DNA of 64,000 nt from Sinomonas notoginsengisoli (lineage in GTDB: Bacteria > Actinomycetota > Actinomycetes > Actinomycetales > Micrococcaceae), in assembly GCF_021554725.1 (NCBI RefSeq), contig NZ_JAIZDP010000004.1, forward strand, positions 186,001-250,000, written 5' to 3'. Made by a program: the position numbers and the translations under genes. Positions 1-64,000 of this stretch are shown piece by piece (positions within the stretch are counted from its first letter, which is position 1; each line of letters opens with the position of its first letter). Below the pieces are notes generated by a model, which was given only the letters and a program-made list of their open reading frames with translations, was not told where the DNA came from and did no database searches.

Positions 1-1341
1 GCGGCGGCAGCAGTCCGGATCTGGGCAGCGCGAGACGGCACGCGACGTGGTCTCCCGGCCGCGGAACCACTTCACGTGGTGGTACGGGACGCCGACGCTG
101 AGGGAGAACTCGCCGCTCGCACTGCGCTCCGTACGTGCGGTGCACCAGAAAGTGCCATTGACCGTGTCGGTGTACTGGCTGTACGAGCTGAACTTGTCCG
201 GCACGTCGAACACGGCGCGGCTCGTCCAGGCCTTGCAGGACGGCTGCCCCTCGATGGCACCTGTGTGGTCCATGGGGAAGTTGACCCCGTCGTTCTCGTA
301 GGCCTTGTAGATGATGCCGGACTTGTGGGTCTTCTGGAAGTGAGTTGTGATGCCTAGGTGCTGGGTGGCGAGGTTGGTGAACCGGTGGGCGGCGGTCTCA
401 TAGCTCACGGAGAAGGCGTCGCGGAGGTCGTCGACCGAAATCTCCTTGGCGGCCTTGGCCCGCGAAAGGAACTCGACGGTGGTCTGCTCGGGGAGCAGGA
501 GTGCTGCAGCGAAGTAGTTGGTTGCGACGCGTTGGGCCAGGAAGTCCCCGTAAGAGCGCGGGGTTCCGTGGCCCAGGACGTAGTGGCCGAGGGCCTGGAG
601 CAGCACGGAGCGCGGATCGTGGTCGGAGCGCTGGTTGTGCGTGAGGTAGATCCGGCGGTTCTTCAGATCGGTCACGCTCCTCGTCGAGTGGGGCAGGTCC
701 CCGACATGATGGAGGGTGAAGCCGAGGTGCGCAGCGATGTCGGAGATCGTGTGCTGGCTCAGCGGACCTGACGTGTGTCCGACCTGGGCAAGGACCTTCT
801 GCGCCTCCGCCTCGTATTCCGCGAAGTAGTTGCCCCGCTCGCGCATCATCTTGCGCAGCTCCCCGTTGGCCCGTCGGGCCTCCTCAGGGGTGGCGATCTG
901 CTCGTTCATCTTGCGCTCGAGCTCGCGCAGTAGCCCCAGCTGCGACTCGAGGACGTCGATCGGCATGCGCGAGCTGATGCGGATCTTGGGAAGGTTGAGG
1001 TTCTCGTACAGGGGGCTGCGCTGGTAGCGCTCGAGCTCGATCTCGAGTGCGGCGCGCCGGCTCGGCGGCTCGGTGCCGAGGAGGGAATCGATGCCGACGC
1101 CGAGAGCACCCGCGAGCTGCTGGAGCAGGCTCAGCTTCGGCTCGCGCTTGCCGTTCTCAATCAAGCTCAGCTGGCTGGCGGCGGCACCCACGGCTGCCCC
1201 GAGCTCGTCGAGCGTGAGCCCCGCGGCCTTGCGGAGGTGGCGGACGCGCCGGCCCAAGCTGATGACATCGACGCTGTTGCCCTTCCCAGGTGCGGGGGCG
1301 GCGGCCGCAGCGGGGCGGGCCCAAGAGGCTTGACGAGGCAT
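1..1341 (-). CDS. ramB: RamB-type acetate/fatty-acid regulator (partial)
   Basis: Transcriptional regulator cut by the left window edge: 447 codons run from the ATG at 1341 without reaching a stop. After an Ala-rich leader, an XRE helix-turn-helix occupies about residues 27-88 (GLTLDELGAAVG, IENGKREP). The middle part resembles the IrrE/ImmA (DUF955) fold, but the metal-binding position reads QALGH at residues 249-253 instead of HExxH, so peptidase activity is unlikely. The rest matches the short-chain fatty acyl regulator C-terminal domain (DUF2083). This is the RamB architecture; RamB of Corynebacterium controls aceA and aceB. Divergent placement from aceA, 166 nt apart, supports the same role here. 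The family call is firm; the exact regulon is inferred. Confidence 0.9.
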   Translation of the reverse strand, partial: MPRQASWARPAAAAAPAPGKGNSVDVISLGRRVRHLRKAAGLTLDELGAAVGAAASQLSLIENGKREPKLSLLQQLAGALGVGIDSLLGTEPPSRRAALEIELERYQRSPLYENLNLPKIRISSRMPIDVLESQLGLLRELERKMNEQIATPEEARRANGELRKMMRERGNYFAEYEAEAQKVLAQVGHTSGPLSQHTISDIAAHLGFTLHHVGDLPHSTRSVTDLKNRRIYLTHNQRSDHDPRSVLLQALGHYVLGHGTPRSYGDFLAQRVATNYFAAALLLPEQTTVEFLSRAKAAKEISVDDLRDAFSVSYETAAHRFTNLATQHLGITTHFQKTHKSGIIYKAYENDGVNFPMDHTGAIEGQPSCKAWTSRAVFDVPDKFSSYSQYTDTVNGTFWCTARTERSASGEFSLSVGVPYHHVKWFRGRETTSRAVSRCPDPDCCRR

Positions 1342-1507
1342 TTCTTGAGGATACGTGAAGATTTGCATTTCTTTCCAGTGCTTTTCCCTGTTGATGTGCT
1401 TGCAGACACGGAAAAGTTGTTCTCACGAAGAACGAAACGGTGGTCGAGCGAAGCCGATACCACCACGGCCCGGAAGGGCCGAAGCATTGAGTCGAAGGAG
1501 ACCTGCG
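1342..1507. promoter_or_regulatory. ramB-aceA divergent control region
   Basis: This 166-nt divergent region is clearly more AT-rich than its flanks. It holds AAGATTTGCATTT at 1358-1370, which resembles the AA-rich/TTTGC core I recall for RamB sites, and a second TTGC-containing stretch near 1400. A strong aceA ribosome binding site (GAAGGAG, 1494-1500) lies 7 nt before the ATG. The operator assignment is inferred from resemblance and position only. Confidence 0.45.
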
Positions 1508-2842
1508 ATGACCGCACAGCCCGAGCCCCAGAACCAGACCCTCGAGCAGCAGGCCGAGGCCCTCACCCTCGAGTGGTCCGCCGACGCCCGCTGGGAGGGT
1601 ATCCAGCGCGACTACACCGCCGAGGATGTGGTCCGCCTCCGTGGCCGCGTCCCCGAGGAGCACACGCTGGCCCGCCGTGGCGCCGAGAAGCTCTGGAAGG
1701 CCGTGACCGAGGGCCGTGCCGACGGCGAGGGATACATCAACGCCCTCGGCGCCCTCACCGGCAACCAGGCAGTGCAGCAGGTCAAGGCCGGTCTCAAGGC
1801 CATCTACCTCTCCGGCTGGCAGGTCGCCGCGGACGCCAACCTCTCCGGCAACACGTACCCGGACCAGTCCCTCTACCCCGCCAACTCGGTGCCGGCCGTC
1901 GTGCGCCGCATCAACAACGCGCTGCAGCGTGCGGACCAGATCGAGTTCTCCGAGGGCAAGCAGTCGGTCGAGGACTGGCTGGTCCCGATCGTCGCGGACG
2001 CCGAGGCCGGCTTCGGCGGCCCGCTCAACGCCTACGAGCTCATGAAGTCGATGATCCAGGCCGGCGCGGCTGGCGTTCACTGGGAGGACCAGCTGGCGTC
2101 GGAGAAGAAGTGCGGCCACCTCGGTGGCAAGGTCCTCATCCCGACCCAGCAGCACATTCGCACCCTCAACGCCGCCCGGCTCGCCGCGGACGTCTCGGGC
2201 GTCCCGAGCGTCATCATCGCCCGTACCGATGCCGAGGCGGCCACGCTCATCACCACTGACGTGGACGAGCGGGACCAGGAGTTCATCCTCCGCGAAGAGG
2301 GACGGCCGGTGCGCACGGCGGAGGGCTTCTACCGGGTCGCCAACGGCGTCGAGCCGTGCATCGCCCGCGCCAAGGCCTACGCGCCGTACTCCGACCTCAT
2401 CTGGATGGAGACGGGCACCCCGGACCTGTCACTCGCCCGGAAGTTCGCCGAGGCCGTCAAGGCCGACTTCCCGGACCAGATGCTCGCCTACAACTGCTCG
2501 CCGTCGTTCAACTGGAAGAAGCACCTCGACGACGACACCATCGCCAAGTTCCAGCGCGAGCTGGGCGCCATGGGCTTCAAGTTCCAGTTCATCACGCTGG
2601 CCGGCTTCCACGCCCTCAACTACTCGATGTTCGATCTCGCCCACGGCTACGCCCGCAACGGCATGAGCGCGTACGTCGACCTCCAGGAGCGCGAGTTCGC
2701 CTCCGAAGACCGCGGCTACACCGCAACCAAGCACCAGCGCGAAGTGGGCACCGGCTACTTCGATCTGGTCTCCACGGCGCTGAACCCGAACGCCAGCACC
2801 CTCGCCCTCGTGGGATCCACCGAAGAGGGCCAGTTCCACTAA
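1508..2842 (+). CDS. aceA: Isocitrate lyase
   Basis: Cleaves isocitrate to glyoxylate and succinate, the first step of the glyoxylate shunt needed for growth on acetate or fatty acids; cytosolic homotetramer. The protein is 444 residues, a typical length. The catalytic signature KKCGHLGGK is intact, with the active-site Cys at about residue 202; upstream metal-binding DAEAGFGG and downstream NCSPSFNW also fit the family. The ATG at 1508 was chosen because GAAGGAG precedes it; the open frame upstream lacks another good start. It is followed after 87 nt by aceB and faces the RamB-like gene, so acetate-responsive control is likely. Confidence 0.98.
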
Positions 2843-2863
2843 CAGCCAGTTCGGCATAGGCAC

Positions 2864-2910
2864 ACGACGACGGGTGGGCTGGCTCGCCCAGCCGGCCCAT
2901 CCGCCGTCGT
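2864..2910 (+). terminator. Hairpin between aceA and aceB
   Basis: ACGACGACGGGTGGGCTGGC (2864-2883) pairs with 2891-2910 over 20 positions: 17 Watson-Crick, two G-U and one mismatch, with a 7-nt loop. There is no T-tract. It may attenuate aceB relative to aceA, or protect the aceA message 3' end. Its outer ACGACG/CGTCGT ends resemble other intergenic hairpins in the window. Confidence 0.5.
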
Positions 2911-2929
2911 ACACCACCAGGAGACCGCC

Positions 2930-4603
2930 ATGAACACTTTCAGCACCGACACCACGATCAACGGCGTGACCATCACCGCGCAGCCCATCGCACGCCAGCG
3001 CGAGATCCTCACCCCGGACGCCCTCGAGTTCGTCGCCCGCCTGCAGCGAGCCACCGCCGAGCGCCGCCAAGAACTCCTCGCGGCCCGCCACGCCCGCCGC
3101 GCCGAGATCGCCCGTGGCCACGACCCCCGCTTCCTGCGCGAGACGGCACAGATCCGCGACGACGCGGGCTGGCAGGTCGCCCCGCCCGCGCCGGGCCTGA
3201 CGGACCGCCGCGTCGAGATCACAGGTCCCGTGGACCGCAAGTCGACAGTCAACGCACTGAACTCGGGCGCGAAGGTATGGCTCGCTGACATGGAGGACTC
3301 CCTCACCCCGTCGTGGCGCAACCTCATCCAGGGCCAGATCAACCTGTTCAACGCGCTCCGCGACACCATCGACTTCGCGACTGCCGAGGGCCGGGAGTAC
3401 CGCCTCAAGCCCTTCTCCGAGCGCCCGACCACGGTGCTACGCCCTCGCGCGCTGCACCTACCCGAGAAGAACATGCTCGTGGACGGCAAGCCAATCGCTG
3501 GTGCGATCATGGACTTCGGCCTCTACTTCTTCCACAACGCCGCGCGGCTCATCGCGCTCGGCCACGGCCCATACTTCTACCTGCCGAAGATCGAGAACCG
3601 GCTTGAGGCCCGACTGTGGAACGACATCTTCGTCCTCGCCCAGGATCTGCTCGGCATCCCTCAGGGGACCATCCGCGCCACAGTGCTCATCGAGACGATC
3701 ACCGCGGCCTTCGAGATGGAGGAGATCCTCTTCGAGCTGCGCGAGCATGCCGCAGGCCTCAACGCCGGGCGCTGGGACTACATCTTCTCGATCATCAAGA
3801 ACTTCCGGACCCGCGGCCCGCGGTTCGTGCTCCCGGACCGCGAGCAGGTCACGATGACCCAGCCCTTCATGCGGGCGTACACCGAGCAGCTCGTGCGGGC
3901 CTGCCACCGCAGGGGTGCGATGGCGATCGCCGCCCCGGCTGCATTCGTGCCGAGCCGCAGGGACCCCGCTGCCAACGCAGAAGCGCTGCTGAAGACGCGT
4001 GCGGACAAGCTGCGCGAGGCCGAGGAAGGGTTCGACGGCGCTTGGGTGGCGCACCCTGAGTTCGTCTCGGTGGTGCGAGACGCGTTCGACACCGTGCTCG
4101 GCGACCGGCCGAACCAGCTCGACCGCCTGCGTGACGACGTGACACCCGACGACCGCGCGCTCATCGATCTGGGCACCTGCCGTGGCACGATCACCGAAGA
4201 GGGCATCCGCAACAACATCGAGGTGGGCATCCGCTATATCGAGACGTGGCTGCGGGGCAACGGCGCTGTGACGATCCACAGCCTCATGGAGGACGCCGCG
4301 ACCGCCGAGATCTCCCGTTCGCAGATCTGGCAGTGGATCTATGCCCGGGCCGTCACCGACCAGGGCGAGATTGTGACCCGCCAGTCGGTGGAGGAGCTGC
4401 TCGACGAGGAGTTCCACAAGCTCGAGCGCTTCGATGGCGACCGCTTCCGCGACGCCCGCGAGCTGTTCGGCGAAGTGGCCCTCGGCGCCGACTTCCCGAC
4501 CTTCCTCACCATGCCGGCCTACGCACGGTACCTGTGCGAGACCGCCGGCAAGGAGGACGAGTACGAGGCGGGGCTGCCCGAGCGCCAGTTCGCCGCAGCC
4601 TGA
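2930..4603 (+). CDS. aceB: Malate synthase A
   Basis: Condenses glyoxylate with acetyl-CoA to malate, completing the glyoxylate shunt. At 557 residues it is slightly longer than typical malate synthase A. Family landmarks are the early VWLADMEDSLTP segment (substrate and Mg binding), the signature AGLNAGRWDYIFS, and the C-terminal SRSQIWQW region. AGGAGA at 2920-2925 sets the ATG start. It lies 87 nt downstream of aceA in the same direction with a hairpin between them, so the two are probably an operon with differential expression. Confidence 0.98.
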   Translation: MNTFSTDTTINGVTITAQPIARQREILTPDALEFVARLQRATAERRQELLAARHARRAEIARGHDPRFLRETAQIRDDAGWQVAPPAPGLTDRRVEITGPVDRKSTVNALNSGAKVWLADMEDSLTPSWRNLIQGQINLFNALRDTIDFATAEGREYRLKPFSERPTTVLRPRALHLPEKNMLVDGKPIAGAIMDFGLYFFHNAARLIALGHGPYFYLPKIENRLEARLWNDIFVLAQDLLGIPQGTIRATVLIETITAAFEMEEILFELREHAAGLNAGRWDYIFSIIKNFRTRGPRFVLPDREQVTMTQPFMRAYTEQLVRACHRRGAMAIAAPAAFVPSRRDPAANAEALLKTRADKLREAEEGFDGAWVAHPEFVSVVRDAFDTVLGDRPNQLDRLRDDVTPDDRALIDLGTCRGTITEEGIRNNIEVGIRYIETWLRGNGAVTIHSLMEDAATAEISRSQIWQWIYARAVTDQGEIVTRQSVEELLDEEFHKLERFDGDRFRDARELFGEVALGADFPTFLTMPAYARYLCETAGKEDEYEAGLPERQFAAA

Positions 4604-4681
4604 GAACTTCCCGGACCCTGCACGCCTCAATCGCAACAAGGCACCCCGAAGGACGGGGGCAGAGGCACCGGGGAACCCGTT

Positions 4682-4727
4682 GAGGGGCCGGTCCTACCGT
4701 AGTGGTGCTGCGGAGGAACGGCCCCTC
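4682..4727. terminator. Bidirectional terminator after aceB
   Basis: GAGGGGCCG (4682-4690) pairs perfectly with CGGCCCCTC (4719-4727). An inner TCCT/AGGA helix (4692-4695 with 4714-4717) continues the stem. It sits between the convergent aceB and the membrane-protein gene ending at 4747. Confidence 0.6.
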
Positions 4728-4746
4728 AACCCCTGCCCGGGAAGGG

Positions 4747-5247
4747 CTAGTGCGTGAAGGCGAGCTCACCGGTCGCGAAGTACAGCGCGAACATTGCAGG
4801 CAGCAGGGTGATGAGAACCAGCACGGACCGCTCGGCCTGGCGGAACCAGGCCACGACGGCTGCGACGCCGGCCCCGACCATGAGCAGGATTCCAAGACCC
4901 GCCGGGATGGCGAGGCTCACGAGGGGCGCCTGGGCAGCCTCACGCAGGGCACCGATCGCCACCGGCACGAAGATGAAGACCGCCAGACCCGCCACCGTGA
5001 GCCCTAGGGACCACCACCCCAGTCTGGTCAGCGGCTTGGCCGTCAGCCTCTCGCTGCGCTCCCGGAGCCTGCCCACGGCGGCGAGCACAATGGCCGCCAG
5101 CGCCGCCAGGAACGCCGCCGTGTACAGCCGACCGGCCACCAGCTGGGCGGAGGCGAAGAAGAACATGGCGACGATGAGCACCACCGCGAGGATCCCCAGG
5201 CCAGCAGCGGCCAGCCGCATCCCGCTTCTTCTTGTCAGAACGGCCAT
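4747..5247 (-). CDS. Polytopic membrane protein, unknown function
   Basis: A 166-residue hydrophobic protein with four to five predicted membrane segments (roughly residues 12-36, 42-58, 76-97, 108-132 and 141-157) and an Arg-rich loop between the second and third. I do not recognise a family or catalytic motif. The start at 5247 (MAVLTRR) is chosen because AGGAG precedes it by 9 nt; an in-frame ATG 12 nt upstream would abut the ribosome binding site. It is divergent from the FrnE-like oxidoreductase and shares a control region containing a palindrome at 5308-5324. Confidence 0.75.
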   Translation of the reverse strand: MAVLTRRSGMRLAAAGLGILAVVLIVAMFFFASAQLVAGRLYTAAFLAALAAIVLAAVGRLRERSERLTAKPLTRLGWWSLGLTVAGLAVFIFVPVAIGALREAAQAPLVSLAIPAGLGILLMVGAGVAAVVAWFRQAERSVLVLITLLPAMFALYFATGELAFTH

Positions 5248-5307
5248 GGTTCTCATCTCCTGTGAAGCTGCTCGGATCCTTCCGGGCACACCACCATCTT
5301 CCTACTT

Positions 5308-5324
5308 TTCTACGTTTTGTAGAA
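5308..5324. promoter_or_regulatory. Palindromic operator candidate TTCTAC-N5-GTAGAA
   Basis: A perfect 6-bp inverted repeat, TTCTAC (5308-5313) and GTAGAA (5319-5324), with GTTTT between. The symmetry extends outward with one mismatch to CTTTTCTAC/GTAGAAGAG. It lies in the AT-richer gap between two divergent genes, a usual place for a dimeric repressor site. No cognate regulator is identifiable nearby. Confidence 0.45.
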
Positions 5325-5364
5325 GAGACGGAATAGTTCTCGCTCCCCAGAACTTGTCGCTTGT

Positions 5365-6108
5365 ATGAACGTTGACATCTGGTCCGACATCGCCTGTCCC
5401 TGGTGCTTCATCGGCAAGCGCCGCTTCGAGAACGCCCTCGCCGACTTCCCGCACAAGGATCAGATCACGGTCACCTGGCACAGCTATCAGCTGGACCCCA
5501 CGCTCCCCGAGCACTACGACGGCAGCGAACTCGAGTACCTGAGCCAGCGCAAGGGCACGCCGGCGGACCGCGTCGCGCAGATGTTCGACCACGTCGCCCA
5601 AGCTGCGGCCGGCGAAGGGCTCGAGTATGACTTCGGCTCCGTCGTCGTGGCCAACTCCTACGCCGGGCACGAACTCCTCCACCTCGCCAAGGCGAAGGAT
5701 GCGGAGGCTGGCACCAGCTTGGCCGACGCTGTCAAGGAGGCGCTGCTCTCGGCCCATTTCGAGCACGGGGAGGACATCGGCGCACGGGACGTCCTCGTGC
5801 GGATCGGCGCAGAGGCCGGCCTCGACTCGGCGGAGATCAATGCCGCCCTCGACGCCGGCACATACCGCGACTCGGTGGCCGCGGACATCCGCCGGGCACA
5901 GGCGCTCGGCATCCAAGGCGTGCCGTTCTTCGTCCTCGACAACAAGTACGGCGTCTCAGGCGCCCAGCCCTCAGAACTGTTTGCCCAGGCGCTCGACACC
6001 GCCTGGCGCGAGGCCAACCCGCTCGTCATGGTCAGCCAGCCCGCCGGCGCTGAGGGCACCGCGGAGGGGCTCGACGGCGACGTGTGTGGGCCGGACGGCT
6101 GCGCCTAG
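5365..6108 (+). CDS. FrnE/DsbA-like dithiol oxidoreductase
   Basis: A 247-residue thioredoxin-fold protein of the DsbA/FrnE family, likely a cytosolic disulfide oxidoreductase or isomerase because no signal peptide is present. The redox motif CPWC is at residues 11-14 (SDIACPWCFIGKRRFE), followed by the helical insertion and the cis-Pro region GVPFFVLDNKYGVSGAQP near residues 190-210, both typical of FrnE. The C-terminus carries two further cysteines (VCGPDGCA). No clear ribosome binding site precedes the ATG. Its stop codon shares CTAG with the convergent DUF1918 gene. Confidence 0.9.
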   Translation: MNVDIWSDIACPWCFIGKRRFENALADFPHKDQITVTWHSYQLDPTLPEHYDGSELEYLSQRKGTPADRVAQMFDHVAQAAAGEGLEYDFGSVVVANSYAGHELLHLAKAKDAEAGTSLADAVKEALLSAHFEHGEDIGARDVLVRIGAEAGLDSAEINAALDAGTYRDSVAADIRRAQALGIQGVPFFVLDNKYGVSGAQPSELFAQALDTAWREANPLVMVSQPAGAEGTAEGLDGDVCGPDGCA

Positions 6109-6293
6109 CCCGCAGCCTTCTCCACCGAGAAGTCGCCGCCCGGGAACACCACGGACTCGTGCCCGTCGTCGAACCGCACGAGGTACGGCGGTTCGCCATT
6201 CGCACCCTTGACCTCGATGATCTCCCCGTGCCGGTCCGCCGCGTCCACGGTCCGCCCGCGGATGACGATCCGGTCGCCCTGCGCTGCATTCAT
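6105..6293 (-). CDS. DUF1918 small protein
   Basis: A 62-residue protein of the actinobacterial DUF1918 family, a small basic/acidic beta-barrel-like domain (GDRIVIRG, RHGEIIEV, PYLVRFDDGHESVVFPG). Its function is unknown. The ribosome binding site is exceptional: the minus strand reads AGGAGGTGATC at 6308-6298, complementary to the 16S 3' end over 11 nt, followed 4 nt later by ATG, which implies strong translation. The stop overlaps the stop of the convergent FrnE gene through the palindrome CTAG at 6105-6108. Confidence 0.88.
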   Translation of the reverse strand: MNAAQGDRIVIRGRTVDAADRHGEIIEVKGANGEPPYLVRFDDGHESVVFPGGDFSVEKAAG

Positions 6294-6422
6294 CGCGGAT
6301 CACCTCCTGCTCACGAGGGTACGTAACCCGAGCATCAGGCGGGAAGGGCTCGCGCGGAGAGCGGGGCGGCGTCGTGCGTCAGGGCCTTGCGCGGAATGCG
6401 CGGGGGCGGATAGGAGTGGTGC

Positions 6423-7064
6423 ATGGACACCGAACACAAGCCCGGCCCAAGCGAGTTCTGGGACGAGTTCTACAACGAGCGGCAGCGGGTCTGGAGCGGG
6501 AAGCCAAACGGCGCCCTCGTGCGCGAGGTCAGCATGGTGGCACCGGGGCGGGCCATTGACCTGGGCTGCGGCGAGGGGGCCGACGCGATCTGGCTCGCCG
6601 GGCGGGGGTGGACGGTCACGGGCGTTGATGTCTCCGCCGTCGCCCTCGGCCGGGCTGCCCTGCACGCCGAAGACGCCGGCGTCGCGGAACGCATCACTTG
6701 GCTCGCGCGCGATCTGGCCGAGTGGGAGCCGGAGGAGGCCTACGACCTTGTCACAGCCTCCTTCCTGCACTCTCCCATCGAGCTGCCGCGGGAGCACATT
6801 CTCCTGGCCGCCGTGCATGCCGTGGCACCCGGCGGGACCCTCTTCGTGGTCGGCCACACTGCGTTCCCGCCGTGGGCGCACCATCCGCTCGACGACGTCC
6901 ACATGCCTTCCGCGGACGAGCTCGCCGGCGCTCTGGGCCTGCGCCCCGACGAATGGGAGATCGAGACGAGCACGTCCGAGGGCCGGGAAGCGACCGGTCC
7001 CGAGGGGCAGACTGCTGTCCTGACCGACGCGGTGCTGAAGGCGCGCAGGCTCGTCAAGGAGTAG
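6423..7064 (+). CDS. Class I SAM-dependent methyltransferase
   Basis: A 213-residue Rossmann methyltransferase. Motif I is DLGCGEGADAIWLA at about residues 46-59, followed by the acidic loop TGVDVS that binds the ribose of S-adenosylmethionine and by YDLVTASFLH. It resembles the TehB-like/thiopurine-like small-molecule methyltransferases common in actinobacteria; the substrate cannot be told. AGGAG at 6412-6416 lies 6 nt before the ATG. It precedes the GH15 gene in the same direction by 82 nt, but no functional link is evident. Confidence 0.85.
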   Translation: MDTEHKPGPSEFWDEFYNERQRVWSGKPNGALVREVSMVAPGRAIDLGCGEGADAIWLAGRGWTVTGVDVSAVALGRAALHAEDAGVAERITWLARDLAEWEPEEAYDLVTASFLHSPIELPREHILLAAVHAVAPGGTLFVVGHTAFPPWAHHPLDDVHMPSADELAGALGLRPDEWEIETSTSEGREATGPEGQTAVLTDAVLKARRLVKE

Positions 7065-7146
7065 CCACTCTGGCGTGATCCCTCCGGGCGGTGCAGACTT
7101 CGGCCCGGGAGCCCTCTCGAGTCAGCATGGATGGAAGGGAGAGCCG

Positions 7147-8988
7147 ATGGGCGCTCGTCCCATTGCGGACTACGCGCTGCTCTCGGACTGCAGGTCCGCC
7201 GCACTCGTCAGCTCGGACGGATCCGTGGACTGGCTCTGCTTCCCGCACTTCGACGGCCCAGCAGTCTTCGGCCGGCTTCTCGGGGAGGATGCCGGCTTCT
7301 GGTCCATCCGCGCCGAACGCGAGACAGCGCGCAGCCGCCGCTACGCCGGGCGCACAATGGTGCTCGAGACCGCCTACCGCACAGAAACCGGGGCTGTGAC
7401 GGTCACAGACGCGCTGGTGATGGGCGCTGGGATCCGAGGCCACGACTTGGGCACGGGCTCGCCCGGGGCGCTGGCCCGCTGGGCACACTGCACCGAGGGC
7501 ACCGTCCAGCTTTCGGTGGTCTTCGCGCCGCGCCCGGAGTACGGGCTCGTGGAACCCACGCTGAGGGACGTCCCCGGCGGCCTGCTCGCCCGAGGAGGGG
7601 CTGACGTGCTGGCCCTCTCCAGCCCTGTGCCCTTCATTCTGGAGGGGGCCACGGCCAGGGCTGAGGCCGAGCTCGTCGCGGGGGACACGCTCGGGTTCGT
7701 GCTCCAGCACCGACCCAGCTGGGATTCATTTCCTCCACTCTGGGATCAGGAGCAGATTCTGGCTCGGCTGGCAGACACGCGCCAGGCCTGGGCAAGTTGG
7801 TCCGAGCAGCACCAGAACTATGCCGGTCCGTTCTCCGAGCTTGTCTGCACCAGCGGTCGGGTGCTGCAGGCGCTCACCTTCGCCCCGACCGGAGCCTTCG
7901 TCGCGGCCCCCACCACCTCACTGCCCGAAGAGGCAGGGGGCGTTCGGAACTGGGATTACCGCTATACCTGGATCCGGGATGCCAGCATGACCCTGCGGGC
8001 ACTGTGGGTTGCGGCCTGTCCCCACGAGGCCTGGAGGTTTTTCGGTTTCATCGCGGCGGCAGGAGGCACCCAGATCCACGCCGGAGACCTGCAGATCATG
8101 TATGGCATCGGCGGCCAGCGCGATCTGTCCGAACGAGTGCTGGACCACCTGCCGGGGTGGGCTGGCAGCGCACCGGTGCGGGTGGGCAACGCCGCCTGGC
8201 GCCAGCGCCAGCTCGACGTGTACGGTGAGCTGCTCGGGGCGGCCGCCCGCCTGCCCGAGACGCTTGCGGACACGGAACCAGAGACGCGCCGATTCCTCGC
8301 CGACGTCGCCGACGCTGCGGCAGCCCGCTGGCAAGGCACCGACCTGGGCATCTGGGAAGTCCGCGGGGAACCGCGGCATTTCCTGCACTCGAAGCTCATG
8401 TGCTGGGTGGCGGTGGACCGGGCCATCGCCCTAGCTGAAGTCCTCGAGGCCCAGGACCGGGTTGAGCGCTGGAGCCGGGCCCGGTCGGAGATCGCCTCCG
8501 CGATCCGCGAGAAGGGGTGGAACGAGAAGGCCGGCGCCTACACCCAGGCCTTCGGCTCCGAAGACCTCGACGCCTCCGCCCTGATGCTCTCCCTCACCGG
8601 GTTCCTTCCTGGTGATGACCCCCGCATGCTGGCCACGATCGAGGCTGTGCAGCAGAATCTGACGGACTCCAGAGGGCTCGTCTTCCGTTACCGGAGCGCT
8701 GACGGGCTTCCCGGCCATGAGGGCACGTTCCTGCTCTGCACGTTCTGGCTCGCCCACGCCCTCGCCCTGGCAGGCCAGACGGATCGCGCACGGGAGGTCT
8801 TCTCGTGTGCCGCCGGGTTCGCCAACGACTTGGGCCTGCTGGCTGAGGAGGTGGCCTCGGGCAGCGGCGAGCTCCTGGGCAACTTTCCCCAGGCCTTCAG
8901 CCACATCGGCCTAGTCAACGCAGCCTGGGCAATCGGGGAAGCCGAGGCGAAGGGCCCGGATGCCCAGCGAGGGCAGCGACTCACGTAG
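7147..8988 (+). CDS. GH15 trehalase/glucoamylase-type hydrolase
   Basis: A 613-residue glycoside hydrolase of family 15, cytosolic (no signal peptide), acting on alpha-glucosidic bonds; mycobacterial and Arthrobacter relatives are trehalases. The N-terminal beta domain begins IADYALLSDCRSAALV and SVDWLCFPHFD. The (alpha/alpha)6 barrel carries NWDYRYTWIRDA from residue 268, GHEGTFLLCTFWLA with Glu at 525, and the C-terminal GNFPQAFSHIGLVNAA signature. The start at 7147 follows GGAAGGGAGAG; an in-frame GTG at 7075 lacks a site. Substrate choice between trehalose and maltooligosaccharide is inference. Confidence 0.9.
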   Translation: MGARPIADYALLSDCRSAALVSSDGSVDWLCFPHFDGPAVFGRLLGEDAGFWSIRAERETARSRRYAGRTMVLETAYRTETGAVTVTDALVMGAGIRGHDLGTGSPGALARWAHCTEGTVQLSVVFAPRPEYGLVEPTLRDVPGGLLARGGADVLALSSPVPFILEGATARAEAELVAGDTLGFVLQHRPSWDSFPPLWDQEQILARLADTRQAWASWSEQHQNYAGPFSELVCTSGRVLQALTFAPTGAFVAAPTTSLPEEAGGVRNWDYRYTWIRDASMTLRALWVAACPHEAWRFFGFIAAAGGTQIHAGDLQIMYGIGGQRDLSERVLDHLPGWAGSAPVRVGNAAWRQRQLDVYGELLGAAARLPETLADTEPETRRFLADVADAAAARWQGTDLGIWEVRGEPRHFLHSKLMCWVAVDRAIALAEVLEAQDRVERWSRARSEIASAIREKGWNEKAGAYTQAFGSEDLDASALMLSLTGFLPGDDPRMLATIEAVQQNLTDSRGLVFRYRSADGLPGHEGTFLLCTFWLAHALALAGQTDRAREVFSCAAGFANDLGLLAEEVASGSGELLGNFPQAFSHIGLVNAAWAIGEAEAKGPDAQRGQRLT

Positions 8989-9114
8989 CGGATGCCTGGC
9001 TCGAGGGGGCCTGACAGCCTGATCCTCATCGGGCACAGTGCCGGCTGTAAAATGGCATTTCGAATACTCAATTGAGCGGGCTTGGAAACACTCCTTCTTC
9101 TGAGGTGGTAGCGC

Positions 9115-9543
9115 ATGGCTGTGGCGACAGCGGTCCTGGTGGCGGCGACGTTTGTGTGGCTGGGGATGGTGTTGGCCATCTCGTTCATCGAGGCGCCGTT
9201 GAAGTTCCAGGCCCCGGGCATCACCGTCGAGCTCGGCGTGGGCATCGGGCGGCTCGTGTTCAAGGCGCTCAACATCGTCGAATGCGTGCTCGCCGCCGTG
9301 GTGCTCGTGATGCTCGCGCTGGGCGGACGGGTGCCAGCGCCCGGGTGGGCACTCGCCGTCGTGCTCGCCGTGATCGTGATGCTCGACGTCGCCGTGCTGC
9401 GTCGGAGGATGGACCGCCGTGTGACCAGCGGGAATGTCAGCGACAGCATGCCGCGGAACACGCTGCACTTCACGTACGTGGGCCTCGAGGTCGCAAAGGT
9501 GGCCGGCCTGCTCTGGCTCGGGATCCTCGGGCTCGTCGCGTAG
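9115..9543 (+). CDS. Four-helix membrane protein, unknown
   Basis: A 142-residue integral membrane protein with about four membrane segments (near residues 5-25, 52-72, 78-98 and 122-140) and conserved-looking SFIEAPLKFQ and NTLHFTYVGLEV loops. Function is unknown. TGAGGTGG at 9101-9108 precedes the ATG. A TAAAAT -10-like element (9048-9053) and the 10-bp palindrome CTCAATTGAG (9067-9076) lie upstream and may form its promoter and operator. Confidence 0.75.
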   Translation: MAVATAVLVAATFVWLGMVLAISFIEAPLKFQAPGITVELGVGIGRLVFKALNIVECVLAAVVLVMLALGGRVPAPGWALAVVLAVIVMLDVAVLRRRMDRRVTSGNVSDSMPRNTLHFTYVGLEVAKVAGLLWLGILGLVA

Positions 9544-9734
9544 GCCGAGGACGGTCTCCGGATCGGTCAGAACCGCCCGCAGGAGTGCTGACGCCAGGCC
9601 CGCTCGGCCGAGCATCTCCTCCTCACATCTGCCGCACGCGTCGGGCACGCGCCCGTCACCCGCCCACGCCCGGCTCACCCCGGCTGCCCGCGGGGGCCTC
9701 CCGCTCGGGACGCCTGGGAGGCAGACTGGTTCCC

Positions 9735-10505
9735 ATGGCCTACTCAGTCCAGCTCTACTCCGTCCGCGACGCGCTCGACGCCGACCTCCCGGGCACCATC
9801 ACCCGGCTCGCCGAGATCGGGTACACCCAGGTGGAGCCGTACGACTTCGCCCCCCGTGCGGAAGAGCTCGCCGCGGCGTTCCGCGAGAACGACGTCACGG
9901 CGCCGACAGGGCACGCCCCGCTCCTGTCCGCGGACCAGGACGAGATCTTCGCCGCCGCCAAGAAGCTCGGCATCGGCACGGTCATCGAGCCCTACCTTCC
10001 GGCTGAGCATTGGCAGGATGTCGACACGATCCGCGATACCGCGGCCCGGCTCAACGCCGCCGCAAAGAAGGGCGCCGAGTACGGGATCCGTGTGGGGTAC
10101 CACAACCATGACTGGGAGATCTCCTCGAAGGTCGAGGGCACCACGGCACTCGAGTTCTTCGCCGGTCTTCTGGACCCCGAGCTCGTTCTCGAGGTCGATA
10201 CCTTCTGGGCCGCGGTGGGCGGCGAGGACCCGGCGGCCCTCCTGGCGCGGCTCGGCGACCGCGTTGTCGCGATTCACATCAAGGATGGCCCCGTGAACCA
10301 CGACAAGCGGGCCCAGCTCCCAGCGGGGCAGGGCGATGTGGGCGTCTGGCGCGTGCTCGCCGCGGCGAAGAACCTCGAGGTCGGGGTCGTCGAGTTCGAC
10401 GACTACGCCGAGGACATCTTCGACGGCCTCTCCGCCTCGCTGCACTACCTCGAGGCCGGCGCACCCAGCACGACAGACGGCGCCGGCACCGAGACCGCAC
10501 GATGA
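9735..10505 (+). CDS. Sugar phosphate isomerase/epimerase (AP endonuclease 2 fold)
   Basis: A 256-residue TIM-barrel protein of the xylose-isomerase-like family (IolE/IolI/Hyi group). It opens with SVQLYSVRDALDADL, and metal-ligand segments include GYHNHDWE, LVLEVDTFWA and VVAIHIKDGP. CAGACT at 9722-9727 sits 7 nt before the ATG and there is no ribosome binding site, consistent with a leaderless start. It overlaps the next gene by 4 nt (ATGA). Pairing with a Gfo/Idh/MocA dehydrogenase is typical of sugar or inositol derivative catabolism; the substrate is unknown. Confidence 0.88.
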   Translation: MAYSVQLYSVRDALDADLPGTITRLAEIGYTQVEPYDFAPRAEELAAAFRENDVTAPTGHAPLLSADQDEIFAAAKKLGIGTVIEPYLPAEHWQDVDTIRDTAARLNAAAKKGAEYGIRVGYHNHDWEISSKVEGTTALEFFAGLLDPELVLEVDTFWAAVGGEDPAALLARLGDRVVAIHIKDGPVNHDKRAQLPAGQGDVGVWRVLAAAKNLEVGVVEFDDYAEDIFDGLSASLHYLEAGAPSTTDGAGTETAR

Positions 10506-11620
10506 GCCGCGGACCGGTGGGCGTCGCCGTCATCGGCGCGGGCGTCATCAGCAAGCAGTACCTCGACAACCTCACAGGATTCCCCGACATCACGGTCCAC
10601 GTGATCGCTGACCTTTTCCCCGAAGCCGCCAAGGCCAGGGCCGAGGAGTACGGGATCGCCGAGTTCGGCACGCCCGAGCTCGCGCTCAACCACCCGGATG
10701 TCGAGATCATCGTGAACCTCACGATCCCGGCGGCGCACGTCGAGGTGGCCACCGCTGCGGTCCGTGCTGGCAAGCACGTCTGGAGCGAGAAGCCCTTCTC
10801 CCTCGACCGAGAGAGCGGCCTGTCCCTGCTCAAGGAGGCGCACGACGCCGGCCTCCGCCTCGGGTGCGCGCCGGACACCTTCCTGGGGGCTGGACTCCAG
10901 ACCGCTCGGCGCGTGATCGAACGCGGGGACGTCGGCGTGCCACTCACCGCCCAGACGGTTCTCCAGACCCCTGGACCCGAGTCGTGGCACCCCAATCCGG
11001 GATTCCTCTTCCAGCCCGGCGCCGGTCCGCTCTTCGACATGGGCCCGTACTACGTCACGGCGCTCGTGCAGACCTTCGGCAGCATCCGCCGCGTGGCGGC
11101 GCTGGGGTCGAAGGCCCGGGCCACCCGCGTGATCGGGACTGGTCCGAAGGCCGGCGAGGAGTTCACGGTCGAGGTGCCCACTCACGTGAGCGCACTGGCC
11201 CAGTTCGAGGACGGCAGGTCCTCGCACAGCATCTTCAGCTTCGAGTCCCCCCGCACACGCATGGGCTTCGTCGAGATCACCGGATCGGAGGCCACGCTGT
11301 CCCTTCCCGACCCGAACTACTTCGACGGCGACCTACAGATCTGCCGCATCGGTGAGACCGACTGGACGTCGATTCCCACCGCCGGCCCGGCCAACGGCCG
11401 CGGCATGGGCGTGCTCGACATGGCGCGCTCCGTGCGCGCCGGCACGCCCCACCGTGCCACCGGTCAGCTCGCCTACCACGTGCTCGACACGATGGTCTCG
11501 GTCTCGGAATCCATCGACTCAGGCGAGTTCGTCGACGTCGCCAGCAACGCGCCGTCGTCCGCGCCCCTGCCTGTGGACTGGGCTCCCACTGACGCGACCC
11601 TCGACGGGGTCCGGGCATGA
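10502..11620 (+). CDS. Gfo/Idh/MocA family oxidoreductase
   Basis: A 372-residue NAD(P)-dependent dehydrogenase. The N-terminal Rossmann fold has VAVIGAGVISKQY near residues 6-18, and the family EKP motif appears as WSEKPFSLDRE. The C-terminal half is the beta-sheet substrate domain (PLFDMGPYYVTALVQ). Translationally coupled to the upstream isomerase (4-nt overlap), so the two likely act consecutively on a sugar or cyclitol. No transporter or regulator is attached. Confidence 0.9.
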   Translation: MSRGPVGVAVIGAGVISKQYLDNLTGFPDITVHVIADLFPEAAKARAEEYGIAEFGTPELALNHPDVEIIVNLTIPAAHVEVATAAVRAGKHVWSEKPFSLDRESGLSLLKEAHDAGLRLGCAPDTFLGAGLQTARRVIERGDVGVPLTAQTVLQTPGPESWHPNPGFLFQPGAGPLFDMGPYYVTALVQTFGSIRRVAALGSKARATRVIGTGPKAGEEFTVEVPTHVSALAQFEDGRSSHSIFSFESPRTRMGFVEITGSEATLSLPDPNYFDGDLQICRIGETDWTSIPTAGPANGRGMGVLDMARSVRAGTPHRATGQLAYHVLDTMVSVSESIDSGEFVDVASNAPSSAPLPVDWAPTDATLDGVRA

Positions 11621-11691
11621 GTTCGACTTCGCCCCCAGCACCGCCTCCTTCGACGCCGCCTTCAGCAACCAGACCTGACTCTGCGCTCCGG

Positions 11692-12828
11692 TCACCCCTC
11701 GAGCAGGGAACGGCCCACGATCAGGCGCATGATCTCGTTGGAGCCCTCAAGGATCCGGTGCACGCGCAGGTCGCGGGCGATCTTCTCGACGCCGTACTCG
11801 TGCAGGTAGCCGTAGCCGCCGTGGAGTTGGATGGCCTGGTCTGCCACTGAGAACCCGGCGTCGGTGCAGACCCGCTTGGCCATCGCGCACAGCCGCAGGG
11901 CATCCGGGGCACCGCGGTCGAGGGCATCGGCGGCCACTCTGAGCAGCGCGCGAGCGGACTCGAGCTCCATCGCCATGTCCGCTACGGCGAACCTGAGGGC
12001 CTCCATGTCCGCCAGCCGCTCGCCGAAGGCGGTGCGGTCCTTGAGGTACGCGATCGTCTTCTCGAGGGCCGCCTGCCCACCGCCAAGGGAGCAGGCGCCG
12101 ATGTTGAGGCGGCCTCCATTGAGCCCCTTCATCGCGATGCCGAACCCCTGGCCCTCGGCCCCGAGTCGGTTGGCCGCTGGGATGCGCGCATTGCGGAGCA
12201 CCACCTGCGCGGTGGGCTGGGCGTTCCACCCCATCTTCTTCTCGTTCGCGCCGAAGGAGAGGCCGGGGGTGTCCGCCGTGACGAGGAATGCGGTGATGCC
12301 GCGGCTGCCGGCGTCTGACGTGCGCGCCATGACGAGGTAGAGCGCGGAGTGTCCTGCACCGGAGATGAACTGCTTGACACCGTTGAGCACATACTCGTCC
12401 CCGTCCAGGACGGCCTTCGTGCTGAGGGCGCCTGCATCGGAGCCGGCGCCCGGCTCGGTGAGGCAGTAGCTGCTGAGGTCCTCCATGGACACGAGGCCCG
12501 GGAGCCAGGTCAGCTTCTGCTCGTCGTTCCCGAACGTGTACACCATCCAGACCACCATGTTGTGGATGGAGATGTAGGCGGCCGTGGTGGGGTCCGCCTT
12601 GGCGAGCTCCTCGAAGATCAGCACGGCATCCGAACGCTGCAGCGCCGCCCCGCCGTGGTCCTCGCCGATGTAGACGCCGCCAAGGCCGAGCTCGCCGGCC
12701 TCGCGCAGCACGTCCACGGGAAAGTGCTTCTGGGTGTCCCATTCGAGCGCGTGCGGAAGAAGCCTGTCCGCCGCGAAGTCGCGGACGGTGTCGACGAGTG
12801 CGCGCTGGTCTTCCGTGAGTTCGAACAT
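11692..12828 (-). CDS. Acyl-CoA dehydrogenase (isobutyryl-CoA type)
   Basis: FAD-dependent alpha,beta-dehydrogenation of a short or branched acyl-CoA, as in valine breakdown. The 378-residue protein shows the standard N-terminal helical domain (FELTEDQRALVDTVRDFA), CLTEPGAGSDAGAL, the FAD segment GGYGYLHEYGVEK and the C-terminal RILEGSNEIMRLIVGR. Resemblance is closest to isobutyryl-CoA dehydrogenase; exact chain preference is inferred. No ribosome binding site is present; CATGAT (12840-12835) sits 6 nt before the ATG, so it is probably leaderless. Confidence 0.92.
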   Translation of the reverse strand: MFELTEDQRALVDTVRDFAADRLLPHALEWDTQKHFPVDVLREAGELGLGGVYIGEDHGGAALQRSDAVLIFEELAKADPTTAAYISIHNMVVWMVYTFGNDEQKLTWLPGLVSMEDLSSYCLTEPGAGSDAGALSTKAVLDGDEYVLNGVKQFISGAGHSALYLVMARTSDAGSRGITAFLVTADTPGLSFGANEKKMGWNAQPTAQVVLRNARIPAANRLGAEGQGFGIAMKGLNGGRLNIGACSLGGGQAALEKTIAYLKDRTAFGERLADMEALRFAVADMAMELESARALLRVAADALDRGAPDALRLCAMAKRVCTDAGFSVADQAIQLHGGYGYLHEYGVEKIARDLRVHRILEGSNEIMRLIVGRSLLEG

Positions 12829-12885
12829 GTGCCCATCATGGCGGCGCTCAGCCCAGAAATCACGGGTCCGGCCATGGACGCGCGG

Positions 12886-12926
12886 GGCGCACGACGGCGC
12901 CAGTCGGGCCGCCGCCGTCGTGCGCC
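12886..12926 (-). terminator. 14-bp perfect hairpin, ACGACGGCG family
   Basis: GGCGCACGACGGCG (12886-12899) and its exact reverse complement (12913-12926) flank a 13-nt loop. It stands just downstream of the small minus-strand gene/MetF unit and upstream of the acyl-CoA dehydrogenase start, so it likely terminates the former. No T-tract follows. Confidence 0.65.
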
Positions 12927-12943
12927 GCTCCCGCTGGGCTCCC

Positions 12944-13150
12944 CTACAGGTTCCGGCGCGCGCGGGTGCCTCGCAGTCCGACCGCTACGTTGTCGGACCG
13001 ATGGAACATCCTGCGCCCCTCGACACCGCCGAACTGGACCCACAGGGTGGACACATCGCGGCTGAGGCCGTCCACGGTCCCTTCGCCGAGGTAGCGACCC
13101 TCGGCCACGATGTGCACGCGGGCCCCGCGGCGCAGCTGCCCCCAGGGCAC
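12944..13150 (-). CDS. Small conserved-looking hypothetical protein
   Basis: A 68-codon frame from a GTG at 13150, lying 64 nt after the MetF stop on the same strand. The translation (LRRGARVHIVAEGRYLGEGT, then VQFGGVEGRRMFHRSDNVAV) reads like a compact beta-rich fold rather than a shadow frame. No ribosome binding site is visible, and no in-frame ATG, GTG or TTG is closer to metF until 13303, inside metF. I do not recognise a family. A strong hairpin follows its stop. Confidence 0.4.
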   Translation of the reverse strand: MPWGQLRRGARVHIVAEGRYLGEGTVDGLSRDVSTLWVQFGGVEGRRMFHRSDNVAVGLRGTRARRNL

Positions 13151-13214
13151 ACGCTGAGGGGCCTGGGGGCAACCCGGGGCGCCCGGCGGGATTGGACTCC
13201 GACCGATGCCACGG

Positions 13215-14021
13215 TCACCGGCCCTCGAAGCTGTTGAAGGTGAACAGGTGGATCCCGGCCACGCCCGTCCTTGGTGCTGAGAGGTCGCGCACGAGCGTCT
13301 CACAGGAGTACGCGTCCCCGCGCAAAAACCTGCGGGCCAGCGGGCCCTTACGGCTGATGAATTTCAGCGACGGCCCGACGCCGATCTTCGCCGCGAGCGA
13401 GATGAGCCGGGTGCGCGGAACTGGGCCGGTCACACCCGCCCAGACCGGCAGCTCCACGCCCTCGCTGCGCAGCAGCCCCACGTAGGCGGTGATCATGCGA
13501 GCCGAGAAGCACATCTGAGTGACGACGTTCGCGGCGAGGTGCTGCTTGGCCAGGAGTGCGTCGAGGAGCGCCACCGCACCGTGCGTGGGGTGGCCCTCGG
13601 GGTATCCGGCGACGCCGATGCTGAGGCGGCCTCCGGAGAGCTCCGCGATGTCCTCCATGAGTTCAAGGGAGTTCGCGTACGGGCCCGCCGCCTGGACCGC
13701 GTCCCCTCCGACCGCGAACACTTCCGTGATCCCAGCGGACTCGAATCGCCGGAGCACCCGCGCGAGCCGAGCCCGGTCGCCGATGCTGCGGGCGGCGAGA
13801 TGCGGGACTACCTGATAGCCGAGCCCGGCGAGGCGGACGGACGTCTCGGCCGTCGTCTCGATGCCGTGGTGCGGCAGGCACGTCACGGTCAGGGCCGAGC
13901 CCTCCGGGACGGTCGTGGCGACCTGGGGGACGATGTCCTCGGTTGGCACGATCTCGAGGCGCATCGGCAGGGGCGCGCCGTCGGCCAGAGTGAGCGGGGC
14001 GGAGAGCGGATGGACGGCCAT
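13215..14021 (-). CDS. metF: MetF-type methylenetetrahydrofolate reductase
   Basis: A 268-residue TIM-barrel flavoprotein of the methylenetetrahydrofolate reductase family, which reduces 5,10-methylene-THF to 5-methyl-THF. Family segments are the early LRLEIVPTED start of the barrel, LTVTCLPHHGIETT, VFAVGGDA (where other MetF have RGD), and SIGVAGYPEGHP, which matches the family GYPE signature. GGAGAT before the ATG at 14021 sets the start. A tandem glycine riboswitch occupies the leader, linking expression to glycine. It may feed on methylene-THF made by glycine cleavage or betaine demethylation; a divergent paralog with another role is possible. Confidence 0.85.
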   Translation of the reverse strand: MAVHPLSAPLTLADGAPLPMRLEIVPTEDIVPQVATTVPEGSALTVTCLPHHGIETTAETSVRLAGLGYQVVPHLAARSIGDRARLARVLRRFESAGITEVFAVGGDAVQAAGPYANSLELMEDIAELSGGRLSIGVAGYPEGHPTHGAVALLDALLAKQHLAANVVTQMCFSARMITAYVGLLRSEGVELPVWAGVTGPVPRTRLISLAAKIGVGPSLKFISRKGPLARRFLRGDAYSCETLVRDLSAPRTGVAGIHLFTFNSFEGR

Positions 14022-14073
14022 GGGGGATCTCCAGCGTTCGTGCGGCACGTCGGCGTGCCGCGATGGCTTTGGA

Positions 14074-14265
14074 CCCTCCCCGCTCTGTCGTGGACCTGAG
14101 AGATTTCGCTTCGCCGCTGTGGCGGGTCGCTTGCACCGTCGGTGAGCCCAGACGAGCCGGGCTGCTTTCCAGAGTTGCCTGTCCGCGGCGGTACTTGGGC
14201 CTGAGAGATTCCTGGGGAGGAGTTGCTCCTACGGCACCTGCTGCAGTGGCAGGATTCTCCCGCTG
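14074..14265 (-). ncRNA. Tandem glycine riboswitch
   Basis: Minus-strand leader of the MetF gene. The first aptamer starts near 14265 (GCGGGAG), with GCCGTAGGAGCAA, the conserved CAGGAATCTCTCAGGC and a closing GGACAGGCAACTCTGG. The second aptamer has CACCGACGGTGCAAGC, then GAAATCTCTCAGGTCC and GACAGAGCGGGGAGG, ending near 14074. These are hallmark gcvT-type glycine riboswitch sequences in the usual two-aptamer order. The switch ends about 53 nt before the MetF ATG. Usually it controls glycine cleavage genes. Confidence 0.93.
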
Positions 14266-14350
14266 CGGATGGTCGGCATGTTCATTTGTAGGCCGCGGTG
14301 GGCTGCGACCGGTCCAGTGTGGTCCGCGTCACGGGAGGGTGTCAAAGTGG

Positions 14351-14379
14351 CATGTCATACGGCGCCGCCGTGTGACATG
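14351..14379. promoter_or_regulatory. 29-bp near-perfect palindromic operator
   Basis: CATGTCATACGGCG (14351-14364) and CGCCGTGTGACATG (14366-14379) are inverted around one base with a single mismatch in 14. It sits 37 nt before the TetR start and next to a TTGACA -35-like box for the opposite strand (14345-14340). It is a strong candidate for the TetR autoregulatory site, which could also affect transcription of the glycine-riboswitch/MetF unit. Confidence 0.6.
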
Positions 14380-14415
14380 AACGACTCTTACTGACACATC
14401 GACATAAAGTGAGGT

Positions 14416-15063
14416 ATGCCCCGCATTCAGGCCGAGTCGAACGCAGCACAGCGGGCGGTCACCCAGCGCCGCATCCTCGATGCCTTCGGGCAGCTGCTCT
14501 TCACCCGGGGCCTCCCGGGCCTGACGATGACCGACGTGGCCCGCCAGGCCGGAGTGGGCCGCACCGCCGTCTACAACTACTACGCCGACATGGAGGAGCT
14601 CCTCATCGGCTACGCGCTCGACGAGACGGGCCGGTTCCTCACAGACCTCAAGGCGCAGTTGGCCGGACTGGCCAACCCGATCGACCGCCTCGCGGTGTAC
14701 ATCCGGGCCCAGGTCGAGGACCTCTCCCGCCGCCATCTGCCCCCAGGGCCGGCCATGCGGGCGGTGCTCTCCGCGCAGTCCTTCGCCAAGCTCGGCGACC
14801 ACGTGGGTGAGCTCAACGCCCTCCTGGCCCAGATCCTGCGTGACGCGATGGCCGAGGGCTACCTGCCCGAGGCCGACGTCGAAGAGCTCCTCGGGCTGGT
14901 CCACGGCTCGCTCACGGCGAGCGCGGACCGCGGACGCGCGGAGGAGGAGGCAGAGGAGGCGGCGCACGACGCCGACACGGACCGGCGCACGGAAGCCACC
15001 GTCCGCTTCATCCAGCTCGGCGTCGGCGCACGCTTCGACGACCGGGGCCACCCGCTGCGGTGA
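14416..15063 (+). CDS. TetR family transcriptional regulator
   Basis: A 215-residue one-component repressor with an N-terminal TetR helix-turn-helix at residues 12-60 (RILDAFGQLLFTRGLPG, MTDVARQAGVGRTAVYNYY). The ligand-binding domain is followed by an acidic, Ala/Glu-rich stretch near residues 175-190 (RAEEEAEEAAHDADTD). The ligand is unknown. A 29-bp palindrome lies just upstream, consistent with autoregulation. It is divergent from the MetF unit and upstream of the EWP mini-protein island, either of which may be its target. Confidence 0.9.
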   Translation: MPRIQAESNAAQRAVTQRRILDAFGQLLFTRGLPGLTMTDVARQAGVGRTAVYNYYADMEELLIGYALDETGRFLTDLKAQLAGLANPIDRLAVYIRAQVEDLSRRHLPPGPAMRAVLSAQSFAKLGDHVGELNALLAQILRDAMAEGYLPEADVEELLGLVHGSLTASADRGRAEEEAEEAAHDADTDRRTEATVRFIQLGVGARFDDRGHPLR

Positions 15064-15182
15064 TAGGTGATGGGCGGCCGGAGCGCGACCGCACCTCTCC
15101 ACATGTCCGGCAAGCAGACCTAGCATTGACAGCGGGGAAATTGGCACAACCCTTCCATCGCAGAAGTCAGCAGGAGGACATC

Positions 15183-15437
15183 ATGGCCACGAACCAAGAC
15201 AAGAGCGCGGCAGCTCAGACAGCCAATGAAGAAGAACACCGGGCAGCGGCAGCCGGGACCACGATTACCGTGCCATCGATCACTGGAGTTGCCGACGCTC
15301 TTGAGCCTAAGCACCTCCTCTGGTTCGGTGGTCTCGCCGTGGCCGGAGCGATCGGTGTCCTCGAATGGCCGGTCGTCGCTGCAGTTGGAGTGGGCACCTA
15401 CGTCGCGGAGCGCTTCGCGCGCTCAGGCCGCAGGTAG
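15183..15437 (+). CDS. EWP-family mini membrane protein (copy A)
   Basis: An 84-residue protein. A polar N-terminus of about 25 residues is followed by a short beta-like stretch (TITVPSITGV), then PKHLLWFGGLAVAGAIG and LEWPVVAAVGVGTYVAERFA, predicted to form one long or two short membrane helices with a basic tail (RSGRR). GGAGGACATC leads into the ATG. It is nearly identical in its second half to the gene at 16490 and shares the G-x-(I/V)EWP core with those at 16266 and 21343. I do not recognise the family; proximity to a giant P-type ATPase suggests an accessory role. Confidence 0.8.
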   Translation: MATNQDKSAAAQTANEEEHRAAAAGTTITVPSITGVADALEPKHLLWFGGLAVAGAIGVLEWPVVAAVGVGTYVAERFARSGRR

Positions 15438-15509
15438 TCGCACGCGTCCGTCAGCACGAGTTACCGACTAGCGAGGCTGCGGCCTCGGGCAGCCGCAGAA
15501 GGAGACGGC

Positions 15510-15956
15510 ATGGCCAGCCTTGAAGCGAGCATCTTCATCGCGGCCACGCCGCAGGAGGTCTTCGACTACGTGCGGGACCCCGGGAACCTCGCCTCGCATC
15601 ACGGAATCGTCCTGCACGCAGAGACCCAGGGCGACGGGCCGATACGGAGCGGCTCCCGTTTCAGGGGGACGAGCCAGATCCTCGGGCGGACCTACGACTG
15701 GACGGCGGAGATTGTCGATCACGAACGGCCGAGTATTATATCTTTCCAAGCCGTAGCGGGCAACATCAGCGTCACTATTTCTTACACGATGATTCCCGAG
15801 GGGTCTGGCACGCGGCTCGCCTACCGCGCGGACGCTCGCCCCAGCCCGGGGTCAAGCTTCAGCGTGGTCGCAGAGACGCTCGCTGTAGAGGGCTACCGCC
15901 GGCAAGTGCTTGTGGATCTCGCCACCCTCGACCGCATCCTGGCCGGGTCATCCTGA
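15510..15956 (+). CDS. SRPBCC (START-like) protein
   Basis: A 148-residue protein with the polyketide-cyclase/SRPBCC helix-grip fold: EASIFIAATPQEVFDYVRDP, GSRFRGTSQILGRTYDW, ISYTMIPEGSGTRLAYRAD. Such proteins bind hydrophobic ligands in a deep cavity; none can be assigned here. AAGGAG at 15499-15504 precedes the ATG. Codons around 15733-15750 (AGT ATT ATA TCT) are unusually AT-rich for this genome. It lies inside the EWP mini-protein/P-type ATPase island, 72 nt after copy A in the same direction. Confidence 0.85.
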   Translation: MASLEASIFIAATPQEVFDYVRDPGNLASHHGIVLHAETQGDGPIRSGSRFRGTSQILGRTYDWTAEIVDHERPSIISFQAVAGNISVTISYTMIPEGSGTRLAYRADARPSPGSSFSVVAETLAVEGYRRQVLVDLATLDRILAGSS

Positions 15957-16023
15957 CCAGCCGTCGGAGGCCACCAACGAGGCACAGCCGCGCCGCCTTG
16001 CCCTCTGAGCACTCGCCCCGCGG

Positions 16024-16266
16024 CTACCGCACGAGGGCCAGGGCGTCGCCCAGTCCCCGCAGGCCTGCGCTGCGCCTAGTGAGCGCCAGCAGACGAGCCA
16101 CAACCACGAGCACCGCGAGAGGCCACTCGATCAGGCCGACGGCCGCCAGCAGGGCCGCGCCGCCGAGGAAGGCGAGCGTGTCGACCGGTGGCAGGGTTAC
16201 GGTGCCGATTCCCTCGAAGTGGATGCGGATCGGCCCTGAGGACCAGGCCTCAGCCAGTTCATTCAT
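16024..16266 (-). CDS. EWP-family mini membrane protein (copy B)
   Basis: An 80-residue protein on the opposite strand to its neighbours. A short soluble beta segment (IRIHFEGIGTVTLPPVDTLA) leads into FLGGAALLAAVG and LIEWPLAVLVVVARLLALTR, then a basic C-terminus ending LGDALALVR. It pairs with the gene at 21343: both have FEGxGTVxLPPxDxLAFLGG before the EWP core and a GDAL ending. Function is unknown. It is divergent from copy C with 223 nt between. Confidence 0.75.
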   Translation of the reverse strand: MNELAEAWSSGPIRIHFEGIGTVTLPPVDTLAFLGGAALLAAVGLIEWPLAVLVVVARLLALTRRSAGLRGLGDALALVR

Positions 16267-16489
16267 GATGCGTTCCTAAGCAATGCGGTGGAGCGCTGGA
16301 ACCGTACGCCTGTGCGTCGGGCAGTCGCCGTCATCAGTGTCACAAGGACGGTAGCGATCGCTCGTTGCCGCGAGGTTAACGGCTGTCAAACCCGAACCGA
16401 GGAAATCTCGTCCAAAGTATTCGCATCTGGCAGCGAGGGTGCCTACTATTGCGTGCTCCATTGATCCGACCGTCGACTAGGAGGATGAC

Positions 16490-16765
16490 ATGGCCACGAA
16501 CACCGGCGCCGGTAACGAGAAGGAAGCATCGTCTACTGGGACTGCAGGCGAGAATCGTCCCGGGGGCCAGGAGATCACCTTCACAGTTCCGCAGGTCCCT
16601 GCCATGGCGGAACTGATGGAGCCCAAGCGGCTGCTGTGGTTCGGCGGCCTGGCGGCTGCGGGGGTGATCGGAGTGCTCGAGTGGCCCGTGGTCGCGGCCG
16701 TGGGTATCGGCAGCTACGTCGCGGAGCGGTTCGCCGAGTCAAACCGACGCGCGGCCGGCCGCTAG
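16490..16765 (+). CDS. EWP-family mini membrane protein (copy C)
   Basis: A 91-residue paralog of copy A: MATN start, polar linker, ITFTVPQVPAMAELMEPKRL, LWFGGLAAAGVIG, LEWPVVAAVGIGSYVAERFA, basic tail. AGGAGG at 16480-16485 precedes the ATG, and TACTAT at 16443-16448 is a plausible -10. It ends 15 nt before the GTG of the large P-type ATPase, so the two are almost certainly cotranscribed. This is the strongest argument that the family works with the pump. Confidence 0.82.
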   Translation: MATNTGAGNEKEASSTGTAGENRPGGQEITFTVPQVPAMAELMEPKRLLWFGGLAAAGVIGVLEWPVVAAVGIGSYVAERFAESNRRAAGR

Positions 16766-16780
16766 ACCAGTAAGGGCGAC

Positions 16781-19700
16781 GTGCCGTTCCTATCGTCGCT
16801 TCTGCAGGCGCTCGTCGAGCCAGCCCGGCAGCTGGGGGTGCCCTCGCTTCCACAGCGGCTTCTCGATGCAGTGGTCCCGGACCGCGTCGCGGGGAGGCGC
16901 GCTTGGGCCATCGAGGGCAGGGCTGCGATCGAAGCCAAGGGCGTGAACCGTCCAGGCAGCACCAGATACATCGCGGACCTCGAGAGGGCTCTCGAGGAGC
17001 ATGCTGACGTCACGTGGGCCCGCGTCAATGCGCCGCTCGGGCGCGTCGTCATCTGCTTCCGCCCCAGCGCGGCCGGAGACGACCCCCGCGCCCATGCTCT
17101 GCTTACGGAGCTGGTCGCCATCGTCGACCGTGTCGAAGCTGAATTCACCGAATCCGCTGACAACGCTCCGCGGGGGCGAAATGCCCCTGTTGACCGCGTT
17201 GCGGTGGAGAGAGCCGCGGTTGAGCTGGCAGCGGACGTTGCCGGCTTGGCCGCGGCCGCAGCCTCGCACCTCCTGAGGCTCAGCGCGCTCCCGCAGGAGA
17301 TCGCCGCGGCGGTGTCGGTGGTAGACAGCACGCCGCGCCTGCGGGGGGTCCTTGAGCGGCAGATCGGGGAGGGGCCCGCCGATCTCGTGCTGGCCCTGAC
17401 GAACGCCGCAGCCCAGGCCATGTCCCGCGGTGTCGTAAGCCTGAGCGTCGACGCCGCCCAAAGGTACCTGATACTGGCCGAGGCCAGAGCCGAGTCCGCC
17501 GCGTGGAGGATGCACGCGGCCGGTCTGCTCGAATCCTCGGAGCGCGCACGCGCTGCTCCCATCGTCGTGGAACGCCCTCGCGAACTGCCACCCGGGCCTG
17601 TCGAGGTCTGGGCAGATCGTGCGGGGCTTCTGGGGGCAGGAGCCTTCGGCATCGCCCTGGCAGCGACACGCCACCCGAGGCAAGCTGTCGGCTTCGCGCT
17701 CGCCGCCCTCCCCAAGGCCGGTCGTGCCGGCCGCGAAGCCTTTTCATCCAGCGTCGGCAGGCACCTCGCGTCGCGGGGCGCGATCGTGCTTGACGCGGCA
17801 GCCCTTCGACGACTGGACCGCGTCACAGCGATCGTGCTCGACGTCGACCTCCTCACCACAGGCAGGCACCTGCTGGGGCAGATGAGGGTCCTTCCAGGCG
17901 CGGATCCCAAAGAGGTCGCCGAAAGGCTGCACGCCCTGTTCAGGCCCGACGACGCCCTTTCGGGGCACTCTGCGGATGGCTGGACCCTTGCTCCACTCGG
18001 CCCCGAGCTCTCCGAGCTCTCCGAACTCCCAGAGCAGCGCGGCACGCGGGAGCAGACGCACCGCGGAGACGGGACGGACCCAGTGCTCGGCCTGGTCCAC
18101 GGTGGGCAGCTCAAGGCCATGGCCGCTGTGATCGACGAGCCTCATGAGTCGCTCGAGGCTCTTGCCGCCGCCGGGCACCGATCAGGCCACCGTCTCGTCC
18201 TCGCCGGACGCCCGGGGGCCAATCTGGCACTCGCCGCCGACGATCTCCTTCCCGGGGGACCCCGCCTCGTCTCAACAGTCCGCGACCTGCAGGCGCAGGG
18301 CGAAGTGGTGATGGTGCTCTCCGGCCGGTCGCACGCCCTCGCCGCCGCGGACGTGGGAGTGGGCGTAGTGGACCCGCGCTCAGCGGACAAGGCACCGCCA
18401 TGGGGGGCGCACATACTGGCGGGGCAGGACTATGCCCTCGCCGCTCTCCTGATGGAGGCCTCGGCTGTCGCTGCAGACGTGAGCCGGCGCAGTGTCATGC
18501 TCGCACAGGCCGCGACTGCCATCGGGGGCGTCTCCGCGACCGCGGCCGCGGCAGGCTCGGCCGCCGCCCCGCGGTCCCTTCTCGCCGTGAACACCGCCGC
18601 AGCAATCTCCCTCGCGATGGGAGTCTGGTCCGCCTCGCGTCTCATCCGCGCACCCATGAGTCCTCCCATATCCCGGGTGCCATGGCATGCGATGCCGTCC
18701 GAGGCCGTCCTCGAGGCGCTGTCTACCAGCCGCGGCGGCCTCAGCTCGGACGAAGCGCGCCGGCGGCTGCGGGGCACACACGACGCCCGGCCCCCGATCC
18801 TCCGGCTCCCATCCGCGATTGCCGAAGAGCTGAACAACCCGCTGACTCCGATTCTCGGCGCCGGAGCGGCCCTCTCCGCGGCCATCGGCGCCGTCGTCGA
18901 TGCCGGGCTAGTGGCCGCCGTGGCCCTCGCGAGCGCCGTGATCGGAGGGGTCCAGCGCTCTCGCACGGACCGCGCACTCGAGGACCTGCTCTCGAAGAGC
19001 GCCTTGACGGCGCGCGTTTTGCGGGACGACGCAGAGGCTCACGTGGCCGCCGAACAACTCGTCCCGGGAGACATCGTCCTCATCGGGCCAGGCGAAGTAG
19101 TCCCCGCAGACTGCCGCATCCTGGAGGCCATCGCGCTGCAGTCGGATGAGTCATCACTGACGGGCGAACCCTTCCCGCTGGCCAAATCCGCGGAACCGAT
19201 CGTTGCCGAGAGCGTCGCCGAGAGGTCCTCCATGCTCTACGAGGGGACCACCGTGGCCGCGGGCCGCTGCACTGCTGTGGTGGTAGCGACCGGCTTCTCG
19301 ACCGAGGCCGGCCGCAGCATGGCCGCCACAAGGTCGGGCTCGGCGACGGGCGGAGTTGAAGCTCGGCTGGCGCACATCACCGATGTCACGCTTCCGATCA
19401 CCCTCGTGTCCGCGGTCGGGGTCATCGCTGCAGGTCTCCTCCGGGGTCGTCCGTTCAGGAGCACGGTGGGCGCGGGCGTGAGCTTGGCAGTCGCTGCCGT
19501 CCCCGAGGGGCTGCCCTTCCTGGTCAGCGCCGCCCAGCTCGCTTCGGCGCGCCGCCTCTCGACACGGGGGACCTTGGTGCGGAATCCGAGGACGATCGAA
19601 GCTCTCGGCCGAGTCGACGTCCTCGGCTTCGACAAGACGGGCACTCTCACGGAGGGACGCATCAGGCTGGAATCAGCGACCGGCGCTGACGGCAAGCTTG

Positions 19701-21283
19701 ATTCCCTCCACGCGCTGCAGACGCGTAGCCGAGGAGTCGTGGCGGCTGGGCTGCGTGCCACGCCTTCAGCTCGGCGCCCGCTCGCTCACATGACCGACCG
19801 CGCCATCTCTTCCGCGGCCCGCGAGGCCGGCATCAGCCCAGACGAGGGAGCGCAGGGCTGGAAGAGGCTCAGCGCGCTGCCCTTCGAGCCATCGCGCTCC
19901 TACCACGCGACCCTGGCCAGCACCCACGAGGGCACCCTGCTCAGCGTCAAAGGCGCCCCCGAGACTGTTCTAGCACGCTGCACGGCCGTGAGGTCCGGCA
20001 ACCGGCGACGAGGCCTCGACGAGGCTCGGCGCCGGCGGCTGACACGGCGCGTCGAAAAGCTCGCCTCAGAGGGGTACCGCCTCCTGGCAGTAGCAGAAGC
20101 GCGCCTCGATCAGTCCCCCCGGCAACTCGAGGACGATGACGTTGTGGGCCTGACGTTCCTCGGCTTCCTTGCCTTGACCGACCCGGTGCGCCCGGCGGCC
20201 GCGGCCTCTGTCGAAGCCCTCCGCGCAGCCGGTGTCCAGATCCTGATGATCACCGGCGATCACCCGGGAACCGCCGCGGCGGTCGCACAGCGGCTCGACC
20301 TTCTCGAGGACGGGGGCAGGGTGATCACCGGGACCGAGATCGATGCCCTCGGTGACGACGAACTAGCGCGGGTGCTCCCGCATGTTGCAGTGGTGGCCCG
20401 GGGCACCCCGGCGCACAAAGTACGCGTCGTCCAAACGCTGCAGGGCCTCGGCAAGACGGTCGCCATGACGGGCGACGGCGCGAACGATGCCCCCGCCATA
20501 CGCCTTGCCGACGTCGGGATCGCCCTGGGGCGCAGGGGCACTCCGGCTGCGCGAGCCGCAGGGGACCTCGTGGTCACGGACGACAGGCTCGAGACGATCA
20601 TCGCGGCGCTCGTCGAAGGACGGGCAATGTGGGGCTCGGTGCGTGAAGCGCTCGGCATCCTTGTGGGAGGGAACCTCGGGGAGATCGCCTTCACCCTGCT
20701 AGGAGCGCTGGCCACGGGCCTGTCGCCCCTGCGGGCACGGCAACTCCTGCTGGTGAACCTGCTCACCGACCTTGCTCCCGCTCTGGCCGTCGCCCTGCGA
20801 CCGCCTCACGCGGCCTCGACCGAGGCTCTGCTGGCAGAAGGACCGGAAGCCTCACTCGGCTCGGCGCTGACCAGAGAAGTAGGGTTCAGGGCGGCCCTGA
20901 CGACGGCCGGGGCCGGCGCCGGCTGGGCTCTCGCCAGACTGCTCGGGCTCCGCCGAGCGGCCCCGACCGTGGGACTCGTCTCACTCGTGGCGACCCAACT
21001 CGGGCAGACCATCACGGTCGGAGGCCCCTCTCGCGGCGTCGTTGTCAGCGGAGCCATCTCCTTGGCTGCCCTCGCCGCCGTAATCCAGACCCCTGGTCTG
21101 AGCGCCTTCTTCGGTTCGGTGCCCCTCGGCCCCCTAGGGTGGGGGATCGCCGCTGGAGCGAGCCTTGCCGTGGTCCTTCTCGGTGCCCTCGTGGCCAGGA
21201 GGAAGTTCTCCGAAACGCCCGAGTACAACGAGCGTATGCGGGCCGTTGAGGACTCGGCGTCCGCGGTCCCGGAGGTCGCATGA
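16781..21283 (+). CDS. Giant P-type ATPase (CtpI/CtpH-like, 1500 aa)
   Basis: A cation-translocating P-type ATPase about 600 residues longer than usual at the N-terminus, like mycobacterial CtpI/CtpH. The first ~620 residues include HMA-like and partly degenerate ATPase-like regions (an MVLSGRSHALAAADVGVGVV stretch recalls the hinge motif). The canonical pump follows: TGE at 794-796, PEGLP at 908-912 (as in P2 calcium-type pumps), phosphorylation site [10 protein letters not shown] with Asp951, and hinge TGDGANDAP from 1230. NLLTD lies in the C-terminal membrane domain. The GTG start lies 15 nt after mini-protein copy C. Substrate ion is unknown; Ca/Mg/Mn-type is inferred from PEGLP. Confidence 0.92.
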   Translation: MPFLSSLLQALVEPARQLGVPSLPQRLLDAVVPDRVAGRRAWAIEGRAAIEAKGVNRPGSTRYIADLERALEEHADVTWARVNAPLGRVVICFRPSAAGDDPRAHALLTELVAIVDRVEAEFTESADNAPRGRNAPVDRVAVERAAVELAADVAGLAAAAASHLLRLSALPQEIAAAVSVVDSTPRLRGVLERQIGEGPADLVLALTNAAAQAMSRGVVSLSVDAAQRYLILAEARAESAAWRMHAAGLLESSERARAAPIVVERPRELPPGPVEVWADRAGLLGAGAFGIALAATRHPRQAVGFALAALPKAGRAGREAFSSSVGRHLASRGAIVLDAAALRRLDRVTAIVLDVDLLTTGRHLLGQMRVLPGADPKEVAERLHALFRPDDALSGHSADGWTLAPLGPELSELSELPEQRGTREQTHRGDGTDPVLGLVHGGQLKAMAAVIDEPHESLEALAAAGHRSGHRLVLAGRPGANLALAADDLLPGGPRLVSTVRDLQAQGEVVMVLSGRSHALAAADVGVGVVDPRSADKAPPWGAHILAGQDYALAALLMEASAVAADVSRRSVMLAQAATAIGGVSATAAAAGSAAAPRSLLAVNTAAAISLAMGVWSASRLIRAPMSPPISRVPWHAMPSEAVLEALSTSRGGLSSDEARRRLRGTHDARPPILRLPSAIAEELNNPLTPILGAGAALSAAIGAVVDAGLVAAVALASAVIGGVQRSRTDRALEDLLSKSALTARVLRDDAEAHVAAEQLVPGDIVLIGPGEVVPADCRILEAIALQSDESSLTGEPFPLAKSAEPIVAESVAERSSMLYEGTTVAAGRCTAVVVATGFSTEAGRSMAATRSGSATGGVEARLAHITDVTLPITLVSAVGVIAAGLLRGRPFRSTVGAGVSLAVAAVPEGLPFLVSAAQLASARRLSTRGTLVRNPRTIEALGRVDVLGFDKTGTLTEGRIRLESATGADGKLDSLHALQTRSRGVVAAGLRATPSARRPLAHMTDRAISSAAREAGISPDEGAQGWKRLSALPFEPSRSYHATLASTHEGTLLSVKGAPETVLARCTAVRSGNRRRGLDEARRRRLTRRVEKLASEGYRLLAVAEARLDQSPRQLEDDDVVGLTFLGFLALTDPVRPAAAASVEALRAAGVQILMITGDHPGTAAAVAQRLDLLEDGGRVITGTEIDALGDDELARVLPHVAVVARGTPAHKVRVVQTLQGLGKTVAMTGDGANDAPAIRLADVGIALGRRGTPAARAAGDLVVTDDRLETIIAALVEGRAMWGSVREALGILVGGNLGEIAFTLLGALATGLSPLRARQLLLVNLLTDLAPALAVALRPPHAASTEALLAEGPEASLGSALTREVGFRAALTTAGAGAGWALARLLGLRRAAPTVGLVSLVATQLGQTITVGGPSRGVVVSGAISLAALAAVIQTPGLSAFFGSVPLGPLGWGIAAGASLAVVLLGALVARRKFSETPEYNERMRAVEDSASAVPEVA

Positions 21284-21308
21284 GCGCTGCAGCAGCAGAC
21301 CCTACCCC

Positions 21309-21334
21309 TTCTGACATCTGGTTCTGACATCTGG
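21309..21334 (+). repeat. Perfect 13-bp tandem duplication
   Basis: TTCTGACATCTGG occurs twice back to back (21309-21321 and 21322-21334) between the ATPase stop and the GTG of mini-protein copy D. It looks like a recent slippage duplication that lengthens the spacer; no function is evident. Confidence 0.8.
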
Positions 21335-21342
21335 GAGAGAGC

Positions 21343-21618
21343 GTGACTGAGACCGAAAGAGCCGCCAAGGGAACCTATTCCGCGGCTGCGAGCAAAGCGG
21401 GCAATCACCGCACCATCATTATCAACTTCGAAGGTGTCGGCACGGTGCGACTCCCGCCCACCGACGAGCTGGCCTTCCTCGGTGGAATCGGTGTGCTGGC
21501 CGCAGCAGGGATTATCGAGTGGCCGGTTGCCGGGGTCCTGGCTGCAGGGCATCTCATCTCGCGCATCTCGAGAAACAAGACCCTCAAAGCCTTCGGAGAC
21601 GCCCTCGAAGAGGCCTGA
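21343..21618 (+). CDS. EWP-family mini membrane protein (copy D)
   Basis: A 91-residue paralog of copy B: polar N-terminus, IIINFEGVGTVRLPPTDELA, FLGGIGVLAAAGIIEWPVAG, VLAAGHLISRISRNKTLKAF and GDALEEA. It starts at a GTG preceded by GGGAGAG, 59 nt downstream of the ATPase on the same strand, so the ATPase is bracketed by one member of each mini-protein subtype. The basic RISRNK segment after the membrane region suggests a cytoplasmic C-terminus. Function is unknown. Confidence 0.8.
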   Translation: MTETERAAKGTYSAAASKAGNHRTIIINFEGVGTVRLPPTDELAFLGGIGVLAAAGIIEWPVAGVLAAGHLISRISRNKTLKAFGDALEEA

Positions 21619-21696
21619 GCGTAGAACCTGGGTCCGTCCACGTCCTGTAGGCCGAGCGCGGACTGGATTCGGCCACGGTGGAGGTTCGAAGCACGG

Positions 21697-22341
21697 TCAT
21701 TCGCGGGATGTGGGCGCAGTGGAGCTCGCAGTCGGGAGTGTGCACGCGATCGGGCCGGGCGTCTGGTCAACCACGGCGGGGTCCGTGAGCACCTTGAAGG
21801 ACGAGCCGAGGATGAGGTCAACGCTCGCATCCGAGCGGCCGTCCCGGATGTACACGCTCCCCGGCACATTGCGCTGGAGCGTGAACGCGGCGGCCTCTCC
21901 CCCGAACCCCCCGCGCACTACGGCGGGCGACTCCATCGCCGTCCGCTCGTTGCCCACGGCCCTCACGATGAACTTGCGCGCCTTGAGCTGGTCCGCCACC
22001 TCGGCCGCGAGGCCTTCCTTGCCTGCGCCGTTGAGCACGTTGACGGTGACCTTCTCGGGCGGCAGGTAGTCGTAGGTGCCGGACGGGCAGGTCGTGGGGT
22101 GCGTGGGCTTGCTCCCCGGTTCCGGGATCGTGAGACGGCCCGACAGGACTTCCAAGGCCGCGCCGACTCCTGCGAACAGGAGGGCCGCGAGGAGGCCGAT
22201 CGCAACGGCATGGCGGGCCTTCCTCCACTGGCGGGAGCGCTGCCGCGCATCGGCATCCTCCTCGAACTGCGTGCGCAGCTGGCTGCCGCTCACCACGTGG
22301 TGTCCGTGGTACCGGGTCAAGTCCTGGGGCTTGCGTGCCAT
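21697..22341 (-). CDS. Membrane-anchored LytR C-terminal domain protein
   Basis: A 214-residue protein. A basic cytoplasmic N-terminus (ARKPQDLTRYHGHHVVSGSQ) and one membrane helix (about residues 44-65, VAIGLLAALLFAGVGAALEV) precede an extracytoplasmic LytR_C domain (VTVNVLNGAGKEGLAAEVAD, ADQLKARKFIVRAVGNE). LytR_C domains accompany LCP cell-wall ligases; without a catalytic LCP domain it may be an accessory factor. The ATG at 22341 lies 7 nt after the stop of the partner gene, implying coupling. Confidence 0.87.
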   Translation of the reverse strand: MARKPQDLTRYHGHHVVSGSQLRTQFEEDADARQRSRQWRKARHAVAIGLLAALLFAGVGAALEVLSGRLTIPEPGSKPTHPTTCPSGTYDYLPPEKVTVNVLNGAGKEGLAAEVADQLKARKFIVRAVGNERTAMESPAVVRGGFGGEAAAFTLQRNVPGSVYIRDGRSDASVDLILGSSFKVLTDPAVVDQTPGPIACTLPTASSTAPTSRE

Positions 22342-22348
22342 CGGGGGC

Positions 22349-22648
22349 TCACGCGTCGAGGTCGAGGACGCGCGCGTGGATCGCAGTGCGCTGGTGGAGG
22401 GCCGTGCGGACCGCACGATGCAGACCGTCCTCGAGATAGAGGACGCCCTTGTACTGGACGACGTGCGGGAACAGGTCTCCGAAGAAGGTGGAGTCCTCGG
22501 CGAGGAGTGCCTCAAGGTCGAGGGTGCGCTTGGTGGTGACGAGTTCGTCCAAGCGGACGGGGCGCGGCGCGAGGGCTGCCCAGTCCCTCGGCGTCACGTA
22601 GCCATGGTCCGGGTAGGGGCGCCCCTCGCCCACCGCTTTGAAAATCAC
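22349..22648 (-). CDS. Conserved ParB-like small protein
   Basis: A 99-residue protein starting at a GTG (IFKAVGEGRPYPDHGY). It has a proline-rich start and then a ParB/sulfiredoxin-like segment (TKRTLDLEALLAED, VVQYKGVLYLEDGLHRAVRT) in which the DGLHR box resembles the ParB nucleotide-binding GxxRxxA region. I recall relatives beside LytR_C genes being labelled VapB-like antitoxins, but no toxin partner is present. TAGGCT (22660-22655) lies 6 nt before the GTG with no ribosome binding site, indicating a leaderless transcript. Confidence 0.75.
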   Translation of the reverse strand: MIFKAVGEGRPYPDHGYVTPRDWAALAPRPVRLDELVTTKRTLDLEALLAEDSTFFGDLFPHVVQYKGVLYLEDGLHRAVRTALHQRTAIHARVLDLDA

Positions 22649-22654
22649 GTTTCA

Positions 22655-22660
22655 AGCCTA
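22655..22660 (-). promoter_or_regulatory. -10 element, leaderless start at 22648
   Basis: TAGGCT followed by six bases (TGAAAC) and then the GTG start codon. This spacing puts the transcription start at the GTG. Confidence 0.55.
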
Positions 22661-22752
22661 GGCTCGCGGGAGTCGTCGCGGGAGCGCGTGCGGGCGGGCA
22701 CCGCGCATTGTGGCCAAACGGTTATTCGCCACCCTTTTGCAAGAATGGGCCC

Positions 22753-23643
22753 ATGCAGACCGCCCCTCCTTTTGCCCTGCTCCTCGACGTCGACGGCCCG
22801 ATCGCAAGCCCGGTCACGCGCACCGTGATGCCGGAGGTCATTGCCCTGCTGAACGAGCTGGGCGGAGCGGGGATTCCCATCATCTTCAACACTGGGCGCT
22901 CGGACACGTTCATTCGGGAGCGGGTCATGGACCCGATGATCGGCGCCGGCATGCCGAAGGACCTCACGGTCCACGCGGTCTGAGAGAAGGGCGCCACCTG
23001 GTTCTCGTTCACACCTCAGGATGCCGGCGTGGTGCACGTGGACCGGGAGCTCGCCGTCCCGGGCGATTTCGCCGACGACGTCCGCAAACTCGTCGCGGCG
23101 AAGTACGCGGATCACATGTTCTTCGACGAGACGAAGCGTGCAATGGTCTCGGTCGAGCAGCGCGTCGATGTCTCCAACCGGGACTACCGTGAGGAGCAGG
23201 AGCACTTCGACGCCGATGCGCTGGAGCTCATGGCCCGGCACGACCTCGGCGCCACGCGCCTGGACCACCACCGCCCCGGGAGCGACGACACGGTGGACTA
23301 CCGCGTCGATCCGACCATCATCTCCACGGACATCGAGTCGGTCCGCCTCGGCAAGGACCTCGGCGCCGCCCGCGCGTGCGAGCGCCTGCGCCGGGACGGA
23401 GTCGTCCCGGCGGCCTGGTACACGATGGGCGATTCCCGCACCGACTACGCGATGGCTGATTGGCTGCACCACAACGACCACACTGTGGCCCACGTGGACG
23501 TACGCCCTGCCGACGGTGTGCCCTCGAAGCCGTACGAGGTCTACACCTCCGCATACTTGGGCCTCGGCCCGGAGGTCATCCACGATGACGCTGGCCTCGC
23601 CTTCCTCACCGGCTGGCGGGACGCCCTCGCCCTCGCAGACTGA
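22753..23643 (+). pseudogene. HAD-family hydrolase interrupted by in-frame TGA
   Basis: One continuous reading frame of 297 codons with a single internal TGA at 22981-22983. The first part has the HAD nucleophile motif LLLDVDGPIASPVT and NTGRSD; the second has the acidic motif YTMGDSRTDYAMADW, so both halves of the active site survive. No frameshift or deletion is seen, and codon use after the TGA is normal for the genome. AAGAAT 6 nt before the ATG suggests a leaderless start. It may be a recent nonsense mutation, a sequencing error, or recoding; without readthrough the product is only 76 residues. Confidence 0.75.
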
Positions 23644-23716
23644 GCCGCCAGATCACCCCGCGCAACGCCGACGTCGCCCCCTGTGACGTCGAGGTCACCC
23701 GTACGGGTGGCGACGT

Positions 23717-23751
23717 TGACGCACGACGCCGCCACTCGCCGTCGTGCGTCA
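23717..23751. terminator. 12-bp perfect hairpin between convergent genes
   Basis: TGACGCACGACG (23717-23728) and CGTCGTGCGTCA (23740-23751) flank an 11-nt loop. It lies between the HAD gene and the convergent DUF4188 gene, overlapping the stop codon of the latter, and probably terminates both. It belongs to the ACGACGGC-type hairpin set. Confidence 0.65.
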
Positions 23752-24234
23752 GGCCGCACCGGCGGTGCGAAGCCGCTGACGAGCGGTATTGAGCCCGTCG
23801 CTGACCGGGACGTGTCCGATGGCCCGCGCCAGGCCGAAGCGCGGCATTCCGCTGTAGACCGTCTCGATGCCGGAGCCAGGCGTCTGGTACGTCTCATGCC
23901 ATACGCCGACGTCCCCGCTGCCCGCCACGGTTCGCATGAAGTCACGCCAGGGGGCGAGGTGCGGCGCGTCGCGGTTGGCGGCGAAGCGCTGGAGGTGCTC
24001 TGGGCTCTCCCAGTAGCTCACCAGCATTGTGGTCCGCCCGAGCCACTGGTGGAATCCGAGCATGCCCGCCTCCGGATTCTGCGACAGATGGCGCAGCATG
24101 GTTCCCATCGCACTCCCGACACGCAGCACCGTGCCGAGCTTCCACCAGCGGTTGGCCCGCATGCCGATGAGGAACACGGTGACGGGCCGGCCCGGCGTCG
24201 CCGTGTACCTGCCTGCGAAGACTTCCTGTCCCAT
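23749..24234 (-). CDS. DUF4188 family protein
   Basis: A 161-residue protein of the DUF4188 family (dimeric alpha/beta barrel related to antibiotic-biosynthesis monooxygenases). Recognisable parts are VFAGRYTATPGRPVTVFLIG, MRANRWWKLGTVLRVGSAM and MLVSYWESPEHLQRFAANRD. Function is unknown. The ATG at 24234 is preferred because AGGAG lies 8 nt upstream; a GTG 9 nt further up overlaps that site. It is divergent from a TetR gene across a 59-nt gap containing two repeat operators, so it is the likely repression target. Confidence 0.85.
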   Translation of the reverse strand: MGQEVFAGRYTATPGRPVTVFLIGMRANRWWKLGTVLRVGSAMGTMLRHLSQNPEAGMLGFHQWLGRTTMLVSYWESPEHLQRFAANRDAPHLAPWRDFMRTVAGSGDVGVWHETYQTPGSGIETVYSGMPRFGLARAIGHVPVSDGLNTARQRLRTAGAA

Positions 24235-24254
24235 GACTGCCACTCCTGTTTCAT

Positions 24255-24278
24255 AACGATGTTACAAAACAACGTTAC
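24255..24278. promoter_or_regulatory. Direct-repeat operator AAC-N3-GTTAC x2
   Basis: AACGATGTTAC (24255-24265) and AACAACGTTAC (24268-24278) repeat with 13-bp periodicity in the gap between the DUF4188 and TetR genes. Each unit is itself partly palindromic (AAC...GTT). They adjoin a TATACAAT -10 box (24280-24287) that lies 6 nt before the TetR ATG, so repressor binding would block it. Confidence 0.5.
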
Positions 24279-24293
24279 GTATACAATCCCATC

Positions 24294-24869
24294 ATGGCAA
24301 GACCCACGGTCCACGATGCGGCGCTCCGCGATCGGCTGCTCGAAGTCACCGCCGACCTAGTCGACCGGGACGGGCCGGCGCGATTCTCGCTGCGCCAGGT
24401 CGCCGCGGAGGCAGGGACGTCAACGACTGCCGTGTATTCGCTGTTCGGCAGCAAGGCGGAACTGCTGTCCGCGGTGCTCGATGGCGCGTTCGCATCCTTC
24501 GGCGCCTCACAGCGCGCAGCCGCGGGCGCAGGCCTGTTAGGTCTCGGTCTCGCGTACCGTGAATGGGCGCTTGCACACCCGGCGCTCTACCGGCTCATGT
24601 TCGGCGGAGCGCTCTCCGCGTACGCCGACTGCACGCCGGACCCCGAGGTCGCGGACGCTTCCATGGCTCCGCTGCGCTCTGCCGTAGCGGCCGGACAAGC
24701 TTCCGGGGAGCTCAGGGACGGCCTCGTCGAGGTGGTTGCGGTGGGAATCTGGGGCCAGGTCCACGGCCTCGTGAGCCTCGAGCTGGCCCACATGGGACCT
24801 TCCGACGCCGACTGGGACGTCGCGTACCGGGCCGCGCTCGAATCCGTGCGGCGCGGCTGGGCGGGCTGA
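24294..24869 (+). CDS. TetR family transcriptional regulator
   Basis: A 191-residue regulator with a TetR helix-turn-helix at about residues 10-55 (DRLLEVTADLVDRDGPARFS, LRQVAAEAGTSTTAVYSLFG) and a C-terminal TetR_C_33-like domain (YREWALAHPALYRLMFGG). The ligand is unknown. A TATACAAT -10 six bases before the ATG implies a leaderless message. Divergent position and the AAC-N3-GTTAC repeats in the shared gap indicate control of itself and of the DUF4188 gene. Confidence 0.9.
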   Translation: MARPTVHDAALRDRLLEVTADLVDRDGPARFSLRQVAAEAGTSTTAVYSLFGSKAELLSAVLDGAFASFGASQRAAAGAGLLGLGLAYREWALAHPALYRLMFGGALSAYADCTPDPEVADASMAPLRSAVAAGQASGELRDGLVEVVAVGIWGQVHGLVSLELAHMGPSDADWDVAYRAALESVRRGWAG

Positions 24870-24910
24870 CGCGGTCGCCGACCACGGCCCCGAGCGGACT
24901 GGGTCCAGGA

Positions 24911-25417
24911 TCAAGAGGCGATGGGCACCGATGCCGGAAGGACCGCCTCGATCACGGCAATGAACTCCTGGTCATCCGGCTCCACGGCCGAGCGGAACCG
25001 GCCCACCACCCCGCCCTGGGGGCTGACCAGGAACTTCTCGAAGTTCCATTTGACCTTCTCACCCAAGCCATCCTCGGCTGGAAACCGCGTCAGCGAGGCG
25101 TACAGGGGATGCTGGTCCTTGCCCAGGACGTTGACCTTGGCAGCGAGCGGGAACGTCACCCCGAAGTTCACCCGGCAGAATTCGACGATCTCCGCATCGC
25201 TCCCGGGCTCCTGCCCGGCGAACTGATTGCAAGGCACCCCGAGCACCGTGAATCCACGGTCCTTGAACCTGCGGTAGAGGGCCTCGAGGCCTTCGTACTG
25301 GCGGGTGTAGCCGCACTTGGAGGCGACATTCACGACAAGCACAGCGCGGCCAGTGAACTGGCCGAACGTTGTCTCGGTGCCGTCGTTCAGGGTTAGGGCA
25401 ATCTCGTGCAGGCTCAC
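24911..25417 (-). CDS. Glutathione peroxidase-family thiol peroxidase
   Basis: A 168-residue peroxidase that reduces hydroperoxides. The peroxidatic residue is Cys35 in VASKCGYTRQY (a TGC codon, not selenocysteine); a second Cys63 lies in GVPCNQFAGQEPG, and the catalytic Trp/Asn are in KWNFEKFLV (residues 123-131). As a Cys-type enzyme in an actinobacterium it probably uses thioredoxin or mycothiol rather than glutathione. TAGACT (25429-25424) lies 6 nt before the GTG and there is no ribosome binding site, suggesting a leaderless start. Confidence 0.95.
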   Translation of the reverse strand: MSLHEIALTLNDGTETTFGQFTGRAVLVVNVASKCGYTRQYEGLEALYRRFKDRGFTVLGVPCNQFAGQEPGSDAEIVEFCRVNFGVTFPLAAKVNVLGKDQHPLYASLTRFPAEDGLGEKVKWNFEKFLVSPQGGVVGRFRSAVEPDDQEFIAVIEAVLPASVPIAS

Positions 25418-25423
25418 CCGGCC

Positions 25424-25429
25424 AGTCTA
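25424..25429 (-). promoter_or_regulatory. -10 element, leaderless start at 25417
   Basis: TAGACT, then GGCCGG, then the GTG of the glutathione peroxidase gene; the usual leaderless spacing of six bases. Confidence 0.5.
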
Positions 25430-25472
25430 GGCCTGGCCCGGTCGAGGCCCGGCGAGGCCTAGGAGACGGGCC

Positions 25473-26792
25473 TCAGCAGCCCGGCGGGGCGGTTGCCGTA
25501 GGAGACGCCGTCGCCGTAGGGCTCGCCGCGGCTGTCGCCGTGGGGCGGGCCGCGGCTGTAGCCGTCGGGCTGGCCGTGGTTGTCGCCGTCGGGCTCGCCG
25601 CGGCTGTCGCCGTCGGAGACGCTGTAGCCGTCGGGGTCGCCGTGGCTGTCGCCGTCGGGCGGGCGCATGTCTGCGTGGGCGCGGGCGCGGCCGTTGTGGC
25701 CACTGTGGGGCTTGTCGTCGCGGTGGTGAAGGACGTCGGCGCCGGCTGGTCCGCCGTCGCGCTCGGGGTGGGAGTCGGCGTCGTCCCTGCGGTCGGGGTT
25801 GGGGCAGCCGTAGCCGGGGCGGGATCAGTCGGCGTCTGGCTCGGGGTTGGAGTCGCCGCAGGCGCAGGCGGGAGCGCCGTTGTGCCTGCTGCAGGCGACG
25901 GTGACGGCCCGGACAACGTTGGGCCGGCGGCCGGCACCTGCGACGTGGTCGGCGGGGCTGCCGGCGGACCAGCGGGAGTCGGGTCAGTGAGCGCTGGAGG
26001 AGTCGGCGCCGACGGAACGCGGGTGACGGTATCGCCCGGTGCAGGCTCCTCGGCCACCACTGGAACGGCCCAGTTCTGCCGCTCGCTCGTGGACTTGCCG
26101 TCCTTCGGGGAGTAGTCAGTGATCTGGATGGCGGCCAGGGGGTCCTTCTGCGCTATCGGGATGAACGTGAACATCATCGGGTCGATGTGCCGTCCGTCCT
26201 TGATGGTCTCGAAGTGGAGATGGCAGCCGGTCGATGATCCGGTGGACCCGACCAGGCCGACCACCTGGCCCGCCTCAACCGATTCGCCCGTCCTCATGGC
26301 AGCGCCGAGCATGTGGTTGTACGTGGTGATGATCCCATTGCCGTGATCGATCTCGACCCGGTTCCCGCCGCCCCACGGATGCCATCCGGCGGCGCGGACC
26401 ACGCCGGCGTCCGCCGCATAGACCGGGGTGCTGCAGGCTGCGGCGAAGTCCTGACCCCAGTGGAACTCACCGATCTGGCCGGTCAGGGGGCTTGTGCGAT
26501 ACCCGAACCCCGAGGTGGGGGTTAGGCTCGTCAACGGCGCGTACAGCTTTCCCGCTTCGGGCCGAGGGAGATCGGCCTGGGCAACCGCGATGGGCGAGAT
26601 GTGGCCAGCCGCGAGGGAGCCGACCGCGGTGCGGTAGAACTGCACGACCGCGCCCGGATCCGCTGTGATGGGATAAAGGTCCCCCGCGAGAGCAGGTGAG
26701 GCGCTCATCATGACGGCGGCCGTCAAGGCTGCCATCACTGCGGTCACACGAGCCCGCACACGGGACAGTGCGCGGCTGACGGCAGGTGCCAT
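25473..26792 (-). CDS. Secreted M23 peptidase with Pro/Thr/Ala repeat tail
   Basis: A 439-residue LytM/M23 metallopeptidase, probably a peptidoglycan hydrolase. A signal peptide ends near residue 36 (ASPALAG). The catalytic domain (about 90-215) has the zinc ligands His111 and Asp115 in HWGQD, His160, and the HLHFE motif at 191-195. Residues 220-439 are a low-complexity Ser/Pro/Thr/Ala region whose last ~65 residues are near-tandem PTATA units ending in Cys. ATG 26792 follows GGGGAG closely; a TTG 12 nt upstream is possible. Confidence 0.88.
   Translation of the reverse strand: MAPAVSRALSRVRARVTAVMAALTAAVMMSASPALAGDLYPITADPGAVVQFYRTAVGSLAAGHISPIAVAQADLPRPEAGKLYAPLTSLTPTSGFGYRTSPLTGQIGEFHWGQDFAAACSTPVYAADAGVVRAAGWHPWGGGNRVEIDHGNGIITTYNHMLGAAMRTGESVEAGQVVGLVGSTGSSTGCHLHFETIKDGRHIDPMMFTFIPIAQKDPLAAIQITDYSPKDGKSTSERQNWAVPVVAEEPAPGDTVTRVPSAPTPPALTDPTPAGPPAAPPTTSQVPAAGPTLSGPSPSPAAGTTALPPAPAATPTPSQTPTDPAPATAAPTPTAGTTPTPTPSATADQPAPTSFTTATTSPTVATTAAPAPTQTCARPTATATATPTATASPTATAAASPTATTTASPTATAAARPTATAAASPTATASPTATAPPGC
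25480..25680 (-). repeat. Tandem coding repeat (PTATA units)
   Basis: Coding DNA of the M23 peptidase tail built from near-repeats of a GTAGCCGTCGG/GCTGTCGCCGT-like module, giving SPTATAAAS, SPTATTTAS and RPTATAAAS peptides. Unit length varies (about 15-27 bp), consistent with slippage. It probably forms an extended cell-wall spanning linker. Confidence 0.7.
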
Positions 26793-26943
26793 CGGACTCC
26801 CCAATCAGTCGCGGCGCCGCCGCAGCCCGGCGCACGGTCTCATTCTGGCGACCTCGGCGGGATTTGAACAGGGGCGGAAGCTGTGAGAAATGTGGGCTGC
26901 CCCGCTCGCGCTCAGCTTGGGGCCATGGCGGCGCGAACGAACA

Positions 26944-26969
26944 ATGCCCCGGTCCGAAGACCGGGGCAT
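26944..26969 (-). terminator. 11-bp hairpin downstream of tRNA-Ser
   Basis: ATGCCCCGGTC (26944-26954), tetraloop CGAA, GACCGGGGCAT (26959-26969): perfect 11-bp stem 7 nt after the tRNA 3' end on the minus strand, followed by a weakly T-rich TGTTCGTT. Confidence 0.75.
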
Positions 26970-26976
26970 CGAGGTG

Positions 26977-27062
26977 CGGAGGATGGGGGATTTGAACCCC
27001 CGAGGGCTGTTAACCCAACACGCGTTCCAGGCGTGCGCCATAGGCCGCTAGGCGAATCCTCC
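26977..27062 (-). tRNA. tRNA-Ser (GGA)
   Basis: The minus strand from 27062 starts GGAGGATTCGCCTAGCGGCC. The acceptor stem GGAGGAT pairs with ATCCTCC (plus-strand 27056-27062 and 26978-26984). The anticodon arm CACGC-CTGGAAC-GCGTG gives anticodon GGA, reading UCC/UCU serine codons. A long variable arm and a T-arm GGGGGTTCAAATCCCCC are present. The discriminator base is G; CCA is not encoded. Confidence 0.95.
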
Positions 27063-27135
27063 AGGTGCGCTCGTCAAGAGCAGGTACCAGAATACCCGAC
27101 CGGGGCGGATGCTCCGAATCGGCCCCTCGCGCTCA

Positions 27136-28479
27136 TCACGCCGAGGGGAATCGGAGGGAGAACTGCGCGCCTCCCTCCGGCGCCCGGCCCGCAGTGATCG
27201 CGGCGCCGAGGCGTGCAGCCAGCCGGACAGCGATCGAGAGGCCGAGCCCGGTGCCCACCTTCCGCTCCCCGGCGTAGCGGTCCCTAAGCGCCCCGCGCTC
27301 GAAAGCCTGGCGGAGGTCCTCGTCGCTCAGCCCGGGACCGCCGTCGCGCACCTCGACCACCACGTCCGTGCGATCCCGTCGTCCGGCCACCACGAGCGGC
27401 GAGCCTCGCGGCGTCGCCCTGAGTGCGTTTTCGACCAGCCCGTCCAGCAGCTGTCGCAGTCTCCGGGCATCCGTGACAACCGGGAGTGGGCCGGCAACGT
27501 CGGCCCGTGCGGCAACGCCCGCCGGCTCCCACACGCCGCGCCATGCCTCCACGACTGCGGGCAGCAGCTCCGCGGCGTCGACCGGCTGGGCATCGATCCG
27601 GAAGTCGTCCGCCTCGAGCCGGGCGAGCTCGAGGAGGTCCCGCACAAAATGGTCCAGGCGTTCGGTCTCGGTGCTGAGCGTCCGGCCCACGCGCGCCACC
27701 TCCTGGTCGGGAATCAGCCCATCGGCGAGGGCCTCGGCGTAGCCGCGGAGCGCGGTCAGGGGCGTGCGCATCTCGTGGGAGACGGAGAGCAGGAACTCTC
27801 GCTGGCGCGCCTCGCTGGCGGCCAAGGACGCATCGAGGCCCGCGAGCGCCCGGGAAACCTGCGCCACCTCACCCGGCCCGGCGGCGTCGACCGCCACACC
27901 CCGCTCGCCGCCGGCGAGTCGACGCGCTGCCGCGGCCACCCGCACAAGGGGCCCGGCGACCCACCGCGCCACGAGCGCTCCGCCGAGCGCCGCGGCAATG
28001 AACCCGATGAGCAGTGCCCATAGGAGCCGCGTGACGAGGGGCCCGGCTGCCCGGGTGACGGCAGCGACGGGTTCGGCAAGGACCAGGCCGCCCCCCGCCG
28101 CGATGGGCCGCGCCTCGACGACCACGGGCACGTCCGCGACGGTCTCCGTCTGTGAGACAGACTGGCCTGCCAGGACCTTCTTCACCGCGCCCGAGCTGAC
28201 GAATCGCCGACCGGCACCAGTCACGGCGCCGTCCGGCAGGATCAGGGCAATGCGGCCAGACTCACCGAACGCGAGTTCGCGAAGCGATGCGAGGTCCGTG
28301 ACATTCCCCGAGGCGCTCAAAGCCGTCGCCTCGCGGGACAGGCTCGAACGGGCCTGATCCACCGCCGCAGACTGGATGAGCTGGGCTCCCACGAGACCCG
28401 CCACGACCGTTGCAAGGGCTGCCACGGCCACCATCACGAGCGTGACGCGCGCGTGCAGCGACCGGAACCAGGCCATCAT
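27136..28479 (-). CDS. Two-component sensor histidine kinase
   Basis: A 447-residue membrane kinase. Membrane helix 1 spans about residues 12-35, an extracytoplasmic sensor follows, helix 2 is near residues 150-172 (RLLWALLIGFIAAALGGALV), then HAMP. The HisKA phosphorylation box is FLLSVSHEMRTPLTALRGYA, and the HATPase domain has N (LVENALRATP), G1 (VRDGGPGLSD) and G2 (GTGLGLSI) boxes. It overlaps the stop of the response-regulator gene by 4 nt, so the two are translated together. The sensed signal is unknown. Confidence 0.95.
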   Translation of the reverse strand: MMAWFRSLHARVTLVMVAVAALATVVAGLVGAQLIQSAAVDQARSSLSREATALSASGNVTDLASLRELAFGESGRIALILPDGAVTGAGRRFVSSGAVKKVLAGQSVSQTETVADVPVVVEARPIAAGGGLVLAEPVAAVTRAAGPLVTRLLWALLIGFIAAALGGALVARWVAGPLVRVAAAARRLAGGERGVAVDAAGPGEVAQVSRALAGLDASLAASEARQREFLLSVSHEMRTPLTALRGYAEALADGLIPDQEVARVGRTLSTETERLDHFVRDLLELARLEADDFRIDAQPVDAAELLPAVVEAWRGVWEPAGVAARADVAGPLPVVTDARRLRQLLDGLVENALRATPRGSPLVVAGRRDRTDVVVEVRDGGPGLSDEDLRQAFERGALRDRYAGERKVGTGLGLSIAVRLAARLGAAITAGRAPEGGAQFSLRFPSA

Positions 28480-29207
28480 CCCCGCGCCGGACCCGGATCC
28501 GGCGACACGCTGTATCCGACGCCCCTCGTGGTGCGCAGGGGGCTCGCGTCGCCGAGCTTGGCGCGCAGCTGTGCCACGTGCACGTCGACCGTGCGCCCAC
28601 CGCCGTAGTCAGCCTGGCCCCACACGGCCGCGAGGAGCTGTTCGCGGCTGAACACTCGTCCCGGCTGGGACATGAGGTGCGCGAGAAGGTCGAACTCCAT
28701 CGCGGTGAGCTGCACGCGGCGCCCGTCCGCCTCCGCGGTGCGCTGCGCAAGATCCAGCCGGATGTGCCCCACGCGCAGGGACTCCGGCGCCCACGGCCCG
28801 GCGGCGCGGCGCACGAGGCCCTTCACCCGCGCCACGAGCTCACGCGGGGAGAACGGCTTGGTCAAGTAGTCGTCGGCCCCCAACTCGAGGCCCAGCACGC
28901 GGTCCACCTCGTCGTCCCGGGCGGTCACGAAGATCACGGGCGTCCAGTTGCCTGCCTCGCGCAGGCTGCGGCAGACCTCCACGCCGTCGAGTCCCGGCAG
29001 GCCCACATCGAGGACGACCGCCACGGGCTTGAGCCGCCTGATCTGCTCGAGCGCGGCGACGCCGTCCCGCTCCACGTGCACGCCGTATCCCGCCCGGGCG
29101 AGGTACAGGCGCTCGAGATCAGCGATCGCGTCCTCGTCCTCGGCCACGAGCACCAGCCCGCGCGCCCCGCGGGCGTTGCGCTCTTCCACCCCTTTATTCA
29201 AGCGCAC
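28476..29207 (-). CDS. OmpR/PhoB-family response regulator
   Basis: A 243-residue regulator with a receiver domain at about 18-130 (acidic AEDED, phosphoacceptor Asp in VVLDVGLPGLDG, conserved Thr in FVTARDD, Lys in LTKPFS) and a winged-helix DNA-binding domain at 145-235 (TAMEFDLLAHLMSQPGRVFS, TVDVHVAQLRAKLGD). The start is uncertain: the GTG at 29207 and a GTG at 29189 are both possible and neither has a good ribosome binding site. Partner of the overlapping kinase; targets unknown. Confidence 0.93.
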   Translation of the reverse strand: MRLNKGVEERNARGARGLVLVAEDEDAIADLERLYLARAGYGVHVERDGVAALEQIRRLKPVAVVLDVGLPGLDGVEVCRSLREAGNWTPVIFVTARDDEVDRVLGLELGADDYLTKPFSPRELVARVKGLVRRAAGPWAPESLRVGHIRLDLAQRTAEADGRRVQLTAMEFDLLAHLMSQPGRVFSREQLLAAVWGQADYGGGRTVDVHVAQLRAKLGDASPLRTTRGVGYSVSPDPGPARG

Positions 29208-29323
29208 GACGGCGCCGCCCCGCCCGGGCGCGCGCCCACGCCTTACATTCCCCGAACATTGGCCGAACCGTACGCTTGCGCTGCGCCGGAACCATGGGTG
29301 GCATGACGACGAAAGGCAACGCC

Positions 29324-29917
29324 ATGCAGCCCCAGGACCCCACTACCGCCATTCCCGCTCCCTCTCGCCGGCGCCGCTGGGCGGTCGGCGCCGCCTCGGC
29401 CGTCGCAGCCGCCGTGCTCGTGGGGGGCGGGGCCGCGGCCGCCGAGGCCGCCTCGACTCCCTCCATGACCTCGGCGCGGCCGGCAGCGGCCATCGCCCCG
29501 GCGGCGGCAAGCACCCCGTCGCCGTCTGCCACCCCGGGTGCGGGAGCGAAGGCCTCCGCGAAGCAGCCCGCGAGGGCCGCGCTGCGGCGGCTGCTCGCCG
29601 TCGTGATCCGCCAGGACGGCACGTCACAGTACGGCCAGCACGCGCAGGCAGCGGCGCGGACGGCGATCAATGGGCACCCGGCGGCTTTCCGCCACCTGCC
29701 GCAGAAGCTGCGGGACGAGCTCTGGCCCCTCGCTGGCGCCCCATCCGGTCAGGAGGCCGCGGCCGCCCAGACCGTCAAGGGGCACGCCCTCGACGGAACC
29801 TACGGCGACGCTGTGAAGAAGCTCGCCGAGGCGATCCAGAAGGCGCCCGCGAAGGCGTCCCCTGCGCCGTCGTCCGCACCCGCGACACCATCGCCGGCCC
29901 CGTCCGCAGGGAGCTGA
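29324..29917 (+). CDS. Membrane-anchored Ala/Pro-rich hypothetical protein
   Basis: A 197-residue protein. A basic N-terminus (APSRRRRWAVG) precedes one hydrophobic helix (AAVLVGGGAAAAEAA), then a Ser/Pro/Ala linker, a small folded region (AALRRLLAVVIRQDGTSQYG, HPAAFRHLPQKLRDELWPLA), and a Pro/Ser tail. Probably secreted or anchored. I do not recognise a family. GAAAGG 7 nt upstream favours the ATG at 29324 over in-frame ATGs at 29294 and 29303. It is divergent from the response regulator, so it may be a target of that system. Confidence 0.7.
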   Translation: MQPQDPTTAIPAPSRRRRWAVGAASAVAAAVLVGGGAAAAEAASTPSMTSARPAAAIAPAAASTPSPSATPGAGAKASAKQPARAALRRLLAVVIRQDGTSQYGQHAQAAARTAINGHPAAFRHLPQKLRDELWPLAGAPSGQEAAAAQTVKGHALDGTYGDAVKKLAEAIQKAPAKASPAPSSAPATPSPAPSAGS

Positions 29918-29965
29918 CCGCCTGCGATTCGAGGCCCGGCCCGGACTCCGCTAAGATGATTTGCA

Positions 29966-30051
29966 GCCCCTCATGTGGCGTCATCCTGCTGAACTCCCCC
30001 AGGACCGGAAGGTAGCAAGGGTAAGTGGGCTCTGGCGGGTGCATGAGGGGC
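29966..30051 (+). ncRNA. ffs: SRP RNA (4.5S)
   Basis: GCCCCTCATG (29966-29975) pairs with CATGAGGGGC (30042-30051). The conserved Ffh-binding part reads CAGGACCGGAAGGTAGCAAG followed by GGTAAG and GGGCTCTGGCGGG, the standard small bacterial SRP RNA. A CTTTT run follows the closing stem, and TAAGAT (29952-29957) is a likely -10. Its position before dnaX is conserved in actinobacteria. Ends are set from pairing and may be off by a few bases. Confidence 0.95.
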
Positions 30052-30098
30052 CTTTTCATACCTGTGGATAACCCGGGCTCCGCTCCGGCCCCGATTGG

Positions 30099-30104
30099 TA
30101 GGGT
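30099..30104 (+). promoter_or_regulatory. -10 element, leaderless dnaX
   Basis: TAGGGT followed by seven bases (TTCTTAC) and the dnaX GTG start; no ribosome binding site is present. Confidence 0.5.
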
Positions 30105-30111
30105 TTCTTAC

Positions 30112-33045
30112 GTGACTGCTCCAGCTGCCCTCTACCGCCGGTACCGGCCGGACACGTTCCAGGACGTGATCGGACAGGAGCACGTCACTGAGCCGCTCAT
30201 GACGGCGCTGCGCAAGAACCGCGTCAACCACGCCTACCTCTTCTCCGGCCCGCGCGGCTGCGGCAAGACCACCTCGGCGCGGATCCTCGCCCGCTGCCTC
30301 AACTGCGAGAAGGGCCCCACGCCGGACCCGTGCGGCGCGTGCCCGAGCTGCGTCGAGTTGGCCCGCGGCGGCGCCGGCTCACTTGATGTCATCGAGATCG
30401 ACGCCGCGAGCCACGGCGGTGTGGACGACGCCCGTGACCTGCGGGAGCGCGCTACGTTCGCGCCGGTGCGTGACCGGTACAAGATCTTCATCATCGACGA
30501 GGCCCACATGGTCACGTCAGCCGGCTTCAACGCGCTGCTGAAGATCGTCGAGGAGCCTCCGGAGCACATCAAGTTCATCTTCGCGACCACGGAGCCGGAC
30601 AAGGTCATCGGCACCATCCGCTCGCGCACGCACCATTACCCCTTCCGGCTCGTCCCGCCGGAGCCGCTGCTGAAGTACCTCGAGCAGTTGTGCGCGTCCG
30701 AGAACGTGCGCGTGGCGCCTGGGGTGCTCTCCCTCGTGATCCGCGCCGGCGGCGGGTCCGTGCGAGATTCCCTCTCGGTGCTGGACCAGCTCATGGCCGG
30801 CGCTGGCCCCGAGGGGATCGACTACGAGCTGGCCGTCGCCCTGCTCGGATACACGCACGCGACGCTGCTCGACGACGTGGTCGATGCAATGGCAGCAAAC
30901 GATTCGGGGACGGTGTTCCGCGCCGTGGACCGTGTGATCCAGACCGGGCACGATCCGCGCCGCTTCGTCGAGGACTTGCTCGAGCGGTTCCGCGACCTCA
31001 TCATCGTCCAGGCGCTGCCCGACGCCGCCGAGTCGATCCTGCGCGGCGTGCCCGCCGACCAGCTCGCGCGGATGCGGGTCCAGGCGCAGAACCTCGGGGC
31101 GGCTGAGCTCTCCCGGGCCGCGGACGTCACGAACGAGGCCTTCAACGAGATGACCGGCGCCACCTCGCCGCGCCTGCACCTCGAACTCCTCTGCGCGCGG
31201 CTCATGCTCCCCGCCGCGGACGCGGTCGAGCGGGGCTGGGCCGCCCGGGTCGACCGGCTTGAGCGCCGCCTCTCCTTCGCGCACGACGGCGCGGGGTCGC
31301 CACCCGTGGCCGAGCAGCGTCCGTCGAGCAGCGAGGAGCGCCGCCCGGACACGGGAGCAGAATCGACAGCGCCCCGCGAATCCCGGGTGACCCAGCGGAG
31401 CGAAGCGGAGTCGAATCCCCAGGCCACTCCCCCTTCGGCTGCGCAGCCCACACCCGCGCCGGTTGAGCAGCCCGGACCCGCGCCGGTTGACCGTCCGGTG
31501 CCCACGGTGACTGAACGGAGCGAGCCGCCAGCCGGTGAGCGCAGCGAAGCGGAGCCGAGACCGCGTCCAGAAGCCCAGACCTCGGCGCCCCCGACCCCGA
31601 CCTCGGCCTCACGCCCTCCGGCGCCGGCGCAGGGCGGCGGGGCAGGCAGCGTGGAGATGTTCCGCCGCGCGTGGCCGGAGATCCTCGACGCCCTCGCGAA
31701 GGTCAAGCGCAGCACGTGGGCACTCGTGGGGCCCAACGCCTCGGTCGCCGGCTTCGACGGACGCACCCTCGCGCTCGCGTTCGGAACCTCCGGCCTCGCG
31801 GCCGCCTTCACCCGCGGCGACCATTCCGCCAACCTGCACCAGGCGATCCAGAGCGTGCTCGGTGTCGACTGCCAGATCGACGCCGTCACGGGCGGCAACG
31901 GCCCAGGTCCCTCGCCTCTGGTCGGAGGCGACGCCCGCCCAAAAGCATCGGCTGAGCCGTCCCAGGGCACGTCCGTGCCCCGCGTGGGCGCCCCCTCCCA
32001 GCCAACGGCTGCACAGCAGCCCGACCGCTCACTGGCCCCCGCGCAGCAGCCGGCGCCTTCACCTGCGTCCGCCCCGAGGCCCGAGCCGCCTCAGGAAGCG
32101 ACACCGCGGCCCGCACCCTCCCCGGCTGGCCCCACGGCTCCCTCCGCGGCAGACGTCGCCTGGGGCCTCACCCCCGGCCTCGCGCCTCAGCCCGCCGCAG
32201 CAACCCCCCAGGAGGAGCCGCCTCCGCAGGGCCAGCATTCCGCGAAACCGGCCACGCAACCTCAGGCACGCGGGGAGGCGAAGGGACCCGCGCCCCAAGC
32301 CACCGCGCCTCAAGCACCCGCGTCCCAGGAGCCCCAGACCTCTGGGGGACCATTCGACGGCATCCCGTACTCGGACGAGGAACCACCTGGCGAATGGGAC
32401 GAACCGTACCCCGACGATGCTGGCTACGGCGCGCCCAGGCAGAACCCCGTCAAGCGGCAGCCCCCCGCGCCAGCAGCCCCCGGCCCGCAGGGCTCACCGA
32501 CCGAGGCGAACGAGAACACGCCGGAGGAGAAGCGACTGAAGGACCCATGGTCGTACGCCCGCGAGAGCACGCCGGGCGTATGGAGCGTGGGCACCGAACC
32601 GAACGTGCGCCCGGACACCATCGCCGGCTCGGCACCCTCGGCGGTCAAACCCCCCGCGCCCGCAGAATCTGCCGAGTCCGCCGAGACCGGGGCGGCCAAG
32701 CCCGAGGAGCCAGCGGCAGCAGCGCCGTCGTACGAGCCGGCTGCGGCCCAGCCGCCCCAGCGCGCACCCCAGCCTCCCACCGACGGCGCGTCCCGCCCGC
32801 CGCACGATCCGGGTCGGAAGCTGAGCATGTACGAGCGCCTGAGCCGCAAGGCTGCCCAGGAACGCTCGCAGGCCCAGAAGCCTGAGCCCGTGCAGAACCA
32901 GCAGTACGTCGAGGACATCCCGAGCGCGGACGACGAGACGATCGAGCAGTCGAGCGTGTTCGGCCGGACCGCGGTGGAGAGGATCCTCGGCGGCAAACTC
33001 ATCGAGGAGCGGTCTCTGGACGGGACTGTCATACCGCCGCGGTAG
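30112..33045 (+). CDS. dnaX: DNA polymerase III subunit gamma/tau
   Basis: Clamp-loader ATPase subunit of the replisome. The 977-residue protein has the AAA+ core at residues 1-370: Walker A GPRGCGKTTSARIL, zinc module CLNCEKGPTPDPCGACPSC, Walker B IFIIDEAHM, and SRC-like RSRTHHYPF. A polymerase-subunit domain III and then a very long Pro/Ala/Glu-rich linker (about 400-950) follow; a small folded segment (MFRRAWPEILDALAKVKRST) sits near residue 520. The GTG at 30112 gives the family N-terminus TAPAALYRRYRP; earlier in-frame codons overlap the SRP RNA. It is followed 9 nt later by recR. Confidence 0.97.
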   Translation: MTAPAALYRRYRPDTFQDVIGQEHVTEPLMTALRKNRVNHAYLFSGPRGCGKTTSARILARCLNCEKGPTPDPCGACPSCVELARGGAGSLDVIEIDAASHGGVDDARDLRERATFAPVRDRYKIFIIDEAHMVTSAGFNALLKIVEEPPEHIKFIFATTEPDKVIGTIRSRTHHYPFRLVPPEPLLKYLEQLCASENVRVAPGVLSLVIRAGGGSVRDSLSVLDQLMAGAGPEGIDYELAVALLGYTHATLLDDVVDAMAANDSGTVFRAVDRVIQTGHDPRRFVEDLLERFRDLIIVQALPDAAESILRGVPADQLARMRVQAQNLGAAELSRAADVTNEAFNEMTGATSPRLHLELLCARLMLPAADAVERGWAARVDRLERRLSFAHDGAGSPPVAEQRPSSSEERRPDTGAESTAPRESRVTQRSEAESNPQATPPSAAQPTPAPVEQPGPAPVDRPVPTVTERSEPPAGERSEAEPRPRPEAQTSAPPTPTSASRPPAPAQGGGAGSVEMFRRAWPEILDALAKVKRSTWALVGPNASVAGFDGRTLALAFGTSGLAAAFTRGDHSANLHQAIQSVLGVDCQIDAVTGGNGPGPSPLVGGDARPKASAEPSQGTSVPRVGAPSQPTAAQQPDRSLAPAQQPAPSPASAPRPEPPQEATPRPAPSPAGPTAPSAADVAWGLTPGLAPQPAAATPQEEPPPQGQHSAKPATQPQARGEAKGPAPQATAPQAPASQEPQTSGGPFDGIPYSDEEPPGEWDEPYPDDAGYGAPRQNPVKRQPPAPAAPGPQGSPTEANENTPEEKRLKDPWSYARESTPGVWSVGTEPNVRPDTIAGSAPSAVKPPAPAESAESAETGAAKPEEPAAAAPSYEPAAAQPPQRAPQPPTDGASRPPHDPGRKLSMYERLSRKAAQERSQAQKPEPVQNQQYVEDIPSADDETIEQSSVFGRTAVERILGGKLIEERSLDGTVIPPR

Positions 33046-33048
33046 CGT
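33043..33048 (+). promoter_or_regulatory. -10 element embedded in dnaX stop codon
   Basis: The dnaX stop TAG (33043-33045) is the start of TAGCGT, which lies 6 nt before the recR GTG. No ribosome binding site is present, so recR may be made from a leaderless transcript starting at its own first base as well as from the dnaX message. Confidence 0.45.
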
Positions 33049-33054
33049 AGTGGG

Positions 33055-33654
33055 GTGTATGAAGGCGCAGTCCAAGACCTGATCGATGAGCTCGGCCGGC
33101 TCCCGGGCATCGGGCCCAAGTCGGCCCAGCGGCTCGCCTTCCATGTCCTTGAGGCGGATGCGGCGGACATGAAGCGCCTCGCGGCGGCGATCATCGGCGT
33201 CAAGGAGCGCGTCAAGTTCTGCCAGATCTGCGGCAACGTCACGGAGCAGGACACGTGCGCCATCTGCCGCGACACGCGCCGCGACCCGAGCGTGATCTGC
33301 GTGGTCGAGGAGTCCAAGGACGTCATGGCGATCGAGCGGACCCGCGCCTACCGGGGCCGATACCATGTGCTGGGCGGCGCGATCAACCCCATCGCCGGCA
33401 TCGGGCCCGACCAGCTGCGCGTCCGCGAACTCCTCACGCGCCTCAATGACGAGACAGTCACCGAGATCATCCTCGCCACGAACCCCAACCTCGAGGGCGA
33501 GGCCACGAGCACCTATCTGGCCCGGATGCTCAAGACGATCGGCGTCACCGTGACGCGCCTGGCATCAGGCCTTCCGGTGGGCGGAGACCTCGAGTACGCA
33601 GACGAGGTCACCCTCGGCCGCGCGTTCGAGGGCCGCCGCAGCGCCATCGGCTAG
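33055..33654 (+). CDS. recR: Recombination protein RecR
   Basis: DNA-binding ring protein of the RecFOR gap-repair pathway that helps load RecA. The 199-residue protein has the N-terminal HhH ([20 protein letters not shown]), the C4 zinc finger ([16 protein letters not shown]), the Toprim domain ([17 protein letters not shown]) and the C-terminal [22 protein letters not shown] start without a ribosome binding site; see the -10 at 33043. The dnaX-recR pairing is conserved across bacteria. Confidence 0.97.
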
Positions 33655-33753
33655 CCGCGACCGACGGCGTGCTCCCACCCTCACCGAACATCTCACCGCG
33701 GGATTTGTGACAGATTGTTAAGCGCCCGCGCACGGCGGGGGCATGCTGGATTC

Positions 33754-34779
33754 ATGAGCACTGCACGCACGTCCATTCCGGTCCTGGACCTCTCGACGGC
33801 GAGGGACGCGGATGGCCAGTTCACCCCCGGATTCCTCGATGCACTGCGCGACGCCACGCACAACGTGGGCTTCTTCCAGATCGTCGGCTATGGCGCCCGG
33901 CCCGGCCAGGACCAGGAGCTCCTGGACACGGTGGCGGAGTTCTTCCGGCTCCCCCTCGAGGACCGCCTCGCCCTGGACAACCGCAACTCGGCCCAGTTCC
34001 GCGGCTACACCCGTCTAGGCACCGAGGTGACCCGCGGCCGGGCGGACGCCCGCGAGCAGATCGACTACGGCCCCGAGCGGCTCCCCCTCGAGGATGTGCC
34101 CGCGGACCAGCCGTACCTGGGCCTGCAGGGCCCGAACCAGTGGCCGGCCGGGTTCCCCGCGATCGAGAAGGCGGCCATGGAGTGGGCCGCACTGATGTCC
34201 ACCGTCGGCGCCGAGCTGCTCTCCGCCATCTCCGTCTCCCTCGGCCTGCCCGAGGACCACTTCGCCGAGCCCTTCGCGGGCACGCCCGCCTGGATGGGCA
34301 AGCTCGTCCACTACGTGGGCACGGGCATTGTCCCCGAGGCCGGAAAGCAGGGCGTAGGCCTGCACGCGGACTACGGCTTCGTCACGCTCCTCCTGCAGGA
34401 CCAGGTGGGCGGACTCGAGGTCCAGCCGTACGGGCAGGAGGAGTGGATCGATGTCCCGCCCACGCCGGGCGCGCTCGTGGTCAACCTCGGCGAGATGCTC
34501 GAGGTGGCCACCAACGGCTACCTCATGGCCACGATCCACCGCGTCACCGCCCCGCCCGCCGGCGTGGACCGCTACTCTGTGCCGTTCTTCTGGTCACCGC
34601 GCCTCGATGCAGTGATCGAGCCGGTCGAGCTGCCGGCCGACCTCGCAGCCCAGGCCCGCGGCGTCTCCGACGATCCGGAAAACCCGATGCTCGCCTCCTA
34701 CGGGCAGAACGTCCTCAAGGGTTGGCTGCGCGCGCACCCGCAGACCGCGAAGATCCACTACCCGCAGCTGGTCGGCTGA
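33754..34779 (+). CDS. Isopenicillin N synthase-family 2-oxoglutarate dioxygenase
   Basis: A 341-residue non-haem Fe(II) oxygenase. The N-terminal DIOX_N part (SIPVLDLSTARD, NVGFFQIVGYGA) precedes the jelly-roll core with the iron ligands in GLHADYGFVTLL (His-x-Asp) and TIHRVTAPP (distal His), plus the 2-oxoglutarate binding RYSVPFFWSP (Arg-x-Ser). The substrate is unknown. CATGCT (33742-33747) six bases before the ATG and no ribosome binding site suggest leaderless expression. A hairpin at 34815-34854 follows. Confidence 0.92.
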   Translation: MSTARTSIPVLDLSTARDADGQFTPGFLDALRDATHNVGFFQIVGYGARPGQDQELLDTVAEFFRLPLEDRLALDNRNSAQFRGYTRLGTEVTRGRADAREQIDYGPERLPLEDVPADQPYLGLQGPNQWPAGFPAIEKAAMEWAALMSTVGAELLSAISVSLGLPEDHFAEPFAGTPAWMGKLVHYVGTGIVPEAGKQGVGLHADYGFVTLLLQDQVGGLEVQPYGQEEWIDVPPTPGALVVNLGEMLEVATNGYLMATIHRVTAPPAGVDRYSVPFFWSPRLDAVIEPVELPADLAAQARGVSDDPENPMLASYGQNVLKGWLRAHPQTAKIHYPQLVG

Positions 34780-34814
34780 CGGCACGGCTCACGGCGCCGG
34801 CTCAACCCCAGCGA

Positions 34815-34854
34815 ACGACGGCGGGCTGCACCCAAGCGGGCCGCTCGCCGTCGT
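34815..34854 (+). terminator. Hairpin with ACGACGGCG/CGCCGTCGT arms
   Basis: ACGACGGCG (34815-34823) and CGCCGTCGT (34846-34854) with a 22-nt loop, 36 nt after the dioxygenase stop. It is the weakest member of the intergenic hairpin family. The rest of 34780-35060 holds no gene that I can support; TAGTGT at 35031-35036 is a plausible lysC -10. Confidence 0.5.
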
Positions 34855-35060
34855 GCGTACCGGCCCCGGGACCGGAAGTGCCGCTTTCCCCAGGAAGTGC
34901 CCGTGACAGCGCCTTCTGGCTGAGAACGGCACTTCCCGTGCTGATGCCTATGCCTCGCCCAGGGCCGCCCGCGGGGCGGACACAATTCACCCGCCGAGAG
35001 GGCCGGGGCGTAAACTGCTTGGGACCCCCGTAGTGTCTAACCCCCTGTGAGCGTGCCCGC

Positions 35061-36374
35061 ATGTCGTTGCCCCTCGAATTGCCTGACCGGCAGCTGATCG
35101 TCCAGAAGTTCGGCGGCTCGTCCGTCGCGGACGCGGCCGGGATCAAGCGGGTAGCCGAGCGCGTCGTGGACACCCAGCGGGCCGGGCACGAGGTCGTGGT
35201 CGTGGTCTCGGCGATGGGGGACACCACCGATGAGCTCCTCGATCTCTCCGCGCAGATCACGGACGAGGCCCCGGCTCGCGAGATGGACATGCTCCTCTCC
35301 GCCGGCGAGCGCATCTCGATGGCCCTGCTCGCGATGGCCATCAACAAGCTCGGTGCGAAGGCCCGCTCGTTCACGGGCTCGCAGGCCGGAATGATCACGG
35401 ACGGGATCCACGGCAAGGCACGCATCATCGACGTCGACCCGCACCGCGTCCGCACGGCGCTGGACAAGGGTGCGATCGCGATCGTCGCGGGCTTCCAGGG
35501 GGTGAGCCGCGAATCGCACGACATCACCACGCTGGGCCGTGGCGGTTCCGACACGACCGCCGTTGCCCTCGCTGCTGCGCTCGACGCAGACGTGTGCGAG
35601 ATCTACACCGACGTGGACGGCGTCTACACCGCGGACCCGCGCGTGGTGCCTGCCGCGAAGAAGATCGACCGCATCTCCAGCGAGGAGATGCTCGAGCTAG
35701 CCGCCTCCGGCGCCAAAATCCTCCACCTGCGCTGCGTCGAGTACGCGCGCCGCTTCGGGGTGCCGCTGCACGTGCGCTCCTCGTTCAGCCAGCACGAGGG
35801 AACCTGGGTGCTGCCCAGCCCCGAAGACAAGATCACCATCAGCGAGGGAGTCGCTTTGGAACAGCCCATCATCTCCGGCGTTGCACACGACCGCTCCGAG
35901 GCCAAGGTCACTGTGGTGGGCGTCCCGGACATTCCCGGCAAGGCCGCCGCCATATTCCAGGTCATTGCCAAGGCGCATTCGAACGTGGACATGATCGTGC
36001 AGAACATCTCCACGTTCGGCCGCGGCAAGACGGACATCTCGTTCACCCTGCCGATCGTCGAGGGCGCCGAAGCCCTCACGGCGCTCAAGGCCGCCCAGAA
36101 CACGATCGGCTTCGAGGACATCGAGTACAACGCCGAGATCGGCAAGCTCTCCCTCATCGGCGCCGGCATGCGCTCCAACCCGGGCGTCTCCGCGACGTTC
36201 TTCCAGGCACTCTCGGACGCGGGGATCAACATCAACATGATCTCGACCTCCGAGATCCGCATCTCCGTGGTGACCCGCGCCGATCTGCTCGACGACGCCG
36301 TCCGCGCGATCCACTCCGCCTTCAACCTTGACGCCGAGGCTGAGGCAACCGTGTACGGCGGCACGGGCCGCTGA
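35061..36374 (+). CDS. lysC: Aspartate kinase
   Basis: Phosphorylates L-aspartate, the first step toward lysine, threonine, methionine and isoleucine. The 437-residue protein has the kinase domain ([53 protein letters not shown]) and two C-terminal ACT regulatory domains ([40 protein letters not shown]). In relatives an internal start yields a separate beta subunit, which is possible here. Unlike many actinobacteria, asd does not follow; a strong terminator does. Feedback control by lysine and threonine is expected from the family. Confidence 0.97.
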
Positions 36375-36381
36375 TCCCACC

Positions 36382-36423
36382 ACGACGGCCGGCCACCCTC
36401 CGCTGGGGGTGGCCGGCCGTCGT
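36382..36423 (+). terminator. 17-bp perfect terminator hairpin after lysC
   Basis: ACGACGGCCGGCCACCC (36382-36398) and GGGTGGCCGGCCGTCGT (36407-36423) with an 8-nt loop, starting 8 nt after the lysC stop. It is the longest member of the ACGACGGC hairpin set and could also serve the minus-strand gene ending at 36449. Confidence 0.8.
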
Positions 36424-36448
36424 CGTGCGTGCTGCGCTGGGCGCGGTG

Positions 36449-36679
36449 CTAACGGCGTCTTCGGGGCGCGGGCTCCCCCTTGCGGACAGCGTAGTGGTGT
36501 CCCTCGCTGTCGGTCTCTACCTCGAAGCTGCGCAGTTCGTCCTCGGACGCCTGTTCGAAGGCGTCGTGCCTATGGACGATCGGCGCCTCCGGATCACTGT
36601 GCGCGGCGGGACCCCAGACGGCCTCGGCACGTTCAGCGACTCGCATGAAGGTGTCGAGTACCCTGTGCTTCTCGGGCAT
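36449..36679 (-). CDS. Small hypothetical protein
   Basis: A 76-residue acidic protein (PEKHRVLDTFMRVAERAEAV) ending in FEVETDSEGHHYAVRKGEPA and an Arg-rich tail. GGAAGGGGGTGATGAGAG leads into the ATG at 36679, a strong ribosome binding site, which supports expression. No family is recognised. Its C-terminal FExxTDxxGxxYxVxK pattern recurs in the next gene on the same strand. Confidence 0.6.
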   Translation of the reverse strand: MPEKHRVLDTFMRVAERAEAVWGPAAHSDPEAPIVHRHDAFEQASEDELRSFEVETDSEGHHYAVRKGEPAPRRRR

Positions 36680-36761
36680 CTCTCATCACCCCCTTCCGGT
36701 AGCGTCATTGTACGCGCGGGGTGACGCAGATCTCAGGGGTGGATGAGCGCTTCGATGAGGC

Positions 36762-36986
36762 TCAGCGCAGGGACTGGTCCTCGGGGTCCTTGGGAACAAC
36801 ATAGGTGCTGCCGTCCGGGCGCGTGACCGTCTCGAACTGCTGCGCCTCTGCCTCGCGCTGGAGCAGCAGGCGCCTGTTGGCCTCCGTCATCGCGTGGGTG
36901 GACGAGCTGCGGTGCGCGGGCCCGAAGAAGTAACGGAGCTTCCCCGTGGTCCGCATGAGCTTCTGTGCGAAGTTCTCCCCCGACAT
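36762..36986 (-). CDS. Small hypothetical protein
   Basis: A 74-residue protein (MSGENFAQKLMRTTGKLRYF, GPAHRSSSTHAMTEANRRLL, then FETVTRPDGSTYVVPKDPED). GGAAGGA lies 6 nt before the ATG. The basic amphipathic N-terminal half and the FETVTRPDGSTYVV tail, shared in outline with the neighbouring gene, suggest a small conserved actinobacterial family of unknown role. It is divergent from the OhrR/MarR gene across a 75-nt gap with a palindromic operator. Confidence 0.65.
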   Translation of the reverse strand: MSGENFAQKLMRTTGKLRYFFGPAHRSSSTHAMTEANRRLLLQREAEAQQFETVTRPDGSTYVVPKDPEDQSLR

Positions 36987-37033
36987 TGCGATCCTTCCGT
37001 CCTCAGGTCCTTCATCGGATAGTACCCTCATTA

Positions 37034-37045
37034 TTAGTGCACTAA
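37034..37045. promoter_or_regulatory. 12-bp perfect palindrome, MarR operator candidate
   Basis: TTAGTGCACTAA (37034-37045) is a perfect palindrome inside an AT-rich patch (ATTATTAGTGCACTAACTAAT), 16 nt before the MarR ATG and within the divergent gap. This is the expected place for MarR autorepression. Confidence 0.55.
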
Positions 37046-37061
37046 CTAATGGAGGAATGCC

Positions 37062-37544
37062 ATGAGCGACGCCAACGACGATCTTCTCCTCGAGCGGCAG
37101 CTGTGCTTCGCCCTGAGCGTCGCGAGCCGCTCGGTCATTACCTCTTACAGGCCTGTGCTGGACAAGCTGGGGATCACCCATCCGCAGTACCTCGTGATGC
37201 TGGCCCTGTGGGAACGGTCACCCCGCACGGCGAAGGAGATCAGCGACGTGCTGCTCCTCGAGCCCGCGACCGTGACCCCGCTGCTCAAGCGGCTCGAGGA
37301 CGCGGGGCTGCTGACCCGGTCCCGGCAGCGGGGCAACGAGCGCGCCCTCGACGTCGCCCTCACCCCGCGCGGCGCGGCCCTGCGCGGGCAGGCGCTCTCC
37401 GTGCCGACCACGATGATGGACCGGCTGAACATCACGCGGGACGAGGCCGCCGAGCTGCATGCCTCCATGATGCGGCTCATCGCCGCCGCCCAGGCCAGCC
37501 GTGCCGCTGACGCTGAGGCTGCCGAGTCCCTGACGGCACGTTGA
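37062..37544 (+). CDS. OhrR-like MarR family regulator
   Basis: A 160-residue winged-helix repressor. The sequence around Cys15 (LERQLCFALSVASRSV) matches the reactive Cys15 of organic-peroxide sensor OhrR, and ITHPQYLVMLALWE, RTAKEISDVLLLEPATVTPL and LKRLEDAGLLTRSR give the MarR DNA-binding domain. Oxidation of Cys15 would release it from DNA. No ohr peroxidase gene is adjacent, so its target may be the small divergent gene or lie elsewhere. GGAGG precedes the ATG; a palindrome lies upstream. Confidence 0.92.
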   Translation: MSDANDDLLLERQLCFALSVASRSVITSYRPVLDKLGITHPQYLVMLALWERSPRTAKEISDVLLLEPATVTPLLKRLEDAGLLTRSRQRGNERALDVALTPRGAALRGQALSVPTTMMDRLNITRDEAAELHASMMRLIAAAQASRAADAEAAESLTAR

Positions 37545-37636
37545 GGAGTCACTGCGCGCGGTTGCGGGGCCTCAGGCGTACAGGATGCGCCCCTATGCGA
37601 CAGTGGAGGCAAGGACCTGCGGACAAAGGAGTGCCC

Positions 37637-38164
37637 ATGCGGCGTCGGGCCGATCTCTGGCTTCCCGTCCTGCTCACGGTCGCGGCATGCACGGCGGTCC
37701 TGACAGCATGCGCAGCGGGACCGGGGGCATCCCAGCCGAATCGATCAGAACCACGGACGACGGCGCCGCCCAACCCAGGTGCCGCAGCCAGCTCCCCTTC
37801 TGGGTCGCCGAGCGGCACCCAAGGTGCGTTCACGGCGGATCTGGAGGTCCTCGTCGTGCGCGCGCCAGGCGAGGCCGAGCAGCGCTGGACGCTGAGGTGC
37901 TCGGGCTCGCAGCCCCTGGCTGGCAGCACCCATCCCGCCGCGGCGTCCGCCTGCGCCCTCGTCGCCACGCGGCCCGAACTGCTGGCCCCGCCGGCCGAGG
38001 ACCGGCTCTGCACCCAGCAGTACGGCGGGCCGGAGGTCGCGACGGTGACGGGGACGGTCAACGACAGGCCGATTGATCGGCGCTTCGCGCGCACCGACGG
38101 TTGCGGGATTGGTGAGTGGGCCGCCGCTCAAGATCTTCTGGGAGCCCCGGGCGGGGCTGTGTGA
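37637..38164 (+). CDS. SSI-like (subtilisin inhibitor) lipoprotein
   Basis: A 175-residue predicted lipoprotein: basic start, hydrophobic stretch and lipobox LTAC with Cys25. A Ser/Pro linker is followed by a domain that reads like Streptomyces subtilisin inhibitor: TLRCSGSQPLAGSTHPAAAS, then LCTQQYGGPEVATVTGTVND and RRFARTDGCGIGEW, with four cysteines in the spacing expected for two disulfides. AAGGAG precedes the ATG. A large secreted subtilase is encoded 2 kb downstream (39985-43107), so protease protection is a reasonable role. Confidence 0.8.
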   Translation: MRRRADLWLPVLLTVAACTAVLTACAAGPGASQPNRSEPRTTAPPNPGAAASSPSGSPSGTQGAFTADLEVLVVRAPGEAEQRWTLRCSGSQPLAGSTHPAAASACALVATRPELLAPPAEDRLCTQQYGGPEVATVTGTVNDRPIDRRFARTDGCGIGEWAAAQDLLGAPGGAV

Positions 38165-38344
38165 CCGGTCAGCAGGGGCGCGGACAGAGGCGCGTGCCTT
38201 CGTGCTCAGGTCACCCGCGCTGCTTCGGCGTGTCGGCGGCAACACCCCGAGAGATCACCTCCTCCCACGAGCCATCCTGAGCAGGAAGGCACGCCCCGAG
38301 CTCCCGCAGACCATAGCGCAAGCGGGCATCTGAGCTGTTTCGGG

Positions 38345-38350
38345 GATAAT
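38345..38350 (+). promoter_or_regulatory. -10 element GATAAT, leaderless start at 38357
   Basis: GATAAT, six bases (CGAGGG), then the GTG start. This is the best -10 match among the leaderless candidates. Confidence 0.65.
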
Positions 38351-38356
38351 CGAGGG

Positions 38357-39325
38357 GTGCCCTTGCCCGTCCCGTCACGCACCCCCGCATCAGTCAACTC
38401 CGTCCTCGCCGAGGACCAGTGGCTCCGGCGTGCCCGGGCGCATGCGGAACGGGTCGGACGGTTCGCCGAGCCGTTCGTGGCCCGGCGCAACGCACGGAAG
38501 AAGCACCCGGTCGAGGACTTCCTCTTCACGTACTACACCCACAAGCCCGGGCAGCTCGGCCGCTGGCACCCGGGGGTGGAGGTCGCGCTCGTGGGTGACG
38601 CCGCTCAAGAACGCCTCGGCTGGAAGCACTACCGCACGCTCACCGAGCCCGAGCGGGCGGCTGCGGGCCTTCCCGCCGACGACGCGCCCGGGGCGAGTGC
38701 CGCCGTCGTGCTCGATCTGCCCGCGTACGCCGCCGAGCGCGAGGAGACCATCCGCTTCAGTGGGGTGATCCTCCGCGGCACGGCGGCACGGCCGGCCCAG
38801 TTCGGGTGCTTCGGGCTGCATGAGTGGGCGATGGCGTACCGGAGCGAGAAGTTCGGGATCCGGCACGAATACCTCCCGCTGCGGCTCGGTGCCGAAGGCA
38901 CGGATCGGGTCGTCGAGGAGCACCGCATCCGCTGTACGCACTTCGACGCGTTCCGCTTCTACTCCCCCGACGCCGCGCCGCTCAACGAGCTCCAGCCGAC
39001 CCGCGCCACCCAGCGGGACCTTGAGCAGCCCGGCTGCCTCCACGCGAATATGGACCTGTACAAGTGGGCGTACAAGCTCGGGCCAGCCATCCCCGGCGAG
39101 CTGCTCATGGACTGCTTCGAGCTCGCATGGCGCATCAGGACCATGGACATGCAGGCCTCCCCCTATGACCTCTCGGACTGGGAATTCGAGCCCATTGCGA
39201 TCGAGACGCCCGCCGGGAAGGCCGAATACGTCGAGGCGCAGCGCGCATTCGCGGCCGAGGCCGCCGTGCTGAGGGAGCGGCTTATTGCGGCGATGGGTCC
39301 GCTCGAGGCCGCGCTCAGAGGCTAG
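38357..39325 (+). CDS. Conserved protein, putative 3-methyladenine glycosylase-like
   Basis: A 322-residue cytosolic protein conserved in actinobacteria (VEDFLFTYYTHKPGQLGRWH, FGCFGLHEWAMAYRSEKFGI, CTHFDAFRFYSPDAAPLNEL, CLHANMDLYKWAYKLGPAIP). I recall relatives being named 3-methyladenine DNA glycosylase, but I cannot point to a glycosylase catalytic motif, so the activity is unproven. The conserved His, Asp and Tyr in HANMDLYKWAYK suggest an enzyme. Leaderless GTG start with GATAAT 6 nt before. Its stop codon TAG forms the -10 of the next gene. Confidence 0.75.
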   Translation: MPLPVPSRTPASVNSVLAEDQWLRRARAHAERVGRFAEPFVARRNARKKHPVEDFLFTYYTHKPGQLGRWHPGVEVALVGDAAQERLGWKHYRTLTEPERAAAGLPADDAPGASAAVVLDLPAYAAEREETIRFSGVILRGTAARPAQFGCFGLHEWAMAYRSEKFGIRHEYLPLRLGAEGTDRVVEEHRIRCTHFDAFRFYSPDAAPLNELQPTRATQRDLEQPGCLHANMDLYKWAYKLGPAIPGELLMDCFELAWRIRTMDMQASPYDLSDWEFEPIAIETPAGKAEYVEAQRAFAAEAAVLRERLIAAMGPLEAALRG

Positions 39326-39328
39326 GCT
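39323..39328 (+). promoter_or_regulatory. -10 element embedded in upstream stop codon
   Basis: TAG, the stop of the preceding gene (39323-39325), begins TAGGCT; seven bases later is the ATG of the next gene (39336), which has no ribosome binding site. Confidence 0.5.
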
Positions 39329-39335
39329 GGGCCGC

Positions 39336-39788
39336 ATGGACGAGGACCTGTTCGACGGGCGTGCGCACGTGCTGCACACCCCGCCGTCGCAGTTCGCGCG
39401 CAACGCCGCGGTCTACACGCGCCGCGCCGAGGGCCCCGACCCCGTACCTGTGCGGCACCGCGCCGGCTACGCGCGGTTCGCGGAATTCCTCGCCTCGCGC
39501 GGCATGGACCCGCGCACGACGGCGCGTGATCCACTCGCGCTGCTGGCGCACCTCCGCGCCCATCACCAAGAGATCATGGGTCGGCCCGGTCTCGCGGAAG
39601 CGGCCGCCGTGTTCTTAGGCAACACGATCGCGGCGGTGCGGGCCGACGCCGAGTGGGTGGGCCCACATGTCAGGGGCCCGCGCGTTCGGTTCTCTCCGCA
39701 GACCATCATCGAGAAGGTCGGCGCGGCGCCGCGGGAACACCTCGATCAGCTGGAGGCGCAGCTGACGACGTGGGGGTCGGGCGTGTAG
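39336..39788 (+). CDS. Conserved hypothetical protein
   Basis: A 150-residue soluble protein (VLHTPPSQFARNAAVYTRRA, GYARFAEFLASRGMDPRTTA, AAVFLGNTIAAVRADAEWVG). It has no membrane segment or known motif. The start lies 10 nt after the preceding stop with a TAGGCT -10 and no ribosome binding site. It may function with the glycosylase-like protein upstream because of the close spacing; I do not recognise its family. Confidence 0.65.
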   Translation: MDEDLFDGRAHVLHTPPSQFARNAAVYTRRAEGPDPVPVRHRAGYARFAEFLASRGMDPRTTARDPLALLAHLRAHHQEIMGRPGLAEAAAVFLGNTIAAVRADAEWVGPHVRGPRVRFSPQTIIEKVGAAPREHLDQLEAQLTTWGSGV

Positions 39789-39984
39789 CTCAGTCGGCTC
39801 GACCCGCCTGCGCCCGCCTGACCGCGCCCCCAACGGGTGGTGGCAGCCATGGCTGCTCGTCAGCGGCGGGGTGACTCCTGGACCGGACGGACGTGACCCC
39901 CGACGCGGCTGCCCCGGCGGTGCCGTCCGGGGGAGGACGGCGCCGACTGGGCAGCTTGCGGGTGCTGTGAGTGAGGCTAACGCG

Positions 39985-42900
39985 TCACTGTCCCGGGATG
40001 CGGTCGACGGATGCCATCTCGGGGGCACCGGCCGGGGCGGGCGCACCGGAGCCGACCGTCACGTCGACCCAGCTGCGGACCCCATTGGCGCCGAACGTGA
40101 GCCGGCCCATGTAGGCGCCCGGCGCGAGTCCCTTCCAGGAGAGGGCCTCGGTCGCCTGGGAACCGTTGGGGGCCACGATCGGGTCCGGCGTCACCGACGC
40201 GTTGCCGGCGTCCCCGGCCCACGTCGCCGCGAAGACGGTCGCGTTGGACGGCCCGGTGTCCGGGGTCGAGAACAGGTTCGCCAGGATGTAGTAGGTGCCA
40301 GGGAGCGGGTTGGCGAGCTCGAGGGACTCACTCGCGCTCGCCGTCGCGACGGTGATCTGCCTGTAGCCGCCGGAGGTGGTCGGCGCGAACACATACATGT
40401 CCCAGTCAGCATGCTGGTCGGCGGCGTTGACGCCGAACCGGGCAACCTTCTGCCCCGCGGGCACACTCACGGCGACAACGGCGTTGGCGGCGTTGTCCGT
40501 CTTCGCGGGCTGGCCGGGGGTCTTGGTGACGGCCTTCTGGGCGACCGGGGCAAGCCCTTCGACACCCACCGGAATCGGGCTGTCCGTTCCGGAGGTCAGG
40601 GAGAACGTTCCCGAACCGTCGCCGCTGGCTGACGAGAAGCTGTAGCTCGGATCGACTTTGGCGTCCACGGGACGTACCGCGAGGGGCGAGGTGACCGTGC
40701 GGGGCCCGACCCAGGAGAGCGTGCCCGTGGTGAACTTCCCGAGCGGAGCCGAGACGTTCTTGATCGTCAGCGTCACCTCGCGCGTCTGGCCCGCCTTGGC
40801 GAAGTTCAGCGCCTGCGGCTCGACGAGGATCGAGACGCCGGGCAGGTCCACCTTCGGCCGGTACATGCCCGGGACGAGCGCGGTGATCTGGCGCTTGACC
40901 TGGACCTCGCCCACGAGGGAGCCGAGGGCGATCGATGGCACGTTGACGTCCTTGGCCGCGATGGAACCCGCTTGCGGATCGCTCGAGGGGTAGCCTTGGC
41001 CGTTGATGAACGCGTTCCAGTCCTTCGGGCCGGCGTTGTACACGAGGCCTGGGTCGGTGACCTTGGTCGTATTGACGTGTCCCGCGCCGCCGTCGAACGG
41101 GTTGCGGTTCGGGGTGCCGTCGCGGTTCACCAGCGGGTAGGCGGTGGTCATCATGGCGGACTTGACCATGGCGGCAGACCACTTCGGGTTCTTGCTGAGC
41201 ACGAGCGCTCCGACGCCAGCGATGTGCGGGGCCGCCATCGAAGTGCCGGACATGAAGCCGAACTGCTCGCCGGCATTGCCCACGGTCGAGACTCCAGCCA
41301 GGACGTTCACGCCCGGAGCCGAGATGTCCGGCTTGAGCAGGTCGCCGCCCGAGGCGAGCGATGGGCCGCGCGAGGAGAACCCGGCGATCTGGGGGGTGGG
41401 CGCGGGGGGCTTGCCGGTGAAGTCGCCCTTGAGAAGGCTCACCGTGAGCGCTGGATTGCCCGCGATCTTGGCCTTGAGCTCCGGGCCCTCGGGGGCGTTG
41501 ACGTGGATTGTCGGGACCGAGTGGAGGTCGGAGTCCTCCGAGCTTGGGGTGAGGTTGACCAGGATCATCCCGATGCCGCCGGCCCGCTTGACCTCGGCGC
41601 TCTTGTCGACGCGCGCGATCACGCCACGGTCGCAGACTACGACTTTGCCACTGACCTTGGCCGGGTCGAGGCTGTTGGCTGTGCAGAGGTTCGCGGCGGT
41701 GGCACCCGGCAGCGCGGCGGCAGCCGCGACAATGGGCGCCGCGTCCTTGACCTGGCCGCTCATCACGGTAGCTCCGCGGTACTTCGAACCGTCCGACACC
41801 TCGACCGTGCCGACGAGGTCGCCGGGGAAGGTACTGGCTGCTACCGTCGTGAGCCACGGCGAGGAGTGGTTGACGGTCGAGGCCGCAGGGCCCGAGTTTC
41901 CCGCCGAGGCTGAAACGAAGATGCCCGCCGAGGCCGCGTTGAGGAACGCGAGCGCCACGGGGTCAGTGGTCGAGTTGGTATTGCCCGAGATCGAGTAGTT
42001 CAGGACGTCGACCCCGTCCTTGATCGAGGCCTCGATGGCAGCGATCGAAGCCGAGGTGTAGCAGCCGCCCGTGGTGGGGTCCGTGTCCTCCCAGCAGATC
42101 TTGTAGACGGCGACCTTCGCGGCTGGCGCCACGCCGGAGCTCTTGCCGAAGTCTGTGCCGGCGATCGTCATCGGAACGTTGGCATTGCCCGCTGCGGTCG
42201 ACGACGTGTGCGTACCGTGGGAGGCGATGTCCACCGGAGAGATGACTTCCTGCGGTGCCCTCTTCGCGGGCGGGACCGACTTCAGGAATGCGTCGGCGAA
42301 GTATCGCGCGGAGATGACCTTGGAGTTGCATGCCGTACCGTCGAAGGCCTGCCCCGGCTGGCACTCTCCGGTGAACGTGGTCCCGTCCCCCTTGAGCATG
42401 GCGATCTTGCCGTCAGCGTCCCGGTACGGCACACCAATCTGGGGCGTCGCACCGTTCGCGAGCGGCGCGACCGGCTCGCCGGCGAGGAAGGGGTTGTCCG
42501 GGGCATAGCCGGTGTCGATGACGCCCACGACCGTGCCCTTGCCTGCGTTCTCCTGGCCCCCGAACTGGGTGGCCCATGAGCCCTGCGGGCCCGAGAGCTT
42601 CATGAAGTCGTTGGAAGTGTAGTCGGGCGCGAACTGCTCGTCCTTGGACAGCGTGAGCACTTTGGCGTCCTTGGCCAGCTCCTGGGCCTTCGCGGCGGTG
42701 AGCTCGGCGGTGAAGCCGTTGAGCGCCGTCGTGAACTGCTGTCCCACCGCCACTCCGTGCTGGCTGGCCACCTCGCGCTGGGCGTTGCGCAGGTGGGCCT
42801 CGTAGACCTTGACGTTCTGGTTGCCGACGTCCACTTTGCGGCCCGTCTCGGGCTTCGTTGCGGCGTAGCCGGGAGTGCCGCCCTCGTAGGCGGCGACCGC

Positions 42901-43107
42901 CTGCTCGGCCAGCACAACCACGTACCGCCCGTCCTGGTAGACCTTCCCGGACTCGGGTGCGCCCGAGGCCGCGGGGGCGTTGGGCGTGATGTCGGGCATG
43001 GCGTTCGCCGGCAGCGCGACGGCCGTGAGTGCGAGCGGGAGGCCGAGGGCGAGCGCGGCCAGCCGCTGCAGTCGCGGCCGTGCGCCGCGCAGGGATTCTC
43101 TCTTCAC
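39985..43107 (-). CDS. Secreted subtilisin-like serine protease with PA domain
   Basis: A 1040-residue S8 peptidase. The signal peptide ends near ANA (residue 36); an inhibitor I9 propeptide follows (about 58-165). Catalytic residues are Asp198 (VVGVIDTGYAPD), His297 (SHGTHTSSTAAG) and Ser623 (GTSMAAPHIAG). A PA domain is inserted between His and Ser (LCTANSLDPAKVSGKVVVCD), and subtilase-type Fn3 plus pre-peptidase-like beta domains follow, as in plant-type subtilases. The GTG at 43107 is chosen because AAAGG lies 7 nt before it; an in-frame ATG at 43122 has no site. Exported protein degradation is the likely role; an SSI-like inhibitor gene is nearby. Confidence 0.93.
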   Translation of the reverse strand: MKRESLRGARPRLQRLAALALGLPLALTAVALPANAMPDITPNAPAASGAPESGKVYQDGRYVVVLAEQAVAAYEGGTPGYAATKPETGRKVDVGNQNVKVYEAHLRNAQREVASQHGVAVGQQFTTALNGFTAELTAAKAQELAKDAKVLTLSKDEQFAPDYTSNDFMKLSGPQGSWATQFGGQENAGKGTVVGVIDTGYAPDNPFLAGEPVAPLANGATPQIGVPYRDADGKIAMLKGDGTTFTGECQPGQAFDGTACNSKVISARYFADAFLKSVPPAKRAPQEVISPVDIASHGTHTSSTAAGNANVPMTIAGTDFGKSSGVAPAAKVAVYKICWEDTDPTTGGCYTSASIAAIEASIKDGVDVLNYSISGNTNSTTDPVALAFLNAASAGIFVSASAGNSGPAASTVNHSSPWLTTVAASTFPGDLVGTVEVSDGSKYRGATVMSGQVKDAAPIVAAAAALPGATAANLCTANSLDPAKVSGKVVVCDRGVIARVDKSAEVKRAGGIGMILVNLTPSSEDSDLHSVPTIHVNAPEGPELKAKIAGNPALTVSLLKGDFTGKPPAPTPQIAGFSSRGPSLASGGDLLKPDISAPGVNVLAGVSTVGNAGEQFGFMSGTSMAAPHIAGVGALVLSKNPKWSAAMVKSAMMTTAYPLVNRDGTPNRNPFDGGAGHVNTTKVTDPGLVYNAGPKDWNAFINGQGYPSSDPQAGSIAAKDVNVPSIALGSLVGEVQVKRQITALVPGMYRPKVDLPGVSILVEPQALNFAKAGQTREVTLTIKNVSAPLGKFTTGTLSWVGPRTVTSPLAVRPVDAKVDPSYSFSSASGDGSGTFSLTSGTDSPIPVGVEGLAPVAQKAVTKTPGQPAKTDNAANAVVAVSVPAGQKVARFGVNAADQHADWDMYVFAPTTSGGYRQITVATASASESLELANPLPGTYYILANLFSTPDTGPSNATVFAATWAGDAGNASVTPDPIVAPNGSQATEALSWKGLAPGAYMGRLTFGANGVRSWVDVTVGSGAPAPAGAPEMASVDRIPGQ

Positions 43108-43491
43108 GTGGGGACCTTTCATGGGGCGAGGATGTGACTTCCACCACTGGAGGAATGGCCATAAGCTACCCGAAATGACTGCTTCACACCAGTCAATTGA
43201 CAGCGCAATCCAAGCTTTCACACAGGATCCTTGATGGAACGTGACGACCGGTGGATACAGGCCGGAATAGCACAATCAAATATGCCCTAATAGGGCGGCT
43301 CTTTCCCGCCCGCGTCGGAGTAGATTCCGAATCGCCAAACGTGAAGTCAAGGACGACTAGGGAGGCGAAGGCAGCGCAAGAGACGTACGCCGGAACACCG
43401 CAGGAGGGTTGAGGCCTCGAACCCCCGCCGCGGTCCGGACTCGAAGAGGCCGGATTCCGTCAAACACTCAACAGAAAGCCAGATGCCGTGA
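43108..43491. promoter_or_regulatory. Long intergenic region upstream of the protease
   Basis: About 380 nt without a supportable gene. It holds GCCCTA-A-TAGGGC (43284-43296), an overlapping GGGCGG-N7-CCGCCC stem (43293-43311) and GATTC-C-GAATC (43323-43333), three palindromes within 50 bp that could bind a regulator of the protease. A 23-codon frame from the GTG at 43341 is present but unsupported. No recognised riboswitch fits either strand. Confidence 0.4.
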
Positions 43492-43517
43492 GGGGCGTGT
43501 CACAGCCGACGCGCCCC
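43492..43517. terminator. Terminator hairpin below YchJ gene
   Basis: GGGGCGTGTC (43492-43501), loop ACAGCC, GACGCGCCCC (43508-43517): nine of ten pairs. It is 17 nt below the YchJ stop on the minus strand. On the plus strand TTCTCTC follows, so it could also end an unknown plus-strand transcript. Confidence 0.65.
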
Positions 43518-43534
43518 TTCTCTCGTGCCCGGAT

Positions 43535-43945
43535 TCAGCCGATGTCGCCGTCCACGTAGAACCAGCGCCCGTCCTCGCGGACAAACCTCGAGTGCTCGCG
43601 CAGCACCCCGCGCCCGCCCTCATCCCGATAGCGGGCCTCGAAATCCACGGTGCCGTTCGCGTCGAAGGGACCACCCGCCGTCGTGCGCACGACGGCGAGT
43701 CGTCGCCACTGCGTGGCCTCGTCGAGTTCCAGCGTGGCGGGCCTCGTGGACGAGTGCCACGTGGCCCTGAGGTACTCGGACATGCCAGGACCGCCGATGG
43801 CGAAGGCGCAGTAGCGCGAGCGCATGAGTGCCTCCGCTGTAGGGGCCACCGTGCCGGCCTGCAGTCCGGAGTGGAAGCGGCCGCAGCAGGCGCGGTAGAC
43901 GTCCCCGCTTCCGCAGGGGCATCGGGCGTCGGGGGCGAGTGGCAT
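43535..43945 (-). CDS. YchJ family (UPF0225) SEC-C protein
   Basis: A 136-residue protein of the YchJ/UPF0225 family. It starts with a zinc-binding SEC-C-like motif (ARCPCGSGDVYRACCGRFHS) and continues with the conserved core ALMRSRYCAFAIGG, YLRATWHSSTRP and FEARYRDEGG, a NTF2-like fold. Cellular role is unknown. The ATG at 43945 places the Cys motif at residue 8; TACGCT (43957-43952) six bases upstream and no ribosome binding site suggest a leaderless start. Confidence 0.92.
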   Translation of the reverse strand: MPLAPDARCPCGSGDVYRACCGRFHSGLQAGTVAPTAEALMRSRYCAFAIGGPGMSEYLRATWHSSTRPATLELDEATQWRRLAVVRTTAGGPFDANGTVDFEARYRDEGGRGVLREHSRFVREDGRWFYVDGDIG

Positions 43946-44062
43946 GCCGACAGCGTAGCGGTGCGGCTGCTCGGCGAGGCGGCAACCTCCAAGAGCCACG
44001 TCACAGCGGGAGTCGGCCCAGCCAGTGACCTGCCGGGTGAGGGTGCCGCTTGCCTCTCCGGT

Positions 44063-44068
44063 AGAATC
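44063..44068 (+). promoter_or_regulatory. -10 element of the purSQL operon
   Basis: TAGAAT, 37 nt before the purS ATG; the leader contains GGGGTGCCCC and the ribosome binding site AAGGAG (44091-44096). Confidence 0.55.
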
Positions 44069-44104
44069 GGGGTGCCCCCTTCCCTATCCAAGGAGCCTCC
44101 TTCG

Positions 44105-44383
44105 ATGCCGCGGATCGTTGTCGACGTCATGCCCAAGCCCGAGATTCTGGACCCGCAGGGGAAGGCGATCGTCGGCGCACTGCCGCGTCTGGGCTTCACC
44201 GCGTTCAGCGGGGTACGCCAGGGCAAGCGCTTCGAGCTCACCGTCGAGGGCCCGGTGACGGACGAGATCCTCGAGCAGGCCCGGAACGCGGCCTCCACGA
44301 TGCTCTCCAACCCGGTGATCGAGGACGTGGTGAACGTCGCAGTGCTCGACGAGGCCGGCACGCAGGACGCCGAGGCCAACTGA
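44105..44383 (+). CDS. purS: FGAM synthase subunit PurS
   Basis: Small structural subunit of phosphoribosylformylglycinamidine synthase; it joins PurL and PurQ and helps channel ammonia. The 92-residue protein has [32 protein letters not shown] and the ferredoxin-like fold of PurS, slightly extended at the C-terminus. AAGGAG lies 8 nt before the ATG. purQ starts 1 nt after the stop, so the operon is tightly packed. Confidence 0.97.
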
Positions 44384-44384
44384 C

Positions 44385-45164
44385 ATGGGCGAGACTCCCC
44401 TCATCGCAGACCTGAGCGGTCCCGAGCCGGCCCCGCTGACTGGCGCCAGGATTGGCGTCGTGACCTTTCCCGGCACCCTCGACGACCGCGACGCCGCCCG
44501 CGCCGTCCGCCTCTCCGGCGCCACTCCCGTGCCGCTCTGGCATGCGGATGACTCGCCCAGCGCGCTCAGTGAGGTCGACGCCGTAGTGCTCCCGGGCGGG
44601 TTCTCCTACGGCGACTACCTGCGCGCGGGTGCGATCGCGCGGTTCGCCCCGCTCATGGGCAAGATCGTCGATGCTGCGAACTCGGACGCGAAGCTCCCCG
44701 TGCTGGGCATCTGCAACGGCTTCCAGATCCTCACCGAGTCACACTTGCTCCCCGGCTCGATGGTCAAGAATGACCACCTCAAGTTCATCTGCCGCGACCA
44801 GGTGCTGCGCGTCGAGAACAACCAGACGGCGTGGACCAACCAGTACGCGGCCGGCCAGGAGATCACGATCGTCCTGAAGAACCAGGACGGCCAGTATGTC
44901 GCGGACGAGAAGACGCTCGACGAGCTCGAGGGCGAGGGCCGGGTCGCCTTCCGCTACGTCGGCTGGAACCCCAACGGCTCGCGGCGCAACATCGCGGGCA
45001 TCACCAACGCCGCCGGCAACGTGGTGGGCCTGATGCCTCACCCCGAGCACGCCGTGGAGCCCGGGTTCGGCCCGCTCGATCCTGACACCCCCAGCTACTC
45101 CACGGACGGGCTCGGGTTCTTCACATCCGTTTTGACCACGCTCGTTGCGGGAGGCACGAAGTGA
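44385..45164 (+). CDS. purQ: FGAM synthase glutaminase subunit PurQ
   Basis: Class I glutamine amidotransferase that supplies ammonia to PurL. The 259-residue protein includes [20 protein letters not shown], the nucleophile elbow [13 protein letters not shown] with the catalytic Cys, and the His/Glu pair in [11 protein letters not shown]. It has an extra N-terminal stretch of about 22 residues ([20 protein letters not shown]) relative to many PurQ. Its stop overlaps the purL GTG by 4 nt. Confidence 0.97.
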
Positions 45165-47506
45165 CCGAAGGGAACTCGACGACAGTGGCGAACACCGCGG
45201 CGACGGCCAAGAAGTTCAACATCGACACGGTCGAGCACGCCGCCCAGACCCCCGAGACCGAGCTCCCGTGGGCCGAGCTCGGCCTCAAGGAGAACGAGTT
45301 CGACGAGATCGTCAAGCTCCTCGGCCGCCGCCCCACCGCCGCCGAGCTCGCGATGTACTCGGTCATGTGGAGCGAACACTGCTCCTACAAGTCCTCCAAG
45401 GTGCACCTGCGCCAGTTCGGCGAGAAGCTCACCGACGAGATGAAGAAGGACATGATGGTGGGCATCGGCGAGAACGCCGGTGTGACGGACCTCGGTGACG
45501 GCTGGGCCGTCACGTTCAAGGTGGAGTCCCACAACCACCCGTCCTTCGTCGAGCCGTACCAGGGCGCCGCGACTGGGATCGGCGGGATCGTGCGCGACAT
45601 CATCTCGATGGGTGCGCGGCCCGTGGCGGTCATGGACCCGCTGCGCTTCGGCGCGATCGACCACCCCGACACGGCCCGCCTCGTCCACGGCATCGTCTCC
45701 GGCATCGGCGGCTACGGCAACTCCCTCGGCCTGCCGAACATCGGCGGCGAGGTCGTGTTCGACTCGGTCTACCAGGCCAACCCGCTCGTGAACGCGCTCG
45801 CGGTCGGCGTGCTGCGGCATGAGGACCTCCGTCTCGCGAACGCCTCGGGCTCCGGGAACAGGGTCGTCCTGTTCGGAGCCCGCACGGGCGGCGACGGGAT
45901 CGGCGGCGCGTCCGTCCTCGCGTCCGAGTCCTTCGACGACTCGAAGCCCTCCAAGCGCCCGGCCGTCCAGGTGGGCGACCCCTTCGCCGAGAAGGTGCTC
46001 ATCGAGTGCTGCCTCGAGCTGTTCAAGCATTCTCTGGTCGAGGGCATCCAGGACCTCGGCGCAGCGGGCATCTCGTGCGCCACGAGCGAGCTCGCGAGCA
46101 ACGGCGACGGGGGCATGCACATCGAGCTGACCTCGGTGCTGCTGCGGGACCCCACCCTGACCCCGGGCGAGATCCTCATGTCCGAGTCGCAGGAACGCAT
46201 GATGGCCGTGGTGACCCCGGAGAACGTCGAGGCGTTCGAGGAGGTCATGGAGAAGTGGAACGTCGAGTTCTCATGGCTCGGCGAGGTCACCGAGGACGGC
46301 AGGCTCGTCATCACGTGGGAGGGCGAGACGATCGTCGACGTCGACCCGCGCACCGTCGCGGTCGACGGTCCGGTCTACCACCGCCCGTTCTCCCGCCCGG
46401 AGTGGCTTGACGGCGTCCAGGCGGACACGTTCCGCGCCTCCGCTGCCGACAAGGACCTGCCGTCCACGGGCGAGGAGCTCAAGGCGGCAGTGCTGGAGCT
46501 CATGGCGAGCCCGAACATGTGCGACAAGTCCTGGGTGACGAAGCAGTACGACCGCTACGTGGGCGGGAACACGGCCCTCGCCTCCCCCGACGATGCCGGC
46601 GTGGTCCGGGTGGACGAGGAGACCGGGCTCGGCATCGCCATCTCGACGGACGCGAATGGCCGTTACGCCTACCTCGACCCGCACACAGGCGCGCAGCTCG
46701 CCCTTGCGGAGTCCTACCGCAACGTCGCCACCTCGGGTGCTGTGCCGATGGCCGTCACGGACTGCCTCAACTTCGGCTCCCCAGAGGACCCGGAGGTGAT
46801 GTGGCAGTTCGCCGAGGCCGTCCGCGGCCTCTCCGACGCCTGCCAGGTGCTCGGCATCCCCGTGACCGGCGGCAACGTCTCGCTCTACAACCAGACGGGA
46901 ACGACGCCGATCCACCCCACCCCGGTGGTCGGCGTCCTCGGCAGGTTCGACGACGTGGCCCGCCGCACCCCCTCGGGCTGGCAGAGGAACGCGGACGGCC
47001 AGGCGATCTATCTCCTTGGCACCACGCGCGACGAGCTGGACGGCTCCGAGTTCGCGAATCTCCGAGGGCACCTCGGCGGCCTCCCGCCCAAGCTCGACCT
47101 CGCGGCGGAGAAGACCCTCGGTGCGATCCTCATCAACGCCTCGCGTGACGGCATGATCGACTCGGCCCACGATCTCTCCGAGGGCGGTCTGGCCGCAGCC
47201 CTGTCCGAGATGGCGCTGCGCTTCGGTGTCGGTGCCCGAGTTTCGCTCGGGGACCTGTGCGAGCGGGACGGCGTGGACGCGTTCACCGCGCTCTTCTCCG
47301 AGTCCCAGGGCCGGGCCGTGGTGGCCGTGCCCCGCTCCGAGGAGGTCCGCTTCAACGACATGGCCTCTGCGCGGAACTACCCGGTGGTCCGGCTCGGTGT
47401 GGTGGATGTGCTCGCGACGTCACTGGAGATCCAAGGCCTCTTCGACCTCCGGCTGAACCAGCTGCGCGAAGCCAACGCGGGGACGCTGCCGAAGTACTTC
47501 GGCTGA
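45161..47506 (+). CDS. purL: FGAM synthase large subunit PurL
   Basis: ATP-dependent amidation of FGAR to FGAM in purine synthesis, with PurS and PurQ. The 781-residue small-type PurL carries [55 protein letters not shown] and [11 protein letters not shown]. The GTG start (45161) overlaps purQ, implying translational coupling. It is followed 22 nt later by an unrelated P-type ATPase in the same direction. Confidence 0.98.
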
Positions 47507-47528
47507 GCCCCGCGAGAAGACGAGGCAG

Positions 47529-49985
47529 ATGACGGTGGCCCCGCCCGAGGAACAGCTGCGCCCCCGCGCGTCCCCGACGGGGCCATCGCTTGCCGCCGGA
47601 CCCGCCGGTGCCACGGGTCTCACCGGCCTCAACGAGGCCGAGGTGGCCGCCCGGACGGCAGCCGGCCTCGTCAACGCCATGGACCGGCGCACCTCGCGCT
47701 CCGTCTGGCAGATCGCCCGAACCCACCTGCTCACCGTCTTCAACCTCATCCTCGGGCTGTGCGGCCTGACGCTCGTGCTGCTGGGCCGCTGGTTGGACCT
47801 CATGTTCCTCGCCGCAGCGGTGGCCAACGTGGTCGTCGGTTTCGCCCAGGAGCTCGAGGCGAAGCGCCGACTGGACAAGCTCGCCCTGCTCAAGCGCGAC
47901 CCGGTCCGCGTCCTCCGGGCCGGGGCCCCGGTTGAGGTCAGGCCCGAGGACATCGTGATGGACGACATCGTCCTGCTGCGCCGCGGCGACCAGATCCCCG
48001 CCGACGGCACGGTACTGCGGACCGACGAGCTCGATCTGGACGAATCGATGCTCACGGGCGAGTCCGAACCCGTGCCGAAGGCCGCGGGCGCAGCGGTGTC
48101 CTCGGGCTCCTCCGTTGTCTCGGGCAACGGCAGCTTCCGCGTCTCCGCCCTCGGCTCCGCCTCCCGCGCGGCGCGGCTCACCACCGAGGCGCGTCGCTTC
48201 AGCGAGGTGAAGTCCGAGCTGCGCGAAGCCCTGAACAGGGTGGTGCGGTGGATCAGCGTGGCACTGGTGCCGATGATCGCAGTAGTGCTCAATGGCCAGA
48301 TGCAGGCCGCCGGCGGCTGGGCCGAGTCCTTCGGATCAGGGGCCTGGCGCGATGCCGTGGTCGCCGCCATCGCCTCGGTGACCATCATGATCCCGCAGGG
48401 CCTGGCGCTGCTGACCACCATCTCGTTCGCGCTGGCGACCCTCCGCCTCGCCCGGGGTGAGGTCCTCGTCGAGGAGCTCGCCGCAGTCGAGGTGCTGGCC
48501 CGCGTGGACGTCCTCTGCTTCGACAAGACAGGAACGCTCACCGAGGGTGGGATCCGCTTCGAGTCGGCGGCCCCTGTCCCCTCTGGCGCCGAGACCGACT
48601 CCACTCCGGGGTGGCAACGGGTGCTTGCCTGGATCGGCGCGGACCCGGAGGCGAACCCGAGTGCGGCGGCACTCGCGGAGGGCTTCTCCGACCTCCCGGA
48701 CCGGGAGCCGACCAGGATCGTCCCGTTCTCCTCGGCCCGCCGCTGGAGCGCAGTGCAGTTCGAGGGCGGCAATGCCGACGGCGCATGGCTGCTGGGTGCC
48801 CCGGAAGCCCTTCTGGTGGACGGCCCCGCGGGAGAGGCGGCCGGGCAGATGGCGGCCGCGGCCGCGGACAGCGGGCTCCGCGCCATGGTGCTGTGCCGCG
48901 CCGTCCGGCTCCCCGAGAAGGGTGAGCTGCCCGCCGAGGCGAGGCCCGTCGTCGTGCTTACCTTCCGCGAGCGACTGCGGACCGACGCGGCGGAGACGCT
49001 CGCCTATTTCCGCAAGGAGGGCGTGGCGCTCAAGGTCGTCTCGGGCGACAACCCGCTCACAGTGGCCGCGGCGGCACGGGGCGCCGGGATGGACGTGGCC
49101 CAACCCGTCGACGCGCGGACTCTGCCCGAAGACCCGTCGGAGCTCGCAGACGCCCTCGAGCGGCACAGCGTGTTCGGCCGGGTCGGGCCCGAGCAGAAGG
49201 AGGCAATGGTTCTGGCCCTGCAGTCACGCGGGCACGTCGTAGCCATGACGGGTGACGGCGTCAACGACGCCCTCGCCCTCAAGGCCGCGGACCTCGGGAT
49301 CGCCATGGGGAACGCCGCCCCCGCAACCAAGGCTGTCGCGCGGCTCGTGCTCCTCGATGGGCGGTTCTCGCGCCTGCCCGCGGTGCTGGCCGAAGGCAGG
49401 CGGATCATCGCGAACATCGAGCGAGTCTCGCAGCTGTTCCTGACCAAGACCATCTACGCGTTCCTGCTGGGGGTCGGCTTCGGCGCCCTCACGTGGGGGT
49501 TCCCGTTCCTCCCGCGGCAGCTCTCCACGTCCGACTTCCTCATGATCGGCTTCCCCGCTGCTGTCCTGGCCCTCGCCCCCAACGCCCGCCGCTATATGCC
49601 GGGCTTCCTGCGACGGGCGATCCTCATGGCGCTCCCCTCGGGACTCGCGATGGCCATTGCGATCCTGGGCCTCTACGCCTACGGGCGGTGGGCCACCGAG
49701 TCCTCCCAGGAGCAGATCGAGGCTGCCGCGTTCCTGACGCTCACCGCCTCCGGCCTGTGGGTCCTCACGGTCGCGGCACGGCCGCTCAACGTCTGGCGAG
49801 TGCTCCTGGTGGCGTCGATGTACGCCGGGATCGTGGCGGTGCTCACGGTGCCGGCCTCGCTCGCCTACCATCAGCTCGCGGATCCGGACCTCCAGCTCAC
49901 GATCGCAGCGCTCGCATTCGCTGCAGGGGCGTGTGTGGTCATCGAGGCCGCGCACCAGATTCTCAGGCGCCGGCTGCAGGTGTGA
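47529..49985 (+). CDS. CtpE-like cation-transporting P-type ATPase
   Basis: An 818-residue pump with TGES at 176-179, phosphorylation motif [10 protein letters not shown] with Asp332, hinge [19 protein letters not shown] and about ten membrane helices. In the M4 ion-binding helix it has IPQGL in place of PEGL, as in the mycobacterial CtpE group, for which calcium uptake has been reported; the same substrate is an inference here. The N-terminal ~35 residues are Pro/Ala-rich. It follows purL by 22 nt, and its last 23 nt overlap the convergent alcohol dehydrogenase gene. Confidence 0.94.
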
Positions 49986-50985
49986 GCTCGAGGACGGCCG
50001 CGCCGGTGATCCGGTCCTCCGCGAGGTCTGCGAGCGCGCGGCCGGCGTCCTCGAACGCGTAGGGCACCGTGGTGGTGCGGATCGGGATCTCCTCCGCGAG
50101 CCGGAAGAACTCCTCACCATCGACGCGAGTGTTGGCAGTAACGCTGCGGAGCTGGCGCTCTTGGAAGAGGTGCTCATGGTAGTTCAGAGCCGGGATGTCG
50201 CTGAGGTGGATGCCCGCAACCGCGAGGGTCCCGCCGCGGTCCAGCGCGGCGAGTGCCGGCAGGACGAGCGTGCCGACGGGCGCGAACAGGATGGCGGAAT
50301 CGAGCTTCTCGGGCGGCTCGTCCGCGGCGCCTCCGGCCCAGGCAGCGCCGAGCTCGAGGGCCAGTTCGCGCGCCTTCGGTGAACGGGTCATGACGTACAC
50401 GGCCGCGCCGCGGTGCACCGCGAGCTGGGCCGTGATGTGCGCGCTCCCACCGAATCCGTAGATGCCGAGACGGCCGCCGTCGGGGAGCTGGGCGCGCTTG
50501 AGCGCCCGGTACCCGATGATCCCCGAGCATAGGAGGGGCGCGGCGTCGCGGTCCCCGAACTCCTCCGGGATGCGGTAGGCGAAGTCCTCGCGCACGACGG
50601 CGAGCTCCGCGTACCCGCCGTCGTCGTCCCACCCGGTGAACCGGGGTGCTTCGCAGAGGTTCTCGCGGCCCGAGGCGCAGAAGCGGCACTCGCCGCACGT
50701 GCCGCGCAGCCATGCGATTCCCACCCGGTCTCCGACCACGAAGCGCTCCGACCCCGGCCCGAGCGCCTCGACACGGCCCACGGCCTCATGGCCGGGGATG
50801 ACGCCGTGCCGGCGCGGCGCGAGGTCGCCCTCGGCGAGGTGCAGATCGGTGCGGCACACGCCGCAGACCAAGACCCGCACGAGCACCTCGCCCGGGCCGG
50901 GCACGGGATCGGGCCGCTCGCCGAACACGAGCGGCCCTGGATGAGCCCGAGCGGAACGGGGAACGTCAACCCACCAAGCGCGCAT
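49963..50985 (-). CDS. Zinc-dependent alcohol dehydrogenase
   Basis: A 340-residue medium-chain dehydrogenase/reductase oxidising alcohols with NAD(P). The catalytic zinc site is in [11 protein letters not shown] and GHEAVG, the structural zinc cysteines in [15 protein letters not shown], and the nucleotide-binding [12 protein letters not shown] follows. It resembles AdhP/AdhA-type enzymes. AAGAAT (50997-50992) lies 6 nt before the ATG, so it is probably leaderless. Its 3' end overlaps the ATPase gene by 23 nt. Confidence 0.93.
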
Positions 50986-51030
50986 GCGGCCATTCTTGCT
51001 CCCGAGGCGCGGGAGAGACAGGCGGAAACG

Positions 51031-51070
51031 CCGACGGCCTGCCCTTGCGTGGTCGTGGGCAGGCCGTCGG
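51031..51070 (-). terminator. 14-bp perfect terminator hairpin
   Basis: CCGACGGCCTGCCC (51031-51044) and GGGCAGGCCGTCGG (51057-51070) around a 12-nt loop, 58 nt below the phosphoesterase stop and upstream of the alcohol dehydrogenase start on the same strand. Confidence 0.75.
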
Positions 51071-51127
51071 GACTAGACCCCGTGGAAATGCTCCCGGACT
51101 GAGTCCCGTGAGGCAGGGGCCGTCTGG

Positions 51128-52321
51128 TCAGGGTCGGAAGAGCTCCTCGAACGTGCCGGAGGTAGTCGGGGAGCAGGTGTTGGCGAGGCAGCCGAGGTGC
51201 CACATGTGCTGGATCGTCGAGAGCAGCGTGTAGTGGTCGGAGAGCTTGTCCGTGGTCTTGTGCGGGCCCTCGGCCGAGTTGATCACGATAAACGGGGCGT
51301 CGCCACCGCCAAGGACCGCCGGGGTGGTCCCACCGGGGGTGCTCACACCCACGGGGCTGCCGGGGCCGCCGGAGGACCCTGAGTAGTCGTTCTCGTCCCA
51401 CACGAGGACGATGCTCGACTTCGTGGTCTTCCACGTGGTCGAGTCCATAATCTGCGCAACCTGCTGCTTGACGTAGTCGTCGCCGAGCTTGATCGCGCCA
51501 TGGTCAAGGCCGGAGGCCGGGTAGCCGCACGTCTCGTTGCTGATGAGCTTCGCGCTCGAGGGGGAGATGCCGTGCATGTCGTGGCACTGGTCGGGGCTGA
51601 TCCACACGAAGTTCGGAACGTTGCCCGAGGCGAGGTCCGCCGAGAGGTTGTTCTCGAGCGGAACGATCTTGGAGGTCCGCGCGGGGTTGTTCACGATATC
51701 CGAGAAGTACATGAACGGGTTGTGCTTCTGGGCGTAGAGCTTGACGGTCTTGCCGCCGATCGTCGGCGCGTACTCGACGTTCGAGCCGACACCCGGCATC
51801 GACTGCATGTAGGCCTTCCAGGACAGGCCGTTGGACTCAAGCTGGTCGACGATGTTCTTGCCCGAGAACATGTGCGGGGTGGCCGAGGCGCTCGCGATCT
51901 GCGCCGCGGTCAGGAACGCGCCCAGCTGGTCTTCGCCCGGGCCAGGGATGAACTCCTCGGGGGCGCACTTAACCGTGACGCCGGCCTTGCAGTCGTCCCA
52001 GATGCCCTGGAAGTCTCCCGAGATCGCGGCGAGGTAGTTCGTCAGGCTCGGGTGGGTCACGCCGTGGTAGTTGGTCGCCTCGTTGTACCTCTGGGCGAGC
52101 GACGTGATGTATGGTGCGTCGGCCGTGTTTCCGACGATCTGGTCGCGGCCGTGGTTCTCCATCATGATGACGAACACGTGGTCGGGGCCGCTCTGGGCAT
52201 TCGCGCCCGCTGCTCCCCCTGAGGCTGCAGTGGCGGAGACGGCGGCAGCGCCGGTCAGTGTGACGGCGGCGGCAACCGCAATCACCGCCCCTGCGGCGCG
52301 GCTCTTGAGCACATTGAGCAT
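51128..52321 (-). CDS. Secreted phosphoesterase (acid phosphatase/PLC superfamily)
   Basis: A 397-residue exported phosphoesterase. A Sec-type signal peptide covers about residues 1-33 (VIAVAAAVTLTGAAAVSATA). The catalytic region begins DHVFVIMMENHGRDQIVGNT with the metal-binding Glu-Asn, then GVTHPSLTNYLAAISG, FVWISPDQCHDMHG and LVWDENDYSGSSGG, the pattern of the phospholipase C/AcpA phosphoesterase family. AAAGGA before ATG 52321 sets the start over an upstream frame extension. It follows the phospholipase C gene on the same strand by 101 nt; both may serve phosphate scavenging. Confidence 0.9.
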   Translation of the reverse strand: MLNVLKSRAAGAVIAVAAAVTLTGAAAVSATAASGGAAGANAQSGPDHVFVIMMENHGRDQIVGNTADAPYITSLAQRYNEATNYHGVTHPSLTNYLAAISGDFQGIWDDCKAGVTVKCAPEEFIPGPGEDQLGAFLTAAQIASASATPHMFSGKNIVDQLESNGLSWKAYMQSMPGVGSNVEYAPTIGGKTVKLYAQKHNPFMYFSDIVNNPARTSKIVPLENNLSADLASGNVPNFVWISPDQCHDMHGISPSSAKLISNETCGYPASGLDHGAIKLGDDYVKQQVAQIMDSTTWKTTKSSIVLVWDENDYSGSSGGPGSPVGVSTPGGTTPAVLGGGDAPFIVINSAEGPHKTTDKLSDHYTLLSTIQHMWHLGCLANTCSPTTSGTFEELFRP

Positions 52322-52422
52322 GGGTGTGTCCTTTCGGGTTGCGCCCCGGGCAGCGGGGTGCATGGGTGTACTACGGCGTCGGAGCATGTGTCTGGCGGGG
52401 GCTCCCCTGCCAGACACCGAGG

Positions 52423-54519
52423 TCAGCGGCCCAGCTGCGGGTCGCTCGTGAGGGTTCCGGCGTTCTCAAGGCGTCCGGCGAGGACGCGGACGAACTTGGG
52501 GTCGGCCGAGGCGGTGACGGTGAGGTCGTACCATCCGCCCTGGGTCGGGACCACGACAGTCTTGCCCTGGCCCGGGTTGAGCGACAGCGACTGCGACCCT
52601 CTGCCGTACGCGTCCTTGAGCGTGAGCTCGGCCTTGGCCGCGCCCGTGTTCATGATGCGGAACTGGGCGTGGTCGGCCTTGCCGTCGGCGGCGACACTCA
52701 CGCGGACGTCCGCGGCCGCCGTCGTGCCCGCGAGTCTCCGGTACCAGCCGGCCGGGCCGTGCATCTGCACGTCGTACTCGGGGCCGAGGATCCACGAGGC
52801 GTCGAGCGCTGCGCCCGCTCCGATCGTGTAGGAGTACGGCGCCTGGGGCAGGAGGTTCGAGCGGACCTGCACGTGCGCGCCGAGGGCACCGCGGTTCGTC
52901 CAGTGCGCGCTGAGGGTGCCGGCGTCGAGCGTTGCCTCGAGGTCGAGCGCGTAGCCAAGCGCCCGGGAGGGGCGGATGCCCTTCTCCTGGGTGGGCATCG
53001 TGTTGACCGTGGGCGGCACCGGCACGTAGCTCGGGTACCTCTTGGCGCTCGCAATGTCCGCATCGCTCGGCTTGTAGGCCGCGGTGCCCGGCATCGTCGG
53101 GACGGCACCCCCGCTGGCCGAGAAGTCGAACGCGCTCGTGAGGTCACCGCAGACCGCGCGGCGCCACGGCGTGATGTTCGGCGACTTCACCCCGAAGCGG
53201 GCCTCGAGGAAGCGGACGATCGAGGTGTGGTCGAACGTCTCGGAGCAGACCCAGCCCCCCATGCTCCACGGCGAGACGACGATCATCGGCACACGGACGC
53301 CCAGTCCGTAGTGGCCGGGGACATCGGCCTTGCCGGAGGACGTCATGCGCCCGTCGTACCACTCGCCGTAGGTCGAGACCGTGGACGCACCCGGGATCTG
53401 CGGGTTGTTAGGGTGCGGCGGGACGATGTGGTCATAGAAGCCGTCGTTCTCGTCGTACATGAAGAGCACCGCGGTCTTGCTCCACACCTCCGGGTTGGAC
53501 GTGAGGATGTCCAGGATGTTCGCCGTGTACCAGGCGCCGTAGTTCGGGGGCCAGTTCGAGTGCTCCGTGTACGTCTCGGGTGGCACGACGTAGGAGACCT
53601 GGGGAAGGGTCCCGTTCCTGACGTCCTCCCGGAAGATGCGGAACAAGTCGTCGTGGCCGCCCAAGAGGTTCGTGCCGGTTCGCGCCTTGTCATAGAGCGG
53701 GGTGCCCGGCTTGGCGTTCTGGTACTGCAGGAAGTACAGGAGCGAGTTGTCGCCATAGTTGCCGATGTACGGGTTGCCCGTCCAGCCCTCGTAGTGCGCC
53801 GGATCGAGGCCCTCGCCGATGTCCTGGTAGACCTTCCAGCTCACGCCTGCCTTCTCGAGCTCCTCCGGGTAGGTGCTCCACGTGTAACCCGTCTCGGCGT
53901 TCCACAGGTCCGGGCCGCCGCCGACGCCGCTGCCGTTGCCCTTGCCGAACGGGTCGTCGCCGCCGGCGAACATGTAGTACCGGTTCGGGTCCGTGGGGCC
54001 GAGGACCGAGCAGTGGTACTGGTCGCAGACCGTGAACGCGTCCGCGAGCGCGAAGTGGAACGGGATGTCCTCACGCTCGTAGAACGCCATCGTGGCGTCG
54101 GTCTTCTCCGGCAGCCACTTGTCATTCTTGCCGGCGTTGAACGCGAGGTGCGTCTGCTCCCAGCTGTGGTCCAGGTCCTCCATGAACTGCATCCCGAGAT
54201 TCTGCGCCGTCGGGTGGAAGGGCGTGACCTCGCGGGTGAGGTTTGCCTGGTGGAACGCGTCCTTGCCGCTGGGCAGGATCGCCGGGTGCGGATCGCCGAA
54301 CCCGCGCACACCCTTGAGCGTGCCGAAATAGTGGTCGAACGCGCGGTTCTCCTGCATGAAGACCACGACGTGCTCGACGTCCTTGATCGAGCCGGTAGCA
54401 CGGTTGGCGGGGATGCTCGCGGCGCGGGCTATGCTCTGGCCGAGCATCTGTGAGATCGCGGTCGTCGCGGCCCCAGCCCCCGAAAGCTGGAGGAAACGTC
54501 GACGGTTCAGGCTTGTCAT
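52423..54519 (-). CDS. Phosphocholine-type phospholipase C (Tat-exported)
   Basis: Hydrolyses phospholipids outside the cell. The 698-residue protein opens with a twin-arginine signal (NRRRFLQLSGAGAATTAISQ) and then the catalytic VEHVVVFMQENRAFDHYFGT, GPTDPNRYYMFAG and LFMYDENDGFYDHIVPP. The two C-terminal DUF756-type domains (about 480-698) match bacterial phosphocholine-specific PLC. GGAG precedes the ATG. Substrate head-group specificity is inferred from architecture. Confidence 0.93.
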   Translation of the reverse strand: MTSLNRRRFLQLSGAGAATTAISQMLGQSIARAASIPANRATGSIKDVEHVVVFMQENRAFDHYFGTLKGVRGFGDPHPAILPSGKDAFHQANLTREVTPFHPTAQNLGMQFMEDLDHSWEQTHLAFNAGKNDKWLPEKTDATMAFYEREDIPFHFALADAFTVCDQYHCSVLGPTDPNRYYMFAGGDDPFGKGNGSGVGGGPDLWNAETGYTWSTYPEELEKAGVSWKVYQDIGEGLDPAHYEGWTGNPYIGNYGDNSLLYFLQYQNAKPGTPLYDKARTGTNLLGGHDDLFRIFREDVRNGTLPQVSYVVPPETYTEHSNWPPNYGAWYTANILDILTSNPEVWSKTAVLFMYDENDGFYDHIVPPHPNNPQIPGASTVSTYGEWYDGRMTSSGKADVPGHYGLGVRVPMIVVSPWSMGGWVCSETFDHTSIVRFLEARFGVKSPNITPWRRAVCGDLTSAFDFSASGGAVPTMPGTAAYKPSDADIASAKRYPSYVPVPPTVNTMPTQEKGIRPSRALGYALDLEATLDAGTLSAHWTNRGALGAHVQVRSNLLPQAPYSYTIGAGAALDASWILGPEYDVQMHGPAGWYRRLAGTTAAADVRVSVAADGKADHAQFRIMNTGAAKAELTLKDAYGRGSQSLSLNPGQGKTVVVPTQGGWYDLTVTASADPKFVRVLAGRLENAGTLTSDPQLGR

Positions 54520-54619
54520 GGACTACTCCTAGTCACTGGTCTTGACGGCCCCCCAGGCCTCACCACTCTTGTGGTCAGTCCTTACATCCCCGTGAACGGC
54601 CTGTGATGCCCCGCTGAAC

Positions 54620-55129
54620 ATGCAGGGAATGGAAGCGGCGGCGCGATGCTCGACAGCGCGGCGAGTGCCTGCCACGATCGTGCACGTGGACACCGGACCA
54701 GCCCTTGGCCCTCGCCTCCGGGATCTCGCACTCCTGCGCCGGGTGCGGGACCGGATCGACCGCGAGTACGCGCTACCGCTCAACGTCGAGGCCCTCGCCC
54801 GTGGCGTGCACATGTCCGGCGGCCACCTGAGCCGGCAGTTCCGCCAGGCCTACGGCGAGTCGGTGTACCAGTACCTCATGACCCGCAGGATCGAGCGGGC
54901 CATGGCGCTCCTGAGGGTCGGAGAACTCAGCGTCACGGAGGTGTGCTTCGAGGTCGGCTTCTCCTCTCTCGGCACTTTCAGCACGCGGTTCTCGGAGCTC
55001 GTGGGCGTGCCGCCCAGCGTCTACCGGGACCAGGGCACGGACGTCACCGAGGGCATGCTGCCGTGCATCGCCAAGCAGGTGTCGAGACCGGTCAGGAATC
55101 GAGAAGCACGCCCCGCGGTGCGCGCCTAG
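54620..55129 (+). CDS. AraC family transcriptional regulator
   Basis: A 169-residue regulator made almost entirely of the AraC double helix-turn-helix (about residues 35-140): RVRDRIDREYALPLNVEALA, GGHLSRQFRQAYGESVYQYL and VTEVCFEVGFSSLGTFSTRF. It has no separate ligand domain, so it may sense through its short N-terminus or not at all. The start is uncertain among ATGs at 54620 and 54629 and a downstream GTG. It lies 11 nt before a VOC gene, and its stop TAG is part of that gene's -10. Confidence 0.88.
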   Translation: MQGMEAAARCSTARRVPATIVHVDTGPALGPRLRDLALLRRVRDRIDREYALPLNVEALARGVHMSGGHLSRQFRQAYGESVYQYLMTRRIERAMALLRVGELSVTEVCFEVGFSSLGTFSTRFSELVGVPPSVYRDQGTDVTEGMLPCIAKQVSRPVRNREARPAVRA

Positions 55130-55132
55130 CGT
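55127..55132 (+). promoter_or_regulatory. -10 element embedded in AraC stop codon
   Basis: The AraC gene stop TAG (55127-55129) begins TAGCGT; seven bases later is the VOC ATG (55140), with no ribosome binding site. Confidence 0.5.
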
Positions 55133-55139
55133 TGTCCTC

Positions 55140-55550
55140 ATGGAACTCACCATTCATGCAGCCGCCCTCCCCCACGTCGATCCAGAGGCTTCCCTCGCCT
55201 TCTACCGCGACGCCCTCGGCTTCGAGATCCGCCAGGACGTCGGGAAGGGCACGATGCGCTGGATCACGGTCGGCCCCGCCGCCCAGCCCACCATGTCCAT
55301 CCTCCTGGCCCCGCCTGCCACCGACCCAGGAATCACCGACGACGAGCGCCGGATGATTTCCGAGATGATGGCCAAGGGCACCTACGGGTGGATCCTTCTG
55401 GCCACGCCCAACCTCGATGAGGTCTTCGAGAAGGTCCAGGCCACCGACGCCGAGGTCATCCAGGAGCCCACGCAGCAGCCGTACGGCATGCGCGACTGCG
55501 CGTTCCGTGACCCCGCTGGCAACCACATCCGGATCCAGGAAATCCGCTGA
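55140..55550 (+). CDS. VOC (glyoxalase/dioxygenase) superfamily protein
   Basis: A 136-residue vicinal-oxygen-chelate protein with paired beta-alpha-beta modules (ASLAFYRDALGFEIRQDVGK, YGMRDCAFRDPAGNHIRIQE). Likely metal ligands are the N-terminal His in ELTIHAAALPH and the Glu in the C-terminal IRIQE. It may be a lyase, dioxygenase or resistance protein; the substrate is unknown. It sits between an AraC regulator and a truncated AraC-like gene and overlaps the latter by one base (TGATG). Confidence 0.88.
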   Translation: MELTIHAAALPHVDPEASLAFYRDALGFEIRQDVGKGTMRWITVGPAAQPTMSILLAPPATDPGITDDERRMISEMMAKGTYGWILLATPNLDEVFEKVQATDAEVIQEPTQQPYGMRDCAFRDPAGNHIRIQEIR

Positions 55551-55828
55551 TGTGCCTCCCCGCGTGGGCGCCTGCTCGCGCAGCCGTGCCGTACCCGCAC
55601 GAACTCGCGCGGGTACGGCGGGTACGCGATCAAATCGACCGAGAGCACACGTTGCCCTTGGACGTGGCGGCGCTCGCGCACGGCGTCGGCATGCCGCCGC
55701 GCGAGCTGGTCAGCGAGTTCACCCGTGCCTACGGCATGTCCCCGGGCGCATACCTGGCGGTGCGCCATCGCGAACCGGCCACGCAGGCGGGACCGGCCCC
55801 AGCGCCGTCGTCCGCGTTAGCCGGCTGA
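55550..55828 (+). CDS. Half AraC-like HTH protein
   Basis: A 92-residue protein containing only the first helix-turn-helix of an AraC domain: LARVRRVRDQIDREHTLPLD, VAALAHGVGMPPRELVSEFT and YGMSPGAYLAVRHRE, then a Pro/Ala tail. It is clearly related to the AraC gene at 54620 (LRRVRDRIDREYALPLNVEA) but lacks the second helix-turn-helix. It is a decayed duplicate or a single-motif DNA-binding or interfering protein. Start ATG overlaps the VOC stop, so it is translationally coupled. Confidence 0.75.
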   Translation: MCLPAWAPARAAVPYPHELARVRRVRDQIDREHTLPLDVAALAHGVGMPPRELVSEFTRAYGMSPGAYLAVRHREPATQAGPAPAPSSALAG

Positions 55829-55829
55829 A

Positions 55830-57548
55830 TCACTGCAGGACCACGAGCTCGGCCTTGCCGTCCGTGAAGAATTCGTCGCCGCTGCCGTTGCGGCCCATCT
55901 GCGGGTGGGTCACGGGTACGAGCTGCTCGGGGTATCCGAGCGAGCCGATGATGTAGGCGCGCTCGCCGTCGATGTTCGGGTCGATGTGGTGCGTGGGCAC
56001 TTTCGCGGCGCCCGCGAACTCGATGCCGTCGTCGAAGCTGGCCGTGGCCTCCCAGATGGGGCGGCCGTCCGGCGCGGTGAAGTCGGTGCGCCAGATGCGG
56101 GTGTGGTGGCGCTGGCGCAGCAACTGGGCCGCTGTTGCCTTCTGGAAGGCGATCGCCTCGGGCTGCCCGGCCATGAACGACGGTGTCACCGGCGCCGTCG
56201 AGTACTGCCCGCCTTGGAAGCCCACCGCGAAGGCCCGGAGGGTGTTGGCGAACGTGGAGGGGTCGGCCCGGTCCCAGCCGTGGCCCTCGAATGTCCGGAC
56301 GAGCTGGTCCTCGGATCCCACGAAGATGAAGTTTGCGGGCTCCATGTGGTCTCCCGTGAGAGTCTCGCTGTAGAGCGGCAGCCTCGCAAGCGACGCCGGG
56401 TCCAGCGCTGGCAGTTCCTGACTATGCCGCTCGGCGAGGTGCTCCTGCGGATGGATCAGCTCAGGTGCAGCGACGAGCGCGAAGAGTATCCCTATGGCGG
56501 GCACGACGGCGAACACCCGCCCCGCGCGGTCGGACCTCCTTTTGTGCCTGACCACCGGGAACCGGGTCGCGATCTCCAGGAATCCGACGAGCACCGCCAG
56601 GATGGTCGCCCCGAGCAACATCCCGCCCCATACGTCGCTGACGAAGTGCACGCCCAGGTACACCCTGCTCATCCCGACGAGCAGGACCACCACGAGGTAG
56701 GCGGCGATGATCGCTGCCCGGGCCGCCGTGGAACGGTAGGCCTTCACGAGCAGGTAGGCGATGAGGCCGTAGACCACGGTGGCGCGGATCGCGTGCCCGC
56801 TCGGAAAGCCCAGAGGGCCCTGCACGAGAAGCGCCAGAGAGGCATCCGGCCTCGGACGATGGGCGATCTGCTTGGCCACGTCCGCGAGGAGCTCCTGGGC
56901 TACCACCGTCCCAATCACTGCAAGAGCAAGGAAGCGCCGACGCCGCCACCACAGGAAGCCCGCGGCCAGGACCGTCAGGAGGATGAGCGACTGCCAGTTC
57001 ACGAGCATCGTCGCGGCGGCGAAGAAGTCCGTCTCCCCCGAGGTCCTGACCTTCGGCATGAGGTTCGCAATCCGCTCATCGATCTGGGCCAGAGGGCCGC
57101 CGTTCCCGGTGGTGAGCGCGACTCCGAGGAAGTTCACGAAGGGCACGGCGGCCACCACCACTGTCGCGGTCAGCCAGATCCCCGTGGCTGTGTCCTTGAA
57201 CCTGTTCCTCAGCCACCTCGCCCACGCAGCGTTGGAGGTCTTGGCCCGCACCACATACTCGTTCGAGCCGAGGCCCGTCCACGCCGATGCCGCGAGGGAG
57301 CGCAGCATCCGCCCCGGCAGGGTCAGCGCCCTGACCAGGGCAAAGACGAACACCGTGATGAACACGGCTTCAAGGAAGATCGCCGTCAGGAACAGCATCG
57401 GCGAGACGAACAGCGTCAGGGTCCTCACCGCATACAAGCCGGCGAGCGCGAGAGCCAGGGCCAGCAGCGCCACGAGGAGATGGCCGCCCGCGCCCGTCCT
57501 GTGCGTCCGGGAGCTTTCGCGACGATCGTGTCCGGTCTCCAGCGCCAT
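55830..57548 (-). CDS. PAP2 phosphatase fused to LssY-like domain
   Basis: A 572-residue membrane protein. The first ~350 residues are a multi-spanning PAP2 lipid-phosphatase domain with the three motifs KQIAHRPRP, FPSGHA and SRVYLGVHFVSD. The rest is an extracytoplasmic LssY_C domain (PLYSETLTGDHMEPANFIFV, DFTAPDGRPIWEATASFDDG). It likely dephosphorylates undecaprenyl or phosphatidyl phosphates; the LssY part has no known function. The ATG at 57548 follows GGAGAA; an in-frame codon at 57566 lacks a site. Confidence 0.9.
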   Translation of the reverse strand: MALETGHDRRESSRTHRTGAGGHLLVALLALALALAGLYAVRTLTLFVSPMLFLTAIFLEAVFITVFVFALVRALTLPGRMLRSLAASAWTGLGSNEYVVRAKTSNAAWARWLRNRFKDTATGIWLTATVVVAAVPFVNFLGVALTTGNGGPLAQIDERIANLMPKVRTSGETDFFAAATMLVNWQSLILLTVLAAGFLWWRRRRFLALAVIGTVVAQELLADVAKQIAHRPRPDASLALLVQGPLGFPSGHAIRATVVYGLIAYLLVKAYRSTAARAAIIAAYLVVVLLVGMSRVYLGVHFVSDVWGGMLLGATILAVLVGFLEIATRFPVVRHKRRSDRAGRVFAVVPAIGILFALVAAPELIHPQEHLAERHSQELPALDPASLARLPLYSETLTGDHMEPANFIFVGSEDQLVRTFEGHGWDRADPSTFANTLRAFAVGFQGGQYSTAPVTPSFMAGQPEAIAFQKATAAQLLRQRHHTRIWRTDFTAPDGRPIWEATASFDDGIEFAGAAKVPTHHIDPNIDGERAYIIGSLGYPEQLVPVTHPQMGRNGSGDEFFTDGKAELVVLQ

Positions 57549-57647
57549 AAGGCAGATTCTCCGCACTTTCCTGAGTGGTTCCTGCGCGTATCCAGTTTCA
57601 GGGTGCGCTCAGGGCGAACCCCTACTCCGCTGGGTGCCCCCAGCGGC

Positions 57648-57653
57648 CATAAT
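57648..57653 (+). promoter_or_regulatory. -10 element CATAAT, leaderless start at 57660
   Basis: CATAAT, six bases (CAAACG), then GTG. Spacing and absence of a ribosome binding site indicate a leaderless transcript. Confidence 0.6.
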
Positions 57654-57659
57654 CAAACG

Positions 57660-58124
57660 GTGAGCATTCCCGGCAACGCCCCCCGGCGAAATCCCTACCG
57701 GGACCCGAGCGCCTACTGGCCCGACGGGGTCCCGCCCGTCGGCTCGCACGTGCCCGGGTCGCAGGGAATCGACGGTCTTGTGCCGGACGGCCGGCGCCGC
57801 GGCGAGGTCGCCCGCCGTGGCGAGCCCGCGCCGTCGTCCGCACAGCCCCACCGGCGGAACATGCCGCGGCGGGCGCCCAAGCCCTTATCGCGGCTGGCGA
57901 CCGTCCTCGGTGCCATCTCACTGGGCTTCGGGATCATGGCCCTGACCCTCGGGGTGGTGCCCTGGATCGGCGCGTTCCTCTCGGCCGGGCCCCTGGCCGC
58001 CTCGGCGCTGGCCGCCTGGGGCTCCTTCGCCCGGTCGAAGGTGCTGGCCGCACGCGTCTCCGCCATGGCTGTCGCGGGTGCGGCGCTAAGCGTGCTGCAC
58101 GTCGTGATGCTGTTCGTGCGCTGA
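57660..58124 (+). CDS. Membrane protein with Pro-rich N-terminus (DUF4190-like)
   Basis: A 154-residue protein. The polar, Pro/Arg-rich first ~80 residues (NPYRDPSAYWPDGVPPVGSH) precede three hydrophobic segments (TVLGAISLGFGIMALTLGVV, SAGPLAASALAAWGSF, VSAMAVAGAALSVLHVVMLF). The layout is like small DUF4190-type membrane proteins with a Tyr/Pro-rich tail. Function is unknown. Leaderless GTG start. Confidence 0.7.
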   Translation: MSIPGNAPRRNPYRDPSAYWPDGVPPVGSHVPGSQGIDGLVPDGRRRGEVARRGEPAPSSAQPHRRNMPRRAPKPLSRLATVLGAISLGFGIMALTLGVVPWIGAFLSAGPLAASALAAWGSFARSKVLAARVSAMAVAGAALSVLHVVMLFVR

Positions 58125-58136
58125 GCCGCCAGGGTC

Positions 58137-58430
58137 TCAGTCCTCGCTATGCGCCTCGCGCCGACGCACGCTGAGCAGGTCCACTTCCGGGCGGCCCGCA
58201 ACGAGGCGTTCGACGGCGTCGAGCACCTCGAGCGTGTGCGCCCTGTCTGGGCTCACCAGGCCCGCTCCGATCTTCGCCCGCCTGTGCAAGTCCATGTCCC
58301 CCACCTCCGCGACGGAAACCTCGAAGCGCTTCTTCACGTCGGCGATGATGGGCCGGATCACTGAGCGCTTCTCCTTGAGGGAGTGCACGTCCCCGAGCAG
58401 CAGATCCAGCTCGATCCAGGCGATCCACAT
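58137..58430 (-). CDS. DUF503 (YlxP-like) protein
   Basis: A 97-residue protein of the DUF503/YlxP family (ferredoxin-like fold; some members co-purify with ribosomes). Family features are the start WIAWIELDLLLGDVHSLKEK, the conserved RSVIRPIIADVKKRFEVSVA and a charged C-terminus. Elsewhere it is often near rbfA/truB, which are not present here. GAGAAT lies 6 nt before the ATG with no ribosome binding site, so it may be leaderless. Confidence 0.9.
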   Translation of the reverse strand: MWIAWIELDLLLGDVHSLKEKRSVIRPIIADVKKRFEVSVAEVGDMDLHRRAKIGAGLVSPDRAHTLEVLDAVERLVAGRPEVDLLSVRRREAHSED

Positions 58431-58455
58431 ACGCCCATTCTCCCCAGCCCTGGCG

Positions 58456-58612
58456 TTGAGGGGTCACATCCCAAGGCTGAGGGGTTGGGAAGTCAAGGGA
58501 ACGGTGCAACGTTTCAGGCGGCGGTGAGGAGTCACATCCACGCTTGAGTGGCCAATGTCAGCACATTGACCTTTGAGACATGACCTCTCAACGTTGGGAA
58601 GTGACCCCTCAA
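58456..58612. repeat. Cluster of TTGAGGGGTCACATCCCAA-type palindromic repeats
   Basis: Four related units lie between the DUF503 and MpaB genes: TTGAGGGGTCACATCCCAA (58456-58474), GGTGAGGAGTCACATCCA (58523-58540), TTGAGACATGACCTCTCAA (58573-58591) and TTGGGAAGTGACCCCTCAA (58594-58612). The last two are in opposite orientation and spaced by 21 bp. The first and fourth are inverted copies matching at 18 of 19 positions. Each unit is itself partly palindromic. They look like an intergenic repeat element or a multi-site operator. Confidence 0.75.
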
Positions 58613-58634
58613 CTGGATGCGGGGGGCGGCGCTG

Positions 58635-59546
58635 TCACAGGAGGCCGAGGCGGCCGAGCCGTCGGCGGGCGGCCGCCTCGCTCGGCCCGACCGGGCCGAG
58701 GGCCCTGCCGATCACGGAAAGGGTCGCCTTCGCCGCGCCGGCCATCGGCAGCGGCACGGGACCGAGGCGCGGCCGCGCGAGTCCCAGTAGGTCCAAGTGC
58801 CGCTGCGGCATCGTCTCGAGCACGGCGCCGAACAGCACCGCGTAGCCCGGGCGCAGGAGCGGATCGAGTGGCGGGTGCCGCAGGAAGGCGACCACCTCGT
58901 CAACCCGAGGTCCACCGGCGAGCTGCCCCGCGGCGTCGTACGCGTCGATCCGGGCCAGCAGCGCGGCATTGGTCCGCGGCGGATGGGCCACGCCCATGAG
59001 TTCACCCGCCATGGCCCACTCGGAAGCATAGGCGTCCGCGCCACCGGGCACCGGCCCATCGAACGCCTCGTAGCTGCGCAGGAATGCGTCAGTAAAGGCG
59101 AGGTGCACCCACTCGGCGAGGTCCGGATCGTTCGCCGAGTACGGCAGGAACTCGCCCTTGCCGGAGATATAGGTCCCCGTCACAGATGAGTGCACGTGGC
59201 GGACCCGTTCGGACGCACGTTGCGCCGCCTCGGTGTCCCCGTAAGTGACCGTGAAGATCCAGCGGATAGTCCCAGCGAGCCGCGCGAGCGGATCCGAGCG
59301 ATAGTTCGAGTGGTCCACGACTCCCGCTAGCACTCTCGGGTGGAGCGCTTGGGTCAACAATGCCCTGATCCCGCTAGCGATCGGCGCCATCGAGCTATGG
59401 ACCGCCCAGACGGCTGAGTTCGGGGCGAAGTAACCCGCGTCCTCGCCCTGCTCCAGAGCCGTCTCCCACGCCGGCACGCTCTCGGACTGTCCCGAAAATG
59501 TCAGGCGGAGGCGTGTGCGCAGGGGACCGAGCAGGTCAAGGAACAC
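58635..59546 (-). CDS. MpaB-type oxygenase (DUF2236)
   Basis: A 303-residue protein of the latex-clearing/MpaB oxygenase family (DUF2236), probably haem-dependent. Diagnostic segments are ALLTQALHPRVLAGVVDHSN, YRSDPLARLAGTIRWIFTVT and VHSSVTGTYISGKGEFLPYS, with conserved His and Arg residues thought to form the haem pocket. The substrate is unknown. TAGGCT (59558-59553) lies 6 nt before the GTG at 59546, consistent with a leaderless message. Confidence 0.9.
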   Translation of the reverse strand: MFLDLLGPLRTRLRLTFSGQSESVPAWETALEQGEDAGYFAPNSAVWAVHSSMAPIASGIRALLTQALHPRVLAGVVDHSNYRSDPLARLAGTIRWIFTVTYGDTEAAQRASERVRHVHSSVTGTYISGKGEFLPYSANDPDLAEWVHLAFTDAFLRSYEAFDGPVPGGADAYASEWAMAGELMGVAHPPRTNAALLARIDAYDAAGQLAGGPRVDEVVAFLRHPPLDPLLRPGYAVLFGAVLETMPQRHLDLLGLARPRLGPVPLPMAGAAKATLSVIGRALGPVGPSEAAARRRLGRLGLL

Positions 59547-59552
59547 ATGCCA

Positions 59553-59558
59553 AGCCTA
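59553..59558 (-). promoter_or_regulatory. -10 element, leaderless start at 59546
   Basis: TAGGCT, then TGGCAT, then the GTG of the MpaB gene. It is the same hexamer and spacing as at 22655-22660. Confidence 0.55.
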
Positions 59559-59591
59559 CGGCGGGAGCCGTGATGTGTGAACCAGGGCGCC

Positions 59592-59631
59592 GCTGGGGCC
59601 CCCTCCGGTGAAACGGAGCCGGGGCCCCAGC
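59592..59631 (-). terminator. 16-bp bulged terminator below flavin reductase
   Basis: GCTGGGGCCCC (59592-59602) with GGGGCCCCAGC (59621-59631), continued inward by CTCCG/CGGAG (59603-59607 and 59614-59618), with a GTGAAA loop and a 2-nt bulge. It starts 10 nt below the stop of the flavin reductase gene. Confidence 0.85.
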
Positions 59632-59640
59632 AGGAATTGC

Positions 59641-60123
59641 CTACTTTGCCCAGTACACGTGGTTGGTGAGGGGGCGGAAGTCGTCCTGGCCCGAGACGCT
59701 GACAACCTCGCCGATCAGGATGACGTGGTCCCCCGCGTCCACCCGCTGCCAGAGACGACACTCGACGCGCGGGACGTCCGTGGCCACGATCGGTGAGCCC
59801 AGCAGTCCGGGCTCCCAGGCCAGTCCCGCGAACTTGTCCGCCCCCTTCGCCGCGAACCGCGCCACGAGGTCCCTGTGCGACTCGGACAGGATGTGCACCG
59901 CGTAGTTGTCGGTGTTGATCCAGGTCGCGTACGAGCTCGACTTCTTGTCCACCGCCCACGAGACGAGCGGCGGATCAAGGCTGATCGACGTGAACGAGTT
60001 GCTCACGAGGCCCGCGATGGTGCCGCCGTCCGCGGTGGTGATGACCGCGATCCCGGTGGCCCAACAGCCCATGGCGCGGCGCAGGTCGGCGCCCGTCACA
60101 AGGTCGAGCGGGGTGGCGGTCAT
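59641..60123 (-). CDS. Flavin reductase-like FMN-binding protein
   Basis: A 160-residue flavin reductase of the HpaC/SsuE-like split-barrel family that supplies reduced flavin to a monooxygenase. Typical segments are GCWATGIAVITTADGGTIAG, VSNSFTSISLDPPLVSWAVD, FAGLAWEPGLLGSP and GDHVILIGEVVSV. GGAGGAA precedes the ATG. It is divergent from the SAM-riboswitch transporter genes, so it could provide flavin for sulfonate desulfonation, but no SsuD-type monooxygenase gene is in the window. Confidence 0.9.
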   Translation of the reverse strand: MTATPLDLVTGADLRRAMGCWATGIAVITTADGGTIAGLVSNSFTSISLDPPLVSWAVDKKSSSYATWINTDNYAVHILSESHRDLVARFAAKGADKFAGLAWEPGLLGSPIVATDVPRVECRLWQRVDAGDHVILIGEVVSVSGQDDFRPLTNHVYWAK

Positions 60124-60407
60124 GAGTTCCTCCAGCAGTTGGCCGGACGCCCATGGTTTTCAGGCGCCGTACTTGCCACGGATGGCCACCGCGGCCGAAT
60201 CCTCATCTGGGGCACCCCACTACGTCAGAGGGTTGCCGCCCGGCCAGCCAGAGCTTAGCGCCGGGACTCTTGATCCAGTCCTTCACACTACGGAAGGCTC
60301 CGCCGTGGCGTCCAGCACAGGGAAACAGAAAGAAACATTGACATTTGTTACGTGCACCTCCACGCCTCCTTTGCGCACCTTGCGTCCGGCGCGCGAAGGT
60401 GGAGTGA

Positions 60408-60500
60408 CCATCCCGAGCGGCCGAGAGATCTGGCTCCCTGACGCCGCAGCAACCATGGCTCCCGCAACCGGGCCACAGGTGCTACCGCCAGAAACGATGG
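60408..60500 (+). ncRNA. SAM-I (S-box) riboswitch, copy 1
   Basis: Leader of the ABC-transporter operon. CCATC (60408-60412) pairs with GATGG (60496-60500) as helix P1. The conserved core GAGCGGCCGAGAGATCTGGC, TGACGCCGCAGCAACC and GGTGCTACCGCCAG matches the SAM-I consensus. P1's 3' strand runs into the Shine-Dalgarno GGAG (60499-60502), so SAM binding would hide it; no terminator is visible between the aptamer and the start. Ends are set from pairing. The remainder of 60124-60407 holds no gene that I can support; TTGACA at 60338-60343 may be its -35. Confidence 0.92.
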
Positions 60501-60509
60501 AGTATGCAC

Positions 60510-61346
60510 ATGCCTTCTGCAGTGGCCCCCGCGACCCCTCCCGCAGACGCGATCACCAGGGCGGCCCGCGCCGTTCCGCTGGAGTTCCGCGGCGTCGCCC
60601 AGCAGTTCGCGGGCCGAGGGAAGCACGACGCCGCCACGCGGGTCCTGCGCGACGTGCACCTCACGCTCGCCCCCGGCGAGATCCTGGCACTGCTGGGCGC
60701 GAGCGGGTCCGGGAAGTCAACGCTCCTGCGCATCGCCGCCGGCCTCGACGCCCCCGCCGCCGGGGAACTGCTCGTGGCTGGGGAACCGAGCACTGGCATT
60801 TCGCCAAGGTGTGCCGTCGGATTCCAGGAGCCCCGGCTCCTGCCCTGGCTGAGCGTGCACGAGAACGTGGCCCTTGGCCTGCCCAAGGGAACCGACAAGA
60901 GCGAGGGGCGGGCCGCCGTCGAACGCCTCCTCGCCCTGGTGGGGCTCGAGCACTGTGCCGCCTACCGCCCGGCGGAGATCTCCGGCGGCATGGCGCAGCG
61001 CGCCTCGCTGGCGCGCGCCCTGGCCCGGCGCCCCGGCGTGCTGCTCCTCGACGAGCCCTTCGGCGCCCTCGACGCCCTCACCCGCCTCAAGATGCAGGAC
61101 CTCCTCCTTCGCGTCCACGAGGCCGAGCCCACAACGGTGCTGCTCGTGACGCACGACGTCGACGAGGCCCTCCAGCTCGCCGACCGGGTCGTGGTGCTCG
61201 GCGCGGAGCCGGGACGGCCCGGCGCGACGGTCCAGCACGTCCTCGACGTCCCGGGCAAGCGGCCCCGGGACCGCGGCGACGCGGCCCTCGCCGAACTACG
61301 CCGCACCCTCCTGTCCACGCTGGGCGTGGACACGCACCACCAATAA
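60510..61346 (+). CDS. ssuB: ABC transporter ATP-binding protein (sulfonate/nitrate type)
   Basis: ATPase of an aliphatic sulfonate/taurine-type importer. The 278-residue protein has Walker A LLGASGSGKSTLL, Q-loop GFQEPRLLPWL, signature ISGGMAQRASLARAL (a variant of LSGGQ), Walker B VLLLDEPFGALDAL and H-loop VTHDVDEA. ATG 60510 is preferred over 60504 because GGAG lies 7 nt upstream. It is controlled by the SAM-I riboswitch directly upstream and followed 41 nt later by the binding-protein gene. The sulfur substrate is inferred from family and riboswitch. Confidence 0.93.
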   Translation: MPSAVAPATPPADAITRAARAVPLEFRGVAQQFAGRGKHDAATRVLRDVHLTLAPGEILALLGASGSGKSTLLRIAAGLDAPAAGELLVAGEPSTGISPRCAVGFQEPRLLPWLSVHENVALGLPKGTDKSEGRAAVERLLALVGLEHCAAYRPAEISGGMAQRASLARALARRPGVLLLDEPFGALDALTRLKMQDLLLRVHEAEPTTVLLVTHDVDEALQLADRVVVLGAEPGRPGATVQHVLDVPGKRPRDRGDAALAELRRTLLSTLGVDTHHQ

Positions 61347-61387
61347 CCCCACCCGCGCACTCACCCATCTGCAAGAAGAGGTCTGTC

Positions 61388-62416
61388 ATGCCTGCCGTGC
61401 CCGCATTCCACTCATCGCGCCGCTCGTTCCTCGCCCTGGGCCTCGGCGCCGCCGCCCTAGGCCTCAGTGCCTGCGCCGGAGAGGGTGCCGGTGGGGCAGC
61501 CGCCGCGAACGGCGGCGGCAAGCCGGGCACCCTGAGCATCGACTGGGCCACGTACAACCCGCTCTCGGTGGTCATCAAGGAGAAGGGCTGGCTCGAGGAG
61601 GCCCTCAAGCCCAAGAACGTCACAGTCAACTGGGTCCAGTCGGCCGGGTCGAACAAGGCCAACGAGGCGCTGCGCGCCGGGGCGGTCGACGTGGGCTCGA
61701 CCGCTGGCTCCGCCGCCCTCCTGGCCCGTGCCAACGGCTCCCCGATCAAGGCGATCAGCCTCTACTCGCAGCCTGAGTGGGCCGCGTTCGTGGTGGGCAA
61801 GGATTCGAAGGCCACCGCCGTTGCGGACCTCAAAGGCAAGCAAATCGCAGCCACAAAGGGCACGGACCCGTACTTCTTCCTACTCCAGGCCCTCGAGGCC
61901 AATGGCCTCAAGCAGTCCGACGTCACGGTGCAGAACCTCCAGCACGCGGACGGCCGGGCTGCCCTCGAGAATGGCTCGGTGGACGCGTGGAGCGGCCTCG
62001 ACCCGATCATGGCGGCCGCCGAGCAGAACGGCGCGAAGCTCATCTACCGCAACATTGACTTCAACACGTACGGCTTCCTCAACGCCACGGAGCAGTTCCT
62101 CAAGGACCGTCCCGAGCAGGCCCAGACCGTGGTGGACACCTATGAGAAGGCCCGCGCGTGGGCCGCGAACAACCTCGAGGAGACCAGCGCTCTCCTGGCG
62201 AAGGCCGCGAACATCTCCGACGCCGTGGCGGGCAAGGTCATCAAGGAGCGCACTCGCCTCGCCATCAACCCGGTCCCCGGCGATGCCCAACTGGCCGTCC
62301 TGAAGAAGGTGGGCCCCATCTTCGTCGCCTCGGGCGACGTCTCGGGACAGGACAAGATCGATTCGGCCCTCGCCTCGCTCCTCGAGCCTAGCTTCGCGTC
62401 GAAGGCCTCGAAGTGA
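61388..62416 (+). CDS. ssuA: Sulfonate-type ABC transporter substrate-binding lipoprotein
   Basis: A 342-residue extracytoplasmic binding protein. It has a basic start with SSRRSFLALGLGAAALG and lipobox LSAC (about Cys32), then an SsuA/TauA-like periplasmic fold (LSIDWATYNPLSVVIKEKGW, VDVGSTAGSAALLARANGSP, KQIAATKGTDPYFFLLQALE). GAGG precedes the ATG. Its stop overlaps the permease GTG by 4 nt. It binds a sulfonate, taurine or similar sulfur compound by family inference; nitrate-type ligands are the alternative. Confidence 0.92.
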   Translation: MPAVPAFHSSRRSFLALGLGAAALGLSACAGEGAGGAAAANGGGKPGTLSIDWATYNPLSVVIKEKGWLEEALKPKNVTVNWVQSAGSNKANEALRAGAVDVGSTAGSAALLARANGSPIKAISLYSQPEWAAFVVGKDSKATAVADLKGKQIAATKGTDPYFFLLQALEANGLKQSDVTVQNLQHADGRAALENGSVDAWSGLDPIMAAAEQNGAKLIYRNIDFNTYGFLNATEQFLKDRPEQAQTVVDTYEKARAWAANNLEETSALLAKAANISDAVAGKVIKERTRLAINPVPGDAQLAVLKKVGPIFVASGDVSGQDKIDSALASLLEPSFASKASK

Positions 62417-63282
62417 CCAGCCCCCGGCCTGAGCCCCAGGTCGAGACAGCGGACGACGCCGGAGACGCCCCGGCCGCAGTGCGTCCCACCTCGCGCGGTG
62501 GCCGCCGCGGCGAGGGCGCGCGCGACGCCCGGGCCGCCCTCAAGCGCGCGGCGATCGGCGCCATCGTGCCCCTGGCGCTGCTGGCACTGTGGCAGTGGTC
62601 CACGTCGGCCGGCCTGTTCAGCGCGGTTCAGTTGCCGGCGCCCGGCGCAGTGCTCGCCGCGGGCGTTGAGCTCGCGGGGCGCGGGGAGCTGTGGACGCAC
62701 GTGGGCATCTCCACGCAGCGCGTGCTGCTCGGATTCCTGATCGGCGGGACGCTCGGGCTCGCGTTCGGCTCGCTCGTGGGGCTCTCGCAGTGGGCTGATC
62801 GGCTGCTCTCGCCGACGATCGGGGCGCTGCGCGCCGTGCCGTCCCTCGCGTGGGTGCCGCTGCTCATCCTGTGGCTCAAGATCGGCGAGAACTCGAAGCT
62901 CACGCTCATCGCGATCGGCGCAGTCTTCCCCGTCTTCACCACGGTGTACCTCGCGCTGCGGCACGTGGACCGCAAGCTCGTCGAGGCCGGGCGGGCTTTC
63001 GGGCTCGGCGGGCTGCAGCTCCTGACCACGATCCAGCTGCCCGCCGTGGTGCCCGCGATCTTCTCGGGCCTGCGGCTCGCTCTCGCGCAGGCATGGCTGT
63101 TCCTCGTCGCGGCGGAGCTGATCGCGTCCTCCATGGGGTTGGGCTTCCTGTTGACCGACTCACAGAACAACGGGCGGACGGACCGGCTGCTCCTGGCGAT
63201 CGTCCTGCTCGCCGTGATCGGCAAGGTCACCGATGCGCTGCTCGGTGTGGCTGAGCGGTGGGCCGTGCGGCGGTGGGCGTAG
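62413..63282 (+). CDS. ssuC: Sulfonate-type ABC transporter permease
   Basis: A 289-residue membrane permease with a Pro/Arg-rich N-terminus of about 45 residues and six predicted helices. The EAA loop reads VEAGRAFGLGGLQLLTTIQL before PAVVPAIFSGLRLALAQAWL, as in SsuC/TauC. The GTG start overlaps ssuA, so the operon is ssuB-ssuA-ssuC. A perfect 15-bp terminator hairpin follows at 63306. No desulfonating monooxygenase is attached. Confidence 0.94.
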   Translation: MTSPRPEPQVETADDAGDAPAAVRPTSRGGRRGEGARDARAALKRAAIGAIVPLALLALWQWSTSAGLFSAVQLPAPGAVLAAGVELAGRGELWTHVGISTQRVLLGFLIGGTLGLAFGSLVGLSQWADRLLSPTIGALRAVPSLAWVPLLILWLKIGENSKLTLIAIGAVFPVFTTVYLALRHVDRKLVEAGRAFGLGGLQLLTTIQLPAVVPAIFSGLRLALAQAWLFLVAAELIASSMGLGFLLTDSQNNGRTDRLLLAIVLLAVIGKVTDALLGVAERWAVRRWA

Positions 63283-63305
63283 CCCGGCACGTGCTGGCCG
63301 GGTGA

Positions 63306-63343
63306 GGCGCACGACGGCGGGTGCGCAGCCGCCGTCGTGCGCC
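63306..63343 (+). terminator. 15-bp perfect terminator hairpin after ssuC
   Basis: GGCGCACGACGGCGG (63306-63320) and CCGCCGTCGTGCGCC (63329-63343), 8-nt loop, followed by CCCTTTGTT. It separates the transporter operon from the acs unit and is the best example of the ACGACGGC hairpin family. Confidence 0.85.
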
Positions 63344-63411
63344 CCCTTTGTTACGGGCTGGACACGGCAATTTTGCGCCCGCCGCCACAAATGCGTGAAA
63401 GTTGCAGCAAA

Positions 63412-63503
63412 CCATCCCGAGCGGCCGAGAGATCTGGCTCCGTGACGCCGCAGCAACCATGGCCCCGTGCGCGGGACACCGGTGCTACCGCCAGAACCGA
63501 TGG
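63412..63503 (+). ncRNA. SAM-I (S-box) riboswitch, copy 2, in front of acs
   Basis: Near-duplicate of the switch at 60408. CCATC (63412-63416) pairs with GATGG (63499-63503); the core GAGCGGCCGAGAGATCTGGC, TGACGCCGCAGCAACC and GGTGCTACCGCCAG is identical to copy 1, while the P3 region differs. The GG of the Shine-Dalgarno GGAG (63502-63505) is again part of P1. The downstream gene is acetyl-CoA synthetase, an unusual target. Confidence 0.92.
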
Positions 63504-63511
63504 AGATGAGA

Positions 63512-64000
63512 ATGACCCCGCTGGCCGATATCCACGCAACCACCCCTGTTTTCGACAATCCCGGCCAAACAGGCCCGGAGCGGATCGCGTTCTGGGAGGA
63601 CGCCGCCCGGCGCCTCGAGTGGGCCAAGCCCTGGGAGCGCGCTCACACGTGGATCCCCGCGAACGTCGGGGCCAACGAGCCGCCGGTGATCCGCTGGTTC
63701 GAGGGCGGGAAGCTCAACGCCGCCGTGAACTGCGCGGACCGCCACGTCACTGCCGGGCGCGGGGACAAGGTCGCGCTGCACTTCGAAGGCGAGCCCGGCG
63801 ACCGCCTCACCGTCACGTACGCGGACCTGCAGCGCCGCGTCTCACGGGCCGCGAACGCGCTGGTAGCGCTCGGCGTCGGCAAGGGCGACCGCGTGGTCAT
63901 CTACTTGCCCGTACTCGTCGAGACCGTGGTGATCACGCTCGCGTGCGCCCGGATCGGGGCCGTGCACTCGCTCGTTTTCGGCGGCTTCTCCGCCGAGGCG
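63512..64000 (+). CDS. acs: Acetyl-CoA synthetase (partial)
   Basis: Activates acetate to acetyl-CoA through acetyl-AMP. The 163 codons before the right edge match the Acs N-terminus: FWEDAARRLEWAKPWERAHT, IRWFEGGKLNAAVNCADRHV, DRLTVTYADLQRRVSRAANA, GDRVVIYLPVLVETVVITLA and the start of the AMP-binding core CARIGAVHSLVFGGFSAEA. ATG 63512 is preferred because GGAG lies 6 nt upstream; an in-frame ATG at 63506 overlaps that spacing. A related acyl-CoA synthetase such as propionyl-CoA synthetase is less likely. Controlled by a SAM-I riboswitch. Confidence 0.92.
   Translation, partial: MTPLADIHATTPVFDNPGQTGPERIAFWEDAARRLEWAKPWERAHTWIPANVGANEPPVIRWFEGGKLNAAVNCADRHVTAGRGDKVALHFEGEPGDRLTVTYADLQRRVSRAANALVALGVGKGDRVVIYLPVLVETVVITLACARIGAVHSLVFGGFSAEA

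What the first reader, a model, noticed from the sequence alone, without database searches (positions are those of the whole stretch)
15183..21618. Four paralogous 'EWP' mini membrane proteins around a giant P-type ATPase
Seen: four 80-91 residue proteins (15183, 16266 minus, 16490, 21343) share a short beta-like segment, a Pro, a (W/L)FGG or FLGG turn, and G-(I/V)-(I/L/V)EWP followed by a membrane helix and basic tail. They form two subtypes (WFGG...LEWPVV and FEGxGTVxLPP...IEWP), and one of each brackets the 1500-residue ATPase; copy C ends only 15 nt before it. An SRPBCC protein is included. Known: small membrane PacL proteins (DUF1490) assist mycobacterial P1B-type ATPases; these sequences do not resemble them and the pump is P2-like (PEGLP). 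Inference: an independent class of P-type ATPase accessory peptides, perhaps forming a membrane scaffold, with the SRPBCC protein handling a lipid or hydrophobic ligand.
Basis: partly seen in the sequence, partly recalled or inferred. Interest (0 to 1): 0.75.

Follow-up and report, generated by a model that had tools for sequence, protein, structure and literature searches.

The report
Small membrane partners of giant pumps
Four small membrane proteins sit around a giant, uncharacterised ion pump in this bacterium; relatives of both occur side by side in many actinobacteria, and in two species one is fused to the pump, so they are probably overlooked helper subunits of that pump.

Summary
In detail: four 80-91 aa proteins (A 15183, B 16266 minus, C 16490, D 21343) surround a 1500 aa P-type ATPase. 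They form two homologous subtypes, called here U-type (A, C) and D-type (B, D), and match no Pfam or NCBIfam model.

In 266 class genomes, 51 of 74 EWP places lie within 2.5 kb of a giant ATPase (34 of 51 without the genomes used for training), and 47 of 53 EWP genomes carry one. In the window's genus the same 4 of 15 genomes have both. In two Gordonia species the D-type domain is fused to the pump's C-terminus.

The pump is of the giant CtpH/CtpI-like (FUPA24) kind. Its C-half resembles Ca2+-ATPases; its N-half is predicted to be a degenerate P1B-like ATPase.

Best explanation: EWP proteins are dedicated accessory subunits, PacL-like in role but not in sequence. Against it: 29 of 68 giant pumps have no adjacent EWP hit; orphan EWP genes exist; eight mycobacterial loci hold a constrained EWP pair without the pump between, though those genomes keep a giant pump elsewhere. 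The SRPBCC gene shares the island but shows no general link. No interaction was tested.

The parts
15064..21696 (.). inserted module: the stretch between the TetR gene and the gene at 21697-22341 (LytR_C-like by my reading)
   Evidence: absent from 4 of 15 same-genus genomes, in which the two flanking genes lie side by side, 25, 25 and 28 bases apart in three of them and a few bases apart by tblastn in the fourth
15183..15437 (+). EWP protein A, U-type (84 aa)
15510..15956 (+). SRPBCC / Polyketide_cyc2 protein, passenger of the module; no general link to EWP loci seen
   Evidence: Pfam PF10604 E 1.1e-16; only homologue among fetched loci of other genomes at 33% in the L031 locus
16024..16266 (-). 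EWP protein B, D-type (80 aa)
16490..16765 (+). EWP protein C, U-type (91 aa), ends 15 nt before the ATPase start
16781..21283 (+). giant P-type ATPase, 1500 aa, CtpH/CtpI-like (FUPA24 kind)
17690..18421 (+). degenerate phosphorylation domain in the N-half (aa 304-547), homologous to the P-domain of the C-half
   Evidence: hhalign probability 95.5, E 1.6e-8; N-half model pTM 0.86; Foldseek hits P1B ATPases and KdpB, best E 2.5e-10
18701..21280 (+). catalytic C-half (aa 641-1500) with DKTGTLT, PEGLP, GGNLGE and NLLTD
   Evidence: Pfam; best solved relatives are Ca2+-ATPases, E 2e-145; invariant columns
21343..21618 (+). EWP protein D, D-type (91 aa), 59 nt downstream of the ATPase
21517..21525 (+). 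E59-W60-P61 of protein D, at the break between the two hydrophobic helices
   Evidence: acidic-W-P in 56 of 56 aligned D-type rows; helix break

Best explanation
The EWP proteins are dedicated small membrane accessory subunits of giant CtpH/CtpI-like (FUPA24) P-type ATPases of actinobacteria. Typically a U-type protein is encoded just upstream of the pump and a D-type just downstream. The D-type has a short beta hairpin, a hydrophobic helix-break-helix carrying the acidic-Trp-Pro motif, and a polar last helix; the U-type shares the core. I infer that the hydrophobic segment docks on the membrane domain of the pump and stabilises, assembles or tunes it, as PacL, KdpF or phospholamban do for other P-type ATPases. 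I infer that both ends of the D-type face the cytosol, so the segment may be a re-entrant hairpin with the acidic residue deep in the bilayer. The pump most likely exports Ca2+ or a similar divalent ion (inferred from its C-half). Shown here: homology, linkage, co-occurrence, fusion, predicted secondary structure. Inferred: physical contact, topology, ion, effect on activity.
For: Linkage: 51 of 74 EWP places within 2.5 kb of a giant ATPase in 266 class genomes; with the D-type profile alone, whose rows were not picked by linkage, 40 of 59; without the 12 genomes that gave rows to the profiles, 34 of 51 and 28 of 43. Co-occurrence: 47 of 53 EWP genomes have the ATPase, present in 55 of 266, p 5e-37; without training genomes 35 of 41 against 43 of 254, p 4e-29; phylum sample 15 of 15 EWP genomes among the 36 of 396 with the ATPase; window genus, the same 4 of 15 genomes. 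Fusion: D-type domain at the C-terminus of the pump in Gordonia sp. ABSL49_1 and G. amicalis, with a separate adjacent gene in three other genomes of that genus. Order: of the 80 named loci kept by the tool, 2 fused and 62 with the D-type gene directly downstream of the ATPase, 14 of them as ORFs overlapping by 4 bases. Selection: [ED]59, W60, P61 in 56 of 56 D-type rows. Spread: EWP-bearing pumps occur in both main clusters of the pump tree. Membrane: Rv0424c, which I take for the tuberculosis D-type by recalled synteny, has one predicted TM and was overexpressed in the membrane fraction of E. coli (PMC2396618, passages).
Against: No interaction, expression or activity data. 29 of 68 giant ATPase genes of the class sample have no adjacent EWP hit, and none was found at the 20 ATPase loci fetched from the phylum sample, some cut by contig ends. 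Fifteen EWP places of the class sample are homologues without a giant pump nearby. Eight mycobacterial loci hold U and D without the pump between them, the genes still constrained (dN/dS median D 0.14, U 0.21, a ninth such locus included); all eight genomes keep a giant ATPase elsewhere (seven of 1607-1631 codons), but a ninth genome with a lone D-type has no giant ATPase found. The order is not universal: in two genomes of one family a D-type gene lies upstream on the other strand. Genomes in the samples are related, so the p values overstate the case. The U-type profile holds rows found by being next to the pump, and all rows of the pump profile come from EWP-bearing loci.
Confidence: 0.7

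Rival explanations
1. The EWP proteins are general membrane organisers (scaffold or curvature proteins) of actinobacteria whose main role does not need the giant pump; they serve several membrane proteins, the pump being the commonest client.
For: Constrained U-D pairs stand in mycobacteria without the pump between them; orphan copies exist in several families; in two genomes an EWP segment lies near an 882-946 aa P-type ATPase instead; one genome has a D-type and no giant ATPase found.
Against: Most EWP genomes carry a giant ATPase somewhere (47 of 53; 8 of 8 genomes with pump-less pairs), and the one clear fusion seen is with the giant pump.
Confidence: 0.2
2. EWP genes and pump share only regulation or transfer history (one stress or metal island), without working together physically.
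For: In the window they sit in one inserted module that also carries an unrelated SRPBCC gene.
Against: The neighbourhood recurs in many families with different flanks, mostly U-type upstream and D-type downstream on the pump's strand, and two species fuse the domains.
Confidence: 0.08
3. The EWP proteins take part in transport itself: the membrane-embedded acidic residue (and His70 in D-types) forms part of an ion or proton path beside the pump.
For: The acidic residue sits in a hydrophobic segment and is D or E in 56 of 56 D-type rows; His70 in 51 of 56.
Against: The C-half already has Ca2+-ATPase-like membrane motifs; the B-like protein of L031 has Gly in place of the acid.
Confidence: 0.07

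Closest known systems
PacL proteins (DUF1490, PF07371) of mycobacterial P1B ATPases (PMC9374683, PMC13043812, passages read)
   Same: small membrane protein encoded beside a P-type ATPase, actinobacterial; more than one per genome in some species; proposed scaffold
   Different: no Pfam match to PF07371; the partner's catalytic half is P2A-like, not P1B; acidic-Trp-Pro helix break and beta hairpin instead of a TM helix with Glu/Ala repeats and a metal-binding tail
Phospholamban, sarcolipin, KdpF and similar small P-type ATPase subunits (recalled; named in PMC10654040, passages)
   Same: small hydrophobic partner of a P-type pump
   Different: no Pfam match of any kind for the four window proteins; EWP often come as two homologous subtypes flanking one pump gene
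CtpH / CtpI giant ATPases (FUPA24, TC 3.A.3.24)
   Same: the pump: double length, P-type motifs in the C-half, uncharacterised (PMC3573892 and PMC10654040, passages read)
   Different: EWP partners are not mentioned in the passages read; 1608-1618 aa mycobacterial pumps, which I take for CtpI by size, showed no adjacent EWP
Rv0424c and Rv0426c of Mycobacterium tuberculosis
   Same: by recalled synteny (def, xthA, U, ctpH, D, thiC, thiD; gene names read by me from the order in L057) they would be the D- and U-type partners of CtpH; 10 and 13.9 kDa with 1 and 2 predicted TM (PMC2396618, table passages)
   Different: their sequences were not fetched. Of ten papers that name them (listing) none has them in title or abstract; I looked into two. 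PMC12357739 gives these tags to thi genes, which conflicts with this placement

Membership tests
giant CtpH/CtpI-like P-type ATPase (FUPA24) | about twice the usual length with a large N-terminal part | tested here: met
   1500 aa; N-half aligns with 12 relatives at 25-71% identity
giant CtpH/CtpI-like P-type ATPase (FUPA24) | P-type motifs in the C-half | tested here: met
   E1-E2 ATPase, HAD, Cation_ATPase_C at aa 741-1471
giant CtpH/CtpI-like P-type ATPase (FUPA24) | direct sequence match to M. tuberculosis CtpH or CtpI | not tested
   those entries were not fetched; other mycobacterial relatives were
P2A Ca2+-ATPase | closest solved relatives are Ca2+ pumps, with PEGL and the M5/M6 ion motifs | tested here: met
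   Listeria Ca2+-ATPase lmo0841 2e-145, then SPCA1 and SERCA; PEG.P, N..E and N..TD invariant in 12 of 12; which residues bind Ca2+ is recalled
P2A Ca2+-ATPase | transports Ca2+ | not testable with these tools
   needs a transport assay; the best NCBIfam Ca2+ model scores below its cutoff (392.5 against 798.3 bits)
PacL (DUF1490) | matches PF07371 | tested here: not met
   no match at E 1 for the four window proteins; not among the families matched by the 56 D-type rows at E 1 or the 14 U-type rows at E 0.1
PacL (DUF1490) | encoded with a P1B ATPase | tested here: not met
   catalytic half is P2A-like; only the degenerate N-half is P1B-like
P-type ATPase accessory subunit (role) | gene linkage and fusion with one pump class | tested here: met
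P-type ATPase accessory subunit (role) | physical complex with the pump | not testable with these tools
   no complex prediction or interaction data

The most novel reading that the evidence does not exclude
A whole family of P-type pumps is unrecognised multi-subunit machinery: a double-headed chain, with a dead HMA-bearing P1B-like ATPase joined to a live P2A-like Ca2+-type ATPase, held by two homologous re-entrant-hairpin subunits (U and D) that can also serve a paralogous pump in trans. Mycobacterial CtpH with its two small neighbours would be one such complex.
Probability: 0.4. Interest if true: 0.8.

Novelty: new variant of a known kind. Interest (0 to 1): 0.62.

Why it matters
A 2023 review says CtpH and CtpI have not been characterised and might constitute a unique family (PMC10654040, passage), and a 2012 survey reported no counterpart of the beta subunits of Na,K- and H,K-ATPases in the tuberculosis complex (PMC3573892, abstract and passages). 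If EWP proteins are subunits, tests of such pumps alone would test incomplete machines, and the substrate question becomes directly testable with the two small genes included. The degenerate P1B-like half offers a second idea: an inactive sensor or regulatory half built into the pump.

Tried and rejected
SRPBCC as a general partner: rejected (one weak homologue). Known small-protein families: none (scattered weak hits only; the hits to histone H1-like models, best E 8.2e-6, concern one of 14 U-type rows and I take them to come from a Lys/Ala-rich tail). Solved relatives of the D-type: none by sequence at E 1, no Foldseek match at E 0.001. Plasmid spread: no match in PLSDB for C or D at E 0.001. 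Viral contigs, protein C only: 11 pattern matches, no relative. Border repeats of the module: no shared direct stretch of 10 bases or more in the two 160-base stretches compared. Three hits look false (G435: inside an unrelated 311-aa protein; G506, G580: nothing on re-scan). Alignment A5 had one row in a wrong frame and was not used. Not tried: coevolution between D and pump, complex prediction. The p values treat genomes as independent, which they are not.

Full report
Observation. C finds A at E 2.6e-27, D finds B at E 1.7e-17 and even A at 1.9e-4, so all four are related. Two subtypes exist: U-type (A, C; EPKxLLWFGG...LEWPVV) and D-type (B, D; FEGxGTVxLPP...IEWP). Their profiles align over 44 columns with probability 97.7 and E 2.5e-12. 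None of the four has a Pfam or NCBIfam match at E 1, and wider sets give only scattered weak hits.

Distribution in the genus. Of 15 genomes of the genus, 4 have the giant ATPase and the same 4 have EWP genes. In all four a U-type gene lies directly upstream of the ATPase; in three a D-type of the D kind lies directly downstream, while the fourth (L031) has a B-like gene there on the same strand. In the window the module is an insertion: in four genus genomes without it the TetR gene and the gene at 21697-22341 are neighbours, 25, 25 and 28 bases apart in three and by tblastn a few bases apart in the fourth; DNA similarity to the window stops at 15041-15078 and resumes at about 21732. The three other module-bearing genomes hold the module and their copy of the right-hand flank gene on different contigs. 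Copies of D-type or B-type away from any pump also exist in the genus, including one in the window's own genome that looks decayed (L024, L026, L027, L030).

Distribution beyond. In 396 genomes of the phylum a profile of genus EWP proteins (A1) hit 15 genomes, all among the 36 with a giant ATPase (p 1e-17). Wider profiles for D-type (A3) and U-type (A4) and one for the pump's N-half (A2) were run on 266 class genomes. Of 74 EWP places, 51 lie within 2.5 kb of a giant ATPase; 53 genomes have EWP, 55 the ATPase, 47 both. The D-type profile alone gives 40 of 59 places and 45 of 49 genomes. Twelve of the 266 genomes had given rows to the profiles; without them 34 of 51 places, 28 of 43 D-profile places, and 35 of 41 genomes remain. 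Of the 23 unlinked places, flanks show one with the pump's N-terminus at the contig end (G574), two with an 882-946 aa P-type ATPase nearby (G477, G529), two at contig ends (G591, G599), three that look false, and 15 homologues without a giant pump nearby, of which at least G000:C15 looks decayed. From the pump's side 39 of 68 ATPase genes of the class sample have an adjacent EWP gene, 29 of 53 without training genomes. At 20 ATPase loci of the phylum sample, fetched because no A1 hit lay beside them, the profiles A1, A3 and A4 found no EWP; several of these loci are cut by contig ends. Among them are 1608-1618 aa mycobacterial pumps. All 13 rows of A2 came from EWP-bearing loci, so the pump profile leans towards those. 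Linked places by position: 34 upstream and 13 downstream on the pump's strand, 4 upstream on the other strand.

Fusion. G333 encodes a 1745-aa protein whose part after the pump is a D-type domain followed by a Lys/Ala-rich tail. A second genome has the same fusion, and three more of that genus have the separate D-type gene directly downstream of the pump: 5 of 5 D-bearing genomes among 41 searched. The tool kept the best 80 of 241 named relatives: 2 fused, 62 with the D-type gene directly downstream of the ATPase (L190 recognised only), 2 at 1.7-2.6 kb, 5 cut by a contig end, 8 with U and D but no pump between, 1 D alone.

Pump-less pairs. In eight mycobacterial loci (record titles include M. 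asiaticum and M. gordonae), and in L053, U and D stand 231-534 bases apart with no pump between and both ORFs intact. Median dN/dS over the 36 pairs of these nine is 0.14 for D and 0.21 for U; the pair L174-L181 has dN 0.005 against dS 0.60 for D. Whether the pump was lost once or several times was not tested, so part of this constraint may predate the loss. All eight genomes reached from the named loci still carry a giant ATPase elsewhere; in seven its open frame has 1607-1631 codons, the size I recall for CtpI. The lone D of L165 lies in a genome with none found. The pair may serve the paralogous pump in trans, or do something else.

The pump. The C-half is closest among solved structures to Ca2+-ATPases: lmo0841 of Listeria (E 2e-145), SPCA1, SERCA. 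PEG.P, N..E and N..TD in the presumed M4, M5 and M6 are invariant in 12 of 12 relatives; that these are Ca2+ ligands of SERCA is recalled. CtpH is listed with SERCA as nearest human protein (PMC4119724, table passage). The N-half shows an HMA-like stretch (best E 4.8e-6, copper ATPase 1p6t) and a region homologous to the P-domain of its own C-half with the DKTGT motif lost (probability 95.5, E 1.6e-8). Its model (pLDDT 83, pTM 0.86, 48 rows) matches P1B ATPases and KdpB (best E 2.5e-10; query-normalised TM-scores 0.22-0.38 in the 50 rows listed). I read it as a degenerate P1B-like half. [quoted passage not shown] one search for a duplication found nothing, and the original FUPA24 paper was not seen, so novelty of this point is unsure.

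Anatomy of the small proteins. The D model (mean pLDDT 69, pTM 0.40, block means 84-90 over residues 41-70) has two strands (25-29, 33-37), helices 40-54 and 60-76, a break at 55-59 just before W60-P61, and a last helix 82-90. Residue 59 is D or E in 56 of 56 rows, W60 and P61 in 56 of 56, H70 in 51 of 56. In the fusions the D domain follows the end of the pump, cytosolic in ten-helix P2 pumps (established knowledge), and precedes a tail with 37 K/R against 8 D/E, or 23 against 8, which should also stay inside. Both ends inside, with two 15-17 residue helices, would suit a re-entrant hairpin; a kinked single span is not excluded.

Pump tree. With 34 pumps (19 with adjacent EWP, 15 without), the label needs 5 changes, 4 of them forced by well supported branches, and occurs in both main clusters; the root is a midpoint for drawing only. 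This suits an old partnership with losses but does not prove one gain.

Literature. Listings for Rv0424c/Rv0426c, CtpH/CtpI, Rv0425c or ctpH (25 of 182 listed), FUPA24, PacL (12 of 28 listed) and duplication show no paper about such a partner. Passages read in PMC9374683, PMC13043812, PMC10654040, PMC3573892, PMC4119724, PMC2396618 and PMC12357739 do not describe one. Only open-licence papers were searchable, and no paper was read whole.

Verdict. A real, conserved, uncurated family of small membrane proteins tied to a poorly known class of giant pumps. A role as accessory subunits is the best reading (0.7); physical contact, ion and effect remain to be shown.

Noticed in passing
window 16781-18700: The N-terminal half of the giant ATPase looks like a degenerate HMA-bearing P1B-type ATPase without the DKTGT motif, so the pump seems double-headed.
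   Followed up: yes
L131, L174, L180, L181, L189, L195, L199, L201, L053: Mycobacterial loci with no pump between the two EWP genes, while both EWP genes are intact and constrained.
   Followed up: partly
L100 6805-8229 and L102 4128-5633: An EWP segment within a longer ORF lies beside a gene that I read as UppP-like and an 882-946 aa P-type ATPase rather than the giant one.
   Followed up: no
L024 1243-1572 (window's own genome, contig C15): A fifth EWP copy of D-type, with no pump on its 6-kb contig; its N-terminal part no longer matches, so it may be decayed.
   Followed up: no
L026 8638-9618: Remnant of a C-like EWP sequence next to an intact B-like gene, away from any pump: probably a decayed copy of the module.
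   Followed up: no
L061 and L119, C-terminal tails; U-type tails of several mycobacterial rows and L067: Lys/Ala-rich tails follow the EWP segment; one U-type row even hits histone H1-like models. They could bind acidic lipid or DNA.
   Followed up: no
L127, L141, L142, L145, L146, L151, L152, L155, L156, L179, L185, L186, L187, L193: ATPase and D-type ORFs overlap by 4 bases (14 of 80 loci), suggesting coupled translation.
   Followed up: partly
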